From: Hysterangium stoloniferum
Taxonomy: Eukaryota > Basidiomycota > Agaricomycetes > Hysterangiales > Hysterangiaceae
Assembly (NCBI GenBank): GCA_015178975.1
Contig: WHVD01000093.1
Span: 280,061 to 344,060, forward strand
Length of the DNA stretch: 64,000 nucleotides
Direction: 5' to 3'
In this document: piece by piece, positions 1 to 64,000 of the stretch
Layout: each line of letters opens with the position of its first letter
Numbering within the stretch: position 1 is the stretch's first letter
Program-made: the position numbers and the translations under genes
Notes under the pieces: generated by a model
Databases searched by the model: none
Seen by the model: only the letters and a program-made list of their open reading frames with translations
Told to the model about the DNA's origin: nothing

Positions 1-1416
1 GCTCATTGTAAGGGTTTTGTTGCACACATTTTTAAAGTTCAAAATGGGTCCTAGTCACATGACTTTGTTTATAAAGTTCAACAAAGTCATGTGACCACTC
101 TTCCTCAATATATATAAGATGAAAGCAGCCAGTTGGAATCCCACAATCACCCTACTCACAATGAAAAAGCTCTCCTCCAGCCAAATCCAACATGTTCTTA
201 CTCTACTTGACTCTGGCATTTCTGGAGCTCAAATATGTTACCAAACTCATCTCAGCAGTGCCACCATCAGTTGTATTCACTCTGAGCATCACCCTGACCT
301 CCCCAAATGCTCTGGTGGCCATCCTACAAAACTTATCACAGCCAATATTGCCTATGCTAGAAGAATAATTTGCATGGGGAAGGTTGATAATGCCACACAG
401 GCAACCAAGAAACTTATAGACATCATCAATACTCCTATTACTTCACAAACAGTGTGTCACCACCTCAAAATCATAGGCATGAGGGCTGTGGTAAAGAGAA
501 AAAGGCCACTTCTCAAACCTCATCATTGGAAATCTCGATTGGAGTTTGCAGAAAGGCATTTGGAATGGACCCTGGAGGACTGGAAGAGGGTCATATGGTC
601 TGATGAGACTAAGATTAATAGGCTGAGATCAGATGGAGGGAAATATGTGTGGAAAAATGTGGGTGAGGGGTTAAATGATAGGTTAGTAGAGGGAACAGTC
701 AAGTTTGGAGGAGGAAACCTGATGATGTTGGGATGCATGGGCTGGGATGGGGTTGGGTTTGCAACCAAAATTGATGGGAGGATGGATGGTGAGCTTTATG
801 TGGGGATACTGGATGATGAACTCTAGCAAACCCTCAAATATTACAACAAAACAGTGGCTGACATTGTGTTTCAACATGACAATGACCCCAAACACACCAG
901 CAAAAAGGCCCAGAAATGGTTCACTGACCATGATGTTACAGTCCTCAAGTGGCTTGCACAATCTCCTGACATGAATCCTATTGAACATCTGTGGAATCAT
1001 GTCAAAAAGAAGCTGGGGGAGTATGCACAGCCTGCAAATAGTGTTCATGAACTGTGGGAGAGGGTGAAGAAGGTGTGGGAAGAGATTCCAAAGGAGGAGT
1101 GTCAGAAGCTTATTGAGAGTATGCCTAGAAGACTTGTAGCAGTGATTAGAGCAAAGGGGGGCCATACTAAATACTAATTTCTTGTAATAATAGTCTCAAA
1201 ATAGTGTGCAACAAAACCCTTACAATGAGCTATTGGTTTGTGTGTGATGTGGACTTACCAAATAAGGACATGATGCCTTGTGGCTGTGCATTTCTGGAAG
1301 GTATGATGTTGAAGTATATTACATAATATTTTCAGCAATTTACAGAATTTATTTCTGGAGAAATAGCCATGTCTTTCAAAAAGTGCAAAACATTGAAAGG
1401 GTTTTGTTGCCTACTG
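1..1416 (+). mobile_element. Tc1/mariner-type DNA transposon, copy 1 (left end outside window)
   Basis: A DD34E-type Tc1 element. The right terminus is at 1391-1416 and reads CATTGAAAGGGTTTTG..CTACTG, so the inverted repeat begins CAGTAGGCAACAAAACCC, followed by TA at 1417-1418. A second, internal copy of the repeat in the opposite direction lies at 1204-1230 and its mirror lies at 1-27, so the window starts inside the left end. The outer left terminus, expected roughly 185 bp further left, is not in the window. The transposase inside is broken by one stop codon, so this copy cannot move by itself. An alternative reading takes 1-1230 as the complete element; I prefer the longer one because the CAGT..TA end and copies 2 and 3 show the same double-repeat layout. 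Confidence 0.85.
161..1177 (+). pseudogene. Tc1-family transposase with a single in-frame stop
   Basis: Encodes a cut-and-paste transposase of the Tc1 family. One frame runs from ATG 161 (an upstream ATG at 119 is also in frame) to 1177, interrupted only by TAG at 824-826. The first catalytic Asp is in WSDETKIN, the second in FQHDNDPKH, and the Glu in SPDMNPIEHLW, with the usual Tc1 spacing. An N-terminal helix-turn-helix region (about residues 1-110) precedes the catalytic core. The stop falls between the first and second catalytic residues, where related copies have an ordinary codon, and one base change (TAG from CAG) could explain it. That makes this the least decayed transposase in the window. 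I chose ATG 161 because the proteins of copies 2 and 3 begin at the equivalent point. Confidence 0.85.
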
Positions 1417-1476
1417 TATAGCTGAAAGTTAATGAGGTGATCAGCAGTGGGATGGTGTAATGGTTTTAAGTCAATG

Positions 1477-2323
1477 TGTTAGGAACTCTTAAGGGTGTGT
1501 ACACAGAGGGTTTCCGGAGAAACCCACAGGAAATCCGGTAGGACTTGGCTTCAGCTTATTGGCTGCACCCTCGCGAGATCATGTTGTCCAATTTCAAACA
1601 GGCAGACGGGAAACCCAGGGAGTCCAGGTGGAGTTCGTGGGTCGAGGGGTCATAGGTCAGAGGTTGTGGGTCGAGAGGTCGGGGAGTCGAGATAAATAAG
1701 TCAGAGGTTAAGAGATAGATGTGTCAGAGCCCGTGGGCTCTGACTAGTGAGAATGGTGTAATTCAGAGAGGAGTTTAGAGTGGAAAATGTACTAGATTAC
1801 TGGGGAGAATCTAAGCTGATTTTCTGACTGTATTGTATGTACAACATCTGCCAGACTATATAGACTGTGGAATGAATAACATACCAAATCCAGTAATAAT
1901 GAAATGAAACTAGCAAAACATAAAACAGGATAAGTAAACACCAAATTTGGTGTTAGGAATGGGACAGAACGGAGTGGAGTCCAAATCATGACAAATCATA
2001 AACCATAATGGGAAACGGAGCGGGAGCAGAGTCCGAATTGTGACAGGTCATTTGACTAAAATGGGAATGGGGCTCAGTTAGAGGGATGACGGGTTTTCTG
2101 AGCGGGGTCCAGTGACTGATGCGTGGGACAGAGTCAGACATAGACAGGGATGGAGTCCAGTGAGTATTCCGGTGACTGATACATAATGTAACGAAGTCGG
2201 ATGTGGACAAGTCTGATGTACAGAGTCCGGCAGGAATTCCGGTAAACTGACAATTGGTGCATTATAGGGCGTGGGTGCGTATAAGTTAGTACCTGGAGTC
2301 CAGCAGGAATTCCAGTTGTAACA
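1477..2323 (-). repeat. LTR family A, decayed copy (antisense)
   Basis: Begins TGTTAGGAACTC and ends AGTTGTAACA. It aligns throughout with the clean LTR copies at 15381-16220 and 21743-22630, including the shared box AGGACTTGGCTTCAGCTTAT near 1540. Orientation is antisense to the gypsy element that owns this LTR type. No matching 5-bp duplication is seen. Many CpG sites of the younger copies appear here as TpG or CpA, so this is an older copy. Confidence 0.7.
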
Positions 2324-2347
2324 GGAACCATCATTTCAGAACCCAAC

Positions 2348-3679
2348 TGTTACACTCAGGGCTTATGGGCAGGTATTTAGGGAAACTCACAGATGTTCTG
2401 GGGACAGGTAGGACTTGGCTTCAACTTATGTGCTGCACCCTTGCATGATTGTCAGGTCCAATTTCAGACAGAAAGGTACAGAATACCTGGGGGTCCAGGA
2501 ATATGCAAAGTGATGAGTTGGGAAGCCTGTGGGCTCCAGGAATACACTGGTGCTGTAAGGGGACCTTCACTACAAGATCTCCCAATACCCTATCCCCAAC
2601 CTCATTTTCCCCTATGCCAGATGCTCCACCCTTTTTCAGTTTTATTCCCTCATGGATTAAGTATGTATTATGCCCTTACACAGACATTCAACCATCATCC
2701 CCATATTTCCCTCTTCTATTCCAGTCACCAGCTCTCTGTCCTAATAGTTCAGCAATATGTAAACCAGTGGACAGATAAGCTAAGCACCAGGAAAGCCTTA
2801 GCTCCAAAAATTTTTCAGTAGAGGCTTATTTTATCTAAACTTTGCCAATCACTCATTGGATCCTTAACTGAGTTAAAGTTGGTTAAGGAGCTAACAAACT
2901 TTTGGATCCTTAAAGATCCATAACCAAGTTGAAATTGGTTAAGGAACCAACAACATGTGATTGCAGAGTTTAGAAGTTAATGAACTTTTGGATCCTCAAA
3001 TGATTCCTTACCAATTTTAACTCTTATAACAATTCAATGGATGATCGTTGGAGTTTATATAAAATAAGGCTCTACTAAGGATCCTAAATTATTTTGGAGA
3101 GGGGGGTTATCCTGGTGTCTGTAAGTCTTTATCTCTCTCTCACAGTATGACCCACCCAGGTACTGTATCCTGGACCCCTTAGATGCTTGGAGATCTTGTC
3201 CCAATCTGCCCTTGAACCTGGTTGACATCTGGTTTATTATGTCCCCTGTGCCTGTTCCTGTTTCATCCTGGCCTTGTCCCCAGTATGGACACCCCTTCCT
3301 TGTTTCATGTTTGCCCATTTTGTCTTTTCTCCAACCAGTGTAGTACAATAATCTTTAATTCTATATAGTCTAGCCTATGCATGTACTTACAATCCAATTA
3401 GAAAATCAACTTAGTATACCTCTAGTACCCTACCAGTTAGTTTTTGGTTTGGGCCTGTATATTCTTGGAACCTGCAGGTTGTCCCACTTGACCTTTCCTG
3501 CCATTCTCAAGCCTTTGGACTTCCCATCTTGATCATCTCTTATATTCTGGGACCCCACAGGTTATCTGCTTACCCCTGTCTGAAATAGGGTACAACAATC
3601 ATGTGAGGATGCAGCACATAAGTCAAAGCCAAGTCCTATCTGCCATCCAGAACCCTGCCCATAAGCCCTGAGCTTAACA
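2348..3679. repeat. Decayed LTR fragments in opposite orientations
   Basis: 2348-2560 resembles the start of an LTR A-like repeat (TGTTACACTCAGGG, then the conserved AGGACTTGGCTTCA box). About 3100-3679 is a related copy in the other direction, ending GAGCTTAACA. Between them, 2850-3050 has repeated GGATCCTTAA and GGTTAAGGA motifs that could be a small MITE or satellite fragment. I see no gene here; the open frames present are short and match nothing I recognise. Confidence 0.5.
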
Positions 3680-3749
3680 GTCATACCCTGCTATTTTTAG
3701 TGTAGTAAGTAGATAGGGCCACACCTCACAGAAAGGAATCCTTAGATGG

Positions 3750-4396
3750 TGTTAAGTGTGGGGGTCATGGGGGGGTCTCCAGGGGAAACCTGTGGAAGTT
3801 CCAGGGAAGGACTTGGCTTCAGCTTATGTACTGTGCCCTCACAAGATTGCATTGTCCAACTTCAGACAGGAGCAGATGGGAAACCCATGGATTCTGAGAA
3901 TATGCTGAGGCAGATACTAAGTTGAGGCTAAGTTGATTTTCTAATCAGATTGTAAGTACAGATAGTAGCTAGACTATATAGACTAGTAGATTATTGTACT
4001 ACATATCCAGAGAGACAAAAGACATAACAGGCATACAATAAGACAATAAACCAGATGTCAAATTGATCAGGAAACAAGGGGCAGACTGAACCAGATGTCA
4101 AATGGGCAAAGACAGATTATATTGGGGACAAAATCACAGCCTAAACTCTTGTTCAAAGTCTGCCAGGAGCTAAATAAAGGGATTCCAATGGAGCAGTGGT
4201 GCTTTGTTACACTGTGGGATGGCATGTGGGGGGTGTGGGGCATCAGAAATGGGGGATATGGTGTGTAGGGGTCCCCTGAAGGGTGGGGTAATGTGTCATC
4301 ATGAGGGAAAATGGCACATGTTGGGGCACACCAGGGGGGTGGGGTGGTGCAGCATGTGGTGGGGTTGTGGAAGTGTTCAGAGTCCCAAGGTGTGAC
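3750..4396 (-). repeat. LTR family A-like, decayed copy
   Basis: Starts TGTTAAGTGTGG, carries the conserved box GGACTTGGCTTCAGCTTAT near 3809 and the (CTGATTTTCT-like) core with GTAAGTACA near 3950, and ends GTGTGACA at 4396. It is strongly diverged and CpG-poor, and I find no target duplication. Confidence 0.5.
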
Positions 4397-4460
4397 AGTA
4401 TCCTCAATAGGATATTATTGGTCTCAGATCTGGAGTCTTGGAGCTCTGTGAGTGTGCACC

Positions 4461-4712
4461 TGTTAGGATCCCCATTGTTTTGGACCCCTGCAACCTGTTT
4501 CCCTTTGTCATCTCACTGTCAGAACCCTGCCCATGGTACACCATCTGCAGTGCTCCCAACACTTGTTTCATTATAGTTTTGATCCTTTTAGCCTTCCATT
4601 CTGTCTCTGTCCCATTCACTCCCCCATCACTGTCTCCCTGTATACATCTCACTTGCCACCTCAGACTGTTTTAGTATTGTTTAGTATTTTACATTTAGTC
4701 TTCCCACCTTGT
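4461..4712 (+). repeat. LTR family D, 5' fragment
   Basis: Matches the first third of the complete family D LTR at 53401-54129: start TGTTAGGATCC, then TTGGACCCCTG, the pyrimidine-rich stretch, and TTGCCACCT..TAGTATTG. It is cut off where LTR A sequence begins near 4713. Confidence 0.55.
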
Positions 4713-5883
4713 CATCGGACTCTGCTGGAACCTGTGCACATCAAAGCCTGTCTATTTCCAACCCCATTCTATGCACCAGTCACCAGGCTCTGCCCAGATA
4801 ACCTGACAGCTCTCTAACTGAGCCCCATTCCCATTATGGCTTGTACTTATTGACGTCTTGGATCATGTGTAGGACCAGCGACTCCGGAGCAATTCGACAT
4901 GATTTTACAAGGTTATCACGCCGTTCTGGACCAACCTGCCGCACTTTTTCCTGGCGAACTTTATGAGGCGTACCCTGATGCGAAGTTTATATTGGTAAGT
5001 GTCGTTGCTGTGATGGTCAAAGAGTCACATAAACGATAAGATATATTTCTCCTAAAGACGACACGAGATCCAGACAAGTGGGTCACCAGCACACAAAAAA
5101 CAATATTTCCGGCAATTGAATTAATGCAGCAGATGGAGCCTGAGGATCGGACGCCTCTAGAAGAATTTTTCGTTATATGGCATCGCGACCATGTCTGTAT
5201 GTGATCTGTATCATTAGCGATTTGTATTCTCATATTGGAATACAGTAAAGAAATTTTACAGTCAAGATGCTTTCACTAATTCGAAGCGGATCATTTTGGA
5301 GCATAATGAGAAGGTTAAAAGAATTGTCCCTGAAGAAAAGCTTCTTGTGTATGAAGTTGGGGAAGGTTGGACCAGGCTGTGTCAGTTTTTGGAAGTGTAA
5401 GAGGTTCTCAATAAAATAGAATTAATGGCTGACGTGAAATACCTAATGATCTGTCATGTTTTGGACTCTGCCTCCATTCCGTTCCACCTCTAACACTTAA
5501 TTTGGTGTTTACTTATCTTGTTTCATGATTACTTGTTTGGATCTCATTATTACCAGATTTGGTATTGCATACATACAGTCTATCTAAACTACCTAATGTT
5601 GTACATACAATCCAGTCAGAAAATCAACTAAGTTTTCAGACTAAGTCCTCCCCCAGTTACTTAGCACATACCCACTCCATCCCCATCTCACAACACTATC
5701 GACCTCATCAGAGCCTGTGGGCTTTCTGACTGGTCCCTGTTCCATCCTCATCTCTCATATCACCATGCTCACTATTGACCTCGTCGGAGCCCATGGGCTT
5801 CCCAACTGGTCTTTCAACCTATCAACCCTTTATCCATGGGTTTCTCCAGAAACCCTCTGCTAAGCTCTGCATGCACCTTAACA
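4713..5883 (+). repeat. 5' LTR (family A, sense), truncated and split by a host gene fragment
   Basis: 4713-4840 matches 52180-52300 of the complete LTR at 52091-52798, and about 5447-5883 matches its continuation (CTGTCATGTTTTGGAC, TTGGTGTTTACT, GGTATTGCATACAT, then the 3' end CCTTAACA). The two pieces are contiguous in the reference copy, so about 600 bp of foreign sequence sits inside this LTR. The first roughly 90 bp of the LTR are missing. Gag starts 36 bp after the LTR end. Confidence 0.7.
4862..5400 (+). pseudogene. Fragment of a fungal sulfotransferase-like (P-loop NTPase fold) gene
   Basis: Three exon pieces read in phase through two well-formed introns: exon to 4994, intron 4995-5057 (GTAAGT..AAG), exon 5058-5196, intron 5197-5245 (GTATGT..CAG), exon 5246-5400. 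The protein shows ELYEAYPDAKFIL, then TTRDPDKWVTS, then KLLVYEVGEGWTRLC, the pattern of the fungal family often annotated as P-loop NTPase or Sulfotransferase_4 (AYPDAKVILTVRDPDKW is its hallmark). The N-terminal part with the sulfate-donor binding loop is missing and the protein stops early at 5398-5400. It sits inside a gypsy LTR, so it is a displaced gene relict rather than a resident gene. Introns are present, so it was not copied from mRNA. Confidence 0.7.
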
Positions 5884-5918
5884 GTATTTTCTGACCTGGA
5901 CTCACAGATTGTGTCAAT

Positions 5919-7178
5919 ATGCCACCAAGAAGAAAAGCACCCATACAGGAATTGTTACCTGGACCCTCGACTCTTCATTCCCCACTTACTTTGTATACCA
6001 GCCAGACACTCACAAACCAGCCAGATGCCACAGATGAACCCCATATTGAAGAAGTCCCAGAAAACCTGGATGAATCTGAGCACAAGGACAAGTCCATGGC
6101 CCCCAACAAGGGCAAAGGTGTCAAAAATTCCCCATCTAACGATTGACTGCCACTTTCAGATCCCACTTCCAAGTTGTTAGCAATCACTTTAGAAAGATTG
6201 ATGAATCACATGCTTGGAGAAGGCAATAAAAAGGATCTGGAACCTCCATAGTTAAAAGTCAACACTCCAGAACCCTTTATGGGTTCCAACCCCAACAAAC
6301 TTTCCACCTTCCTCATGCAATGTCACTTCAATTTCCACAATTGATCTGCCACATTCTCCATGGACTCCCAAAAAGTCAATTATGCACTCTCACACCTCTC
6401 AGGATCCGCATTGAAATGGTTCAAACTGGCTTTTAGTGGACTTTCCGAGGAAGAGCTGACCTGGCTTGAAGATTGGAATGCTTTTGTTGAGGAGCTAGAA
6501 ACAAACTTTGGCCCATATTACCCGACCAGAGAAGCCGAGAATAGCCTCACCAATCTTCATATGAAGGACAGCCAGCACATCACAGACTACATTGTCCAAT
6601 TCAACAATCTTGCAGCTCATTGTCAGTGGGGTGATCCCACTCTCCACCACCAGTTCTATACTGGTCTGCCATCCTGCCTGAAGGATGAAGTCTCAAAAGG
6701 TGAAGATGGCAAACCAAAAACACTGTCCCGTATGTGCCTCAAGGCTCAAAATGCAGATGTACACTATTGGGAACATCACATGGAAGTTGCCCATGAGACC
6801 TCTGTGGACAAGGCCAACAAGTTCATGGCCAACAAGCCCAACAACAACACCCCATCCACCAGCAACCAAAACTCCACGCACTCTGATTGGAAGAATGACA
6901 AGAAGTCTTCCAACAACAACAACAAAGGTCAACAGTCCAGCAAGCAAACTGGAAAATCTGACCTTACAGGCAAGCTTGGACCTGATGGCAAACTTAACCC
7001 ACAGGAAAGGCAGTGGCATATGGACAACAGCCTTTGTCTCTTGTGCAGAAAACCCAGTCATCGAGTTCTGGAATATCTGTTGGTGAAAGTAAACTCTGCA
7101 AAAGGTTGTACAGCCAAGATTTCCTCCACAGAATCCCCATTGAAAGACAAACCAGCTTCCAACCCAAAAAAAGAGTAA
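5919..7178 (+). pseudogene. gag: Gypsy gag polyprotein (three in-frame stops)
   Basis: Structural capsid protein of the retrotransposon. The frame starting at ATG 5919 is broken near 6144, 6250 and 6343, then stays open to 7178. The capsid core is clear: ALSHLSGSALKWFKL, then NFGPYYPTREAE, then DYIVQFNNLAAHCQW and FYTGLPSCLKDEV, which match the Retrotrans_gag family. A polar Asn/Lys/Ser linker follows, then a damaged zinc knuckle (CLLCRKPSHRVLEY) in which the last Cys is Tyr. Gag and pol are in different frames, joined near 7100-7180. Confidence 0.85.
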
Positions 7179-8380
7179 GCAACCCCATGGATTCCACATG
7201 GGTTGGGGGTTGCATTATCTCTCCACACATTCATGAGTTTACTTGTCTTAATGCATCTGCTCTTTTGAACTCTGACTCATTTTTTATTAAACTTATGTCT
7301 AATATGATCCTGAAATCCATTTTTTCAGCACTCATAGATTCTGGCTTGACTCATTGTTTTTTAGACACAAAGTTCATAAAAGAAATTCTGTGGTCAACTT
7401 ATCCAATAAACCCAGTTAGATTCTGACTTTTCAATGGCACAAGTAATTTGGTTATCACCCAAGCTTGCAACCTATCTATCCAGTTCCTGTGTGGAACATC
7501 TCAGTTGGTCACTTTCTATGTGACCCAGTTAGACTCAAGTTGCTGGGTTGTCCTAGGACATAACTGGCTTATCTGATACAATCCATTGATTGACTGGGTA
7601 TCAAACAGTATAACTTTTTGGACACCCACAGCACCCAAGACAACTGTATCTGACACGGCCTCCACGACACCCATGGCCTTCCACTGGAGGCACCCCAAGA
7701 TTTTTGGAGTTGCAAAACCTTCAGAAAATCTTGCTATTTGGCCAAATTTGCTAAGCATTCTTTGAACTGGAAAAACTGTTTGAAAATCTTGAGTTTTAGT
7801 AGGTTTTTCTGAGGACAAAAATTGTATCTGAAAACCCTAACAATGTTGATCAGGAAATTCTAAGGAAACGTTGTTGGAAATAGCCTATTTTCTGTGGATT
7901 TTCTAAATAGGAAAATTCTTAAAAAACCCTGGGTTTTGTTAGGGTTTTTCCACCCAACAGAATTCTATGAAAACTGTAATAATTTGCCTAGAGAAATCAA
8001 TTGAAAACCACATATTTCTACTCAATTTTTCTGCTCAGGGAATTGGGTGAAAACTGTAATTTTTTGCCAGGAAAATCTTGTGCCAAGACAAAGTTTTGTT
8101 AATGTTTTGTCAAGGGGAAAACCATAATGAAATTGACAATTTAATTATATGGGAAATCATTGAATAATTATAGATTTCAATAAGATTTTCCTTGGCCACA
8201 AACACTATGGAAATTCAAAAAATGTGTTGGTGAAATCTTGAAGAAATTAACATTTTCACATGAGTTTCTTAAAGGTTTTTCAAGATGAGAAACCTTGAAC
8301 TGATTTTTCCTGATTGAGCATGATTCACAATTGTTTGGAATGGTACAGTGGGATTCACAAATATTTAAGAGGATTGTTTT

Positions 8381-10397
8381 AGATTCAGGTAGATTCTTTT
8401 AGATTCAGATAGATTCTTTTAGATTCAGATAGATTCTTTGAGATTCTTTTAGATTCAGGTAGATTCTTGTAGATTCAGATAGATTCAGATAGATTCAGAT
8501 AGATTCTTTTAGATTCACATAGATTATTTTAGATTCAGGTAGATTCTTGTAGATTCAGATAGATTCTTTTAGATTCAGATAGATTCCTTTAGATTCACAT
8601 AGATTCAGATAGATTATTTTAGATTCAGGTAGATTCTTGTAGATTCAGATAGATTCTTTTAGATTCAGATAGATTCTCTTAGATTCATATAGATTCACAT
8701 AGATTCTTTTAGATTCACATAGATTATTTTAGATTCAGGTAGATTCTTGTAGATTCAGATAGATTCTTTTAGATTCAGATAGATTCTTTTAGATTCTCTT
8801 AGATTCAGATAGATTCTTTTAGATTCACATAGATTCAGATAGATTCTTTTAGATTCACATAGATTCTTTTAGATTCAGGTAGATTCTTTTAGATTCTTTT
8901 AGATTCTTTTAGATTCAGGTAGATTCTTTTAGATTCAGATAGATTCAGATAGATTCAGGTAGATTCTTGTAGATTCAGATAGATTCAGATAGATTCAGAT
9001 AGATTCTTGTAGATTCAGATATATTATTTTAGATTCAGGTAGATTCTTGTAGATTCAGATAGATTCTTTTAGATTCAGATAGATTCCTTTAGATTCACAT
9101 AGATTCAGATAGATTGTTTTAGATTCACATAGATTATTTTAGATTCAGGTAGATTCTTGTAGATTCAGATAGATTCTTTTAGATTCACATAGATTCAGAT
9201 AGATTCTTTTCGATTCAGATAGATTCTTTTAGATTCACATAGATTCTTTTAGATTCACATAGATTCTTTTAGATTCACATAGATTCTTTTAGATTCACAT
9301 AGATTCAGATAGATTCTTTTAGATTCTTTTAGATTCACATAGATTCAGATAGATTCACATAGATTCAAATAGATTCTTTTAGATTCACATAGATTATTTT
9401 AGATTCAGGTAGATTCTTGTAGATTCAGATAGATTCAGATAGATTCAGATAGATTCAGATAGATTCAGATAGATTCTTTTAGATTCACATAGATTCACAT
9501 AGATTATTTTAGATTCAGGTAGATTCTTGTAGATTCAGATAGATTCTTTTAGATTCAGATAGATTCTTTTAGATTCTCTTAGATTCAGATAGATTCTTTT
9601 AGATTCACATAGATTCAGATAGATTCTTTTAGATTCACATAGATTCTTTTAGATTCAGGTAGATTCAGGTAGATTCTTTTAGATTCACATAGATTCAGAT
9701 AGATTCTTTTAGATTCACATAGATTCAGATAGATTCTTTTCGATTCAGATAGATTCTTTTAGATTCACATAGATTCTTTTAGATTCACATAGATTCAGAT
9801 AGATTCTTTTAGATTCTTTTAGATTCACATAGATTCAGATAGATTCACATAGATTCAAATAGATTCTTTTAGATTCACATAGATTATTTTAGATTCAGGT
9901 AGATTCTTGTAGATTCAGATAGATTCACATAGATTCAGATAGATTCAGATAGATTCAGATAGATTCAGATAGATTCTTTTAGATTCACATAGATTCACAT
10001 AGATTCTTTTAGATTCACATAGATTATTTTAGATTCAGGTAGATTCTTGTAGATTCAGATAGATTCTTTTAGATTTAGATAGATTCTTTTAGATTCAGAT
10101 AGATTCTTTTAGATTCTCTTAGATTCAGATAGATTCTTTTAGATTCACATAGATTCTTTTAGATTCAGGTAGATTCAGGTAGATTCTTTTAGATTCACAT
10201 AGATTCAGATAGATTCTTTTAGATTCTTTTAGATTCAGATAGATTCTTTTAGATTCACATAGATTCAGATAGATTCTTTTAGATTCACATAGATTCAGAT
10301 AGATTCACATAGATTCAAATAGATTCTTTTAGATTCACATAGATTATTTTAGATTCAGGTAGATTCTTGTAGATTCAGATAGATTCAGATAGATTCT
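8381..10397 (+). repeat. Left minisatellite arm: 10-bp units AGATTCNNNN
   Basis: About 200 tandem units of exactly 10 bp. The hexamer AGATTC is nearly fixed and the remaining four bases come from a small set (AGAT, TTTT, ACAT, AGGT, TTGT; occasional AGATTATTTT). Every unit keeps the same phase for 2 kb, so all length changes were whole-unit steps. Multi-unit blocks recur within the arm, for example around 8730-8860 and 9510-9640, showing segmental amplification. Confidence 0.95.
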
Positions 10398-12604
10398 AGA
10401 ATCTATCTGAATCTATCTGAATCTATCTGAATCTACAAGAATCTATCTGAATCTACAAGAATCTATCTGAATCTACAAGAATCTATCTGAATCTACAAGA
10501 ATCTATCTGAATCTACAAGAATCTATCTGAATCTACAAGAATCTATCTGAATCTACAAGAATCTATCTGAATCTACAAGAATCTATCTGAATCTACAAGA
10601 ATCTATCTGAATCTACAAGAATCTATCTGAATCTACAAGAATCTACCTGAATCTAAAAGAATCTACCTGAATCTAAAAGAATCTACCTGAATCTAAAAGA
10701 ATCTATGTGAATCTAAAAGAATCTATGTGAATCTAAAAGAATCTATCTGAATCTAAAAGAATCTATCTGAATCTATGTGAATCTAAAAGAATCTATCTGA
10801 ATATATGTGAATCTAAAAGAATCTACCTGAATCTACCTGAATCTAAAAGAATCTATGTGAATCTAAAAGAATCTATCTGAATCTAAGAGAATCTAAAAGA
10901 ATCTATCTGAATCTATGTGAATCTAAAAGAATCTATCTGAATCTAAGAGAATCTAAAAGAATCTATCTGAATCTAAAAGAATCTATCTGAATCTAAAAGA
11001 ATCTATCTGAATCTAAAAGAATCTATCTGAATCTAAAAGAATCTATCTGAATCTAAAAGAATCTATCTGAATCTAAAAGAATCTATCTGAATCTAAAAGA
11101 ATCTATCTGAATCTAAAAGAATCTATCTGAATCTACAAGAATCTAAAAGAATCTAAAAGAATCTAAAAGAATCTACCTGAATCTAAAAGAATCTACCTGA
11201 ATCTAAAAGAATCTACCTGAATCTAAAAGAATCTATGTGAATCTATCTGAATCTACAAGAATCTACCTGAATCTAAAATAATCTATGTGAATCTAAAAGA
11301 ATCTAAAAGAATCTATGTGAATCTAAAAGAATCTATCTGAATCTAAAAGAATCTAAAAGAATCTATCTGAATCTATGTGAATTTAAAAGAATCTATCTGA
11401 ATCTACAAGAAACTACCTGAATCTAAAATAATCTATGTGAATCTAAAAGAATCTATCTGAATCTATGTGAATCTAAAGGAATCTATCTGAATCTAAAAGA
11501 ATCTAAAAGAATCTAAAAGAATCTATCTGAATCTATGTGAATCTAAAAGAATCTAACTGAATCTATGTGAATCTAAAAGAATCTACCTGAATCTAAAAGA
11601 ATCTACCTGAATCTAAAAGTATCTATGTGAATCTAAAAGAATCTATCTGAATCTAAGAGAATCTAAAAGAATCTATCTGAATCTACAAGAATCTACCTGA
11701 ATCTAAAATAATCTATGTGAATCTAAAAGAATCTATCTGAATCTATGTGAATCTAAGAGAATCTATCTGAATCTAAAAGAATCTACCTGAATCTACAAGA
11801 ATCTACCTGAATCTAAAATAATCTATCTGAATCTATGTGAATCTAAAAGAATCTATCTGAATCTATGTGAATCTAAAAGAATCTATCTGAATCTAAAAGA
11901 ATATATCTGAATCTAAAAGAATCTATCTGAATCTAAAAGAATCTAAAAGAATCTATCTGAATCTAAAAGAATCTATCTGAATCTAAAAGAATCTATCTGA
12001 ATCTAAAAGAATCTATCTGAATCTATGTGAATCTAAAAGAATCTAACAGAATCTATCTGAATCTAAAAGAATCTACCTGAATCTAAAAGAATCTACCTGA
12101 ATCTAAAAGAATCTATCTGAATCTAAAAGAATCTATCTGAATCTATGTGAATCTAAAAGAATGTATCTGAATCTAAGAGAATCTAAAAGAATCTATCTGA
12201 ATCTAAGAGAATCTAAAAGAATCTATCTGAATCTACAAGAATCTACCTGAATCTAAAATAATCTATCTGAATCTAAGAGAATCTATCTGAATCTAAAAGA
12301 ATCTATCTGAATCTACAAGAATCTACCTGAATCTAAAATAATCTACCTGAATCTAAAATAATCTATCTGAATCTATGTGAATCTAAAAGCATCTATCTGA
12401 ATCTATGTGAATCTAAAAGAATCTATCTGAATCTATGTGAATCTAAAAGAATCTATCTGAATCTATGTGAATCTAAAAGAATCTATCTGAATCTAACAGA
12501 ATCTATCTGAATCTATCTGAATCTATCTGAATCTATCTGAATCTCAAAGAATCTATCTGGATCTAAAAGAATCTATCTGAATCTAAAAGAATCTACCTGA
12601 ATCT
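10398..12604 (-). repeat. Right minisatellite arm: inverted 10-bp units
   Basis: About 220 units, the reverse complement of the left-arm unit (NNNNGAATCT; written here as ATCTATCTGA, ATCTACAAGA, ATCTAAAAGA, ATCTACCTGA, ATCTATGTGA). The same 10-bp phase continues across the centre. Unit order does not mirror the left arm: 10421-10640 is a homogeneous run alternating ATCTATCTGA with ATCTACAAGA, and 10960-11130 alternates ATCTATCTGA with ATCTAAAAGA. The arms have therefore expanded independently while the outer 709-bp repeats stayed matched. Confidence 0.95.
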
Positions 12605-14445
12605 AAAACAATCCTCTTAAATATTTGTGAATCCCACTGTACCATTCCAAACAATTGTGAATCATGCTCAATCAGGAAAAATCAGTTCAAGGTTTCTCAT
12701 CTTGAAAAACCTTTAAGAAACTCATGTGAAAATGTTAATTTCTTCAAGATTTCACCAACACATTTTTTGAATTTCCATAGTGTTTGTGGCCAAGGAAAAT
12801 CTTATTGAAATCTATAATTATTCAATGATTTCCCATATAATTAAATTGTCAATTTCATTATGGTTTTCCCCTTGACAAAACATTAACAAAACTTTGTCTT
12901 GGCACAAGATTTTCCTGGCAAAAAATTACAGTTTTCACCCAATTCCCTGAGCAGAAAAATTGAGTAGAAATATGTGGTTTTCAATTGATTTCTCTAGGCA
13001 AATTATTACAGTTTTCATAGAATTCTGTTGGGTGGAAAAACCCTAACAAAACCCAGGGTTTTTTAAGAATTTTCCTATTTAGAAAATCCACAGAAAATAG
13101 GCTATTTCCAACAATGTTTCCTTAGAATTTCCTGATCAACATTGTTAGGGTTTTCAGATACAATTTTTGTCCTCAGAAAAACCTACTAAAACTCAAGATT
13201 TTCAAACAGTTTTTCCAGTTCAAAGAATGCTTAGCAAATTTGGCCAAATAGCAAGATTTTCTGAAGGTTTTGCAACTCCAAAAATCTTGGGGTGCCTCCA
13301 GTGTTCCCAGCACCTGTGGCCTCGGTGGCCCCTGTGATCCCTACAGCACCCATGGCTTCCCCAGAACCCACAGCACCTCTGTCTATTTCTCTCATTAATG
13401 CTGCAGCATTCATTAGGGCTACAAAAATGGATGGATCCCAGGTGTTCACTATCAATTTGAAAATTGATGAAGCAACTGGACATTTTTTCAACTCTGGCAT
13501 CTGAGCAATCCGCTGATCTAGAAGGCATCCCCAAGAAATATCATGATTTCGTGGATGTTTTTAGTAAGTGTAAAGCTGACTGGCTTCCACCCCACAGAGA
13601 GTATGACTTAAAAATCGACCTCGAAGAAGGTGCCCAGCTACCCCTTGGACATACATATGTACTGTATCTACCCGCTGTCCTCCATGGAACTTTCTGCAAT
13701 CCGGGATTTCCTGGACAAACATTTGTCCATAGGTTTTATCAGACCCTTGAAGTCTCCTTTTGGAGCACCTGTTCTGTTTGTTAAGAAAAAGGATGGATCT
13801 CTTTGACTATGTGTTGATTTCAGAGGACTCAATGCTGTTACATGGAAGGATAAGTATCCACTCCCACTTATATCTGACCTGCTCGATGCTCCACAGAATG
13901 CCTGGATTTATACCAAGATAGACCTTAAACATGCCTACCACTTGGTCTGGATCTCCATGGGAGACAAGTGGAAAACCACTTTTAGGACCCAATATAGGGC
14001 TTTTGAGTGGTTGGTGATGCCCTTCAGGCTCACCAATGCTCCATCTGTTTTTCAATGTTTTATTAATGATATTTCTCTGACATGCTTGATGTATGCATCA
14101 TTGTTTATCTGGATGACATTCTTATCTACTCCAAGGATCCCATGGTACATCACAAACAGGTTCACAAAGTTCTCCAGAGACTCAGACAACATGGTTTATT
14201 CACAAATGGTAAAAAATGTACTTTGACATGGACTCTGTGGAATATCTAGGTTTCATAATGGGACCCAACAGACTCCATATGGATGAAGCCAAAGTACAAG
14301 TCATCAAAGATTGGCCAGAACCCAGAAAAGTCAATGATATACAGTCTTTCCTTGGCTTTGCCAATTTTTACTGACGGTTTATCCACAGATATTCCAAAAT
14401 CACAGTTCCCCTTAATTGTCTTACACACAAGGGCACTCTGTGGAA

Positions 14446-14882
14446 GGGCCACCTCAGTAGAGCCTGTGGTACTCACACTAGACCAACTAACAGAGGGATA
14501 TCCAGAGTATATTAGGTAGCTACTAGATACAGATAAGGACTACTCACCTAACAGAGGGATATCCAGAGTATATTAGGTAGCTACTAGATACAGATAAGGA
14601 CTACTCACCTAACAGAGGGATATCCAGAGAGAAAAGGATAAGGAGGCACCTCTGCTAGATGTTCCGAAACATGGGGGTGTCTAAAAATAGAATGACAGCT
14701 TACCCTCAATGGTCCATAACTATCTACTCTATCCTAGAATATTCCTAGAGGATGGAACAGTCCTCTGAAAAATGTGAGAAAAATATAGGAAACAATATAA
14801 AATAGCCTCTAAGGGTTAGTAAGTATAGACATAACAAAAATCAAGAGATAAGACATAGAATGTCCCCTTACACTCTGTGGAA
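14446..14882. mobile_element. 437-bp insertion in gypsy RNase H region, possible Mutator-type MITE
   Basis: The gypsy reading LTHKGTLW (to about 14443) resumes as LWNFDDKCQKAF at about 14876. The direct repeat CACTCTGTGGAA is present at 14434-14445 and again at 14871-14882, so a 437-bp piece was inserted with a target duplication of about 9-12 bp. That length fits Mutator-like elements. The ends, AAGGGCCAC and GTCCCCTT, are weakly inverted. It has no coding capacity and contains a 61-bp tandem repeat. Confidence 0.6.
14489..14629 (+). repeat. 61-bp tandem repeat, 2.3 copies
   Basis: The 61-bp unit starting AACAGAGGGATATCC begins at 14489, 14550 and 14611, the third copy being partial. The first two copies look identical, so the duplication is recent. 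It lies wholly inside the 437-bp insertion. Confidence 0.9.
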
Positions 14883-15380
14883 TTTTGATGATAAGTGTCA
14901 AAAAGCTTTCAATCTTTTAAAAAATTCGTTTTCATCAGCTCCAATCCTTTCACATTGGAAATTGGACTTTCCACTCTGACAGAGAAGTCCACCCCATGGC
15001 TTTTCTGTCCCAGACTTTCATCAGACCAGAGCTCAATTATGATGTTCATGACAAAGAACTCCTAGCAATTTTTACAGCCTTCAAATCTTGGAAACATTAT
15101 TTGGAGGGTGTGGGAATTCCAATTGACATTGTAACAGATCACAAAAACCTGGAATATTTTTCAACTATGAAACCTTTGACCCGCCAACAAGCCTATTGGT
15201 CTGAATACCTATCAGCCTTTAATATGATTATCTGTTTTCGACCTGGCCACCTTGGTAGCAAACCCAATGCTTTAACTAGATGATGGGATGTCTATCCTAA
15301 AGAGGGGAGCAACGACTATGCCACAGTAAACCCACACAACTTGAAACCCATTTTCATAAACCAGCAGCTTACCGCATCAG

Positions 15381-16220
15381 TGTTAGGATACACACACAGG
15401 CCGGGTTTCCAGAGAAACCCGCAGGATATCCGGTAGGACTTGGCTTCAGCTTATAGGCTGCACCCTTGCTAGATCGTGTTGTCCAATTTCAAACGGATGG
15501 ATGGGGATCCCGGGGAGTCCGGGCGGGGTTCGTGGGTCATAGGTCGTAAGTCGGAGGTCGTGGGTCGTAGGTCGGGGGTCATGGGTCGTAAGTCGAGTTA
15601 GTTGAGGGAGGTAGATGTGCCGGAGCCTGTGGGCTCTGACTAGTGCAAGCGATGTGAATCGAGTAAGGTTTTAGAGCGGAAAATATTATTAGATTACTGG
15701 GGGGAATCTAAGCTAATTTTCTGACTGGATTGTATGTACAACATCTGCCAGTTTATATAGACCATGGAGTGAATGACATACCAAATCCAGTAATGGCAAA
15801 ACGAAACTAACAAAACATGAAACGGGAATAGTAAACACCAAATTGGTGTTAGGAACGGAACGGAATGGAGTGGAGTCCAAATCGTGACAAAGCATAACCC
15901 ATAATGGGAAACGGAGCGGGAGCGGAGTCCTAAATCGTGACAGGTCATTTGACTAAAATGGGAACGGGGCTCGATTAGAGCAGTGACGGGATGCTAAGCG
16001 GGGTCCGGTGACTGGTGCGTGGGACGAAGATGGACATAGACAGAGACGGAGTCCAGGGGAAGTCCGGTGACTGATATGTGTCGTAATGAGGTCGAACGTA
16101 ACGAGTCTTGACGTGACGGAGTCCGGGCGGGAAATCCTATAAACAGACAATTGGTGCTTGTAGCGTGTGGGGGTGTACAGGTTAGTGCCCAGAGTCCGGC
16201 GGGATTGTCCGGTCGTAACA
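15381..16220 (-). mobile_element. Solo LTR, family A (840 bp, target duplication ATCAG)
   Basis: Starts TGTTAGGATAC and ends GGTCGTAACA, flanked on both sides by ATCAG (15376-15380, 16221-16225). It lies between the RNase H and integrase parts of the gypsy pol, antisense to it. CpG-rich and very similar to 21743-22630, so it is comparatively young. It carries the conserved box AGGACTTGGCTTCAGCTTAT at about 15436. A solo LTR forms by recombination between the two LTRs of a full element. Confidence 0.92.
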
Positions 16221-16407
16221 ATCAGTCCACATGACTTTTCTCATCCATCCCATCATCTGTGGAATTATCATTATGGATATTGAGAAACTACATCAAGATA
16301 TTCTATTAGCAATTCTGCTAGATCTGATAACCAAAGCACATCTTGACAATCCTGTGGACCCCAGTCAACCCTGGTGGTCTCTTGATCAGCATGGTTTCAT
16401 TAGACTT

Positions 16408-17130
16408 TGTTATGACTGTGTCGCAACCCTTCGCACGCCGACGGTCCCCGATGGAATACCCTTGTTATACGCCTTTGACAATACAAGATCTCGGAAGCCG
16501 TCGGTCCCCCGATGCTGACGTATGCTCTCCGGTCAATCAAACCCGACTACGCCTTTCTGTCTGGTTATGCTTTGATATGTCCCTTTCATCATGTTGATCC
16601 GTCTCATCTTATGTTCCACATATGTCTATCTATATTTGTAGTCCTTGAACTATTTCCTTTTATCGTAATTTCCATTCTCGGTTATCATCGGCCTCCGAAC
16701 TAATCATAAACTTCCTGTTCCTAGTCAAGCTTATTGTTAATGCCGTTTTCCGCCCTCCTCCCCATTAGTACTTTCTAGACGCCTGTTACTTGTATATGAA
16801 CTCGCTGTAATTGTAGTTACTAGGCAATCAGAATATCGACTCAGAATACCCTCATACGTCTGTAGCAGTCTCATACTAGAAGAATCCCCCTTCCGCCTTC
16901 GCATGCGCTCGCCCACTCTCGGCCCCGACCCCTTGGCCCGACACTTGACTTGTCCTTCAGTTCCAATCGGTATCTCGCCGAAAGGTTCTTCTTAGGATTT
17001 AGTCTTCGCCTGTCCGAAATTTAAGGACAACCTACGGATATTTGCGAGGGTGCAGCACATAAGCTGAAGCCAAGTCCTCCCGATCGGTCCCCGTCGGCCA
17101 CCGACATTAGTCAGTTTCTAGTTCTTAACA
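16408..17130 (+). mobile_element. Solo LTR, family B (723 bp, target duplication GACTT)
   Basis: Starts TGTTATGACTG and ends AGTTCTTAACA, with GACTT at 16403-16407 and 17131-17135. Further copies lie at 18375-20721 (interrupted) and 55592-56356. It has the conserved box TGCAGCACATAAGCTGAAGC at about 17051 and an initiator-like CAGAATATCGACTCAGA near 16830. No coding sequence. Inserted between RNase H and integrase of the gypsy element. Confidence 0.92.
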
Positions 17131-18374
17131 GACTTGACAATCACATATATGTACTGGACTCCGATGGCCTCCACCTCAGGATTCTCTAGTACAAACATGA
17201 CCATCCACTCTTGGGACATTTTGGGTTTTACAAGACTCTATCAATGATAAGAAGAGAATATACTTGGCCTGGACTCCGAGATTTCATTAAGCACTATTGT
17301 AAATCTTGCATTACTTGTCCACACTCTAAATCACAGCATCACAAGCCTTACAGCCTTCTGAAACAACTCCCAGTAATGGAACACCCATGGAATTCCATCT
17401 CTATGGATTTCATTGAACATCTACTGGACACTGAAGGCTTTTCTGCCATTCTAGTCATTGTTGACAGATTCTCAAAACAAGGTATTTTCATCCCTACACA
17501 TGATACCATCACATCCATGCAGCTAGCAGAACTTTTTATGATCAATGTATTTTCCAAGCATGGAGTTCCATCCCATGTACTGTAGCTTCTGATTGAGGAT
17601 CAGAGTTTGTATCTCACTTCTTAAGATCCCTTGGGAAATCCTTGGATATGAAATTACACTTCACATCCAGATAACACCCAGAAGGCAATGGACAAACTGA
17701 GTGTGTCAACCAGACATTGGAACAATATCTCCATGTATATTGCAACTATCAACAGGACAATTGGAAATCCCTGTTACCACTTGCAGAATTATGCACCCTC
17801 AGCCTACTGCCATTTCTCCATTCTTCACAAATAAAGGGTACAATCCAAATATTATGGTATACCCAGAACAGAATCTTGCCTCTGCCCATGCTCAAGAGTT
17901 CATCACGGACCTCCATGAGCTCCACAAGGAACTCCAGACTGCAATAAAATCCACTTAAGAGCAATATCAGCATTCAGTGGACAAAAGCCAGATTCCACCA
18001 CCTAACTTCAAAATTGGTGATCGCATTTTTGTCAAAGCTCAATTCTTCTGAAGTACCTGTCCATCAAAGAAACTTGCTGAAAAATATTTAGGTCTGTTTG
18101 AAATAATAGCACAAGTAAACCCCTGTATGGCACATGAGCTTTGCCACAATCTTTGGAACATTGAGATCCTCTGAGGAGATGGAATCAAGTCAGGATTCAA
18201 GCATGTTGAGTTTCTCATCCTTCATGACATGTCAGACCATCTTCTCCCAGAAGTATTTCATGACATCCAGTAGATCCATGTGTACAAAGGATTTTACATA
18301 TCTTTTTCAAACCATTTTGAGGATTCTGAAAATAAGTGAGATGAGTTCCTGCATGTATATAGATGCTGACCTGA

Positions 18375-20721
18375 TGTTACGACCATGTCGCAACCCAACG
18401 GTCCCCAAGGTTATCACCACCTATCAACGTTTCAAGTTATCGTTCAAGTCATTGCATTGGAAACCATCGGCCTCCCGATGCTGACGTATGCTTTCATGGT
18501 GATCAAACTCCATTTACGCCCCCATCAAAATATACTCGTACTATCTGGTTATACTCTGATACATCCCCTTATTATTATGATGATCCATTCTACTCTATGT
18601 TTCACATATGTCACGAATCAATTATTCTTCAATAAAGTCGAATAATATTCTACTAATCGAATTCGAAAGCCTCGTTCGACAAAGTATATATTCGCCCTGT
18701 CGATGAAGTAAGAGGCTATTACCAGTCGCAAGAACTCACGGAAGTATTTGTCAAAGAAGTTACGACAAGATAGATTACTAATATCACTAATATACAGATA
18801 TTTCGACTGACTTCCCTTGCTCCTTTCATAGCCCTTTTATGCTTTTCTTCATATCGTGATGACTATGTTATGAACTAATAATGAAATCATACATGACGTC
18901 AAAATGAGACATGTCGAAAGAGATTCGATATTGTTGAATATTCTTCAATTGTTTATTCGACTTTATTGAGTAAAATTCGATTCGTGACAGTGTTTTCTGA
19001 CTGCCAACTGTTGATGAAGCATAGGACACTCTGAGCACACACCACAAATCTAATTCATTTCACATCCCCTTCATCCATCATTCCCACAACCACATTATCT
19101 GGACTCATCATGTCAAGTGGTATTAGGACCCAATCAGCTGAAGCAATACAATCCTGAGATTGACTAGCGATCTGGCCATTACATTGTTCAAACCTACTTC
19201 GACAATCTTTGAGAAATCTGAATCTGATTCAAATGTCAATCATGACTTTATTGGAAAAGAGAAGCATGCTTCGATCTGGGCAAGTCAAATCATTATTTCC
19301 GAGAAGATTTACAAGAAATCAAAATCCGAGATCAAAATCCGAGAGTTTTCAATTCTTCTACCACATGATTATCTTCCAACTTCTTCTTTCCGACTTTTGA
19401 AGATTTTCCGACTTTCAACTGTTACTGATTTTGGAAGATTTCTGACTTTTAAATATTTCGATTTTTGAAGCTTTCAACTTTTTCAAAGATTTCAACTATT
19501 CCGAAAATTTTGACTATTTCGACTTTCAAAGATTTTTCGACTATTTGACTTTTTGACTTTCGACTTTCGAAGATTTCAAATTTTTCAAGATTTCCGATTT
19601 TCAAATATTTCCGACTATCGAAGATTTTCAACTTTCAAATATTTCTGACTTTTTGATTTTCTTGATCAAATTGATATTCAAGTGAAATCTGGGACTATCA
19701 ATTCAATCACAATTCGACCTTGTGGGCTCAGTCATAAAAGGGGAATACTGTCACGAACGTAGAAGCTCAAATTTTGATAACATTCAATATTATATTTCTT
19801 CAACATTCCTTCGACTTTCCGACTCGACTATTCTTCGACAATATCTTCGACAATCTCAAATATCTTCGACTTGACTCAGGTTGATGTCATTGATGATTTC
19901 ACTTTGATATCATATTATCATTATAGGTAAATGATATATAGTATATAAGGGCAATGATAGGAATGAAGGAAGTCAGTCAGAAAACCTGTATTATATTATA
20001 TTATTACTGTATTACATAATCGTCGAACTTTTCCGAGTCCTTCTTTGACTTATTTATTCGTGAGCCTCTGTGTCCTATCTTTGCCTCATGCTTTATCAAC
20101 AGGACGAATTAATACTTCGTCGAATGAGGCATCTTTATTCGATATTGTTGAATATTCTTCAATTGTTTATTCGACTTTATTGAGTAAAATTCAATTTGTG
20201 ACAACATATGTCTATATATACTTGTAACCCTCGGACTATTTCCTTTTCTCATAATCCCACTCTCGGTTATTTCACAGCCTCCGAACTAATCGTAACCTTC
20301 CTGTTCCTAGTCAAGCTTATTTGTCAATAATGTTTTCTGCTCTTCTCCTAGTTAGTATTTTCTAGACACCGAATACTTGTATATGAACCCACTGTAGTTG
20401 TAGTTACTAGGCAATCAGAATATCGACTCAGAATACCCTCATACATCTCTAGAAGTCTCATACTAAGTATTCCACCCTCCACCTTTGCATGTGCTCACCC
20501 ATTCTCAGTCCCTGACCCCTTGGCCTGACACTCGACTTATCCTTTGATCCCGATTGGTAACTCACCGAGAGGTACTCATCAGGACTAGTCTTCACCTGTC
20601 CAAAATTTAAGGACACCCAACAGATATTTGTGAGGGTGCAGCATATACATAAGCTGAAGCCAAGTCCTTCCGATCGGTCCCCATTGGCCTACCGACATTA
20701 GTCGGTTTTCAGTTCTTAACA
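18375..20721 (+). mobile_element. Solo LTR, family B, split by a nested element (target duplication CCTGA)
   Basis: LTR B sequence covers 18375-18608 and resumes at 20209 to the end CAGTTCTTAACA at 20721. CCTGA flanks it at 18370-18374 and 20722-20726. The intervening 18609-20203 is a separate insertion with its own duplication (ACATA). The reading before and after, spliced at the duplication, stays open for about 40 codons. Confidence 0.9.
18609..20203. mobile_element. Element C: 1.6-kb unit with inverted LTR-like ends (target duplication ACATA)
   Basis: Bounded by ACATA at 18604-18608 and 20204-20208. The left block 18609-18989 (TGTCACGAATC..GATTCGTGACA) and right block 19749-20203 (TGTCACGAACG..AATTTGTGACA) look like LTRs. 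Over most of their length the left block matches the reverse complement of the right block, while their last 65 bases match directly. The middle (18990-19748) is AT-rich, dominated by repeated GACTTTC/GATTTTCGA-like words from 19440 to 19660, and non-coding. It could be a non-autonomous (TRIM-like) element or two nested LTR copies rearranged by recombination. A related LTR, itself split, lies at 53204-54321. Confidence 0.65.
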
Positions 20722-20992
20722 CCTGAAAATGATATCTGGTATTGAGCTGCAATTTGGAGATAATTCTGAGATAGCATGGAAGATTGATGATAAACTGTTA
20801 ATGACAAAGCTACACTACAGTCAAACCCCTCTTATCCCATACCCCTTGGTTACAGCCCAAAGCTATGGGTTATGAGGGAGTATGGCATATGAGGGAGTCA
20901 CTAAAAAATAGGCTCCAAAAATCAGGGAAAAATCAGACAAAATTGGAAAAAATCACTATATGATATTTTGAGCTATTCTAAGAGGGTGTTCA

Positions 20993-23900
20993 CTATTTAT
21001 GACTGAAATAGTCTGTGAGATAAGTTGGAACCAGGGAACAAGACTTCTCTATACAGATTTGCTGCCTAAAGGAAGCCAGGATTCCCTTGAGCTTGTGTTC
21101 CACATGATCATTGATGCCGTTGATGTACCTGTTGATGAGCGATGCAGCCTGAAGCACCTCACGTTGTGTAGGACAAGCTTCAACTGATGTGTCATCATCA
21201 ATGTCATCATCCCCACCATTAATTAGCCCCTCTTCCTGTCCTCTTTGTGCATCCACCATGGCCTGGAAATTTTCTTCATCTGTTGTCTCATTGGTAAATG
21301 ATACCTCATCTGCCAGGTTGAGCAGGACCTCAATATACATTCTGTTGCTTGTCTGAAGTGCCCCAGTTAATACCAGCTTATCAAGGGCACACTTGACCTG
21401 GTTCTCAGCATTCGTGATTGGATCTTCATGACCAAGAGTGGCATCAAGATTCAGGAGTGATGGGATCTGGATTGTGGCTGGATGGGTGTCATAAAATCTG
21501 CAGTAGGAAGAATCCCAGCTTTGCACCAACAATGCCTGATCGTGGTCACATCCACCTCTTGCTAAGCAAGATCAGCAAGTCACATTGCTTGGAGTTGGTT
21601 GATATCATAGATTTGCAATGGTGTGTGTGACATTTGCATCATAACAGTTGATGGTGGGCTGGATATATCTTGCACAATAATGAGCCTTGAAGCATCATAT
21701 GATGCCCTGATCCATTAGCTGGATATGTGCAGTCAGGTTGGGTGTTAGGATACACACTCAGGCCAGGTTTCCGGAGAAACCCGCAGGATATCCGGTAGGA
21801 CTTGGCTTCAGCTTATGGGCTGCGCCCTCGCTAGATCGTGTTGTCCAATTTCAAATGGATGGATGGGGATCCCGGGGAGTCCGGGAGGGGTTCGTGGGTC
21901 GTAGGTCGTAAGTCGGGGGTCGTGGGTCGTAAGTCGGGGGTCGTGGGTTGTAGGTCGTAAGTCGGGGGTCGTGGGTCATAAGTCGGAGGTCATGGGTCGT
22001 GAGTCGAGTTGGTTGAGAGAGATAGATGCGCCGGAGCCCGTGGGCTCCGACTAGTGCGAGTGATGTGAATTGAGTAAGGTTTAGAGCGGAAAATATTATT
22101 AGATTACTGGGGGGAATCTAAGCTAATTTTCTGACTGGATTGTATGTACAACATCTGCCAGTTTATATAGACCGTGGAATGCATGACATACCAAATCCAG
22201 TAATAACGAAATGAAACTAACAAAACATGAAACGGGAATAGTAAACACCAAATTGGTGTTAGGAACAGAACAGAACGGAGCAGAGTCCGAATTGTGACAA
22301 AGCATAACCCATAACAGGAAACAGAGCGGGAGCGGAGTCCTAAATCATGACAGGTCATTTGACTAAAACGGGAATGGGGCTCGATTAGAGCGGTGACGGG
22401 ATTCTAAGCGGGGACCGGTGACTGATGCGTGGGACGAAGACAGACATAGACAGAGACAGAGTCCAGGGGAAGTCCGGTGACTGATATGTGTCGTAATGAG
22501 GTCGAACGTAACGAGTCTTGATGTAATGGAGTCCGGGCGGGAAATCCTATAAACAGACGATTGGTGCTTGTAGCGCATAGGGGCGTACGGGTTAGTGCCC
22601 AGAGTCCGGCAGGATTGTCCGGTCGTAACATTGGGCTCGAAATTCTCAACACAGATGTTCTGAAGACCATCTGGAATGATGTGACTGGAGAAATTATCTT
22701 GCAGAAGAAGAACCTTCTGATTTTTTTCTCTGAACTCCTGATCCCATTGCTGAAGCTACTCTTGATACAAGGCCAACATCATCCAAGCTTTCACATTGTT
22801 TCAATAATAAAAGCCAAGTTGTGCACCAGTCTTGTTTTGGAATGCTCATGGCTTCTTTGCTTTTCCAATAATAAAAGCTGGCAGTTTTTAGGACCCATCT
22901 GCATTTGATGTGAAGGTATATGTCAGCCTAACTTTTTTCCCTTTGACTCCTGAAGACTTCTTGTCTGCCAGGCCTTGATCAGGGGGCATCCTGCTTTGGA
23001 ACTGGGTGATCAATGTTTTGAAAACAACAGATATGGGATGCACCCATAGAACAATCCAGTCTCATCTATGTTAAAGATGTCCCACAGCTCATAACCATAC
23101 TGCTTGATAAGTTCCTGGATACACTGTCACTCCCTGTTTACTGTCTCCAGGTCTGCAGATCTGGCCTCTCTGTGGAACTCCCTCAAGCCATTTCAAGACT
23201 TGAACCAATCCAGCCAACCACCACTCAAATTGAGACACTTATCCATTGGGACGCCCACCAGGTCAGCAAATTTTGTCCACTTCTGGTGCAAGACTTTGCC
23301 AGTTACAAGAATACCATCTGCCATCGTCTTCAACACCCAAGGCTCCATCATTTCCATAACCTCCAGATACTGTGTTTGATGAGCCCATTTTGTTGTGTTG
23401 ACACCGACACCACATCCCCATTCTTCATGCCACTTTGCTTCATCCTTTACCCAGGCAGAGACAAGTGGCTGCTTGATTTTCAGGTTAGGATAAATTGGGT
23501 CAAATGTTTTGCTGTTTTTGACTGATTCCTGCCATTCATGTGATACCAATCCAAGATTTCAATTTGCTGTGAAAGTGTCACATTTTCCTTTTTGGTGAAC
23601 ACTGGTACAGAAACATGAGAGGTCTTCTCAACCTGTTTTTTGGGCTTGTATTCTGGGCCTTATGGATAGTTATTACCACCATGAATGAAATCATCAGTAT
23701 CCACATATGTTTCTGCTTGTTTCCTATCACTTTGCTGAGGTCCCCAGTCATCTCCCATAATTTTCGGACAACACCCTTCTGCTCATTGTCAAGTCTCCCC
23801 AAACCTCTCTCATAGTCTGAAGCTTCTTCCAGAGTCTCCAAAGCCCACTGCTTGTCCACCAAATTGGCTTTGTGATCCAGCCATCTCTCATCTTGCCACA

Positions 23901-24030
23901 AAATCGACTTCTTCTCAGCTAGCTGTGCCTGGAGCCTCTCTTTCTTGGCTTTGACTTGATTCTGCAGGATTTTCAGCCCCTTTTTCAGGACCTCAATGGG
24001 CTTCACTGGCATGGCCTGGCAGGGGCTCAA
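20993..24030 (-). pseudogene. Pogo-type (DDE_1) transposase, disrupted
   Basis: Read on the minus strand from 24030. N-terminal region 23578-24030 is charged and coiled-coil-like (LQAQLAEKKSILWQDERWL, YERGLGRLD). A CENP-B/Tc5-type DNA-binding region follows at 23193-23549 (YPNLKIKQPLVSAWVKDEA, HQKWTKFADLVGVP). The catalytic core then shows FNIDETGL (first Asp, near 23050) and LLLQDNFSSHI (second Asp, near 22700). A solo LTR interrupts just after VENFEPN. The likely third Asp is in MDQG just beyond it (near 21700), about 30 residues from the second once the LTR is removed. C-terminal region 20993-21532 contains ALQTSNRMYIEVLLN. Several stops and shifts make it inactive. Confidence 0.8.
21743..22630 (-). 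mobile_element. Solo LTR, family A (888 bp, target duplication TTGGG)
   Basis: Starts TGTTAGGATACAC and ends GGTCGTAACA, with TTGGG at 21738-21742 and 22631-22635. It is about 48 bp longer than the 15381 copy because of extra GTCGTGGGTCGTAAGTCGG units near 21900-21990. CpG-rich and young. Inserted between the second and third catalytic residues of the pogo transposase, so it is younger than that element. Confidence 0.92.
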
Positions 24031-24279
24031 GGACTCTAGAAGGATGAAATTTTCATTTTACATCAAAGGTGGATTGGTGCTGCTTCAATCACATAAATGT
24101 ACCAACAATATAGTAAAAAATGTATGGGTTTTGTCTCAGAAAGATCATGAGTTATGGAGTATTGTAGACTATGGGTTATGTTACCAGATCCCCTGCAAAC
24201 CAACATGGTAACTCGAAAATCCTATGAGGTATGAGGGAGTATGGGGTATCAGGGGTATGGGATAAGAGAGGTTTAATGT

Positions 24280-24836
24280 GAGAAAATGAGCAATTAGATC
24301 CAGGTATGATAAAATAGAACTAAAGTCTGTTTTTATGACAGACATTCCTTTGCCTACATTCCAGTAGATTTCTTCTTAAATCATTGAGTGAAAATAAAAT
24401 AAGAGCCATCTGAACATAGTGTGAGCTCTCCGACAATGACAGTGTTCTTTTGAGAGAGGGTGAATGATTGTTGGGGTCACCACATCATCAAGCATGTCTT
24501 CCAGCCACTTCACGCCATGCCAAGTCTGCGACATACTTCCCTCCCCATCTTCAGGATAGGCAACAGCCGCATACTTACGGGACTGCATGCAGCCTTCATG
24601 AAAGAATCATGCTAGCTTCGTTCTTGAAATGTGTGCAACGTGAAGATGTTGAAGGAATGCGTTGTGACGATGTAACAAAACCTATGGGTTTTGCCCAAGG
24701 TTATGTATTATTGCGGAGGTCCGTTTTAGGCGAATTGTACCACGGACACTATTTATAGAGCGAAAGTCAGGTGCTTTCGCTCACGAAAACTTCCACTTCA
24801 TCACATTTTTTCTAAGCTACCAGCCAAACTTTTGCT
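24280..24836. other. Transposon-gene boundary; only an ORC1 exon relict recognised
   Basis: Between the pogo end and the first gene. Apart from the ORC1-like stretch at 24556-24675 I see no gene. A short palindrome, GAAAGTCAGGTGCTTTC, lies at about 24762, some 60 bp before the next start codon. Confidence 0.5.
24556..24675 (+). pseudogene. Displaced fragment of ORC1 exon 7
   Basis: About 120 bp reading CSLHERIMLASFLKCVQRED, close to ORC1 exon 7 at 60832-61039 on the other strand (CSLHERIMLASLLKCVKREG). Similarity begins near GCCGCATACTTACGGGACTGC, has a 3-base insertion (ACTGCATGCAGC versus ACTGCAGT), and runs to the exon end plus the first bases of its intron (GATGTAAC). It then stops. It is therefore a genomic, not mRNA-derived, copy and too short to function. 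Confidence 0.8.
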
Positions 24837-26264
24837 ATGCCATATCTAACCGAGGACTCTCTATCTAATTTCACACTTGTTCCAGCAACTGCGGCGCAGG
24901 TGGGCCCTTTTTTATTGCCTTTTTTCAGCTCCAATGGAAGGAACGGCCCATGGGCGACCATTTATTATATAAACGTTACCACCACCAGACACTTACTATA
25001 AACAATTAGATCCTTGTCTCAAGGAAACGTCAAAGTCTGCATTGGGCAAGAGGAATGACCGAGAAGGAATTTATCAGTCGAGAAAATAAGCTTGAGGTAT
25101 TGGAGCATTCAGAGGATGGCAAATTAAGGGCATGGTTTGTTATATTTCTTTTATATGCATGATTGTAACTATGCAAGATTCAAATTTATTCAACTGTGGA
25201 TTTCAGGGCTCTTGTACCAAGGGATGACCCTGAGACCATTGATCATCCCTGTTCTTGTGAAACGTAGGCCTCTTACACTTTCTAGGAGCATTAGATGGTA
25301 TCTTACAAAAATCGCAAGCTTTCGCCGTAAAGTGCTTGTATCCAGTGCATCCAATGCTCTTGAAGAAGCAGTGGGATATGGGATCGCCACTGTCTTCTGC
25401 GGCCCAGAATATAGAAAAAGGGGCTTTACCTCACATATGATGAGACTTTTACATTACATTTTGGCTCCACCTGGATCGCTGGGGGTTTTTCCAGAACAAT
25501 GGGGTGCACCACCCGCTTGTGAGGGCCTCGGTGACGCACGATGTTCCGTACTTTACAGCGACGTGGGCAATTTTTACAGTCGATGCGGCCCGGCGCCTCT
25601 CACAACTGGGTGGGAAATTCGGAGTCCTGTCGGCACGACGTGGACTCCAGAACATGTTACCGGACTTGAGGAAAGTGCGGAAGAATTCGAGTTTCTCTCT
25701 GAGGAGGAATGCAGGCTTCTCTGGGAAGATGATGCAACGTACATTGCAGAACAACTATCGAAATTACCCTCTTCGTCGCCTACCCGTTTCACATTTTTAC
25801 CCAGTCAGGGTGTTGCGGCGTTTCTCATCAGCAGGGCACTCGCCGAAGAGCCTTTGCTCCCTAAGGTGTCTATGGACCGCTGGGGCGTTCGGTTGATCCA
25901 GACGGGCGGCCCCCCACCCGCTTATGCCACATGGACCTTAGACATGGAGCTCACTAAACCGCCAGTGATCGTTGTGACTCGTTTACGTGCCACCCCCGAG
26001 TCTTTCCCGTCCCTTCTGAGGGGTCTGTTGGCGGAGGCGTTAAGGATTAATGCGAAAGCCATCGAGGTATGGAATCTGGACACGGGGCTCGCAGATGTGG
26101 CGGCGAATATGGGCGGAAAGACTGCTGCGCGCACACAGGACCATTTATCTGCAGTGGCTTGGTACGGTTCAGAAAGTCAACACGAGGTGGAATGGGCATT
26201 CAATGAGAAGTATGACTATTTTATTGGCTTGTTTATGGATGTCAAATTGATCATCCTTCGATAG
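24837..26264 (+). CDS. LYC1-like lysine N-acetyltransferase family protein
   Basis: Resembles fungal LYC1, a GNAT-fold acetyltransferase acting on lysine in catabolism, named from Yarrowia. Model: exons 24837-24899, 25010-25134, 25207-25263, 25319-26264; introns of 110, 72 and 55 nt with GT-AG ends; 396 residues. ATG 24837 gives SNFTLVPATAAQ, the expected LYC1 start. Family landmarks follow in order across the splices: RGMTEKEFISREN, ALVPRDDPETIDHPCSCET, VGYGIATVFCGPEYRKRGF (the acetyl-CoA binding stretch), HMMRLLHYILAP, EQWGAPP, SVLYSDVGNFYSRCGP. The C-terminal domain ends WAFNEKYDYFIG.., longer than the usual end, so a small last intron may be missed. GUK1 lies next, convergent. Confidence 0.8.
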
Positions 26265-26728
26265 GTTTGCTTGGTGCTAATTGAAACACAATCTTCAAGC
26301 CTCTGGTCATGACTCTGAATCTGGATGTACATTATGTCAATGAAGTAGTATTAAAAGCATTCCATTCCGCTCCGCATTCCAACCCTCGGAGAAGCATTTT
26401 ATCCCAGCAGAGAACCAACGAAAATTCATTCCTACAGTGCTATGGAAAAATTAAGAATCTTCAACGACGCTGATTCGCTCAAGGAATTTTTATGACCTGA
26501 CTTTCCTTGTTCTCTTAGAGGTACATGATTGATGCTGGGTGAGAAGGCTAGGTACATGGGAGAGGAGAGGTTGTAATTGGACCAGACGCAGGGACACTAG
26601 ACGCTCGATTAAATCAATTCAAGTCTTATTCTATCCGATGCCCACCAGTCAAATGTGAGCCATGACGAAGCAGACAGCCACCGACATATCCAAAATATCA
26701 CATGACTGTAAGACCCCGCATAACCCAC

Positions 26729-27522
26729 CTATTTGTTCTCCCCCTCCGCCCTAGTATCGTCCTCCACTCTACTCTCCGGCGCACTTTCATCGTCGTCCAA
26801 TGGCGGGAGCTCATCCACCTTGCCCGAATCGCCCAGGGCCACATTCTCGAACGCCTTGTACGCCTTCTCAACGTCGTCATTGACGATCACGATGTCGTGC
26901 ACGCCCGGCGTCCTCGCATACTCCACCTCCCCCCGCGCCGCCTGCAGGCGCAGCTGGGTCGACGCCTCCGTCTCGGTACCCCGCCCCGTCAGCCGCTCCC
27001 GCAGCGCCGCCATGCTCGGCGGCGCGACGAAGAGGTAAACGGGGTCGAGGTCCTTGCACGCTTTGACCTGCCGCACGCCCTGCAACACAAAACACAAAAT
27101 ACACGGTCGGAACGCAAGTCCACGCTGGCTTTACACAGACCTGGCTATCAATGTCTAACAGGCATCGCCGCCCAGAGGCCGCCACATCCTTGACAGTGGC
27201 GGCACTTGTTCCGTAAAAGTTGCCAGAAAATTGGGCGTGCTCGATGAAGGCGCCTTCTTCAAGGAGGCTTGTGAACTTCTCGCGCGGGACGAAGTAGTAG
27301 TGCTTCCCCTCGACTTCCCCTATGCGAGGCGTGCGTGTGGTGTCTGCGAAGGATCAATTGAGTCGGTCACGAGGGGGTGCTGTAAGGATGTTACGGACGG
27401 GAGACAGTGAAGCCAAATTTGTCCGGGTGCTCTGAGAAGAGACGAGAGATGAGAGTGCTTTTTCCTGTTCCAGAGGGTCCAGATATCACCAGAGGTCGCA
27501 CAAAGTCAGTACGAGGTGTCAT
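26729..27522 (-). CDS. GUK1: Guanylate kinase (copy 1)
   Basis: Phosphorylates GMP to GDP with ATP in the cytosol, an essential purine salvage and synthesis step. Exons on the minus strand: 27522-27399, 27343-27141, 27079-26729; introns of 55 and 61 nt; 225 residues. P-loop GPSGTGKS at about residue 15, the GMP-binding [12 protein letters not shown] spanning intron 1, then [23 protein letters not shown], and LDIDSQGVRQVK spanning intron 2. The lid and adenine region [10 protein letters not shown] follows. The C-terminal tail is acidic and somewhat long. ATG 27522 gives the normal short lead before the P-loop. GC-rich coding sequence, unlike copy 2. A near-duplicate gene is at 57491-58290. Confidence 0.95.
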
Positions 27523-27889
27523 GGCAGTGAAGGATTTAAGCTTATGTAATGAGAAAATGCAATCGCAACTAAAATAAAAGTCAGGAATGTCATGGGTACG
27601 CACCATGTACTTCTAAGCTTCCGAGTCAACAACTTGAGCTCTTTGTCTTTGTGGCTTACATGGCACATGTTCATTCATATGCATCCGAAAACATGGTCTC
27701 TATTGTGTCTACTGCGAGTAGATGTATAGTATCTAGAGATGAAATAGAGATGCAACGATAAAAAAAAAAGAGAAAAAAAAGAAAGCCAACACGGGAAAAG
27801 CGAATAGGACTTGGACAAGAAAATGCTGTCTATCCATCCGAACGAATGCAATAGTACATGGATTATTGATTTATTCATACTATAATCAG

Positions 27890-29701
27890 TTACAGTTCCG
27901 AGACGATGCCGTACTTGCGTCGATATTTAGCATCGATGTGCTCGAGGTAGTAGGACCCTGGCCAGAGGTTCTCGAGTGATCCCGCAGGTGTATAGTCGCC
28001 GGCATTATGGTTCTGCTCACGGAGCTGTGGAATAAATAAAAATTGAGCAACGGCGAGATCACGGAGAAATGAAACAGCTCTACTAACCTTGAGCGACGAG
28101 ACATATTCTTCACACGGCACAACCTTCATAGCCTTTATTCTCGCATGCAAATCGATCTTCTCCCGCAGTTGGGACGTGTCGCCGCGCACGCGGATGCTGT
28201 AAAATGAGCTGGCACATCCTGAGCCATAAGCAAACATGCTGATTCGTTTTCCCAATAGCTCCGCAGGCTCGATGTTCGAGACGAGCGAAACTAGGCCACC
28301 ATACAAACTGGCGGTATACATGTTTCCGCACCGTTTGGCGAGCGACATACCCGGGGAGACACGGGTCTTGTAGTCGGCGGCGGCGAGACCCATGAATGCC
28401 TTCTCGAGGGTCTTTGAGGCAAGTGCTTCGGCGGGGGATAGAGCAAGATATTCGGAAGCAGAGGGGACAGATGCGAATCGCGGTTTCTCCGGCGCCGATA
28501 GGAAATCGTTGTACAATAATCGGGCATGGCCCTTCTGGACGAGTTTGCCGTATGGTGAGTGGAAGATATTAAAGTCAAAGTCGTCAAGCGCGATGATGGC
28601 CTTGGGGTCAGCAGAACCAGTAGCATGGCCATTGCCATTAGCATGACCATTGCCATTAGCCTGGCCATTGCCGTTCACGTGGCCGTTCGTACCAGCGAGC
28701 TTCTCACGTCTACCCTGAGCACGGGCGTGTTTTTCACGGAAACGGGCATATGAGTTGTCCAATGCACCGACATAGGAAGTTATGGACAGCGGGCCATCGA
28801 CTTCAGGATATTCCGAATCAAGCTAAATTAATGTTTGTTACATGGATGTAAAATTAGATGGAAGCCAAGACTACCTTGGGCTTGTAGAAATCATAGGTGT
28901 TGGCCATGTATGTGCCGTGGATGGCTGCATGGTAAAAACATTTAGCATGAGAAACGACAGCAAGGAGACAACGACCAACGTTCAAAGGCCAGAGGTGCAT
29001 CGGGACCAATTAGCATCGCGACGGCACCGGCTCCGCCGACAGGTCGGGCGCCACCTTCAGCATAAATGGCAATATCACCCGCGAATACAATAGCATTTCT
29101 GCCGTCCCATGAACTGGATTCGACCCAATTGATAGCATTAAAGAGGGCAGCCGTTGACCCATAACAGGCATTTTTCGAGTCGATGCCCTCAATATCGAAG
29201 TTGCCGGAGGCAGCGAACAGGTCCATGAGCACCGTCTTGACCGACTTGGACTTGTCAATAATGGTCTCAGTTCCGACGTCCAGACGTCCAATGGATCTGG
29301 GGTCAATATTGTACTTTTTCATGAGGGAGGAAACAGCTGAGGGAGAGAAAGGGCATGAGCGCGGTGCAGTAGTCAGATGCGAGGCTGCACGCACCAGTCA
29401 GCGCGAAGGAGTTGATGTCTTCACGATCGTCTGTGCATGCCATGTATTCCTGACCGAGACCAATTGTGTATTTTCCCTTTGGGACGCCGTCAAAAACTTC
29501 AAGGGCCTCTTCGGAGATGCACTATTAAGGGGGGACGGTCAAGATCGTGCAACGAGCGGTGACAGGTGTAGAAATGCTGACTCGTTTGGGGAAGTAAACC
29601 TCCAAGGCAAGGATACCGATATTCTGAGGTTTTGAGAGACCATACACGCTCTCGGACTCGGTATGGGCGACAGGGAGTTGAGTGTTAGTAGGGACAACCA
29701 T
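27890..29701 (-). CDS. ERG13: Hydroxymethylglutaryl-CoA synthase
   Basis: Condenses acetyl-CoA with acetoacetyl-CoA to HMG-CoA in the mevalonate (sterol) pathway. Minus-strand exons: 29701-29582, 29521-29395, 29336-28980, 28924-28875, 28822-28088, 28024-27890; five introns of 52-63 nt; 507 residues. [14 protein letters not shown] opens the fold; [33 protein letters not shown] and the catalytic Cys in [15 protein letters not shown] follow, then [15 protein letters not shown] and [13 protein letters not shown]. An in-frame low-complexity insert rich in NGNGHANG (about 28610-28690) lengthens the protein beyond the usual 450-490. The last exon carries GDYTPAG and [13 protein letters not shown], the normal C-terminus. 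ATG 29701 was chosen because it lies directly before the conserved start. Confidence 0.95.
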
Positions 29702-32700
29702 GGTTCTAAGAAGAGAGAATAGGGGAGAGGGAGACAAGATGTGATAAATAGTGAATGCTCTGTGTTTAAATAGATGAAAGTAAAGCGAGAGGCTGGTCGG
29801 ATGGTACGATTTCCTTGACAATTTTCTTACTCTAACGCATATGTTTAGTCCACTTACATAATACGTGCGCCTATTTAATCCTGGAAGATGCAAACTCACT
29901 CTGCAGCAGCCGTATCAACGCCGTGATTTGCCTCTATTATTATTATTATTATTATTGTATATAAAACCCTTCTTTTTCTGCCACGCACCGTGAGTCCTGA
30001 GAGAACGCGTGTGAGGTGCCCCCGTTGGAAATACTGCGTTCGACCCATTTGTGCCTTCCAGCCAATCACCTCTCAACGCGCGGTATCATGCAAGTATCTA
30101 CTTTGCGATCTTTGCCTAAACAAGGTAAGATGATGCATCACCTTCTCCTTGTCTGGTGCGAATGACAACACTGTTCTTGTTACCACAGCCCCACGACGCG
30201 CTGGATCCTCCTCGGTTCTGGAGGTAGCCGGCGACAATCGCGCACTGGACTGTATTGACGACCCTTGCCGTCTGCTACTGCACCTGGGCCGTCCGAAAAG
30301 CCGACGACAGCGCAGAGTCAAATCGGCGGCCTGCTCAATACAGTATGACGTAGTGGCTCTGCATCGGAAGATGCGATGTACGGCTCGTGGCCACGGCGCC
30401 GAACGCGGGGCGAGTCTTGGGCTGGTTTGCCAGCCCAGTGTGTGTCCACACAGACATCGCTCGTCCGATCCCTCGATGGCATGATGCTGTGTGTGGCGTG
30501 GTATCGTGCCAAATAGAGTGCAGGGCCACTTGCTGTCAGTGAAATGGGACTAGCGTTTACCAGACAACACCTTCGTAAGCCAGGGTTGTGGTGCCACTGG
30601 GAACCGGACGCCCGTCTCGCTCAAATACGATTGATCTTCTTCGACTTGCTTACCGCTCAGTCCACGAGAGAAACCAACTTGGTCGTGATAAGGAGTGTGC
30701 AAGTGCGGCCAACTCACTATGTGATTTACTGGCAATACTTCAGTGTATGCAAAGTACCTAAAGTTGGCACGTGTACTAGTTACAGTGTGTCTACGATTAC
30801 CATCTGGTGGCTGTTAAAAATAGTTTTATATTGTACCGAATTTTCAAATCTACCCTGATCGTCTTATCAGGGGGAGCGTTGTCATAAATTTCCAATTCAC
30901 ATGTTGACAAAATGTCGGAAATGTGGATAAGGCGAGTTACCTAGAAGGGGCTTGGAGCAAAGTTAGATTATTTCTCCGTGGGGGAGCTTGAGTAATATGT
31001 AATTGCCCAATTCATTGTAATCTGGGCTAGTTTGTGAAATGGTATTTGCGATATTATGTATATCTAGATGGGAGCTACGGTCTAAAGTGTGTGCTAGAAC
31101 CCACCTTCATTGCAGCAGCTACGGTTTAAAATATACTACACTGCATAGATACGAAGGTAAAACTGAGTTCCAGAAAGATGACATGTATCAAGACAAGGTA
31201 CAGGCCACCCCGGGGAAAGGGCAATACTGGTTTCTTACTACAACAGATCACATACCAAAAAGTGTCTTCTTCCTGACCACTACCCTTCCATCCACTACTA
31301 CCAATTCACATAATGCGGTGATAACCACGACGATCCCCTACAACCACCGTCACGACCTCGAACACAGCCGCCACCTTGTTGGAGTCTGCGAGCCATAGAA
31401 GCTGCGAGACTCCCCTGTTGTCTCAGATGATTGATTCTGAGATTGAATTAAGTAAATTTAGGTATATATGTAGCTAGCGTTATGCAATAGTGTGCTTGCC
31501 CTTATACATTGAAAATATCTAACACACGCGTCGTACTCTTCCGTGTCGCGACATGTGTTCCGGGAGTGCAAACTCCAGTGTCGTGTCCAAAGTTATTAAC
31601 CTGCACACCTTTGTTTAGGCCTTGCTGCTTGGAATCATGTCTTGATCAAGCCTTATACAAACAGCCATCCCCCGACGCCGCCCGATGCTACCATCTGCCA
31701 GCGCCTCAGTGTATATTTGCCACCTCAACTGCTGCTCAATGTCTGATCCACAATTCAAATGGTCTTGGCAGCCATCTTGATCATTGGCGACCATGTGCCA
31801 GCGCAGACCTGCCCAGATCTGCGTCAGCGACTCAGGCCACGGCAGGCGAGCAGATATGAGGGTCCACACTCTAATTGGCTTGCCATTTCATCTAGCTCAT
31901 TATTTGTGTGTTTGCGTTCCGCACCCCCGTCCTTTTCAATTTGTAACACGGCGCCACTAGCCTGATATAACTGTCCATGACTCCCCATCTCCCCATGAGT
32001 AAAGTAGTGAAAATCGTCTCCCACGATCACCACCATTTATATCAAAAATTCCGTCCCTGGTTAGGAAGCAAAACGGTCACGCCCGATATATAACAATCCG
32101 GTCACTGATCCGTTTCGTTCAGTCCAAGCTGCGTTCTCCCTCTGCTGTCCATCATAATCCAGGAAAACTCTCCCCGCACACCTGTATTTATTATTATTAT
32201 TATTCCGCACTCCAAGTATTTTGAAGCCGCATTTATTCTGTGCCCCCCCGCGCCACTCTTCCTAACTCCCACATGCCGAGCTGGCCCGGAACCTGCAGAT
32301 CACTCCCACCTGCCCGAGTCCCCCCTGACCGGAGCCGTCGATCGTCCCGCAAAATAGACGAGTCTAGAATATTTCATTTACGATCATTCCTTATATATTG
32401 GTGGGCCTAGCCCATTCGCACGACGCAATTTATCCAGTGGGCAGATCAGAGATCTAATCGATTCAAATATTATTCACAACAAGGCCAAATAAGTAGTGTA
32501 AAAAAGTATGATACGGGAGAACCTAATGAATGCACTAAGAGAAAATGGGAAGAAAAAAAAAACCACGTAATGGGAGGAGGGGAAGAGGGTTCCATCTCAA
32601 AAGAATCAAGATCAAAACACCATACGTTAACAATGCAAGCTGTGCACCATATTAAGGGTCTGCGAGAGAAGAAATGAGATTGCGTAAGCCAGATATTCTC

Positions 32701-32936
32701 ACAAGAAAACTGATCGAACACCATGTCCAACAAGTACGATGCAAAGGGAGGGGAGAGGAGAGAGAGAGAGAGAGAGCCGTGAGGGACCGTCGAGACATGA
32801 CATATGCACAGATGGGGAACTAGAGCGATACACGAGTATTAACAATAGGCGATGGGACGGAGGGAAAGCGTGAAAAATGCTGGAATGCGAATTAAAGAGA
32901 TCAAAGACACCAGACAGTGGCCGGCGCTGCCAAGTG
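29702..32936. other. Intergenic region, no gene recognised
   Basis: 3.2 kb upstream of HMG-CoA synthase and downstream of the Reg1-like gene. Contains an ATT microsatellite at about 29934-29957, a shorter one near 32187-32203, and a GA run at 32758-32776. Open frames are short (119 residues or less) with no domain or splice pattern I can support. It presumably holds the HMG-CoA synthase promoter. Confidence 0.5.
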
Positions 32937-35826
32937 TCAGCGTGAGCAACTCGAGGTCGTTTGCAGTTGTGGGGTTGTATTGCTACTCCAGAACGAGCCG
33001 AGGTATCCTCTCGCGGAAGAGACGGCGCGACCCACGATCGTCGACTCTTCCGACATTATACGTGTACTTGGTACAACAATATCTGCAACGGGAGCGGAAT
33101 GCGGCACAGTCTTACTTGGGATGTCTATGGGTTTGGAAACGGCATTGGGGGTGGCACCGGACAAAGTGTTCTTGGATGCCGGCACGTCAACCGCAGCCGG
33201 CCCTCGCATACCCTGCGGAGGCAACATGGCACAGGAAACACTAGGAACTGGAATAGGCTCCATATCCTTCTCCTTAACACTTGGGGGCGACAGCGACGGC
33301 GATTCTTCCCCGCTCTTATCATTGGGACTCCGCCTTCGCCTTGCCCGCATCCGGCTACCCCTCATTCCACCATCATAATCCTCCGGACTCAAGCTTGCCT
33401 CCCTCCACGATGTAGACCCAATCCCACCTAACCCGCCCCCTTCAATATTTGCCCTTCTACCCAACCCAGATCTACTCTCGCTCCTAGGGCTCACACTCCC
33501 ATCTAACGGGCTGCTTCCCCCAATACTGCGGCTTCGGCTTCGTCCTCTTGGCGGATCACGCTCCTCTGAAAGCGAGTTTGAACTCCCACGTCGTGCTCCA
33601 CGTCCACGTACATCATCGCCGCCTGGTGGAGAGGCCGACGTAATGGGTGATGTCGACCGCCCACGAGACTGCGATTCTCGCAACGGGGAACCGGACGAGA
33701 GACCAGAACCCGAGCCCGTCGATGTCGTCGCTGAGGATGTCGTAGAAGGCACAGGCGATGGCGTTTGATGCACATGTGTATGGGACCGAGGGACAAGAGT
33801 GGGCGAAGGTCCGCGAACAGGAGAAGGACCCTTCGGATTCAAATGCGAAGATATAACAGTTCGTGACGAAGAGGTGGAAGACGATGGTAAAGGAAGCGAC
33901 GGTGGGACAACAGTGCCATCCTCGCTCGCACTCCCTGAACTACTCTTCGAGTTCGTACTACGTCCATCTTCTGGCAATTTCTTACGAGAGGCTGTAGCGT
34001 CGTGCTTCGTCGTACGGTAGGCTGCATTATCTGCCATAGTCGCACCAGCGAAAAAGTCGAAGCTTGTATCAAAAGGAGCATTTAGCTCGATGATATCATG
34101 CCTGGTCTCCTCTAATAGACCAGCATCATCGAACGATGCAGATCGTACGGGCGCAGGTCTTTGTGGTGGGGAGCTAGGAAACCCGAATGCATTTGCCGTG
34201 GCTGTAACGGATGATGCCGTAGTATGAGCTAACCGCTCGGCGTAAACACTCCCCTGCGGTGGAACAAAGACTAGGTTAACACTGTCGTTTCGGTCCGGAT
34301 TTGAGATTGATGTAGATTGAAAAGATCGCCCTGTAGCAAATACTGCCTCCTCTTCCTCAATCTCGTCTTCTTCCCATAAACTGCCAATGTGTCCGTGGTA
34401 TGTCGAAGTCGGAGATGGTGAGGCAGAGGTCTTCAATATTGTTGGCGCGATAGGAGCGATAGTTACATGTTCTCGGTCCGAAGAAACGGTGGACATATTA
34501 TGAGAAGTACTTGATGCGGTGGAAAGTGAAGGAACTCGACGGCGGATGGGTGTATGCGAACGGGAGCTGGATCGCATCAACAGGATATCTTCTTCGCTTT
34601 CATAATCCTCGTCGTCCTCGTCGTCTTCCCGATAACCATCATCCTCCAAGCCATATCCATCGTCCTCCTCATCTTCATCTTCATAAAGACCATCTTTCGA
34701 ACTAGGCTTCTCAATAGCGATACATTGCTCCACAAAGGTGTTGAAGCTGATATGTCGCTTCTGGCCGCAACTTGAACTTTCTGAAGGAGTTTGTTGACGA
34801 GAAGGTGGCGTTTCCGCGTGCAATGATAATGGAACCGAAGCCTCGGGGATCAAAGGAAGTGGGGGCGAGTCACCACGGAAAGGATTGGTTCTGTGAACGT
34901 TCGTATCTGACTTTCTACGCGCCAGCCCCAGACGCTCTCGATTTTCACCGTATCCAATCACCCGCCCCCCGGAGCCCAGGATGGCGGCCGACGATCGACT
35001 AGAATCAGGTGACTCATCCTCAAGCTCCATGGGTTCTGAAATAGGGGTAGACGAAAACGATTTGGATAACAACTCCGAGATGGAGCGGTGTTTGAGAATG
35101 GGCTTGAGAGCCCATGGTGAATTGGAGCGAAGCGTCTGTGTGCGCTGTGTGCGGTCGAAGGGGACAGGCGCGAGACCAGGCGACGACGACAGCCGAGAAG
35201 ATCCAGGATCAGGAGAGGGCGATTGGCGCGGCGGAGGCGCCCAATCAGCTGCTGTGTGCAGAGGGCCGTACAACCACGTCACATCAGAATCTTTGAGCCT
35301 GTAAGGAGATAAGAAAGTCGAGTGAGTAGAATTCGAAAGCAGACATGACAGGGGCAAACGAGTGTACAGGAGCGTGAGAATCACGTTACGCATCGCGAGA
35401 ATGAAAAGTGTACATGGTTTTAATACAAGATAAACTGCTTGGAAGAAGTGTGGATACAAAAGCAAAAGCACAGCACCAGTGGATCACGGAAAGGCACGTA
35501 GGAAGAGGGCTGCCTGTACAGCTATTGTTCAAAGATGCAATGGAAATTGATACTCACCAGTTCAACGTCTCTGGGCTGACGGTTGGCAGCTTGTTCCGTT
35601 GCTTCCACCAAGTGCGCCAGCTGGCGTTCTCGAGCCTAGCACCGTTCTGAATCGAGTCCTTCCGCCGCGTCATGTTCCGCCAGGACTTGGCGACGTCTTC
35701 TTCCTGCCAGTCATGGCTCAAATAGTCGACTTGACCTATTGCCTGAATATCGAGGGAGGAGTCATCTGGCGCTGGCACTGTGACGGCAGACACTGAGACG
35801 AGAAGGACTGGGAGATACTGGGCCAT
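32937..35826 (-). CDS. Reg1-like protein phosphatase 1 regulatory subunit (DUF1752/GATA-like domain)
   Basis: Probable regulator that targets the Glc7-type phosphatase PP1, as yeast Reg1 does in glucose repression. Minus-strand exons 35826-35558 and 35298-32937, intron 259 nt (GTGAGT..CAG), about 876 residues. Near the N-terminus, RLENASWRTWWKQRN and SPETLNWLKDSDVTWLYGPL form the conserved AreA-GATA-like (PF08550) motif, split by the intron. Around residue 230, KRHISFNTFVEQCIA resembles the PP1-docking RVxF-type motif of Reg1. A very acidic stretch (EDEDEEDDGYG) follows, then a long Ser/Pro/Arg-rich, disordered C-terminal half. The function is inferred from these two short motifs; the rest is low complexity. 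Confidence 0.8.
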
Positions 35827-38800
35827 CAATTGCGACCTCGAGGGCCTTGAAGGAGTAGGGGGGGAGGGCGGGGAGGCGGGAGCGTTGTAGTTAACGACAA
35901 AGAAGTGGCCGAATGAATTGATTAGCAGTAGTAGTCCATGCTGGATCTACTATGTGTGATGGGAGGTGTGCAAAGAGAGAAACAGGAAGGCTCGGACCGT
36001 GAAAACCTGATAGTGAGGAGGAACAAGCGCCCGAACTGGTGACTTGCCAAATTTAGCCCGAATTTTTCCGGAGCGGAGCTAGAAAGTCCACCACCAGACA
36101 TTTTCACAGTGACGGCTGTTACGTTCATGAAATGATAGTGTTCAATTTCTAATAGGGACTGCTAAGACATGCCCTCCGTGAATTATGATGGTATCAGGGA
36201 TAATCCCCAACCCCTCCAAAATGCCATATCCGGATCTAGATGGGTGATAAATGGTTTTGATTGTCGCAATTGTGATCAAGCACATGTGTATATGCTGAGG
36301 CAAAACCAATTCTCTCTGTATCTTCACGTGCTTCCCGGAACAATAGTAGTTCGGTGCTATTTGCAGAAAATGTCTTGAAATGTCCCAGAAGCTCATTGAA
36401 CCCTGTCCTTAGTTATCTGCTTTGAGGCACAGGAAAACTTTTCGTTGACAGCATGTTCAGCAGACCCAACTTGCGTTGAATAGGTCCCGTGGAGAAAAGC
36501 ATGTGGCTCCAGATCATTAATCATTGATTGGTGCCACCTCCCCAAGTCGCGCCCATTTTCTCAAGTCCTTGTTCCGCGCCGTTCAACCAGTAAAAATGCA
36601 CGCTGGATGGAGAAACGCGATGCACCGCAGGACAGCGCACACTTGGCGTTCCGAGCGGGCGGTGTCCCGTAACGTATGGATTTTCACAGGATTCCTGTCA
36701 CAGGCTATATATACGGCACCAGATGTCACATTACACACTATACAGTGGAGCGTCACCATTTCGTCTCGGCTTACCGTGTGCCTTGGGAGGTGCACGTGAG
36801 TAGGTGTCGCATTGGAGAGGCTGTGGAGGATGCGATGCAGAGTACATCCGGAGGGGAGCACGGCCATGAGGATTTCGTGAATAATTTTTCCCGAGGTAAT
36901 GATCCCGGGACTTGGTTTATCCATACAAGAAAGAGTATTTTATGAAACCACCTATTTTTACGTCAAACTCACAAGGGCCCCAAAGGCGGCAAGACATGGC
37001 TCAATGTCCTCAAACCAATCCGCATATGACTACAGGTAGCAAGAGTCTCTAAATTTAAGTAAACTATCTTACTTTCCCTCGTCATGAGCTTACGACCCCA
37101 CACGTGGATCGATCTATCACTATCTAGCTCGCACGCCGAATTCATATTGCCATCGTATTTATTTAGATCTGCCTGCTTCCAACTTTACCATGCACAGCTG
37201 CTCATAAGGGACTATAAAATGAACAGGACTGTGCGCATAAGGAAGTCGCAAACAATATCAAGATTCCTCACAAGTTCAAGGAACATTGAAAGTGTGCATA
37301 TAATTTCAGAAAGGATGCATATGCACTACTGAGATCATAATTTACCTGTGAACACCGGCCGGTGCTAATTTGTAATTAAGCGTGCATGGCTTGCGATGAT
37401 GGTAAAAATAACACCCCTGTTTTGCTTCTTGGCCACAAAATATATCCCCGGTCGCATCCAATGTCCCTATAGTTAGGATCATGTAAGGTGAACACCCACG
37501 CCAGTGCTGCCGCTGCCACCTCGTGTACTAGTCCTGTCTGCCCTACATCCATTGGCCTCGATACAAGCCAAACATCCTAGTAGCAGACCAGTGTTGTAGG
37601 GGTCCTTGAGTGGATCTGGGACAGACGGACAGACATGGGTTTACAGGGACGGCGGGACCAAGTACACGGCCGGGATAACTCCTATAATCTAGGGATGCAG
37701 ACCACGTGCAAACACGAGCACCCCTGTCTACCTGTCAACTGCATACCCGCCGACTTGGAACTGTGAATTCCAAGAACGCACATCCCCCTGTGCATTGACT
37801 GTACCACCAATCCGGACGGCCAAAGATGAGCCCCGCAAACGCTGTGGATGTGACCTTTTCCCATAGTCGCTCTCAGCTATCGCCAACCAATCGGAATTCT
37901 TCCAGTCTCAAATGCCAGCTAGGTGGTGGTCTTCGATAACGAATACATTGTGCTGCGGAGACCCGCACTGGCGGACCAGAAACAAGGGAATCCGCTTCCA
38001 ATTGTACTTTCTTGATGTCGAGTTGCGGGAGGGCAGACGGAGGGGGGAAGTCCTTCGACAAGGTCCTACATAAATCCCCAATAGTGGCAGAATAATCAAG
38101 CCAAGGGGTAAGTGATATTCATTCCAAGCAGTAAACGTGCCATGCCCGCTGCACTAATAGTGACTTGTCTCCCAAAGGACCAGGCGCGTTTCATCACCGT
38201 TTCAATCTCCCCAATGAGGGGCTGCCACATTGTCCTGGTATTCAACAATGTTCTCAATAGCTCCATATTGGTCCCCCTATCCAACCATCCTTGTACAACG
38301 AACTTCCCAATGGCTTTCAAGAGCCATGTCCGACAGGCCACTTCACCACAGTTCGGTAATAAATGTCCCATCACTCCCAATGAGTCAACAGAAAATTAAT
38401 ATTAAGAGTTCATCCTGAGGAGACGGGTCTCTGACCAAATCGCGTCTCCGCGATTAACAGTCGATGTCCCGAACAGGAGTATCGTTGGGCATCTGTCATA
38501 AGGAGCGACCTGTGATTATAATTGGCATACCGATCCCAATGTCTAATTGGCGATGTGCGATGAGTTGGCCTGGAGAGCTAATTCGGTAGATGTGTCATGA
38601 TATGTCCATGCGTTAGAGACGGAGGATAAACCACGGCATACGGTGTGTATTGCGGTAACCCGGAGCCAGTACATATATTCAGAAGGCTGCAAAATATCCG
38701 ACGCATTGGAGGTCGTGTATTATTGCGATAATGAGAGCCCCCCTCCTCGACTCGGAGACGACCAGAGAGTGGCTGAGAAAAAAAGCCTGAGGAAAACGCC

Positions 38801-41624
38801 ACAGAAGCCAAAGCTGAAGGGGCAAGTTTATATAGTTACAGGTACGACAAAAAATTCAGGCTATAAATAGTGGCGTTGTCCAGCTATTTCTCAGATGAGG
38901 TGTTACAGTATGTCAATTTACATTTGGGACGAATCGATTGCCACGTGAGCTGTGCGCGACTCGTAAGAACTTGAACGCGACTTTGAAATCTTACCTTTGA
39001 TACGTGGTCCGGTCAACCTTTTCCACATCAGTAAGAACTTGAATTTCACCCTTAATGGCATTTAGTGCAACGTGATGATTTAGCTTGGACTCATGACTGT
39101 CGTTCAGTTTTTTTTTTGGTTTTGTTTGTGGCTGTTGGTGGCGTATTTGATATAGAAACCTACTAAGATGCTATGAATATACGTTAAAATCGGCCCTGCC
39201 GACTGCCAACACTCTTTCAAATACACCTAGATGAAGAGTTCTCTCTCGCCGCCACGTCAAACGGTCTCGGAATTCTACGCTCACATACATCGCATGCTGG
39301 CATACTTGAAAAAGCCAAGTCATTTGCTTCTATAACGTGCCCTCGATCTTGCGAATGTGCTTGCTTCCTCTCGGTAATGCCAGTGAGTGCATTTTATGAG
39401 ACATACTAACCATTCGGCTCTTACAGTTTTTTCGTTTCTGCTCATCTACGCACTCCCCCACTTTGGTGACATATTTTCTGTTTGTTTGTAATAAAGATGT
39501 CCTCTTCGATATGGGAAATAAAAATGCCGAAAGCCTTACCTACGGAAAACGTTGAGTTACAACAACACTACTCTCAAACCGTGGTGTGTGTCTCCATTTA
39601 CACCGTCGAGCAGCTGTTCTGGACGTTCACAGCGATCCTGGTGCACCATTCAAACTTGTGCGTCGGACTGAGACGTGGGTAGGACTATGTCGAGAAGAGC
39701 CGTCACCAATTATCAGCTATACGAATTAACTCTTTGCTCCAACTCGAAATCCGTCACTCGTGGTCCAAAAGACTGTGATATCCTATGACCCTTGCATTCC
39801 AGGCCAGCTTCCCCCTTTATTTGCAACTCTCAAAAGAAGAAAGCGAAGAAGGATCGAGGAAGTAACACCACAGGACATAAATACTCAGTCCAGACATTTA
39901 TCTACATCTCACCAGTCCCGAGCTTGTAAAACAAATACTGCCAAGGCAAATCAACGAGGTTTTAGCTCCAGGGTTCAAATGTCTTCTCTATTCTCGATGA
40001 TTCAGTTGGTGATGAAGAGCACCGACATCTGAAGAGCAGATGCTCCACAGCCAAGTTGGATGTGCGTCATACCATGAACACTTGCAGCGTCTCCTTCATC
40101 ACCCCGCATAAATTGTAGAATTAAACCTTTTTCACGTGCTGCTATTGCCTGCAAGTTTGTGTATGCTAACGTCATCCATCACGGAATATATGCCTTGTAA
40201 GTTTGCACAACCCTCAATACAGGCCGATCAGTCGAACTGACAATTACTATAGTACAGGGTATGAGGAGAGCGAGGGAGGTGTGTAGGACTCATAACGAGG
40301 GGGCTAATAAGATGTACGTTCGTCGATCACGATATGAACAACAGCCTATATACGTCACAGTTTTCCAATGCAAGAGGAATGCAATGAGACGGCAAGAGTA
40401 ATGCAAAATGAGGCAGCAAGAGTAACGCAATGAGACAAAGGTTGTCATGTGTTGAACAGTAACTGATAGCGTTCAAATTAGTGGCTGGGAAGTGATCGAG
40501 ATATGGTTTATGCATCTCAAACAAGCATGATGGAAATACAGCAACTAACGTCTTTAACTCCATATTGGACCATGTACATGGCTAACGCCACATCAAAATA
40601 TCGCGGCGCAGTGAAGTATCTAAGATACGTCATCACGTGTTGTGAGGCGTAAACGAAAATGCGCAAGTCTTGGACACAACGTAATAATGACACTGACGGA
40701 CATTTGTTTTGTCAAATGCAATCATACCATATCTTCACGTCAATCTTCCTGTGCTCGACCAAAGCGTTCTTGCTTGTCACCAGAGCAAGTGAATGAGCTG
40801 CAGCAATCGGCGAGATGGCTTGAGCTGAAGGTGAAAGAGAGGCAGTTGTGACGGTGTGGTGATCATGTTTTGCTGTGGAAGAGAGGGAGGTTTGTAGAAG
40901 TTAAAGAGATCAGGCAAATCCGACTTAACGTATCGGTCGTTTCCTCACTGAGATTCTGGCGGATGACCATACAAGACCACGCGTACAGGGACCATCAGTG
41001 GGGAGGACTTGGCGCGAAATACATCATGGGGATGTATGAGAAAAGCGCAAAAATATTTCAGCATGGCAACAGGGAAACGGCGTCAGTAATATTCCATGTG
41101 CATACTCGGGACCCTATCGATACGTTGAGTAGCGCCAAGATGGAGCTCTCGGGTCGAATTTCGTCGCACCAACTTACAAGCGATGTCCCCTTGTCGACTC
41201 ACTACTGCCAACATCATGTGGCCATTGGGATGCAATCATGTCTGCAGAAATAAGCTACTCGTGCTGTCAAAGGGACGCGCTGTTCTTCCGAGCGCCACTA
41301 GAAAGGAAGCGGCTTGTGATGTTCTGTGGAAAGATGTCAAATAACGTGTACAGCCTTCAATTGGACAATTGCAATGACCACGAGACTTCAGGGTTCCGCC
41401 CAGTCAGACTTGGAATGGACGGTGGTGCTGACATAGACATTTCTGACGAACATATGACTTTTCGTTGAGTAGGACTACTACTGAAAAGGAATGGCAGGCT
41501 TCCGGGGGATGAGTGATATGATTGGCAAGCCATTGAGAAGAAGACGAGTGACAACGAGTGGTATGTCACGTTTATCCCTCTTGTAGTCTGCCACAAACCT
41601 CTTTCACAACAACCATATCTTTAA
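35827..41624. other. Intergenic region, no confident gene
   Basis: 5.8 kb. Open frames include 38096-38380 on the minus strand (94 residues, MGVMGHLLPNCGEVAC..) and 40870-41253 on the plus strand (127 residues), but neither has a recognisable motif nor clear splice partners. CpG content is normal, unlike the transposon blocks, and no LTR or Tc1 sequence is recognisable. It could hold non-coding or fast-evolving genes that I cannot detect. Confidence 0.45.
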
Positions 41625-44600
41625 ATGATGATTCCTATAATTAGGCGTCTGAAAAGAGCCCTTCTTATATACCCTGATGGGTTTGAACCTCTGGGCTCTT
41701 TTCTGATCTCTCCGCAGCAGCTACTGTCTAAGGATGCTCCATCGGCTGATACATTCCAATCTGATCCTCAAGAACAAACGAGCGGTCAGCATTTCGGGAT
41801 CAAGGTACTTTCACCGGGCATTTCTCCGACAATCGAGTAAGCAGTTAGATATAAATATCAAATTTTGCTGCCCACCGGGACTCAACTGCGGATCTTCCAG
41901 CATCATCGCCATCCATGGGTTGGATGGACATCGTGAGGCATCTTGGACAGCACTCAACGGTAAACTCTGGCTTCGCGACTTCTTACCCAAGGATGTACCT
42001 TGTGCCAGGATTTTAACATATGGTTATGATGCCTACACCCAGAACACGGCTACATCATCCACGCAGACCTTGGATAGTCATGCAGAGAGCTTTCTGGCAC
42101 GCTTGTCTGCATTCAGAAAGAGGTCAGATACTACGGTTTGTACAACTCATATATGCGATTCTGTTTCTTTCTCATAAAACCGCTTCAGAAATGGCCTATA
42201 ATTTTTATTGCTCACAGCGTCGGAGGAATTATTCTCAAACACGTAGGTTGATTTCTGTAATACATGTCAAGCCTTATTTCAATATTGGGGTTTGTCAGGC
42301 TTTGATACAAGCTAGTCAGGCACACGAAGGCCACCTGGTGGAACACAAGTGGATCGCTGTGTCTACATATGGCATTTTATTCCTCAGCACACCACATCAA
42401 GGCACAAATGCTATTACAAACCTGGCTAATCAACACTTGCAACATGGATCACTATCCAGCGAAACTAATAATATATTGTTAAAACATTTAATCTCCAACT
42501 CTGAGTGGCTGCAACAGGAGTCAGCTTTTTACAATGCAATCAGTGCAAATTTCCGCACCAAACTCTTTCATGAAACCCTGCCGACCGTTCTCCCTGATAA
42601 AAGTTCTCAAATGGTAAGTCTACATATGTGTCTATTGGTGCAAATCTATAGTGCTATTCCCAGATTATTCCTAAATTATCTGCTGTAATCCCCGGTGCTA
42701 TTGATATGGAGGTGGTAGGCATGTCTAAGGATCATTATGGAATGATCAAATTTGCATCTCAGAGTGATGATGACTTCATTCTGATATTATCTGTCATAAA
42801 GAATATGATTGAGAGTGCCTCATCTGTAGTGCAACATCAGTGGTCCAAGTTTGAGCAGACTGGTAAGCAGTATCTATAAAAAATAGGCTGCATATTGATA
42901 TTATTTACCAAGCAGAGATCACCTCTACAGCAGTGACATATATGGCTAAACTCCGTCCTAGTCCAAGGTTTTTAGGACAGGAGGAACATATTACAACATT
43001 GAAGAAATTTTTTGCCCCTGACAATTCCCAAAAATGGAGGCATTTCCTTTTATATGGTATGGCAGGAGTTGGAAAAACTCAGATATGTTTGAAGTTCATT
43101 GAAGATGTACTAGATAATAAATAGTAAGTTATCTGCTACTTCATTGCTGCTGCTGATAAATTCTAATTAATAATAAGTGATTATTGGAGAATTATATGGA
43201 TTGATGCTACTAACACAGTGACATTAGAGGATGGCTTTACCAGTATTGCAGATGACCCTCAAGCTAAAGCAATAGGTGTTAAAAGGTCTAGTAATGCTGT
43301 CCTGACATGGCTTGCTCACCATAGAAGGAAGTGGCTTCTTGTGTTTGATAATGCTGATGGGATGGATGGTGAAGTCCATAACTATTTGAAACATCTCAGG
43401 CCAATTCATGCCTTGATTACAAGCCGGAACTGTGGACTTAGTGCCCATGTAACATCATACATAGAACTTCTGCCAATGGATGAGGATAAGGCTGTTTCTT
43501 TGTTTCACACTGCAGCATTACTTTCAAATTGTTCTGATACTGCAGTGATTAAACTATCAAGGCATATTGTAAGAACATTGGGCTGTTTGCCTCTTGCTGT
43601 AGATATTGCAGGAGCAACTATATCTACTGGATTGTGCACAACCTATGACTATCTTAAAATGTATCAAACACAGAGGGTACACTTGCTGGATGGTGAAGAC
43701 CCTTCTCTAAAGGGAGCAACAGGATACAACCACACTGTTTATAGTGCTTTGAATATCTCCTACAATCTTATTGAAAGGGCAGCCACCTCTTCTAAAAATG
43801 CACAGGATGCTCTATTACTTCTTAAAGTTTTGGGTTTCTTCCACCATCAAAATATTATGGAAACTATATTTAAACAGGCAGCAGAGTCAGCTCCTGCATT
43901 AATATACAATGAAAACTTACCAACTACATCACATGATCTGCCCATTCATCTACTTAAATGCAATGAGGATGGGCAATGGGGAAATATTGCATTTAGACAG
44001 GCTATGCAAATTCTTTGTGATTATTCATTACTGTCCAAAGATGGACTTGCAGACAGGTTTCTATCATGGACAATGCATCCTGTGATTCACACTTGGAGTA
44101 GAGACAAGGCTTTGTCAAGTGATAGTTCTGGGTACTTAAGAATAGCAAGGGCTATCATAGTAGGCTGTATCCCACTTGGTAATGCTCTAGAGGATATTAT
44201 GGCACGACGAGGGCTTCTCCTTCACATTGAGGCATTTAGATGCAATAGTGGTAGCAGGGAAGATCAAGATGTCTACTATGATGACATGCTGAGAAGATTC
44301 TCAATGGTGTTAGGAGAGTTTGGTCACTGGAAAACTGCAAAAAATATGCAGGAGGTATTGATGGAAAAAAGAGAGACTTTCCTAGGTATAGAGCACCATG
44401 AGACACTCATTGCCAAGGCCAGTCTGGCAAACACCTACCATGATCTGGGAAGTTCCAAGAAAGCAGAGGTGCTTGAGCTTCAGGTGTTGGGAGCCAGGCA
44501 GAACATATTAGGTCCAGAGCACCCTGATACTATAGCAGCCAAGGCCAATTTGGCATGCACCTACAGTGAATTGGGAAGGCACAAGGAGGCAGAGGTGCTT

Positions 44601-47600
44601 GACCTTCAGGTGTTGGAAGCCTGGCAGAGCATACTAGGCCCAGAGCACCCTGACACTATTGCAGCCAAGGCCAATCTGGCATGCATCTACCATACATTGG
44701 GAAGGCCCAAGGAGGCAGAGGTGCTTGACCTTTGGGTGTTGGAAGCCAGGCAGAGCATACTAGGTGCAGAGCACCCTGACACCATAGCAGTCAAGGCTAA
44801 TTTGGCATGCACCTACCGTACATTGGGAAGGCCCAAGGAGGCAGAGGTGCTTGAGCTTCAGGTGTTGGAAGCCAGGCAGAGCATACTAGGTCTAGAGCAC
44901 CCTGACACTTTAATGGCCAAGACTAATTTGGCATGCACCTACCGTATGTTGGGAAGGCCCAAGGAGGCAGAGGTGCTTGAGCTTCAGGTGTTGGAAGTCA
45001 GGCAGAGCATACTAGGTCTAGAGCACCCTGGCACTGTATTGGCCAAGGCCAATTTGGCATGTACCTACCGTGTGTTGGGAAGGCCCAAGGAGGCAGAGGT
45101 GCTTGACCTTCAGGTATTGGAAGCTAGGCAAAGCATACTGGGTCCAGAGCACCCTGACACTTTAATGGCCAAGGCTAATTTGGCATGCACCTACCGTGCA
45201 TTGGGAAGGCCTAAGGAGGCAGAGGTGCTTGAGCTTCAGGGATTGGAAGCCAGGCAGAACATACTAGGTCTAGAGCACCCTGACACTTTAATAGCCAAGG
45301 CCAATTTGGCATGCACCTACAGTGAATTGGGAAGACCCAAGGAAGCAGAGGGACTTGAGCTTATGGTAGTAGAAGCCAGGCAGAGTATACTAGGCCCAGA
45401 GCACCCTGAGACTTTAATGGCTAAGGCCAAGTTGGCATGCACCTACCGTGTGTTGGGAAGGCCCAAGGAGGCAGAGGTACTTGAGCTTCTGGTGTTGGAA
45501 GCCAGGCAGAGCTTACTAGGTCCAGAGCACCCTGACACTATAGCAGCCAAGGCCAATTTGGCATGCACCTACAGTGAATTGGGAAGGCACAAGGAGGCAG
45601 AGGTGCTTGACCTTCAGGTGTTGGAAGCCTGGCAGAGCACACTAGGTCCAGAGCACCCTGACACTATTGCAGCCAAGGCCAATTTGGCATGCATCTACCA
45701 TACATTGGGAAGGCCCAAGGAGGCAGAGGTGCTTGACCTTTGGGTGTTGGAAGCCAGGCAGAGCATACTAGGTGCAGAGCACCCTGACACCATAGCAGCC
45801 AAGGCGAATTTGGCATGCACCTACCATACATTGGGAAGGCCCAAGGAGGCAGAGGTGCTTGAGCTTCAGGTGTTGGAAGCCAGGCAGAGCATACTAGGTC
45901 TAGAGCACCCTGACACTTTAATGGCCAAGACTAATTTGGCATGCACCTACCATGTGTTGGGAAGGCCCAAGGAGGCAGAGGTGCTTGAGCTTCAGGTGTT
46001 GGAAGTGAGGCAGAGCATACTAGGTCTAGAGCACCCTGGCACTGTATTGGCCAAGGCCAATTTGGCATGCACCTACCACATGTTGGGAAGGCCCAAGGAG
46101 GCAGAGGTGCTTGACCTTCAGGTATTGGAAGCCAGGCAAAGCATACTAGGTCCAGAGCACCCTGACACCATAGCAGCCAAGGCCAATTTGGCAAAAACCT
46201 ACAATACATTGGGAAGGCCCAAGGAGGCAGAGGTGCTTCAGCTTCAGGTGTTGGAAGCCAGGCAGAGCATTTTAGGTCTAGAGCACCCTGACACTTTAAT
46301 GGCCAAGGCTAATTTGGCATGTACCTACCGTGTGTTGGGAAGGCCTAAGGAGGCAGAGGTGCTTGACCTTCAGGTATTGGAAGCCAGGCAAAGCATACTG
46401 GGTCCAGAGCACCCTGACACTTTAATGGCCAAGGCTAATTTGGCATGCACCTACTGTGTATTGGGAAGGCCTAAGGAGGCAGAGGTGCTTGAGCTTCAGG
46501 TGTTGGAAGCCAGGCATAACATACTAGGTCTAGAGCACCCTGACACTTTAATAGCCAAGGCCAATTTGGCATGCACCTACAGTGAATTGGGAAGACCCAA
46601 GGAAGCAGAGGGACTTGAGCTTATGGTGTTGGAAGCCAGGCAGAGCATACTAGGCCCAGAGCACCCTGAGACTTTAATGGCCAAGGCCAATTTGGCATGC
46701 ACCTACCATGTGTTAGGAAGGCCCAAGGAGGCAGAGGTGCTTCAGCTTCAGGTGTTGGAAGCCAGGCAGAGCATACTAGGACCAGAGCACCCTGACACTT
46801 TAATGGTCAAGGCCAATTTGGCATGCACCTACTGTGTGTTGGGAAGGCCCAAGGAGGCAAAGATGCTTGAGCTTCTGGTATTGGAAGCCAGGCAGAGCAT
46901 ACTAGGTCCAGAGCACCCTGGCACTTTGATAGTCAAGGCCAATTTGGCATGCACCTACAGTGAATTGGGAAGACCCAAGGAGGCAGAGGGACTTGAGCTT
47001 CAGGTGTTGGAAGCCAGGCAGAGTATACTAGGTCTAGAGCACCCTGGCACTGTATTGGCCAAGGCCAATTTGGCATGCACCTACCACATGTTGGGAAGGC
47101 CCAAGGAGGCAGAGGTGCTTGACCTTCAGGTATTGGAAGCCAGGCAAAGCATACTAGGTCCAGAGCACCCTGACACCATAGCAGCCAAGGCCAATTTGGC
47201 AAGAACCTACAATACATTGGGAAGGCCCAAGGAGGCAGAGGTGCTTGAGCTTCAGGTGTTGGAAGCCAGGCAGAGCATACTAGGTCTAGAGCACCCTGAC
47301 ACCTTAATGGCCAAGACTAATTTGGCATGCACCTACCATGTGTTGGGAAGGCCCAAGGAGGCAGAGGTGCTTGAGCTTCAGGTGTTGGAAGTCAGGCAGA
47401 GCATACTAGGTCTAGAGCACCCTGGCACTGTATTGGCCAAGGCCAATTTGGCATGTACCTACTGTGTGTTGGGAAGGCCCAAGGAGGCAGAGGTGCTTGA
47501 CCTTCAGGTATTGGAAGCTAGGCAAAGCATACTGGGTCCAGAGCACCCTGACACTTTAATAGCCAAGGCCAATTTGGCATGCACCTACCACATGTTGGGA

Positions 47601-48941
47601 AGGCCCAAGGAGGCAGAGGTGCTTGACCTTCAGGTATTGGAAGCCAGGCAAAGCATACTAGGTCCAGAGCACCCTGACACCATAGCAGCTAAGGCCAATT
47701 TGGCAAGAACCTACAATACATTGGGAAGGCCCAAGGAGGCAGAGGTGCTTGAGCTTCAGGTGTTGGAAGCCAGGCAGAACATACTAGGCCCAGAGCACCC
47801 TGAGACTTTAATGACCAAGGCCAATTTGGCATGCACCTACCATGTGTTGGGAAGGCCCAAGGAGGCAGAGGTACTTGAGCTTCTGGTGCTGGAAGCCAGG
47901 CAGAGCATACTAGGTCCAGAGCACCCTGATACCATAGCAGCCAAGGCCAATTTGGCATGCACCTACCGTACATTGGGAAGGCCCAAGGAGGCAGAGGTGC
48001 TTGAGCTTCAGGTGTTGGAAGCCAGGCAGAGCATACTAGGTCTAGAGCACCCTGACACTTTAATGGCCAAGGCTAATTTGGCATGCACCTACTGTGTGTT
48101 GGGAAGGCCCAAGGAGGCAGAGGTGCTTGAGCTTCAGGTGTTGGAAGCCAGGCAGAGCATACTAGGTCCAGAGCACCCTGACACTATAGCAGCCAGGGCC
48201 AATTTAGCAAGCACTTACAGTACATTGGGAAGGCCCAAGGAGGCAGAGGTGCTTGAGCTTCAGGTGTTGGAAGCCAGGCAGAGCATACTATGTCTAGAGC
48301 ACCCTGACACTTTAATGGCCATGGCTAATTTGGCATGCACCTACTGTGTGTTGGGAAGGCCCAAGGAGGCAAAGATGCTTGAGCTTCTGGTGTTGGAAAC
48401 CAGGCAGAGCATACTAGGTCCAGAGCACCCTGGCACTTTGATAGCCAAGGCCAATTTGGCATGCACCTACAGAGAATTGGGAAGACTCAAGGAGGCAGAG
48501 GGACTTGAGCTTCAGGTGTTGGAAGCCAGGCAGAGTATACTAGGTCTAGAGCACCCTGGCACTGTATTGGCCAAGGCCAATTTGGCATGCACCTACCACA
48601 TGTTGGGAAGGCCCAAGGAGGCAGAGGTGCTTGACCTTCAGGTATTGGAAGCCAGGCAAAGCATACTAGGTCCAGAGCACCCTGACACCATAGCAGCCAA
48701 GGCCAATTTGGCAAGAACCTACAATACATTGGGAAGGCCCAAGGAGGCAGAGGTGCTTCAGCTTCAGGTGTTGGAAGCCAGGCAGAGCATACTAGGTCTA
48801 GAGCACCCTGACACTTTAATGGCCAAGGCTAATTTGGCATGCACCTACCATGTGCTGGGAAGGCCCAGGGAGGCAGAGGTGCTTGAACTTCAGGTATTGG
48901 AAGCCAGGCAAACCATATGTGAAGAGTTGTGGAAGTTCTGA
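41625..48941 (+). CDS. NLR-like STAND protein: alpha/beta-hydrolase, NB-ARC, 36 TPR units
   Basis: Likely a fungal NOD-like receptor (signal-dependent NTPase for non-self recognition or programmed cell death). Exons: 41625-41836, 41901-42135, 42189-42242, 42299-42613, 42664-42862, 42916-43123, 43178-48941; six GT-AG introns of 50-64 nt; all phases agree; 2,328 residues. The N-terminal alpha/beta-hydrolase-like domain has DIIAIHGLDGHREASWT (about residue 70), the nucleophile Ser in FIAHSVGGIILK (about 160) and FLSTPHQGTN (about 200). The NTPase has Walker A GMAGVGKTQ (about 386) and Walker B WLLVFDNADG (about 460), then LPLAVDIAGA and WTMHPVIHTW. From residue about 812 there are 36 TPR units of kinesin-light-chain type. 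No stop or frame break in 7 kb argues it is functional. A Tc1 element lies 149 bp beyond the stop. Confidence 0.85.
44391..48926 (+). repeat. 126-bp (42-residue) TPR coding repeat, 36 units
   Basis: Unit 1 begins at 44391 (EHHETL) and unit 36 at 48801, exactly 35 x 126 bp later, so no unit has gained or lost a base. Consensus pieces are EHPDT, AKANLACTY, LGRPKEAEVL, LQVLEARQSILG. Variation is confined to a few sites: the residue after EHP (D/G/E), the pair after T (IA, LM, VL, LI), the two residues after TY, and the DLQ/ELQ/QLQ/DLW/ELL/ELM positions. Blocks of units repeat: units 2-6 resemble 10-14, 7-9 resemble 17-19, 14-15 resemble 22-23 and 34-35, and 20-23 resemble 32-35. Confidence 0.95.
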
Positions 48942-49447
48942 TGTAAGAAGAATATTGACTGTTTAGGTATGACATAACTATATACATATACCCACAGGTG
49001 TACATAGATCTTTGAATTAATGTAAATGCTATCAAATGCATGGTGGAGGAGAAAGCATAGGAAATGAAATATAATCAGAGACATATTTTACAGTGGCTCA
49101 AAAAATTATTCCAATGTTTTGTTGTTTTGGAAAGATTGATTCACAATACAAATACCAGATATCAGAAAGCTCTTAAAATATTACCCCATATAGTATAGCA
49201 TATTAGCTTGAATTGGATGTTTAGCTTATGTAATCTGAAGCCAAAATGGTGTAATAATAAATGAAACAAAATAATCACTCATTGGAACAATTTTTTGACC
49301 CTATATTATTTTAACAGAAGCCACTATTTCAGTAAAAATATAAGTCTAAACCAATTGTAATAATAATGAACATGTCATGTGACTTTGTTTACATCTGTTT
49401 GACATGTTGACAGTTGGTTCAACCACTTCTTAGCTTTTACCATCACT

Positions 49448-50722
49448 ATGAAAGCTACTTCTGCTACTCAGCACTTTAATATTATCTCTCTTCTTCCAGA
49501 GGGTGTTCCTGTTGAATGAGTAATGGTTGATCTGGATATATTAATATCTTACTGATGACTAATCATCTCAGTAGTAACTGGTTCTTAATAGAACTACTCT
49601 TAATGGCCTGATAGCTCAGGGGTTAAGAGCACTAGACATGTAATCCAAACTTAGTGGTTGCTGGTTCAAATCTAGCTCAGGTCAATATTTTCACCCTGCT
49701 TATGTAATTCTTACAGTTCCTATCCTCAAATCCAGACTAATACTGACTCAGGAAGGGATACAATAAGTGCAATCAAGGCTGAAGTACTTTTGGATAAAGA
49801 AAACACCCTAGCTAGCCATCCTTCCAAGCTTATTATTCATGACAAACACTCAATTGTCCATCAAATCAGCTCTAGAAATCTTGACAATGCTGTTCAAGCT
49901 ACCCAATTCATTAATTCAGCTCTGGAAAGGCTGAAACTGCAGTTGACATAGCCCAAACACTTCAGACCATCACCAACAACCCTATATCAGCTCAGACAAT
50001 TCAGAGGAGCTTGAAGAAGGCAGGGATGAGAGCAGTTGTGAAAAAGAAGAAGCCACTTTTGTCCAAGATACACATGAAGGAGAGGCTTGACTTTGCTTTG
50101 GCCCACCAGTACTGGACTTTAGATGACTGGAGGAGGGTTATATGGTCTGATGAGACTAAAATAAATCATCTTGGCTCAGATGGGAGGAAGTGGGCATGGA
50201 AAAAGACTGGGGAAGGCCTGAATGAGAGGCTTGTTCAAGGAACAGTGAAGTTTGGTGGAGGGTCTGTCATGGTTTGGGGGTGCTTCATGTGGGAGGTGTG
50301 GGATATGCCACTAGGATTGAGGGTAGAATGGATGGGAAGCTTTACAGGAGCATCTTGGATGAAGACCTCCAAAACAGCATCAGGTATTACCAGTTGGACC
50401 CTGCTAAAATCATCTTTCAGCAGGACAATGATCCAAAGCACACCGCAAAAAGGCAAAGGAATGGTTTGAAAAGCATGGAATGACTGTCCTACCAATGCCT
50501 GCCCAGTTCCCAGACCTCAATCCAATTGAGCATCTATGGGATTACTTGAAGAGAAAGCTGGGACAGTATGCCACTACACCAAGTGGGATTCTAGAGTTGT
50601 GGGAGAGGATAGAGAAGGAGTGGGATGATATACCAGCTTCTGAGTGTCAGAAGTTAATTGAAAGCATGCCAAGAAGGATTGAGGCAGTAATAAAGGCCAA
50701 GGGAGGGTATACCAAGTATTAA
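49448..50722 (+). pseudogene. Tc1-family transposase, chimeric and frame-broken
   Basis: Starts MKATSATQHFNIISLLPEG at 49448, is interrupted by a 211-bp insertion, resumes as SAIKAEV and HPSKLIIHDKHSIVHQISS, then repeats the same segment from a different family (SSGKAETAVDIAQTLQTI) at about 49917. The catalytic part lies in three frames: 50011-50276 (WSDETKINHLGSDG, first Asp), 50274-50483 (FQQDNDPKHTAK, second Asp), 50480-50722 (FPDLNPIEHLWDYL, Glu). Not functional. Confidence 0.8.
49511..49721 (+). repeat. tRNA-derived SINE-like insertion
   Basis: A 211-bp insertion in the Tc1 transposase, flanked by GTTCCT (49505-49510 and 49716-49721). 49605-49683 resembles a tRNA: acceptor GGCCTGA pairs with TCAGGTC, D arm GCTC/GAGC, T arm GCTGG-TTCAAAT-CTAGC. 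The Pol III A box (TAGCTCAGGGG) and B box (GGTTCAAATCT) are nearly consensus. The anticodon arm is irregular (ACTAG/TTAGT with a 15-nt loop), so this is a tRNA pseudogene or SINE rather than a working tRNA. About 95 bp precede and 30 bp follow the tRNA-like part inside the insertion. Confidence 0.65.
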
Positions 50723-50966
50723 AATGTAGCATATATTGCATTGTAATCATCAGCAACAAAACCTTTTCAATGAGCAGGCCTGACTAAACTATTTGTAACA
50801 TGCCTAAAAATGGATATTATGTAATAATATTCTAGGCCATGTTTCTACACATGTTTAGCTATATACTGTGTTTTCTTTTTGAGATTTTTTGCTATTTTTC
50901 CTCTCTTGGTAGCAGCCTGCCAATATACAAATGCCAAACATTGAAAAGGTTTTGTGAGTTACTGTA

Positions 50967-51503
50967 CTCTTATTTGCCACCTAGTACTGTTTCTTAGTAC
51001 CATACATTAATTTCTATATCTCCCCACCTTGTCATCACTTCCCTGTGATCCCTCCTACACTTTGCTTCTCTGATCAGCCTTCCAATCACCCATCTCATTG
51101 TAGTATAAAGCTCTTTCATGTATACTACAGTTCTTTAGTTCAAATATTGACTTAGATTTGCCTCTCTTAGTTTTTTGCCTTCGTCCCTTACTGCTATACT
51201 CCTAAGAGTGGTAGACCCTCTATCTCTCAACTCTTAGTAATTTGGCCATCCAGTCAATTAAGCTATGTAAGTGCTGACTCTTGCTCATATCATACTATCT
51301 GTTCTGTTTGAAATACTGGAGCACCCTGACAGTTCGTGCAAGGGTGCAACACATAAGTTGAAGCCAAGCTCCACTACGGTTACACATAGAGTTGGACCTC
51401 CTGACTAGTATGATCTCTATCATTGGCCCCCCAATTAACTCATTTCACATTGTTGGCCCTCCAACTAGAGCATTACCCCTCTTCCCAGCTCAGATCTTAA
51501 CAG
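50967..51503 (+). repeat. LTR family D, 3' part
   Basis: Matches 53586-54129 of the complete LTR D, from CTCTTATTTGCCACC to the end CAGATCTTAACA at 51503, including the conserved box AGGGTGCAACACATAAGTTG at 51341. The first 184 bp are missing, and the break coincides with the TA at the right end of Tc1 copy 2. Confidence 0.75.
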
Positions 51504-51953
51504 ATAGACAGCATTGAACTACTGAGATTTTCATCCAATGCTGTCTTCAAGGCAGATGCTGAGGTGGAGATGTGGGATCCTACAGTGAGATGTGAAGTGG
51601 GTTAGAAGCAGAGTGTTGGCATCAGTTCATGTTATGGATTAAGACATGAAAGCTAAAGCTAAAATAATAGAGTCTAGAAGGCTGAGTAGGGAATTGTTTT
51701 ATAATATGTGCTGTGTTCCTCTGCTTAATTAATATGCTGACTTGTTCATTTGTTTTTGGAGAATAATAGAATTAATATATGTATATCATATTGCCCAGAA
51801 CCAAGTTTTTGATATCAGAATCTTGTTAAACAGACATCAAACATTTGAATTTTCTTGAGCACCTGTGAAACTACCAAGTTTTCATGTTGTGTTTTGGCCA
51901 TATCTCCTCCAGGAGTAGTTTGAATTCAAAAACCTGTGATCTAGTGCCATCTA
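51504..51953. other. Unassigned repeat-flanking sequence
   Basis: 450 bp between LTR D and Tc1 copy 3. AT-rich, CpG-poor, no open frame of note and no repeat that I recognise from elsewhere in the window. Confidence 0.4.
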
Positions 51954-52090
51954 CAGTGGCTGAAAAAACTTTCCCAATGTTTTCTCATTCTTAAAAGGCT
52001 GGGTTGGTATGGACCACTGGTAGAAGCAGAAAATCTAAGTAAATTATGTATAAAAGATACTATAGGATCATGGTGTGAATATAAGCCTTG

Positions 52091-52798
52091 TGTTAGGACC
52101 AGAAAACCTACTGGGCTCCAGACCCCATCATATACATATGTATCCAACTCTTTATACCCACCAAGTTGAAGTTCACAACCAGACAACCTGCCGGGACCTG
52201 TGCATGTCAACCTGTCTATATCTGACTCTGTCCCAAGTACCAGTTCACCAGACTCCACCCAGACAACCTGTTAGCTCTCTAACTGAGCTCCATTCCTGTT
52301 ATGGCCAAATGACCTGTCATGTTTTGGACCCTGCTCCCATTCCATTCCATCCCTAACACCTAGTTTGGTGTTTACTACTCTTGTTTCATGATTACCTGTT
52401 TTGTCTTTGATTACTACTGGATTTGGTATTGCATACATTCCACAGTCTATATAGCCTAATGTTTGTACAGTACAACAATCCAGTCAGAAAATCAACTTAG
52501 TTTTCCCCCAGTAACTTAGCATATACCCTGCTCAATTACCATCTCTCATCTTTGAATCACAATGCTATCAACCTCATCAGAGCCTGTGGGCTTTCCAACT
52601 GACCTCCCAACCTATTGACCTATTGACTACACCTGGACTCCCTGGGTTTTCTGTCCACCTGCCTGAAATTGGACACCACAGGCTCACAAGGGTGCAGCCT
52701 ATAAGCTGAAGCCAAGTCCTACCAGATTATCCACAGGTTTTTCTGGAAACCCTCCATGAGCCTGTATGTCCCTTAACACCTTGGTTCATATGGTTTGG
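52091..52798 (+). mobile_element. Solo LTR, family A (708 bp, target duplication CCTTG)
   Basis: Starts TGTTAGGACCAG and ends GTCCCTTAACA, with CCTTG at 52086-52090 and 52799-52803. It inserted into the left terminal region of Tc1 copy 3, which is readable on both sides. Sense orientation relative to the gypsy gag-pol that uses this LTR type. CpG-poor, hence older than the copies at 15381 and 21743. Confidence 0.92.
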
Positions 52799-53203
52799 AG
52801 CAAAACCCATTGAATAATAAATAAAACAAAACAGCTACTCATTGGGATAGTTTTTTGACCCTTCATTTTTTCACCTGTATTCCTACTGTTGTGTACCATT
52901 ACAAGGCAGAGGGGTGCTGTGAGAACAATAAAACATGTCATGTGACTTTATTTGTATTGGTTTGATAGGTTTAAAGTGGTTCAACCACATCCTGACTTCT
53001 CACCACTATCATGAGATCTACTTCTGCTGCTCCACACTCTTCAATTGTCTCCCTCCTTAATGAAGGCTATTCCTATTGCCAAATCCAGGAAAGCACTCTG
53101 GAGAATAGGGAAATATTAATATTTATCTTGAAATCTGATAAATGGTAGTCAAACAATTATATGTAGATTATTCTTTTGGAATAAATTCCACAATGTGGAT
53201 TGG

Positions 53204-54321
53204 TGACATGAATCAGATTTCTCTCAGTAAAGTCAAATAAACAATTGAAGAATATTCAACAATATTGAGTACAGATGCCTCATTTGATGAAGTATTAATT
53301 CACCCTGTTGATAAAGCATGAGGCAAAGATAGAATGTAGAAGCACACAAATAATTGAGTTGAAGATATTATGAATAGAAGTTGAATTAGTAATATAATAG
53401 TGTTAGGATCCTGTCATTTTGGACCCCTGTGACTTGTCTTCTGCTAGAAAAACTCTTGTCATCTCATTATTGGAGCCCCCACTCAGATCATTACCCCTTG
53501 CAGCACCCCCGATACTTGTTTATAGAACACTCCCACCCAATTCTGTCTCCACTCCACCCATTCCTCCATTTCCATCTCCACACATACTCTTATTTGCCAC
53601 CTAGTATTGTTTCTTAGTATCATACATTAGTTTCTATCACTCCCCACCTTATCATCACTTCCCTTGATCCATTCTACACATCGCTTCTCTGATCAGCCTT
53701 CCACTCACCCATCTCAATGTAGTATAAAGTTTCTTTCCATGTACACTACAGTTCTTTAGTTTGAATATTGACTTAGAGTAGCCTCTCTTAGTTTTTCACC
53801 TTTTCCTCTCACCACTATCCTCCTCAAGAGTGGTCTTTGGCAAGCTGTGACCCTCTATCTCTCAATTCTTAGTGATTTGGCCCTCTGGTCGATTAAGCTA
53901 AGTGTTGACTCTTGCTCATATTGTACTATCTGCTCTGTTTGAAATACTGGAGCACCCTGACAGTTCATGCAAGGGCACAACACATAAGTTGAAGCCAAGC
54001 TCCACTACAGTGAAGGAGTCGGACTTCCCAACTAGTACAATCTCTATCATTGGCCCCCTGATTAGCTTGCTCCCTATCATTGGCCCTCTGACTAGAGCAC
54101 TCCCCCTCTTTCCAGCTTAGATATTAACAAATAGTAATGATACAGATTATGGTACAAATTTTCTGACTGACTTCTGTCACTCCTATCATAGCCCTTTTAT
54201 ACTATTTATCATTTACAGTGGGGGACAAAACCATTCCAATGATTTTTTACAGTACCTATGACAATAATATGATATCAGAATGAAATAATCAATGATGTCA
54301 AACTGAGACAAGTTGAATATT
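53204..54321 (-). repeat. LTR C-like copy, split by LTR D
   Basis: 53204-53400 (GACATGAATCAG.., AGTAAAGTCAAATAAACAATTG, GATGCCTCATTTGATGAAG) and 54135-54321 (CTGACTGACTTCTGTCACTC, CATTTACAG.., GATATCAGAATGAAATAATC) match the reverse complement of the right block of element C (19749-20203). CpG sites of that block appear as TpG or CpA here. Confidence 0.7.
53401..54129 (+). mobile_element. Solo LTR, family D (729 bp, target duplication AATAG)
   Basis: Starts TGTTAGGATCCTG and ends TAGATATTAACA, with AATAG at 53396-53400 and 54130-54134. It carries the conserved box CACATAAGTTGAAGCCAAGC at about 53981 and an initiator-like AATATTGACTTAGA near 53765. This is the reference copy for the fragments at 4461 and 50967. 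Confidence 0.92.
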
Positions 54322-54960
54322 TGTTAAGTTCCAGATCTCGGGGTGGAATTCCCAGTGGATATTCCAGATACTTCCCAGAACATGTCCATGGAGTTCCTGG
54401 GGATTAGTCTGGGGAGTATTGTAATATTACCAGAGTACAGATTGGACTTGGCTTTAGCTTATGTGCTGCACCCTCATGTACTCACTTGGGTGTCCATATT
54501 TCAGAGGGCAGATAGATCCAGTGTTTATAGATACTCAGAGTTCCTGGGGGCTCCAGATGTCCAGAGTCTGGAGAGTTCCAGATATCAAGCATACAGAAAG
54601 ACATTATGACAATTGGTAGACCAGATAACTTCCTAAACCAAATAAATTTAAATTATATGAACTATATTTGAAAGTTCACATGTATGGAAGAGAATGTATC
54701 TTATCCCAAAGATTAAGTCATAACCCAAATACATAATCTTGTTTAACCATGACATTTGTGTCAGAGACTTGTATACATGTACTGTACATCCTATCTCAAA
54801 GATTAGGTAACAACCCAACTGATTTTATTTAACATTTGTGCATATTTTAAAAGAGCATACAAGTCTTAAAGATAAGATTTTTGGGATAATGATATATAAA
54901 CTCATAGAATATGTCATCATAGCCAGAAGAAATTGTCTCACTTAAAAATATGAGGACTTT
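54322..54960 (-). repeat. LTR-like unit, fifth family (E), ends uncertain
   Basis: Starts TGTTAAGTTCCAGATC inside the LTR C copy and carries the conserved box in antisense (TTGGACTTGGCTTTAGCTTAT near 54446, then GTGCTGCACCCTC). It differs from families A, B and D elsewhere. The 3' end lies somewhere before 54989, where the transposase resumes; no target duplication was found. Confidence 0.5.
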
Positions 54961-55591
54961 TCTTAAAATTTTGTATATTCAATAAATTGTGACTCTCCTC
55001 CTAGGCAAGAGCACTGTGAATACGATTAGTAGGGAAGTGGATGGGAACAAGGAGCACAATCCTGGGGGCCATCCTTCCAAGCTTTCTGGCCATGACAAAC
55101 AGTTAATAATTCATCACATCAGCTCTGGGCAGCTCAATAATGTAGTTCAGGCTACCCAATTCATTAATTCTATCATCTCCAACTCTGTCACTCCCAAAAC
55201 AGTCAGAAATGTACTGAAGGAAAATGGTTTTTACTCTGCAACAAAACAAAAATGACCATTGCTCAAGGCCATTCATCATCAGAAGTGGCTCAAATTTGCC
55301 CAATATCATGAAAATTGGACTGTGAAGGACTGGAAGAGGGTATTATAGTCAGATATTAATAGTATTGGGTCAGATGGAAAGACATATGTGTGGAAACAAT
55401 GAGGCAGACCAGACTACAACACTGATTGTCAAACATGGAGGATGAAACAACTTCATGGTATGGGGTTGTATGGGTTGGAATGGAGTGGGAAAGCACATAG
55501 AGGTGCAGGGGAGGATGGATGCTGAACAATACTGTGAAATTTTGGAACTGGGAGTGGTGGAAAGTTTTGAAAAGTTGGAAATGGAGGAGGC

Positions 55592-56356
55592 TGTTATGAC
55601 CATGTCACAACCTGAAGATATCCGACGATGCTATCACCTCCAGTTATCATCACATTGTCATATCAGCCACTGTCAGAAAACCTGACACTGATGTACACCC
55701 TCATGGTGATCAAACCCCACTACAGCCCTGTCAAATTATACTTGTACTATCTGGTTATACTCTGATATGTCCTTTTATCCTTTGATGATCCATTTATTCT
55801 ATGTCTCATCTATGTCATATACACTGTGAACTGTTTCCTTTTTTGTAGTTACCACCCTCAATTATTCATGGCCTCTGACCTTATCATAACCTTCCTGTTC
55901 TTGGTCAAGTCTATGCGTCATTGGTATTTCCACTCTTCCCTTAGTTAGTATTTTCTAGACACCAATAACTTGTATATAAACCCACTGTAATATACGTAGC
56001 TACTAAGCAATCAGAATATCAACTTAGATACACCTCTAGTTTCTGACTCTGCTATCCATTCACAACCCCCGCATTCCAATGCCATCTGATTTCACAATCT
56101 CTGCATTCCAACACCATCTGATTTTCATGACTCAACCTACATTTATGACCTCAACCTCAACTCCAATATTCATCACTTCAGTTTCTGACTGTTCACATAC
56201 AGCTTGGTTTCTAATCACTGAGTATTACCTTCTTATACATTTGAAATTTAAGGATGTTTGATGGTACCCTTGCAAGGGCACAGCACATAAGCTGAAGCCT
56301 AGTCCTTCCATTTGGTCTCCATCAGTTCCCTGAACCTCCCATTTTAGTTCTTAACA
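55592..56356 (+). mobile_element. Solo LTR, family B (765 bp, target duplication GAGGC)
   Basis: Starts TGTTATGACCATG and ends AGTTCTTAACA, with GAGGC at 55587-55591 and 56357-56361. It is CpG-poor compared with 16408-17130, so older. It splits the Tc1 copy 3 transposase between its first and second catalytic regions. Confidence 0.92.
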
Positions 56357-56888
56357 GAGGCCAACTGTTACTTTCAGCAGGACAATGACCCTAAACATGC
56401 ATCTTGGCAGGCAACAAAATGGTTTGAGGACAAGGACATTCAAGTACTACCCTGGCCTCCCCAATTCCCTAATCTTAACCCCGTAGGACATCTTTGGGAA
56501 CACCTCAAGTGCCAACCCCAAAAATATAATACATTACCCAAGGGAGTACATGAATTGTGGGAGAGAGTGGTGAAGGAGTGGGATACAATCCAACCAGTAG
56601 TCTGCCAAGATCTAATACAAAGTATGCCCAGAAGGATCAGGGCAGTTACTGTATAAAGGAAAGAGGAGGTCATACATAGTACTAGATAGTTAAATAATTG
56701 TAGGTCAAAAAACTGTCCCAATGAGTGGCTGTTTTGTTTTATTTATTATTCAATGGGTTTTAATCCAAATCACATGAACCAAGACTTACCTTCAAGCCAA
56801 GATCCTATAGTATCTTTTATAATTTACTTAGATTTTCTGCTTCTGCCAGTGGTCCATACCAACCCAACTTTTCAAAAATGAGAACACT

Positions 56889-57490
56889 GGCAGGCTGAAT
56901 TTATTAATGTCTGATCATGGCCATGTTTTTTTAATGGCAGTCGTGATATTGTTGACGAAACTTGAAGGAGTCATGGTTTAATAGCTTAGTCTTTCCATTT
57001 TCAGGAAGAAAGATCAATGGAGATATGGTCTTATAGTTGATCTGTTTGGGCATAGCCTGGCAAGTAGCAAGTCAGCTCACGGCTCACGGCTAGAATTTTC
57101 GGGCCCCTCCGGTACGTATGGACTACAGGTTGCTTCCCCAAAGTACTGAGAGATTCCTAATTGCCACTTTGAGATATACAACTTATTCTTAGTAAGCCTC
57201 GAGAATACCTTCTACTAACAGTAAAATGCATCCAACTCTTTATACATACTTGTTGGTAACCACAACAACGTAGTTGTGTGTGGGTCACTGCATGGGCATA
57301 AGCATCGAGTAATTGCCACTTTGATATTTCAGTTGTCGATCGTTCAATATTGGCACTTGCGGCAAATCCATATCCATCTCGCTCTATAACAAATCCTTGT
57401 GCTCTTGTCATCAATAAAAAAACCCTGAGACACCTCGATAGCACGGCAGTACACATTCGTCCTTGCTTCAATGGCCGCCGCATAGCCCAC
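56889..57490. other. Spacer between Tc1 copy 3 and guanylate kinase copy 2
   Basis: About 600 bp with no recognised gene or repeat. CpG frequency rises again to gene-block levels around 57090. The last 20 bp share GCATANCCCACCTATTT with the 3' flank of GUK1. Confidence 0.4.
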
Positions 57491-58290
57491 CTATTTACCT
57501 TCATCATCCCTCTTGGTATTATTCTCAACTTTACTTTCCGCTAAATTTTCAAAGTCGTCCAAGGGCGGTAGCTCATCCACTTTTCTTGAATCTCCCAGTG
57601 CAACTTTCTCCAATGCCTTATACCCTCTTTCAAGGTCACCGTTGACGATAACGATGTCATGAACGCCAGCAGTCCTTGCATATTCCACCTCTCTCCTCGC
57701 CGCCTGCAGGCGCAACTGAATTGACATTTCCGTCTCGGTTCCTCTTCCGGTTAACCACTTACGCAATAGGGCCCAAGTTGGGGGCGCGAGGAAGAGATAG
57801 ACGGGGTTAAGATCTTTGTTTTCTTTGATTTGTCGAACGCCCTGAAACAAAAATACACCATCGGAAAAAACGTCGGCAGGCATTTCAGGCCGTCTCTTAA
57901 CAGACCTGGCTATCAATGTCTAACAAGCATCGCCGACCAGAAGTAGCCACATCCTTGACAGCTGCGACACTTGTCCCATAAAAGTTGCCAGAAAATTGGG
58001 CATGCTCGATGAAGGCGCCTTCTTCAACAAGGCTTGTGAAATTTTCGCGAGAAACGAAATAGTAGTGCTTCCCCTCTACTTCACCTATGCGAGGCGTGCG
58101 GGTAGTGTCTGTGAAAGATCAGTCGAATCGATCGCGAGTGGTTGCTGCAAAGGTATTACAGACGGGAGACAGTGAAACCAAACTTGTCTGGGTGCTCTGA
58201 CATGAGACGAGATATGAGAGTACTCTTTCCTGTTCCAGAAGGACCAGATATAACCAGAGGTCGCAGAAAGTCGTCACTACGAGGAGACAT
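57491..58290 (-). CDS. Guanylate kinase (copy 2, paralogue of GUK1)
   Basis: An apparently intact second gene for GMP kinase. Minus-strand exons 58290-58164, 58108-57906, 57841-57491; introns of 55 and 64 nt at the same positions and phases as GUK1; 226 residues. P-loop [43 protein letters not shown] and LTGRGTETE are all kept. Exons 1 and 2 are close to GUK1, but exon 3 differs at roughly a quarter of positions ([11 protein letters not shown] against [11 protein letters not shown]) and is AT-richer. The 5' flank keeps AAGCTTATGTAA as in GUK1. Because introns and flank are shared, it came from DNA-level duplication. No stop or splice defect is visible. Confidence 0.85.
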
Positions 58291-60312
58291 GGCAATGGGC
58301 AAAAAGATCGAAGCTTATGTAACCATAAAATGCGAACAATACCTTATTTCTGCTCTTTTTCATCTTAATTAGACATTTGAAATATACGTATTTTGGACCT
58401 CAAAGAATCAGGTTCAAGGTCTAGCTAGCAGGCCAATATTTCAGCATGGTCAACTTACACCGAATAGCCACATCTCAATTTAAATTCGACTACTACTGGC
58501 GTACTTGTCTGGCTGGTGTTCACCTGGACAACAAGTATCTGTGATGTTTGAGGAATAAAAACAATAATACCCAAGTATCGATCCGTGCTTACAGTACCAC
58601 ACAGTAAACTTGATATTCGGACGACCACTTCTAATCAACGTGCCAAAATCTCAAAATATTCTAATGATACTTTAATCCAGATAGTTTGGTTGCCGTCAAA
58701 CTCAAACCCGACAAGGGAAAGTGTTAAAACGGTGGTGTATGGCCCACACAGTTGATGTCAAGATCTATATCAAGCGCCTTCCTACCCTGGGATAGGAATG
58801 CCTCAAGCTACCCATTTATTTGTAATCGAGTGACATCACCAGATGCTTCTGTGATTTGAAGATGGACTTGAGATTTATTAAGGACAACGTAACCGAAATG
58901 GTTTGTGGAAGACGAGTACAGCGGGTATACCTTGGGCGAGGGTTCAAATCTGCCTCCGAGGTGTATTTTGTTATGTTTTACAATATACAGTACATTTGGC
59001 TTGAGTTGAGTGCACCGGAACTCGTTGAAGACGCGTGAGGAACCACATACAAGTGAAGTACGCTACTTATTTTACCAAATTCCAGCCTAATAACCGTGGG
59101 CAGTTCTGGCCGGTTCCCAGTCACACGCAACAACGACCGCAATCCCATATTCCAACATGTTTTGTTTTCGCTGACAAAATGTGCTATATCTTGCCCCCTA
59201 GTCCAAGTTAAGATTTAAAATTCATCCGAATATATGTAAAATATATAGAGGGTCATTGAAATAGGTTTTTTAAAGTCCACCTCACTGAGTGTTGTGTAGT
59301 TCTAGCAGAAGAGACATAAAGTTACTGTGATTCAGGATGGTAGGAACCCCTTCATAGCGCGTAATTTCGGAATGATATTACGTATACATAAGTATAGATG
59401 TGGGACTTTTTGTAGTTTGATTCCAAGTGTTGCGCGAGATATCGTTCATTTTTCAGTGCGAGCACATTTGCGCTAGGTTCAATCTCCGGCGATTCTCCGC
59501 CGTAGGTACCCGGAACAGCTGTGTGGTTTTTTTTATACTCTGATCGACGATTTTCGGATTGTGGCGGCATGACAGTTAGATCAAATAACGGCCGGCAATC
59601 GAGCAGATGATGGTATGCCGGTAAAAGGAGAAAATACAAGGAGGACAGAGGCGGGAAGACGAAAACATACAATGCACAAATTCTATCCGTTGTCTGCCAG
59701 GCGACTAGCTGAAATAAACTGAACACAATTTACATATCTGGCGGGGTCTGATAGGGCACAAACTAAGAGCGAGTCACCTGAAAATCCCCCGTCTGACATT
59801 ATGTAACAGCCCTCAGCTCTGAGATAGAGTGAATGTGCACTGCTCGGTGATGAACGTGCGGGGCGTCTACACAAGCTGTGAGTGCGGAACGACTGTTTGC
59901 TAACTTTTCCGACGCCGATAGACCAGTGTCAAAACCGTTTTAAACCTCGAGTAAACGACGAAATCGCCATGCCAGGGCCGTGGCTCAGCGCTCATGAATC
60001 TACGCTGCTAAATTCTCCTGGACGGCCTTTTCTCCTCCAAATGTCGTCCATTGTTCCACACCGATCAATTTGAGCCCAGTGACCAGTCTGACTCAAGTTC
60101 AACTCTGAGCTGGGATCACGCGGTCGAGTGTCATCGACAACCTCACCCTACGTTCGTTTCATATTTGTTCCCATTGAAAATTTCCTGAGATAATTATAAG
60201 CGGCTTACTACAATTCAATTACGGGAAGCTGATTTTCTTTTTTTGTTGCGAAAGACTTCAATTCAAATGTAAGAAAATTTAAGATTCCCAGAATTCCGAT
60301 CGAGGGTCCTTA
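58291..60312. other. Intergenic region, no confident gene
   Basis: 2 kb between guanylate kinase copy 2 and the small frame before ORC1. Short open frames only (for example 59352-59570 on the minus strand from the Met at MPPQSENRRSEY) with no family match. No LTR or Tc1 sequence seen. Confidence 0.4.
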
Positions 60313-60405
60313 CTAGATGTAGTAGCCTGCCAACAAGTACTTCAGGTTGTCTGATACGTCTTTCCAGGACATGCCGTTAGCGTCGAATGACTTGATATTG
60401 GTCAT
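60313..60405 (-). CDS. Possible 30-residue small protein or last exon
   Basis: ATG 60405 to TAG 60313 reads MTNIKSFDANGMSWKDVSDN then a hydrophobic end (KYLLAGYYI). Its balanced composition and GC-richer codons look protein-like, but I recognise no family. It could be the final exon of an unrecognised gene or an alternative end of ORC1, which lies 120 bp upstream on the same strand. Confidence 0.3.
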   Translation of the reverse strand: MTNIKSFDANGMSWKDVSDNLKYLLAGYYI

Positions 60406-60525
60406 GCCAAGGACTTCACTTCACTATTCTGCAACTTAAATCAAAACTTAATACATATTACTGCAAAGCTACAACAGATATCACCAGATGCGTCACAGGC
60501 ACTTGCTATTTGACCCCCAACGATA

Positions 60526-63459
60526 TCACATACCCAGCGCATTCTTCCAATTATTGCCGCCCTCACTTAGTACTCTTTCCACCTCCCCAGTTTCGATATT
60601 CAGAACAAGCTTACGGTCACCTGGTGCCTTCCTTGAAGCCGGGAGTCCATCTTCGAGAAGGATGGCCCTCGAAGCCACCAGGGAATCCAAGACTAGTGCC
60701 AACTCAATATTACTTGGCTTTCTCGTAGGTTCATCGTCTCCTGTCAGCAAATTCATGTATATGTGATGTTGGTGTGCAATCTAGTTAACGTTTCGTGAGT
60801 GATAGAATAAGGGAAGAGAGGAAAGAGTTACATCGTCCCAACGTATTTCCTCAACACCTTCGCGTTTCACACATTTCAAGAGCGAAGCTAGCATGATTCT
60901 TTCATGAAGACTGCAGTCCCGTAAGTACGCGGCTGTAGGGCTGTTTTGCATTGCCTCAATAACTTGCGTTATATGTGACATTTTGACGATACGTGTGTTG
61001 CTGGCACGAACAAGCTCGACCGCTCGCCTTAGAAGGTTCCTAAAATCAACCTCGTTTCTAAACAAAAACACTGTCTTACCTGCAAACATCCAGCATCCTT
61101 CGTGCGTCGCCACTGATATTTGATATCCTCATGGCACATAATCTTAATGTGTCTTTCTCAAATATATCAGCCCCCATCTCAGCTGGAAGACCTTGTTTCG
61201 CTGTTTCCAGACGAGCTTCCACAATTTTTTGAAGTTGGGGGGTTTTATAAGGCTCAAAATTGATACGAGCCATGCCTATGTATCATGGTAGTGTCGGGAC
61301 GGCTGATGTTAGGAAGAACATACCAAGACGACTTCGAACTTTCCCAGACATTACTCGCTCGGGTAAATCATGAGTATTGGCAACGGCAATCACGATAAGC
61401 TTCGATTTAGCCAAGCTGGGCCAGTTGAAGAAATTGTAAATAACGTCCTGTTTTGTCGTCACCAACTGATCGAGTTCATCCATCAGGACCACGCTGCAGA
61501 GAATAATATGCAATCATAATTTAAAAGGGAATTCGGGGTAATAACTCGAAAAACAGTCCGCACCACGCATGGTCACTAGGACCAGATCGTACTTCAAAGG
61601 TGAAGTGCTGATTTAACTTTTTAAGAGCTTCTTTTGAGCTCATATTAAGACGGCCGTCAGTTGTAATATCGTGACCTGAAACAACCTCCCAAAGCAATGT
61701 ATACGCTGCTGGGGGTTCCGGTATCCTCAATCCATTTATCTCCACGTACGTGAAGGGACTAGCTTCCTAAAGAACACTCGTTATCAAACCATACAAAATA
61801 ATGATGAAGACTTACACTTCTCTCTGCCATGGCTCTCAATTCTCTAACAACGGCGTGGACTGTCGCAGTTTTCCCAGTGCCAGGCACACCAGAAATATCT
61901 AAGCAGTTTAGCAAGGAACGACTGCGGGGATGTTTGTGGACTCACAAACACAACCACCCGTCCCTTCCTCTAGTAAACTCAAGACAGCACCCATTACTTC
62001 CATATACTCATTTTCTCGACAGGGTAACACATCTGGCCTAGAGCCAACATGTAGAACATGCATAGCTCTCAAAAGTGGATCAAGAGGAAGATTGTCTAGT
62101 TGTATGTAGTCGACGGCATGCTGGGGGGGCTGGATAGACCATATACCATGTTTGCCTTGCCGGTTTCTTTTGTTCCGTAAAGTAGCTTTAGAGTGCGGTG
62201 TGAGCATTGCAACTCTCCGGCGTTTACGAGGTGTATGGAAATTAGCCTCCCCGCGCCGAGACATACGACGTTTATGTGAGCTTTGGCCTAAGGACTTGCG
62301 ATTTGTCTCGTCCCCTGTGTCATCGTCTGACACTGGGAGGCCATCCTCAGCTTCGGAAGCCCCTTGGGAGTCGCTACCATCTTCTTCGCTGCTCATCACG
62401 AAGTCGTCCGCACTATCCGCGCCATCACTAAGGCTACATTCCTCCAGATCGTCGTCTTCGCCTTTTTTTGGTCGTTTCAGCCTGCCATCTACTTTTTTCG
62501 GTCTTGTTTCTATGGGAACTTTCCACACTTCTTTGCGATTTGGGAAATCATCGCCCATCGCTGTTTTCCAGTGATTGGACCAGTCGAAATTGTAATAAAT
62601 GCCTTTTTGATTATTTATCGCGAAGGCGCAGGCGTATGTCTCTGATTGTACATCATCAAAAATGTCACTATCGTCTTTGCCGTTGTGATTATTGACAGTC
62701 GACCAGGTGTTCTCAACCTTTTTCGAGAGTTTGGACCCGGGGAAATTCACTACGCGACAGTGCCCGACGATATCCGAAGGACGCACTGTCGCAACAGTGT
62801 CAACAGATAGATAAATCTCATTCTAAAAATATGCCTTAGTTGTGTGAATATTATGATAAATATCACAAAAGTACCGTTGAATATTCCCGTTTTGCGCGGA
62901 CTTGTGGCCGCTGATGGGGACGTACGAACCAATGGACTTGAACCTTCATCGGTTCATAGTGGACATTGTCAGGAGATCCTCCCTTTACTGTACGGGTGTC
63001 CCATAGTGACACAATAATCCCGATATGCGGTAACTTTCTGTTATGTGACTCGACCAAGACAGTGTCCCCAATATTGAAGAACTCCGGCTCTGTAGATCTC
63101 TGCTTCCCTCTCATCTTGGAATTGCTGGGTCCTTCCCTCGATTTTGTGCGAGAGAATGCAAGATAGAACGTGGTTTCCATTATAAATTCTTCGTGATGCC
63201 CTTCCTCATCCAACTCTGGCGTGCTCTTCTGCTCATATTTCTCTCTTTCTTTATCATGCCAATCCTCCGGCTCAGTTCTACGCGAATGTGTCGGCGGACC
63301 TTCCCATTTGTATATACAGTCTTTTAAGTGTTTAATTCCTGGTGGCCCAACTTGTGGCTGGAATCTTGCCGAACGACGCAAACTGCTTGTTGGGGTAGGC
63401 ATCATTGACGCGTCGCACGACTTATCACGCTTTGTCACGATGACATTCCTGACTTCCAT
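60526..63459 (-). CDS. ORC1: Origin recognition complex subunit 1
   Basis: Largest ORC subunit and its ATPase; binds replication origins and starts pre-replicative complex assembly in the nucleus. Minus-strand exons: 63459-62875, 62822-61946, 61898-61816, 61766-61564, 61493-61324, 61275-61080, 61039-60832, 60780-60526; seven introns of 40-70 nt; 858 residues, all phases consistent. An N-terminal BAH domain (from about residue 120: FFNIGDTVLVESHN, HYEPMKVQVHWF) is followed by an acidic, then basic linker (HTPRKRRRV). AAA+ core: Walker A GVPGTGKTATV across intron 2, Walker B VVLMDELDQL across intron 4, sensor-1 VIAVANTHDLPERV, then KVRSRLG. The C-terminal winged helix ends NNWKNALGM. An alternative last splice (GTATGT at 60531) would end ..ALALQ instead. 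Confidence 0.95.
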
Positions 63460-63734
63460 AAGTAAAGTTGCTTGGTGGGTTGTGGGCGCTTTTAGGCGCT
63501 GTGAGGGCGCGGAGCGCCCGAACTTTCTTCCTGCTTTAGCGCCATAATGGCCGTATAAGGAAGATAAAAGGTACGATCAACAGTGCGAAATTAGTCAGCA
63601 CGGGAGCACGTTTCCTTCGTCCTCTGATCCGCCTCCTCTCTCTTTCTTCCAGCCGGTGCCCGTTCCATCTTTTCCTCCAGTCGGTGAGTGTCCTGTTCCT
63701 TCTCTCTCCCTCCTCCTCTGATCGGCCTTCTGAT
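63460..63734. promoter_or_regulatory. ORC1 upstream region
   Basis: Directly upstream of the ORC1 start, GC-rich with the partly palindromic GGGCGCGGAGCGCCC near 63507. An ACGCGT (MluI cell-cycle box type) sequence lies at about 63408, but inside the first exon. No other gene seen; regulation is inference only. Confidence 0.35.
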
Positions 63735-64000
63735 CGGCCTCCACTCCCATCCACGGCACACCACTCCCATCCACGGCTGACCCGCTCCCATCCACCGCGC
63801 ACCCATCCACCCCATCCACCCGCACCCATCCACCCGCACCCATCCACCCGCACCCATCCACGGCGCACCCATCCACGGCGCACCCATCCACGGCGCACCC
63901 ACCCACGGCGCACCCATCCACCCGCTCCCATCCGCCGCCCCCCCGCGCACCCATCCGCGCACCCATCCGCCGCGCACCCATCCGCCGCGCACCCATCCCC
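63735..64000 (-). repeat. GC-rich minisatellite, about 15-bp unit, runs off the window
   Basis: Tandem variants of GCACCCATCCACGGC (with CGCACCCATCCACC and CGCTCCCATCCGCC forms), most regular at 63855-63910. The open frames across it (Trp/Gly/Val-rich on the minus strand) exist in all three frames and are simply repeat translation. Confidence 0.85.

Follow-up and report, generated by a model that had tools for sequence, protein, structure and literature searches.

A palindromic element of Hysterangium stoloniferum is one copy of a high-copy foldback family with CACTA-type ends

The palindrome present in the 64,000-nucleotide stretch of Hysterangium stoloniferum DNA analysed here (the window) is one copy of a mobile DNA family that has hundreds of termini in this truffle-like fungus. 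We consider it likely to belong to a high-copy, non-autonomous foldback family, probably moved by a CACTA transposase, with the arms possibly becoming alike in a spacer-free sublineage. The fuller reading is rather doubtful: an EnSpm/CACTA-derived foldback family of Agaricomycetes, with 10-bp arrays forming the whole interior, in which spacer loss produces a palindrome and the arms homogenise.

The window copy exhibited the CACTG..CAGTG ends and the TTC duplication described in the first-pass annotation (Table 1); the bases beyond TTC are unlike on the two sides, so that the duplication is 3 bp. The 709-bp inverted repeats surrounding two inverted arrays were also recovered: the flanking domains differ by a single base, at 7870, and both arrays were confirmed by TRF. 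A second mismatch between the arms, at 8425, lies within the array. The whole arms measure 2,716 and 2,906 bp of the 5,622 bp, and their alignment gave 2,534 identities, 162 mismatches and 230 gap positions; very long terminal inverted repeats, characteristic of foldbacks, make up most of the copy. The centre is an exact palindrome to 28 bp on either side. None of the open reading frames of at least 150 aa in the program-made list overlapped the element, in agreement with the view that it encodes nothing.

Table 1. Features of the foldback element in the window (positions in the window).
Feature	Position	Strand	Size and basis
Whole foldback element, CACTG..CAGTG	7682..13303	.	5,622 bp; sequence reading and genomic copies
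TTC target-site duplication (3 bp), left copy	7679..7681	.	sequence; empty site in gypsy copies
TTC target-site duplication (3 bp), right copy	13304..13306	.	sequence
Left flanking domain of arm	7682..8390	+	709 bp; sequence comparison
Right flanking domain of arm	12595..13303	-	709 bp; sequence comparison
Left array, 10-bp units TAGATTCNNN	8380..10397	+	unit count and TRF (8372-10397)
Right array, 10-bp units, inverted	10398..12613	-	unit count and TRF (same span)
Spacer-free centre TAGATTCTAGAATCTA	10390..10405	.	sequence; recurs in other copies

The flanking DNA is of gypsy type, according to its label in the first-pass annotation and a Pfam match to Retrotrans_gag at 6360-7178. When the flanks were joined with a single TTC, 100 codons were open across the junction, with further stops nearby in the same frame, and this joined (empty) site was crossed by all 40 gypsy copies scored, out of 436 candidates. 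The gypsy sequence is thus restored when the element is removed, as had been proposed.

A genome search with the terminal 30-mer (up to three mismatches) detected 463 termini (230 forward and 233 reverse), versus 0 + 0 with the reversed 30-mer, which excludes chance. Of these, 126 were placed on contigs, where neighbouring termini at most 15 kb apart formed 42 '+-' pairs, one '-+' and one '++'. The 42 head-to-head elements ranged from 2.3 to 12.0 kb, with a median of 4.6 kb, and copies of varied length, which were expected, do exist. CACTG..CAGTG termini and exact 3-bp target-site duplications were observed in all 15 end pairs examined; together with the termini and the empty site, they establish that the palindrome is a mobile unit. 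Additional duplications were found at C533:443632 (TGT/TGT) and at L041 and L053, and L031 (201 bp) was without one. Six end loci had no arrays, with L041 (1,154 bp) and L053 (377 bp) being complete small copies. Four frames from the array-less loci L034, L035 and L051 contained no transposase domain in Pfam; a weak helix-turn-helix match in L051 fell below the cut-off. The 12-kb and 8-kb exact end pairs were longer foldbacks with different 10-bp units. The 12-kb foldback encloses sequence whose frames resemble those of a nested DIRS-type element, without a Pfam match. Relatives of the window copy exhibited other 10-bp units plus recruited sequence. Two loci appeared twice (L010 = C68_R; L054 = L026); L010 was removed ahead of the tree and is still present in the nearest-neighbour table.

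Counted from GGGATTCACA, the window arrays comprised 205 steps of 10 bp on the left side and 224 on the right. The GATTC core recurred at spacings of 10, 20 or 30 bp only in both arrays, so that no register slip was seen; slips were present in other copies, and relatives with different units retained 10- and 20-bp periods with less regularity. In the genome, a triple of array units gave 4,103 + 4,475 matches versus 54 + 36 for the control, and the 100 places listed all lay within one element. Among 422 window units, rare changes were spread alike across core and variable positions, and selection on the core is therefore not visible; a 3,471-unit table, filtered for a GATT-like core, was left out of this test. 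Repeat number in the arms varied between copies, as is typical of foldbacks. The array begins about 700 bp from the element end, where the inner edge of the flanking domain continues the unit phase (GGGATTCACA AATATTTAAG AGGATTGTTT TAGATTC). The FB (foldback) element has 10-bp repeats of its own. The commonest 8-mer of the flanking domain (five copies) was rejected as a binding site, as its frequency was equalled in 49 of 300 shuffles and was not significant. A possible resemblance between the maize TnpA site and the GACTC/GACAC units was dropped, since the only paper retrieved for those letters was unrelated.

Among the paired elements of the listed contigs, all 20 contained a single array switch point, located at 0.17-0.77 of element length and spanning 30/40 nt in 18 of the 20, 16 nt in C159 and 24 nt in one C80 copy. 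New here is the contrast between a short spacer (CACCCTAAACCATAAAA), common to 10 of the 15 elements with a readable centre (11 loci, corresponding to 10 elements), and the spacer-free sublineage of four or five copies to which the window copy belongs. The TAGATTCTAGAATCTA centre was exact in C159 and C539 and had one mismatch in C533 and C134; being common to the window copy, C533, C539 and C159, it probably arose once. Between the two arms of a copy, we counted 1, 1, 4 and 7 differences in four spacer-free copies and 5-44 in nine spacer-bearing copies, mostly above the spacer-free values, with exceptions (rank result, 2 of 715). This 13-element comparison left out C496 and C257, whose centre was not read, as well as C527 and one C80 copy, whose second arm was absent from the data. 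Adding C527 at an assumed 16, 17 or 18 differences gave 8, 10 or 21 of 2,002, respectively, and adding C527 and C80 (17 each, assumed) gave 42 of 5,005.

In the nearest-neighbour table and tree, the arms of the window copy, C533, C257 and C159 were each other's nearest. Two arm types, 16-18 differences apart, were found in C496, C156, C223, C64 and C69, where the nearest relative of each arm was an arm of that type from a different copy. With unit order, the own partner ranked first of 19 for the window copy, C533 and C257, third for C159 and C224, 8th for C539 and 12th for C64; in C496, C156 and C223, the same arm type of another copy was far ahead. Some copies departed from this pattern: the arms of C539 (spacer-free) differed at seven sites and were not each other's nearest, C224 had a spacer and only five arm differences, and C76 had a spacer and arms that were each other's nearest (13 differences, one a tie). 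The centre of C527 is spacer-free (one mismatch in 23 positions when compared with its reverse complement), and position 28 is not the same in its two termini, which indicates arms of two types. This counter-example slightly lowered the probability, already below even, that we assign to the fuller reading with spacer loss followed by homogenisation.

Searches of the genome gave 12 matches to PF02992, 68 to Plavaka and 71 to KDZ (fragments included). The autonomous CACTA relative suggested in the first-pass annotation did not emerge: in this partial search, no coding partner with the ends of the family was found among the matches examined (for Plavaka/KDZ, four Plavaka loci). At the 12 PF02992 loci (±1.5 kb), the 15-mer closest to the terminus had three mismatches and occurred in three homologous loci, inside their common sequence. 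The wider flanks of L070 and L071, which contain several long frames, showed no matching TIR; the best pair, with 9-10 of 14 letters, was taken as chance. Searching for ends that agree with the family over their first 13 bp and then diverge yielded 2 matches versus 9 in the reversed control, which does not exceed chance. A Plavaka element, read in two copies, had the ends CATCAGG (left, both copies) and CCTGATG (right, reached in one), and two weaker Plavaka-like loci had no convincing TIR. The family does not match PlavakaB, as it has CACTG..CAGTG ends instead of CATCA..TGATG. The CAC..GTG ends and 3-bp duplication that PMC12730594 gives for fungal EnSpm are both present; the putative CACTA link is drawn from these ends and this duplication only.

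Long near-perfect palindromes are difficult to assemble, and the window arm arrays are unequal in length, as might be expected of an assembly artefact or of two unrelated insertions that form an inverted duplication by chance. Such an origin is nevertheless extremely improbable: head-to-head pairs outnumbered other orientations 42 to 2, duplications were exact in 15 of 15 pairs, the empty site is known, and switch points scattered along the elements, mostly of spacer span, are unlike a mirrored assembly. The same evidence refutes the possibility that the 709-bp repeat is unique. A recent inverted duplication of one arm, rather than ongoing conversion, could explain the likeness of arms in the window sublineage, and we regard it as possible, if on the less probable side. 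Starting at the element end, arm identity reaches into the array before fading, and the arms of C257 are identical over 715 bp although its centre, with one mismatch allowed, does not match the TCTAGA centre. However, the centre shared by four copies probably had a single origin, and the arms of the window copy and C533 differ by 1 within a copy and by 5-7 between copies.

Selection might also have favoured the arrays as additional sites for transposase binding, spaced by one helical turn, instead of their being a by-product of slippage; this, too, is a possibility to which we give less than even weight. The strict 10-bp phase of the window copy and the periods kept by its relatives are consistent with it, as are the transposase-binding sites said to lie in Galileo TIR repeats (PMC4079207) and the subterminal repeats of CACTA ends (PMC8978399), but the window units show no core selection, other copies have register slips, and L053 carries a duplication and no array. 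As for the enzyme, a foldback of the same anatomy moved by a non-EnSpm/CACTA transposase (e.g., a divergent Plavaka-like one or an undescribed CMC relative) is unlikely. The partial search found no EnSpm partner, Plavaka and KDZ matches exceed those to PF02992, and the transposases of rust EnSpm elements that end in CAC..GTG are similar to Plavaka (PMC12730594); however, the Plavaka element examined carries the PlavakaB signature and not CACTG, and a 3-bp duplication fits neither Zisupton (8 bp; PMC12730594) nor Mutator-type foldbacks (8-10 bp in Tetris; PMC4079207).

In the explanation that we favour, a CACTA-moved foldback family, transposition is of the cut-and-paste kind and occurs in trans; the enzyme is most likely a CMC transposase of EnSpm/CACTA type, which would recognise the CACTGGAGGCACCCC end and leave 3-bp duplications. 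Each arm consists of a flanking domain, some 700 bp long, and an array; the array probably grew out of the inner edge of this domain, where the unit phase continues, as whole blocks of units were duplicated. The arms join at the short spacer in most copies with a readable centre; in the window sublineage, the spacer is missing and the centre is a perfect palindrome. In most spacer-free copies, the arms may have been kept or recently made alike by copying of one arm onto the other, the weakest step. The two unlike arm types that spacer-bearing copies often inherit together contrast with the alike arms of the spacer-free sublineage, and this contrast offers a way to test whether exchange between arms is triggered by a perfect palindromic centre. 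If true, spacer loss and homogenisation would be a natural experiment in palindrome-driven gene conversion within a transposon.

The architecture is not undescribed, contrary to the first-pass annotation: long inverted repeats with flanking, tandem-repeat and middle domains are the build of foldback transposons, as described for Tetris of Drosophila virilis in PMC4079207. That paper lists foldbacks from animals and plants, naming those of D. melanogaster and sea urchin. Most foldbacks are filed under Mutator. Galileo, of the P superfamily, includes a 9,021-bp copy with arms of 4.2 and 4.7 kb, tandem repeats and no transposase segment (PMC4168063). No CACTA-type or fungal foldback family of such build was found in the titles and abstract openings of open-licence PMC literature, and a high-copy fungal one with CACTA-type ends would show the same architecture arising in another superfamily. 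According to these two sources, our family shares with Tetris and Galileo the long inverted repeats, flanking domain, variable-number tandem repeats and lack of a conserved ORF, with Tetris/DAIBAM a short relative with common ends, and with Galileo arms that have taken up internal sequence. It differs in its 3-bp duplication and CACTG ends (8-10 bp in Tetris), its 10-bp unit (about 140 and 220 bp in these foldbacks), its fungal host and its 463 termini. EnSpm/CACTA (CMC) elements have the same CAC..GTG termini and 3-bp duplication; in contrast to them, the family contains no transposase, has no autonomous relative among the PF02992, Plavaka and KDZ matches of our partial search, and has arms that are full-length inverted repeats, with repeats that start about 700 bp from the end and form most of the element. 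PlavakaB of the same genome (L074, L075) belongs to the CMC group and has 2-3-bp duplications (PMC12730594), but is coding, ends in CATCAGG..CCTGATG and has no long inverted repeats. Finally, L053 and L041 are MITE-like, small palindromic members of the family, whereas the window copy, with its repeat arrays, is 15 times longer than L053.

The two arms of the window element, each made up of a flanking domain of about 700 bp (709 bp in this copy) and an array of 10-bp units, differed at a single base over the outer 709 bp, and their alignment was colinear up to position 8424, the next difference lying just beyond. The interior consisted of units TAGATTCNNN facing inward from either side (205 + 224 steps), in a single phase and without slips, with a reversal of direction at a palindromic centre. 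Among 422 units, positions 1-6 read T-A-G-A-T-T at 99-100%, position 7 was a C in 403, and the three final letters were mostly TTT, AGA, ACA, AGG or TTG. Since the flanking domain continues into the array in phase (GGGATTCACA AATATTTAAG AGGATTGTTT TAGATTC), the array unit could originate from its inner edge. The central 116 nt, folded as single-stranded DNA, formed a hairpin (z = -15.7), as expected of any such palindrome.

Features of the window, with positions in nucleotides
Feature	Position	Length	Description
Transposase frame	119-826		Tc1/Tc3-type helix-turn-helix (PF01498)
gag domain	6360-7178		in the gypsy-type sequence
Foldback element	7682-13303	5,622 bp	CACTG..CAGTG ends, TTC on each side
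Palindromic centre	10390-10405		reversal of the arrays
61-bp repeat	14487-14629		2.3 copies, 100% identity; downstream of the foldback element, at about 1.2 kb
Open frame, 1,907 aa	43218-48941		spans 36 copies of a 126-bp repeat in tandem (87% matches)

The 61-bp repeat is a recent duplication. The consensus of the 126-bp repeat presumably resembles fungal tetratricopeptide repeats.

The window element was inserted in gypsy-type sequence. When its flanks, joined with one TTC, were compared with the H. stoloniferum genome, the junction was crossed in all 40 scored copies (436 candidates; 85-100% identity). Exact 3-bp duplications of varied sequence were observed in 15 out of 15 pairs with both ends compared, as well as at C533:443632 and at the loci L041 (1,154 bp) and L053 (377 bp); the ends compared at L031 (201 bp) exhibited none. 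The window element is thus mobile and generates 3-bp duplications, as proposed by the first-pass annotation. As to the gypsy reading frame, whose exact restoration was also claimed, a 100-codon frame was open across the junction of the joined flanks, but other stops were present in the surrounding frame.

The 709-bp arm had at least 40 scored copies in the 111-Mb genome (517 candidates), and the terminal 30-mer, with up to 3 mismatches, was found in 230 + 233 copies (control, 0 + 0). Among 126 termini placed on contigs, neighbours less than 15 kb apart formed 42 face-to-face pairs, one pair facing away and one tandem pair. These 42 paired elements measured 2,326-11,955 bp (median 4,632 bp), giving the copies of varied length that the first-pass annotation proposed as a check; about 230 elements of median size would make up roughly 1% of the genome, an estimated 1 Mb. 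Arrays varied in both length and order between copies. Two copies, C496:148136-153541 and C156:60625-68166, did not differ from each other in either the left or the right arm (0/715 each), but did in total length and, partly, in unit order; they reflect recent transposition and fast array change.

Centres could be read in 15 elements (the window element and 15 loci, L003 and L011 being the copies on contigs C533 and C539, and L026 and L054 a single element). The spacer CACCCTAAACCATAAAA separated the arms in 10 of these; other centres were found in the window element, C533, C539, C527 (L028) and C35 (L046). The exact spacer-free centre of the window element occurred at three genomic places (window, C159 and C539), and with one mismatch in C533 and in C134, a sequence match and candidate member. 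The C527 centre also lacked a spacer, with one mismatch of 23 and an exact half-length of 11. Genome-wide, inward-facing arrays gave 111 matches per strand versus 7 for the control, overlapping matches at one centre being counted apart. Among the 50 places listed, 33 lay in 20 paired elements, with one switch point each, at 0.17-0.77 of element length. Judged for most of them by span rather than by letters, 18 had centres of 30 or 40 nt, as for the spacer type, and C159 one of 16 nt; the shortest span in one C80 copy was 24 nt. The element at C136:81738-87536 carried the rarer variant of position 28, the terminal marker of arm type, at both ends, yet had a spacer-type span. One or two CCCTAAA units were present inside or between arrays (L028, L030, and many spacers, as CCCTAAACC), and a CCCTAAA array was observed near the end of contig C262 (L072, 3083-3165); this motif is possibly the telomere repeat of H. 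stoloniferum and a trace of break repair.

Over 715 sites, the two arms of one copy differed at 1 (window element), 1 (C533), 0 (C257) and 4 (C159) sites, and were mutually nearest among the arms compared; this was also the case for C76, with 13 differing sites and a single tie. In C496, C156, C223, C64 and C69, own arms were 16-18 differences apart, versus 0-1 for same-type arms in the pairs compared from C496, C156 and C223, and 3 for C64 versus C69. In the tree, own arms were grouped for the window element, C533, C257 and C159 (4 out of 15 elements), and the two arm types of the other copies named above formed two clades (supports 0.62 and 0.96). Ranking 19 arrays by unit order placed the own partner first for the window element, C533 and C257, third for C159 and C224, 8th for C539 and 12th for C64; for C496, C156 and C223, the same type in another copy was far ahead.

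Among the 13 elements with both arms and centre known, arm differences were 1, 1, 4 and 7 in spacer-free copies, and 5, 13, 16, 18, 18, 18, 37, 39 and 44 in spacer-bearing copies. An exact rank test gave 2 of 715 arrangements as extreme, a value that is suggestive and not a probability, because the copies share descent; it suggests that a spacer-free centre goes with alike arms. C527 is a counter-example, being spacer-free yet differing between its ends at position 28, and both end types were present in the C80 copy whose centre spanned 24 nt. Adding C527 at an assumed 16-18 differences gave 8 to 21 of 2,002 arrangements, and adding both at an assumed 17 gave 42 of 5,005.

Elements built of other units (e.g., GACTCTTTGC or TGTGACACTT), repeated at 10- and 20-bp periods, had the flanking domain in common with the window element, about 86-89% alike along 470-700 bp. 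In an 8.0-kb member (L076, C533:443582-451711), outer arms were identical over 758 bp, and both arms contained another 1.5 kb, rich in GC (61% G+C), as inverted copies 94.8% alike. A 12-kb member carried related sequence in both arms and one inserted element. L073 (C442) is, like L076, a foldback relative with about 1.5 kb of GC-rich inverted sequence in its arms, and both relatives had open frames on either strand.

A partial search of the H. stoloniferum genome revealed no coding element with the ends of the family. In the part of PMC12730594 consulted, fungal EnSpm families are described with CAC..GTG ends and 3-bp duplications, and PlavakaB with CATCA..TGATG ends, the type found in the Plavaka element examined in this genome. 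Two Plavaka copies (L074 and L075) were 99.8% alike over 7,390 bp, each with a CATCAGG left end and L075 also with a right end reading CCTGATG, and are evidently recent. An EnSpm/CACTA-type transposase probably acts in trans on the family ends; arrays would lengthen by duplication of unit blocks, and spacer loss would yield a perfect palindrome. The alike arms of most spacer-free copies might then result from mutual conversion or from recent copying of one arm.

The first-pass annotation knew of no described family with this architecture, a view that does not hold because foldback transposons share the anatomy. Tetris, as described in the portion of PMC4079207 available, has a flanking domain of up to 866 bp, a tandem-repeat domain, and inner and middle domains, with no conserved ORF; its anatomy is that of the window element, but its duplications are of 8-10 bp rather than 3 bp. 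The same portion notes that most foldbacks, though not all, appear to be Mutator members and that the structure may arise independently in separate lineages. The literature searched contained no foldback with 3-bp duplications and CACTG ends in a fungus. The H. stoloniferum family is best classed as a variant of foldback transposons. Its relatives parallel Galileo, in which, in the sections of PMC4168063 consulted, arms grow as tandem repeats expand and internal sequence is recruited.
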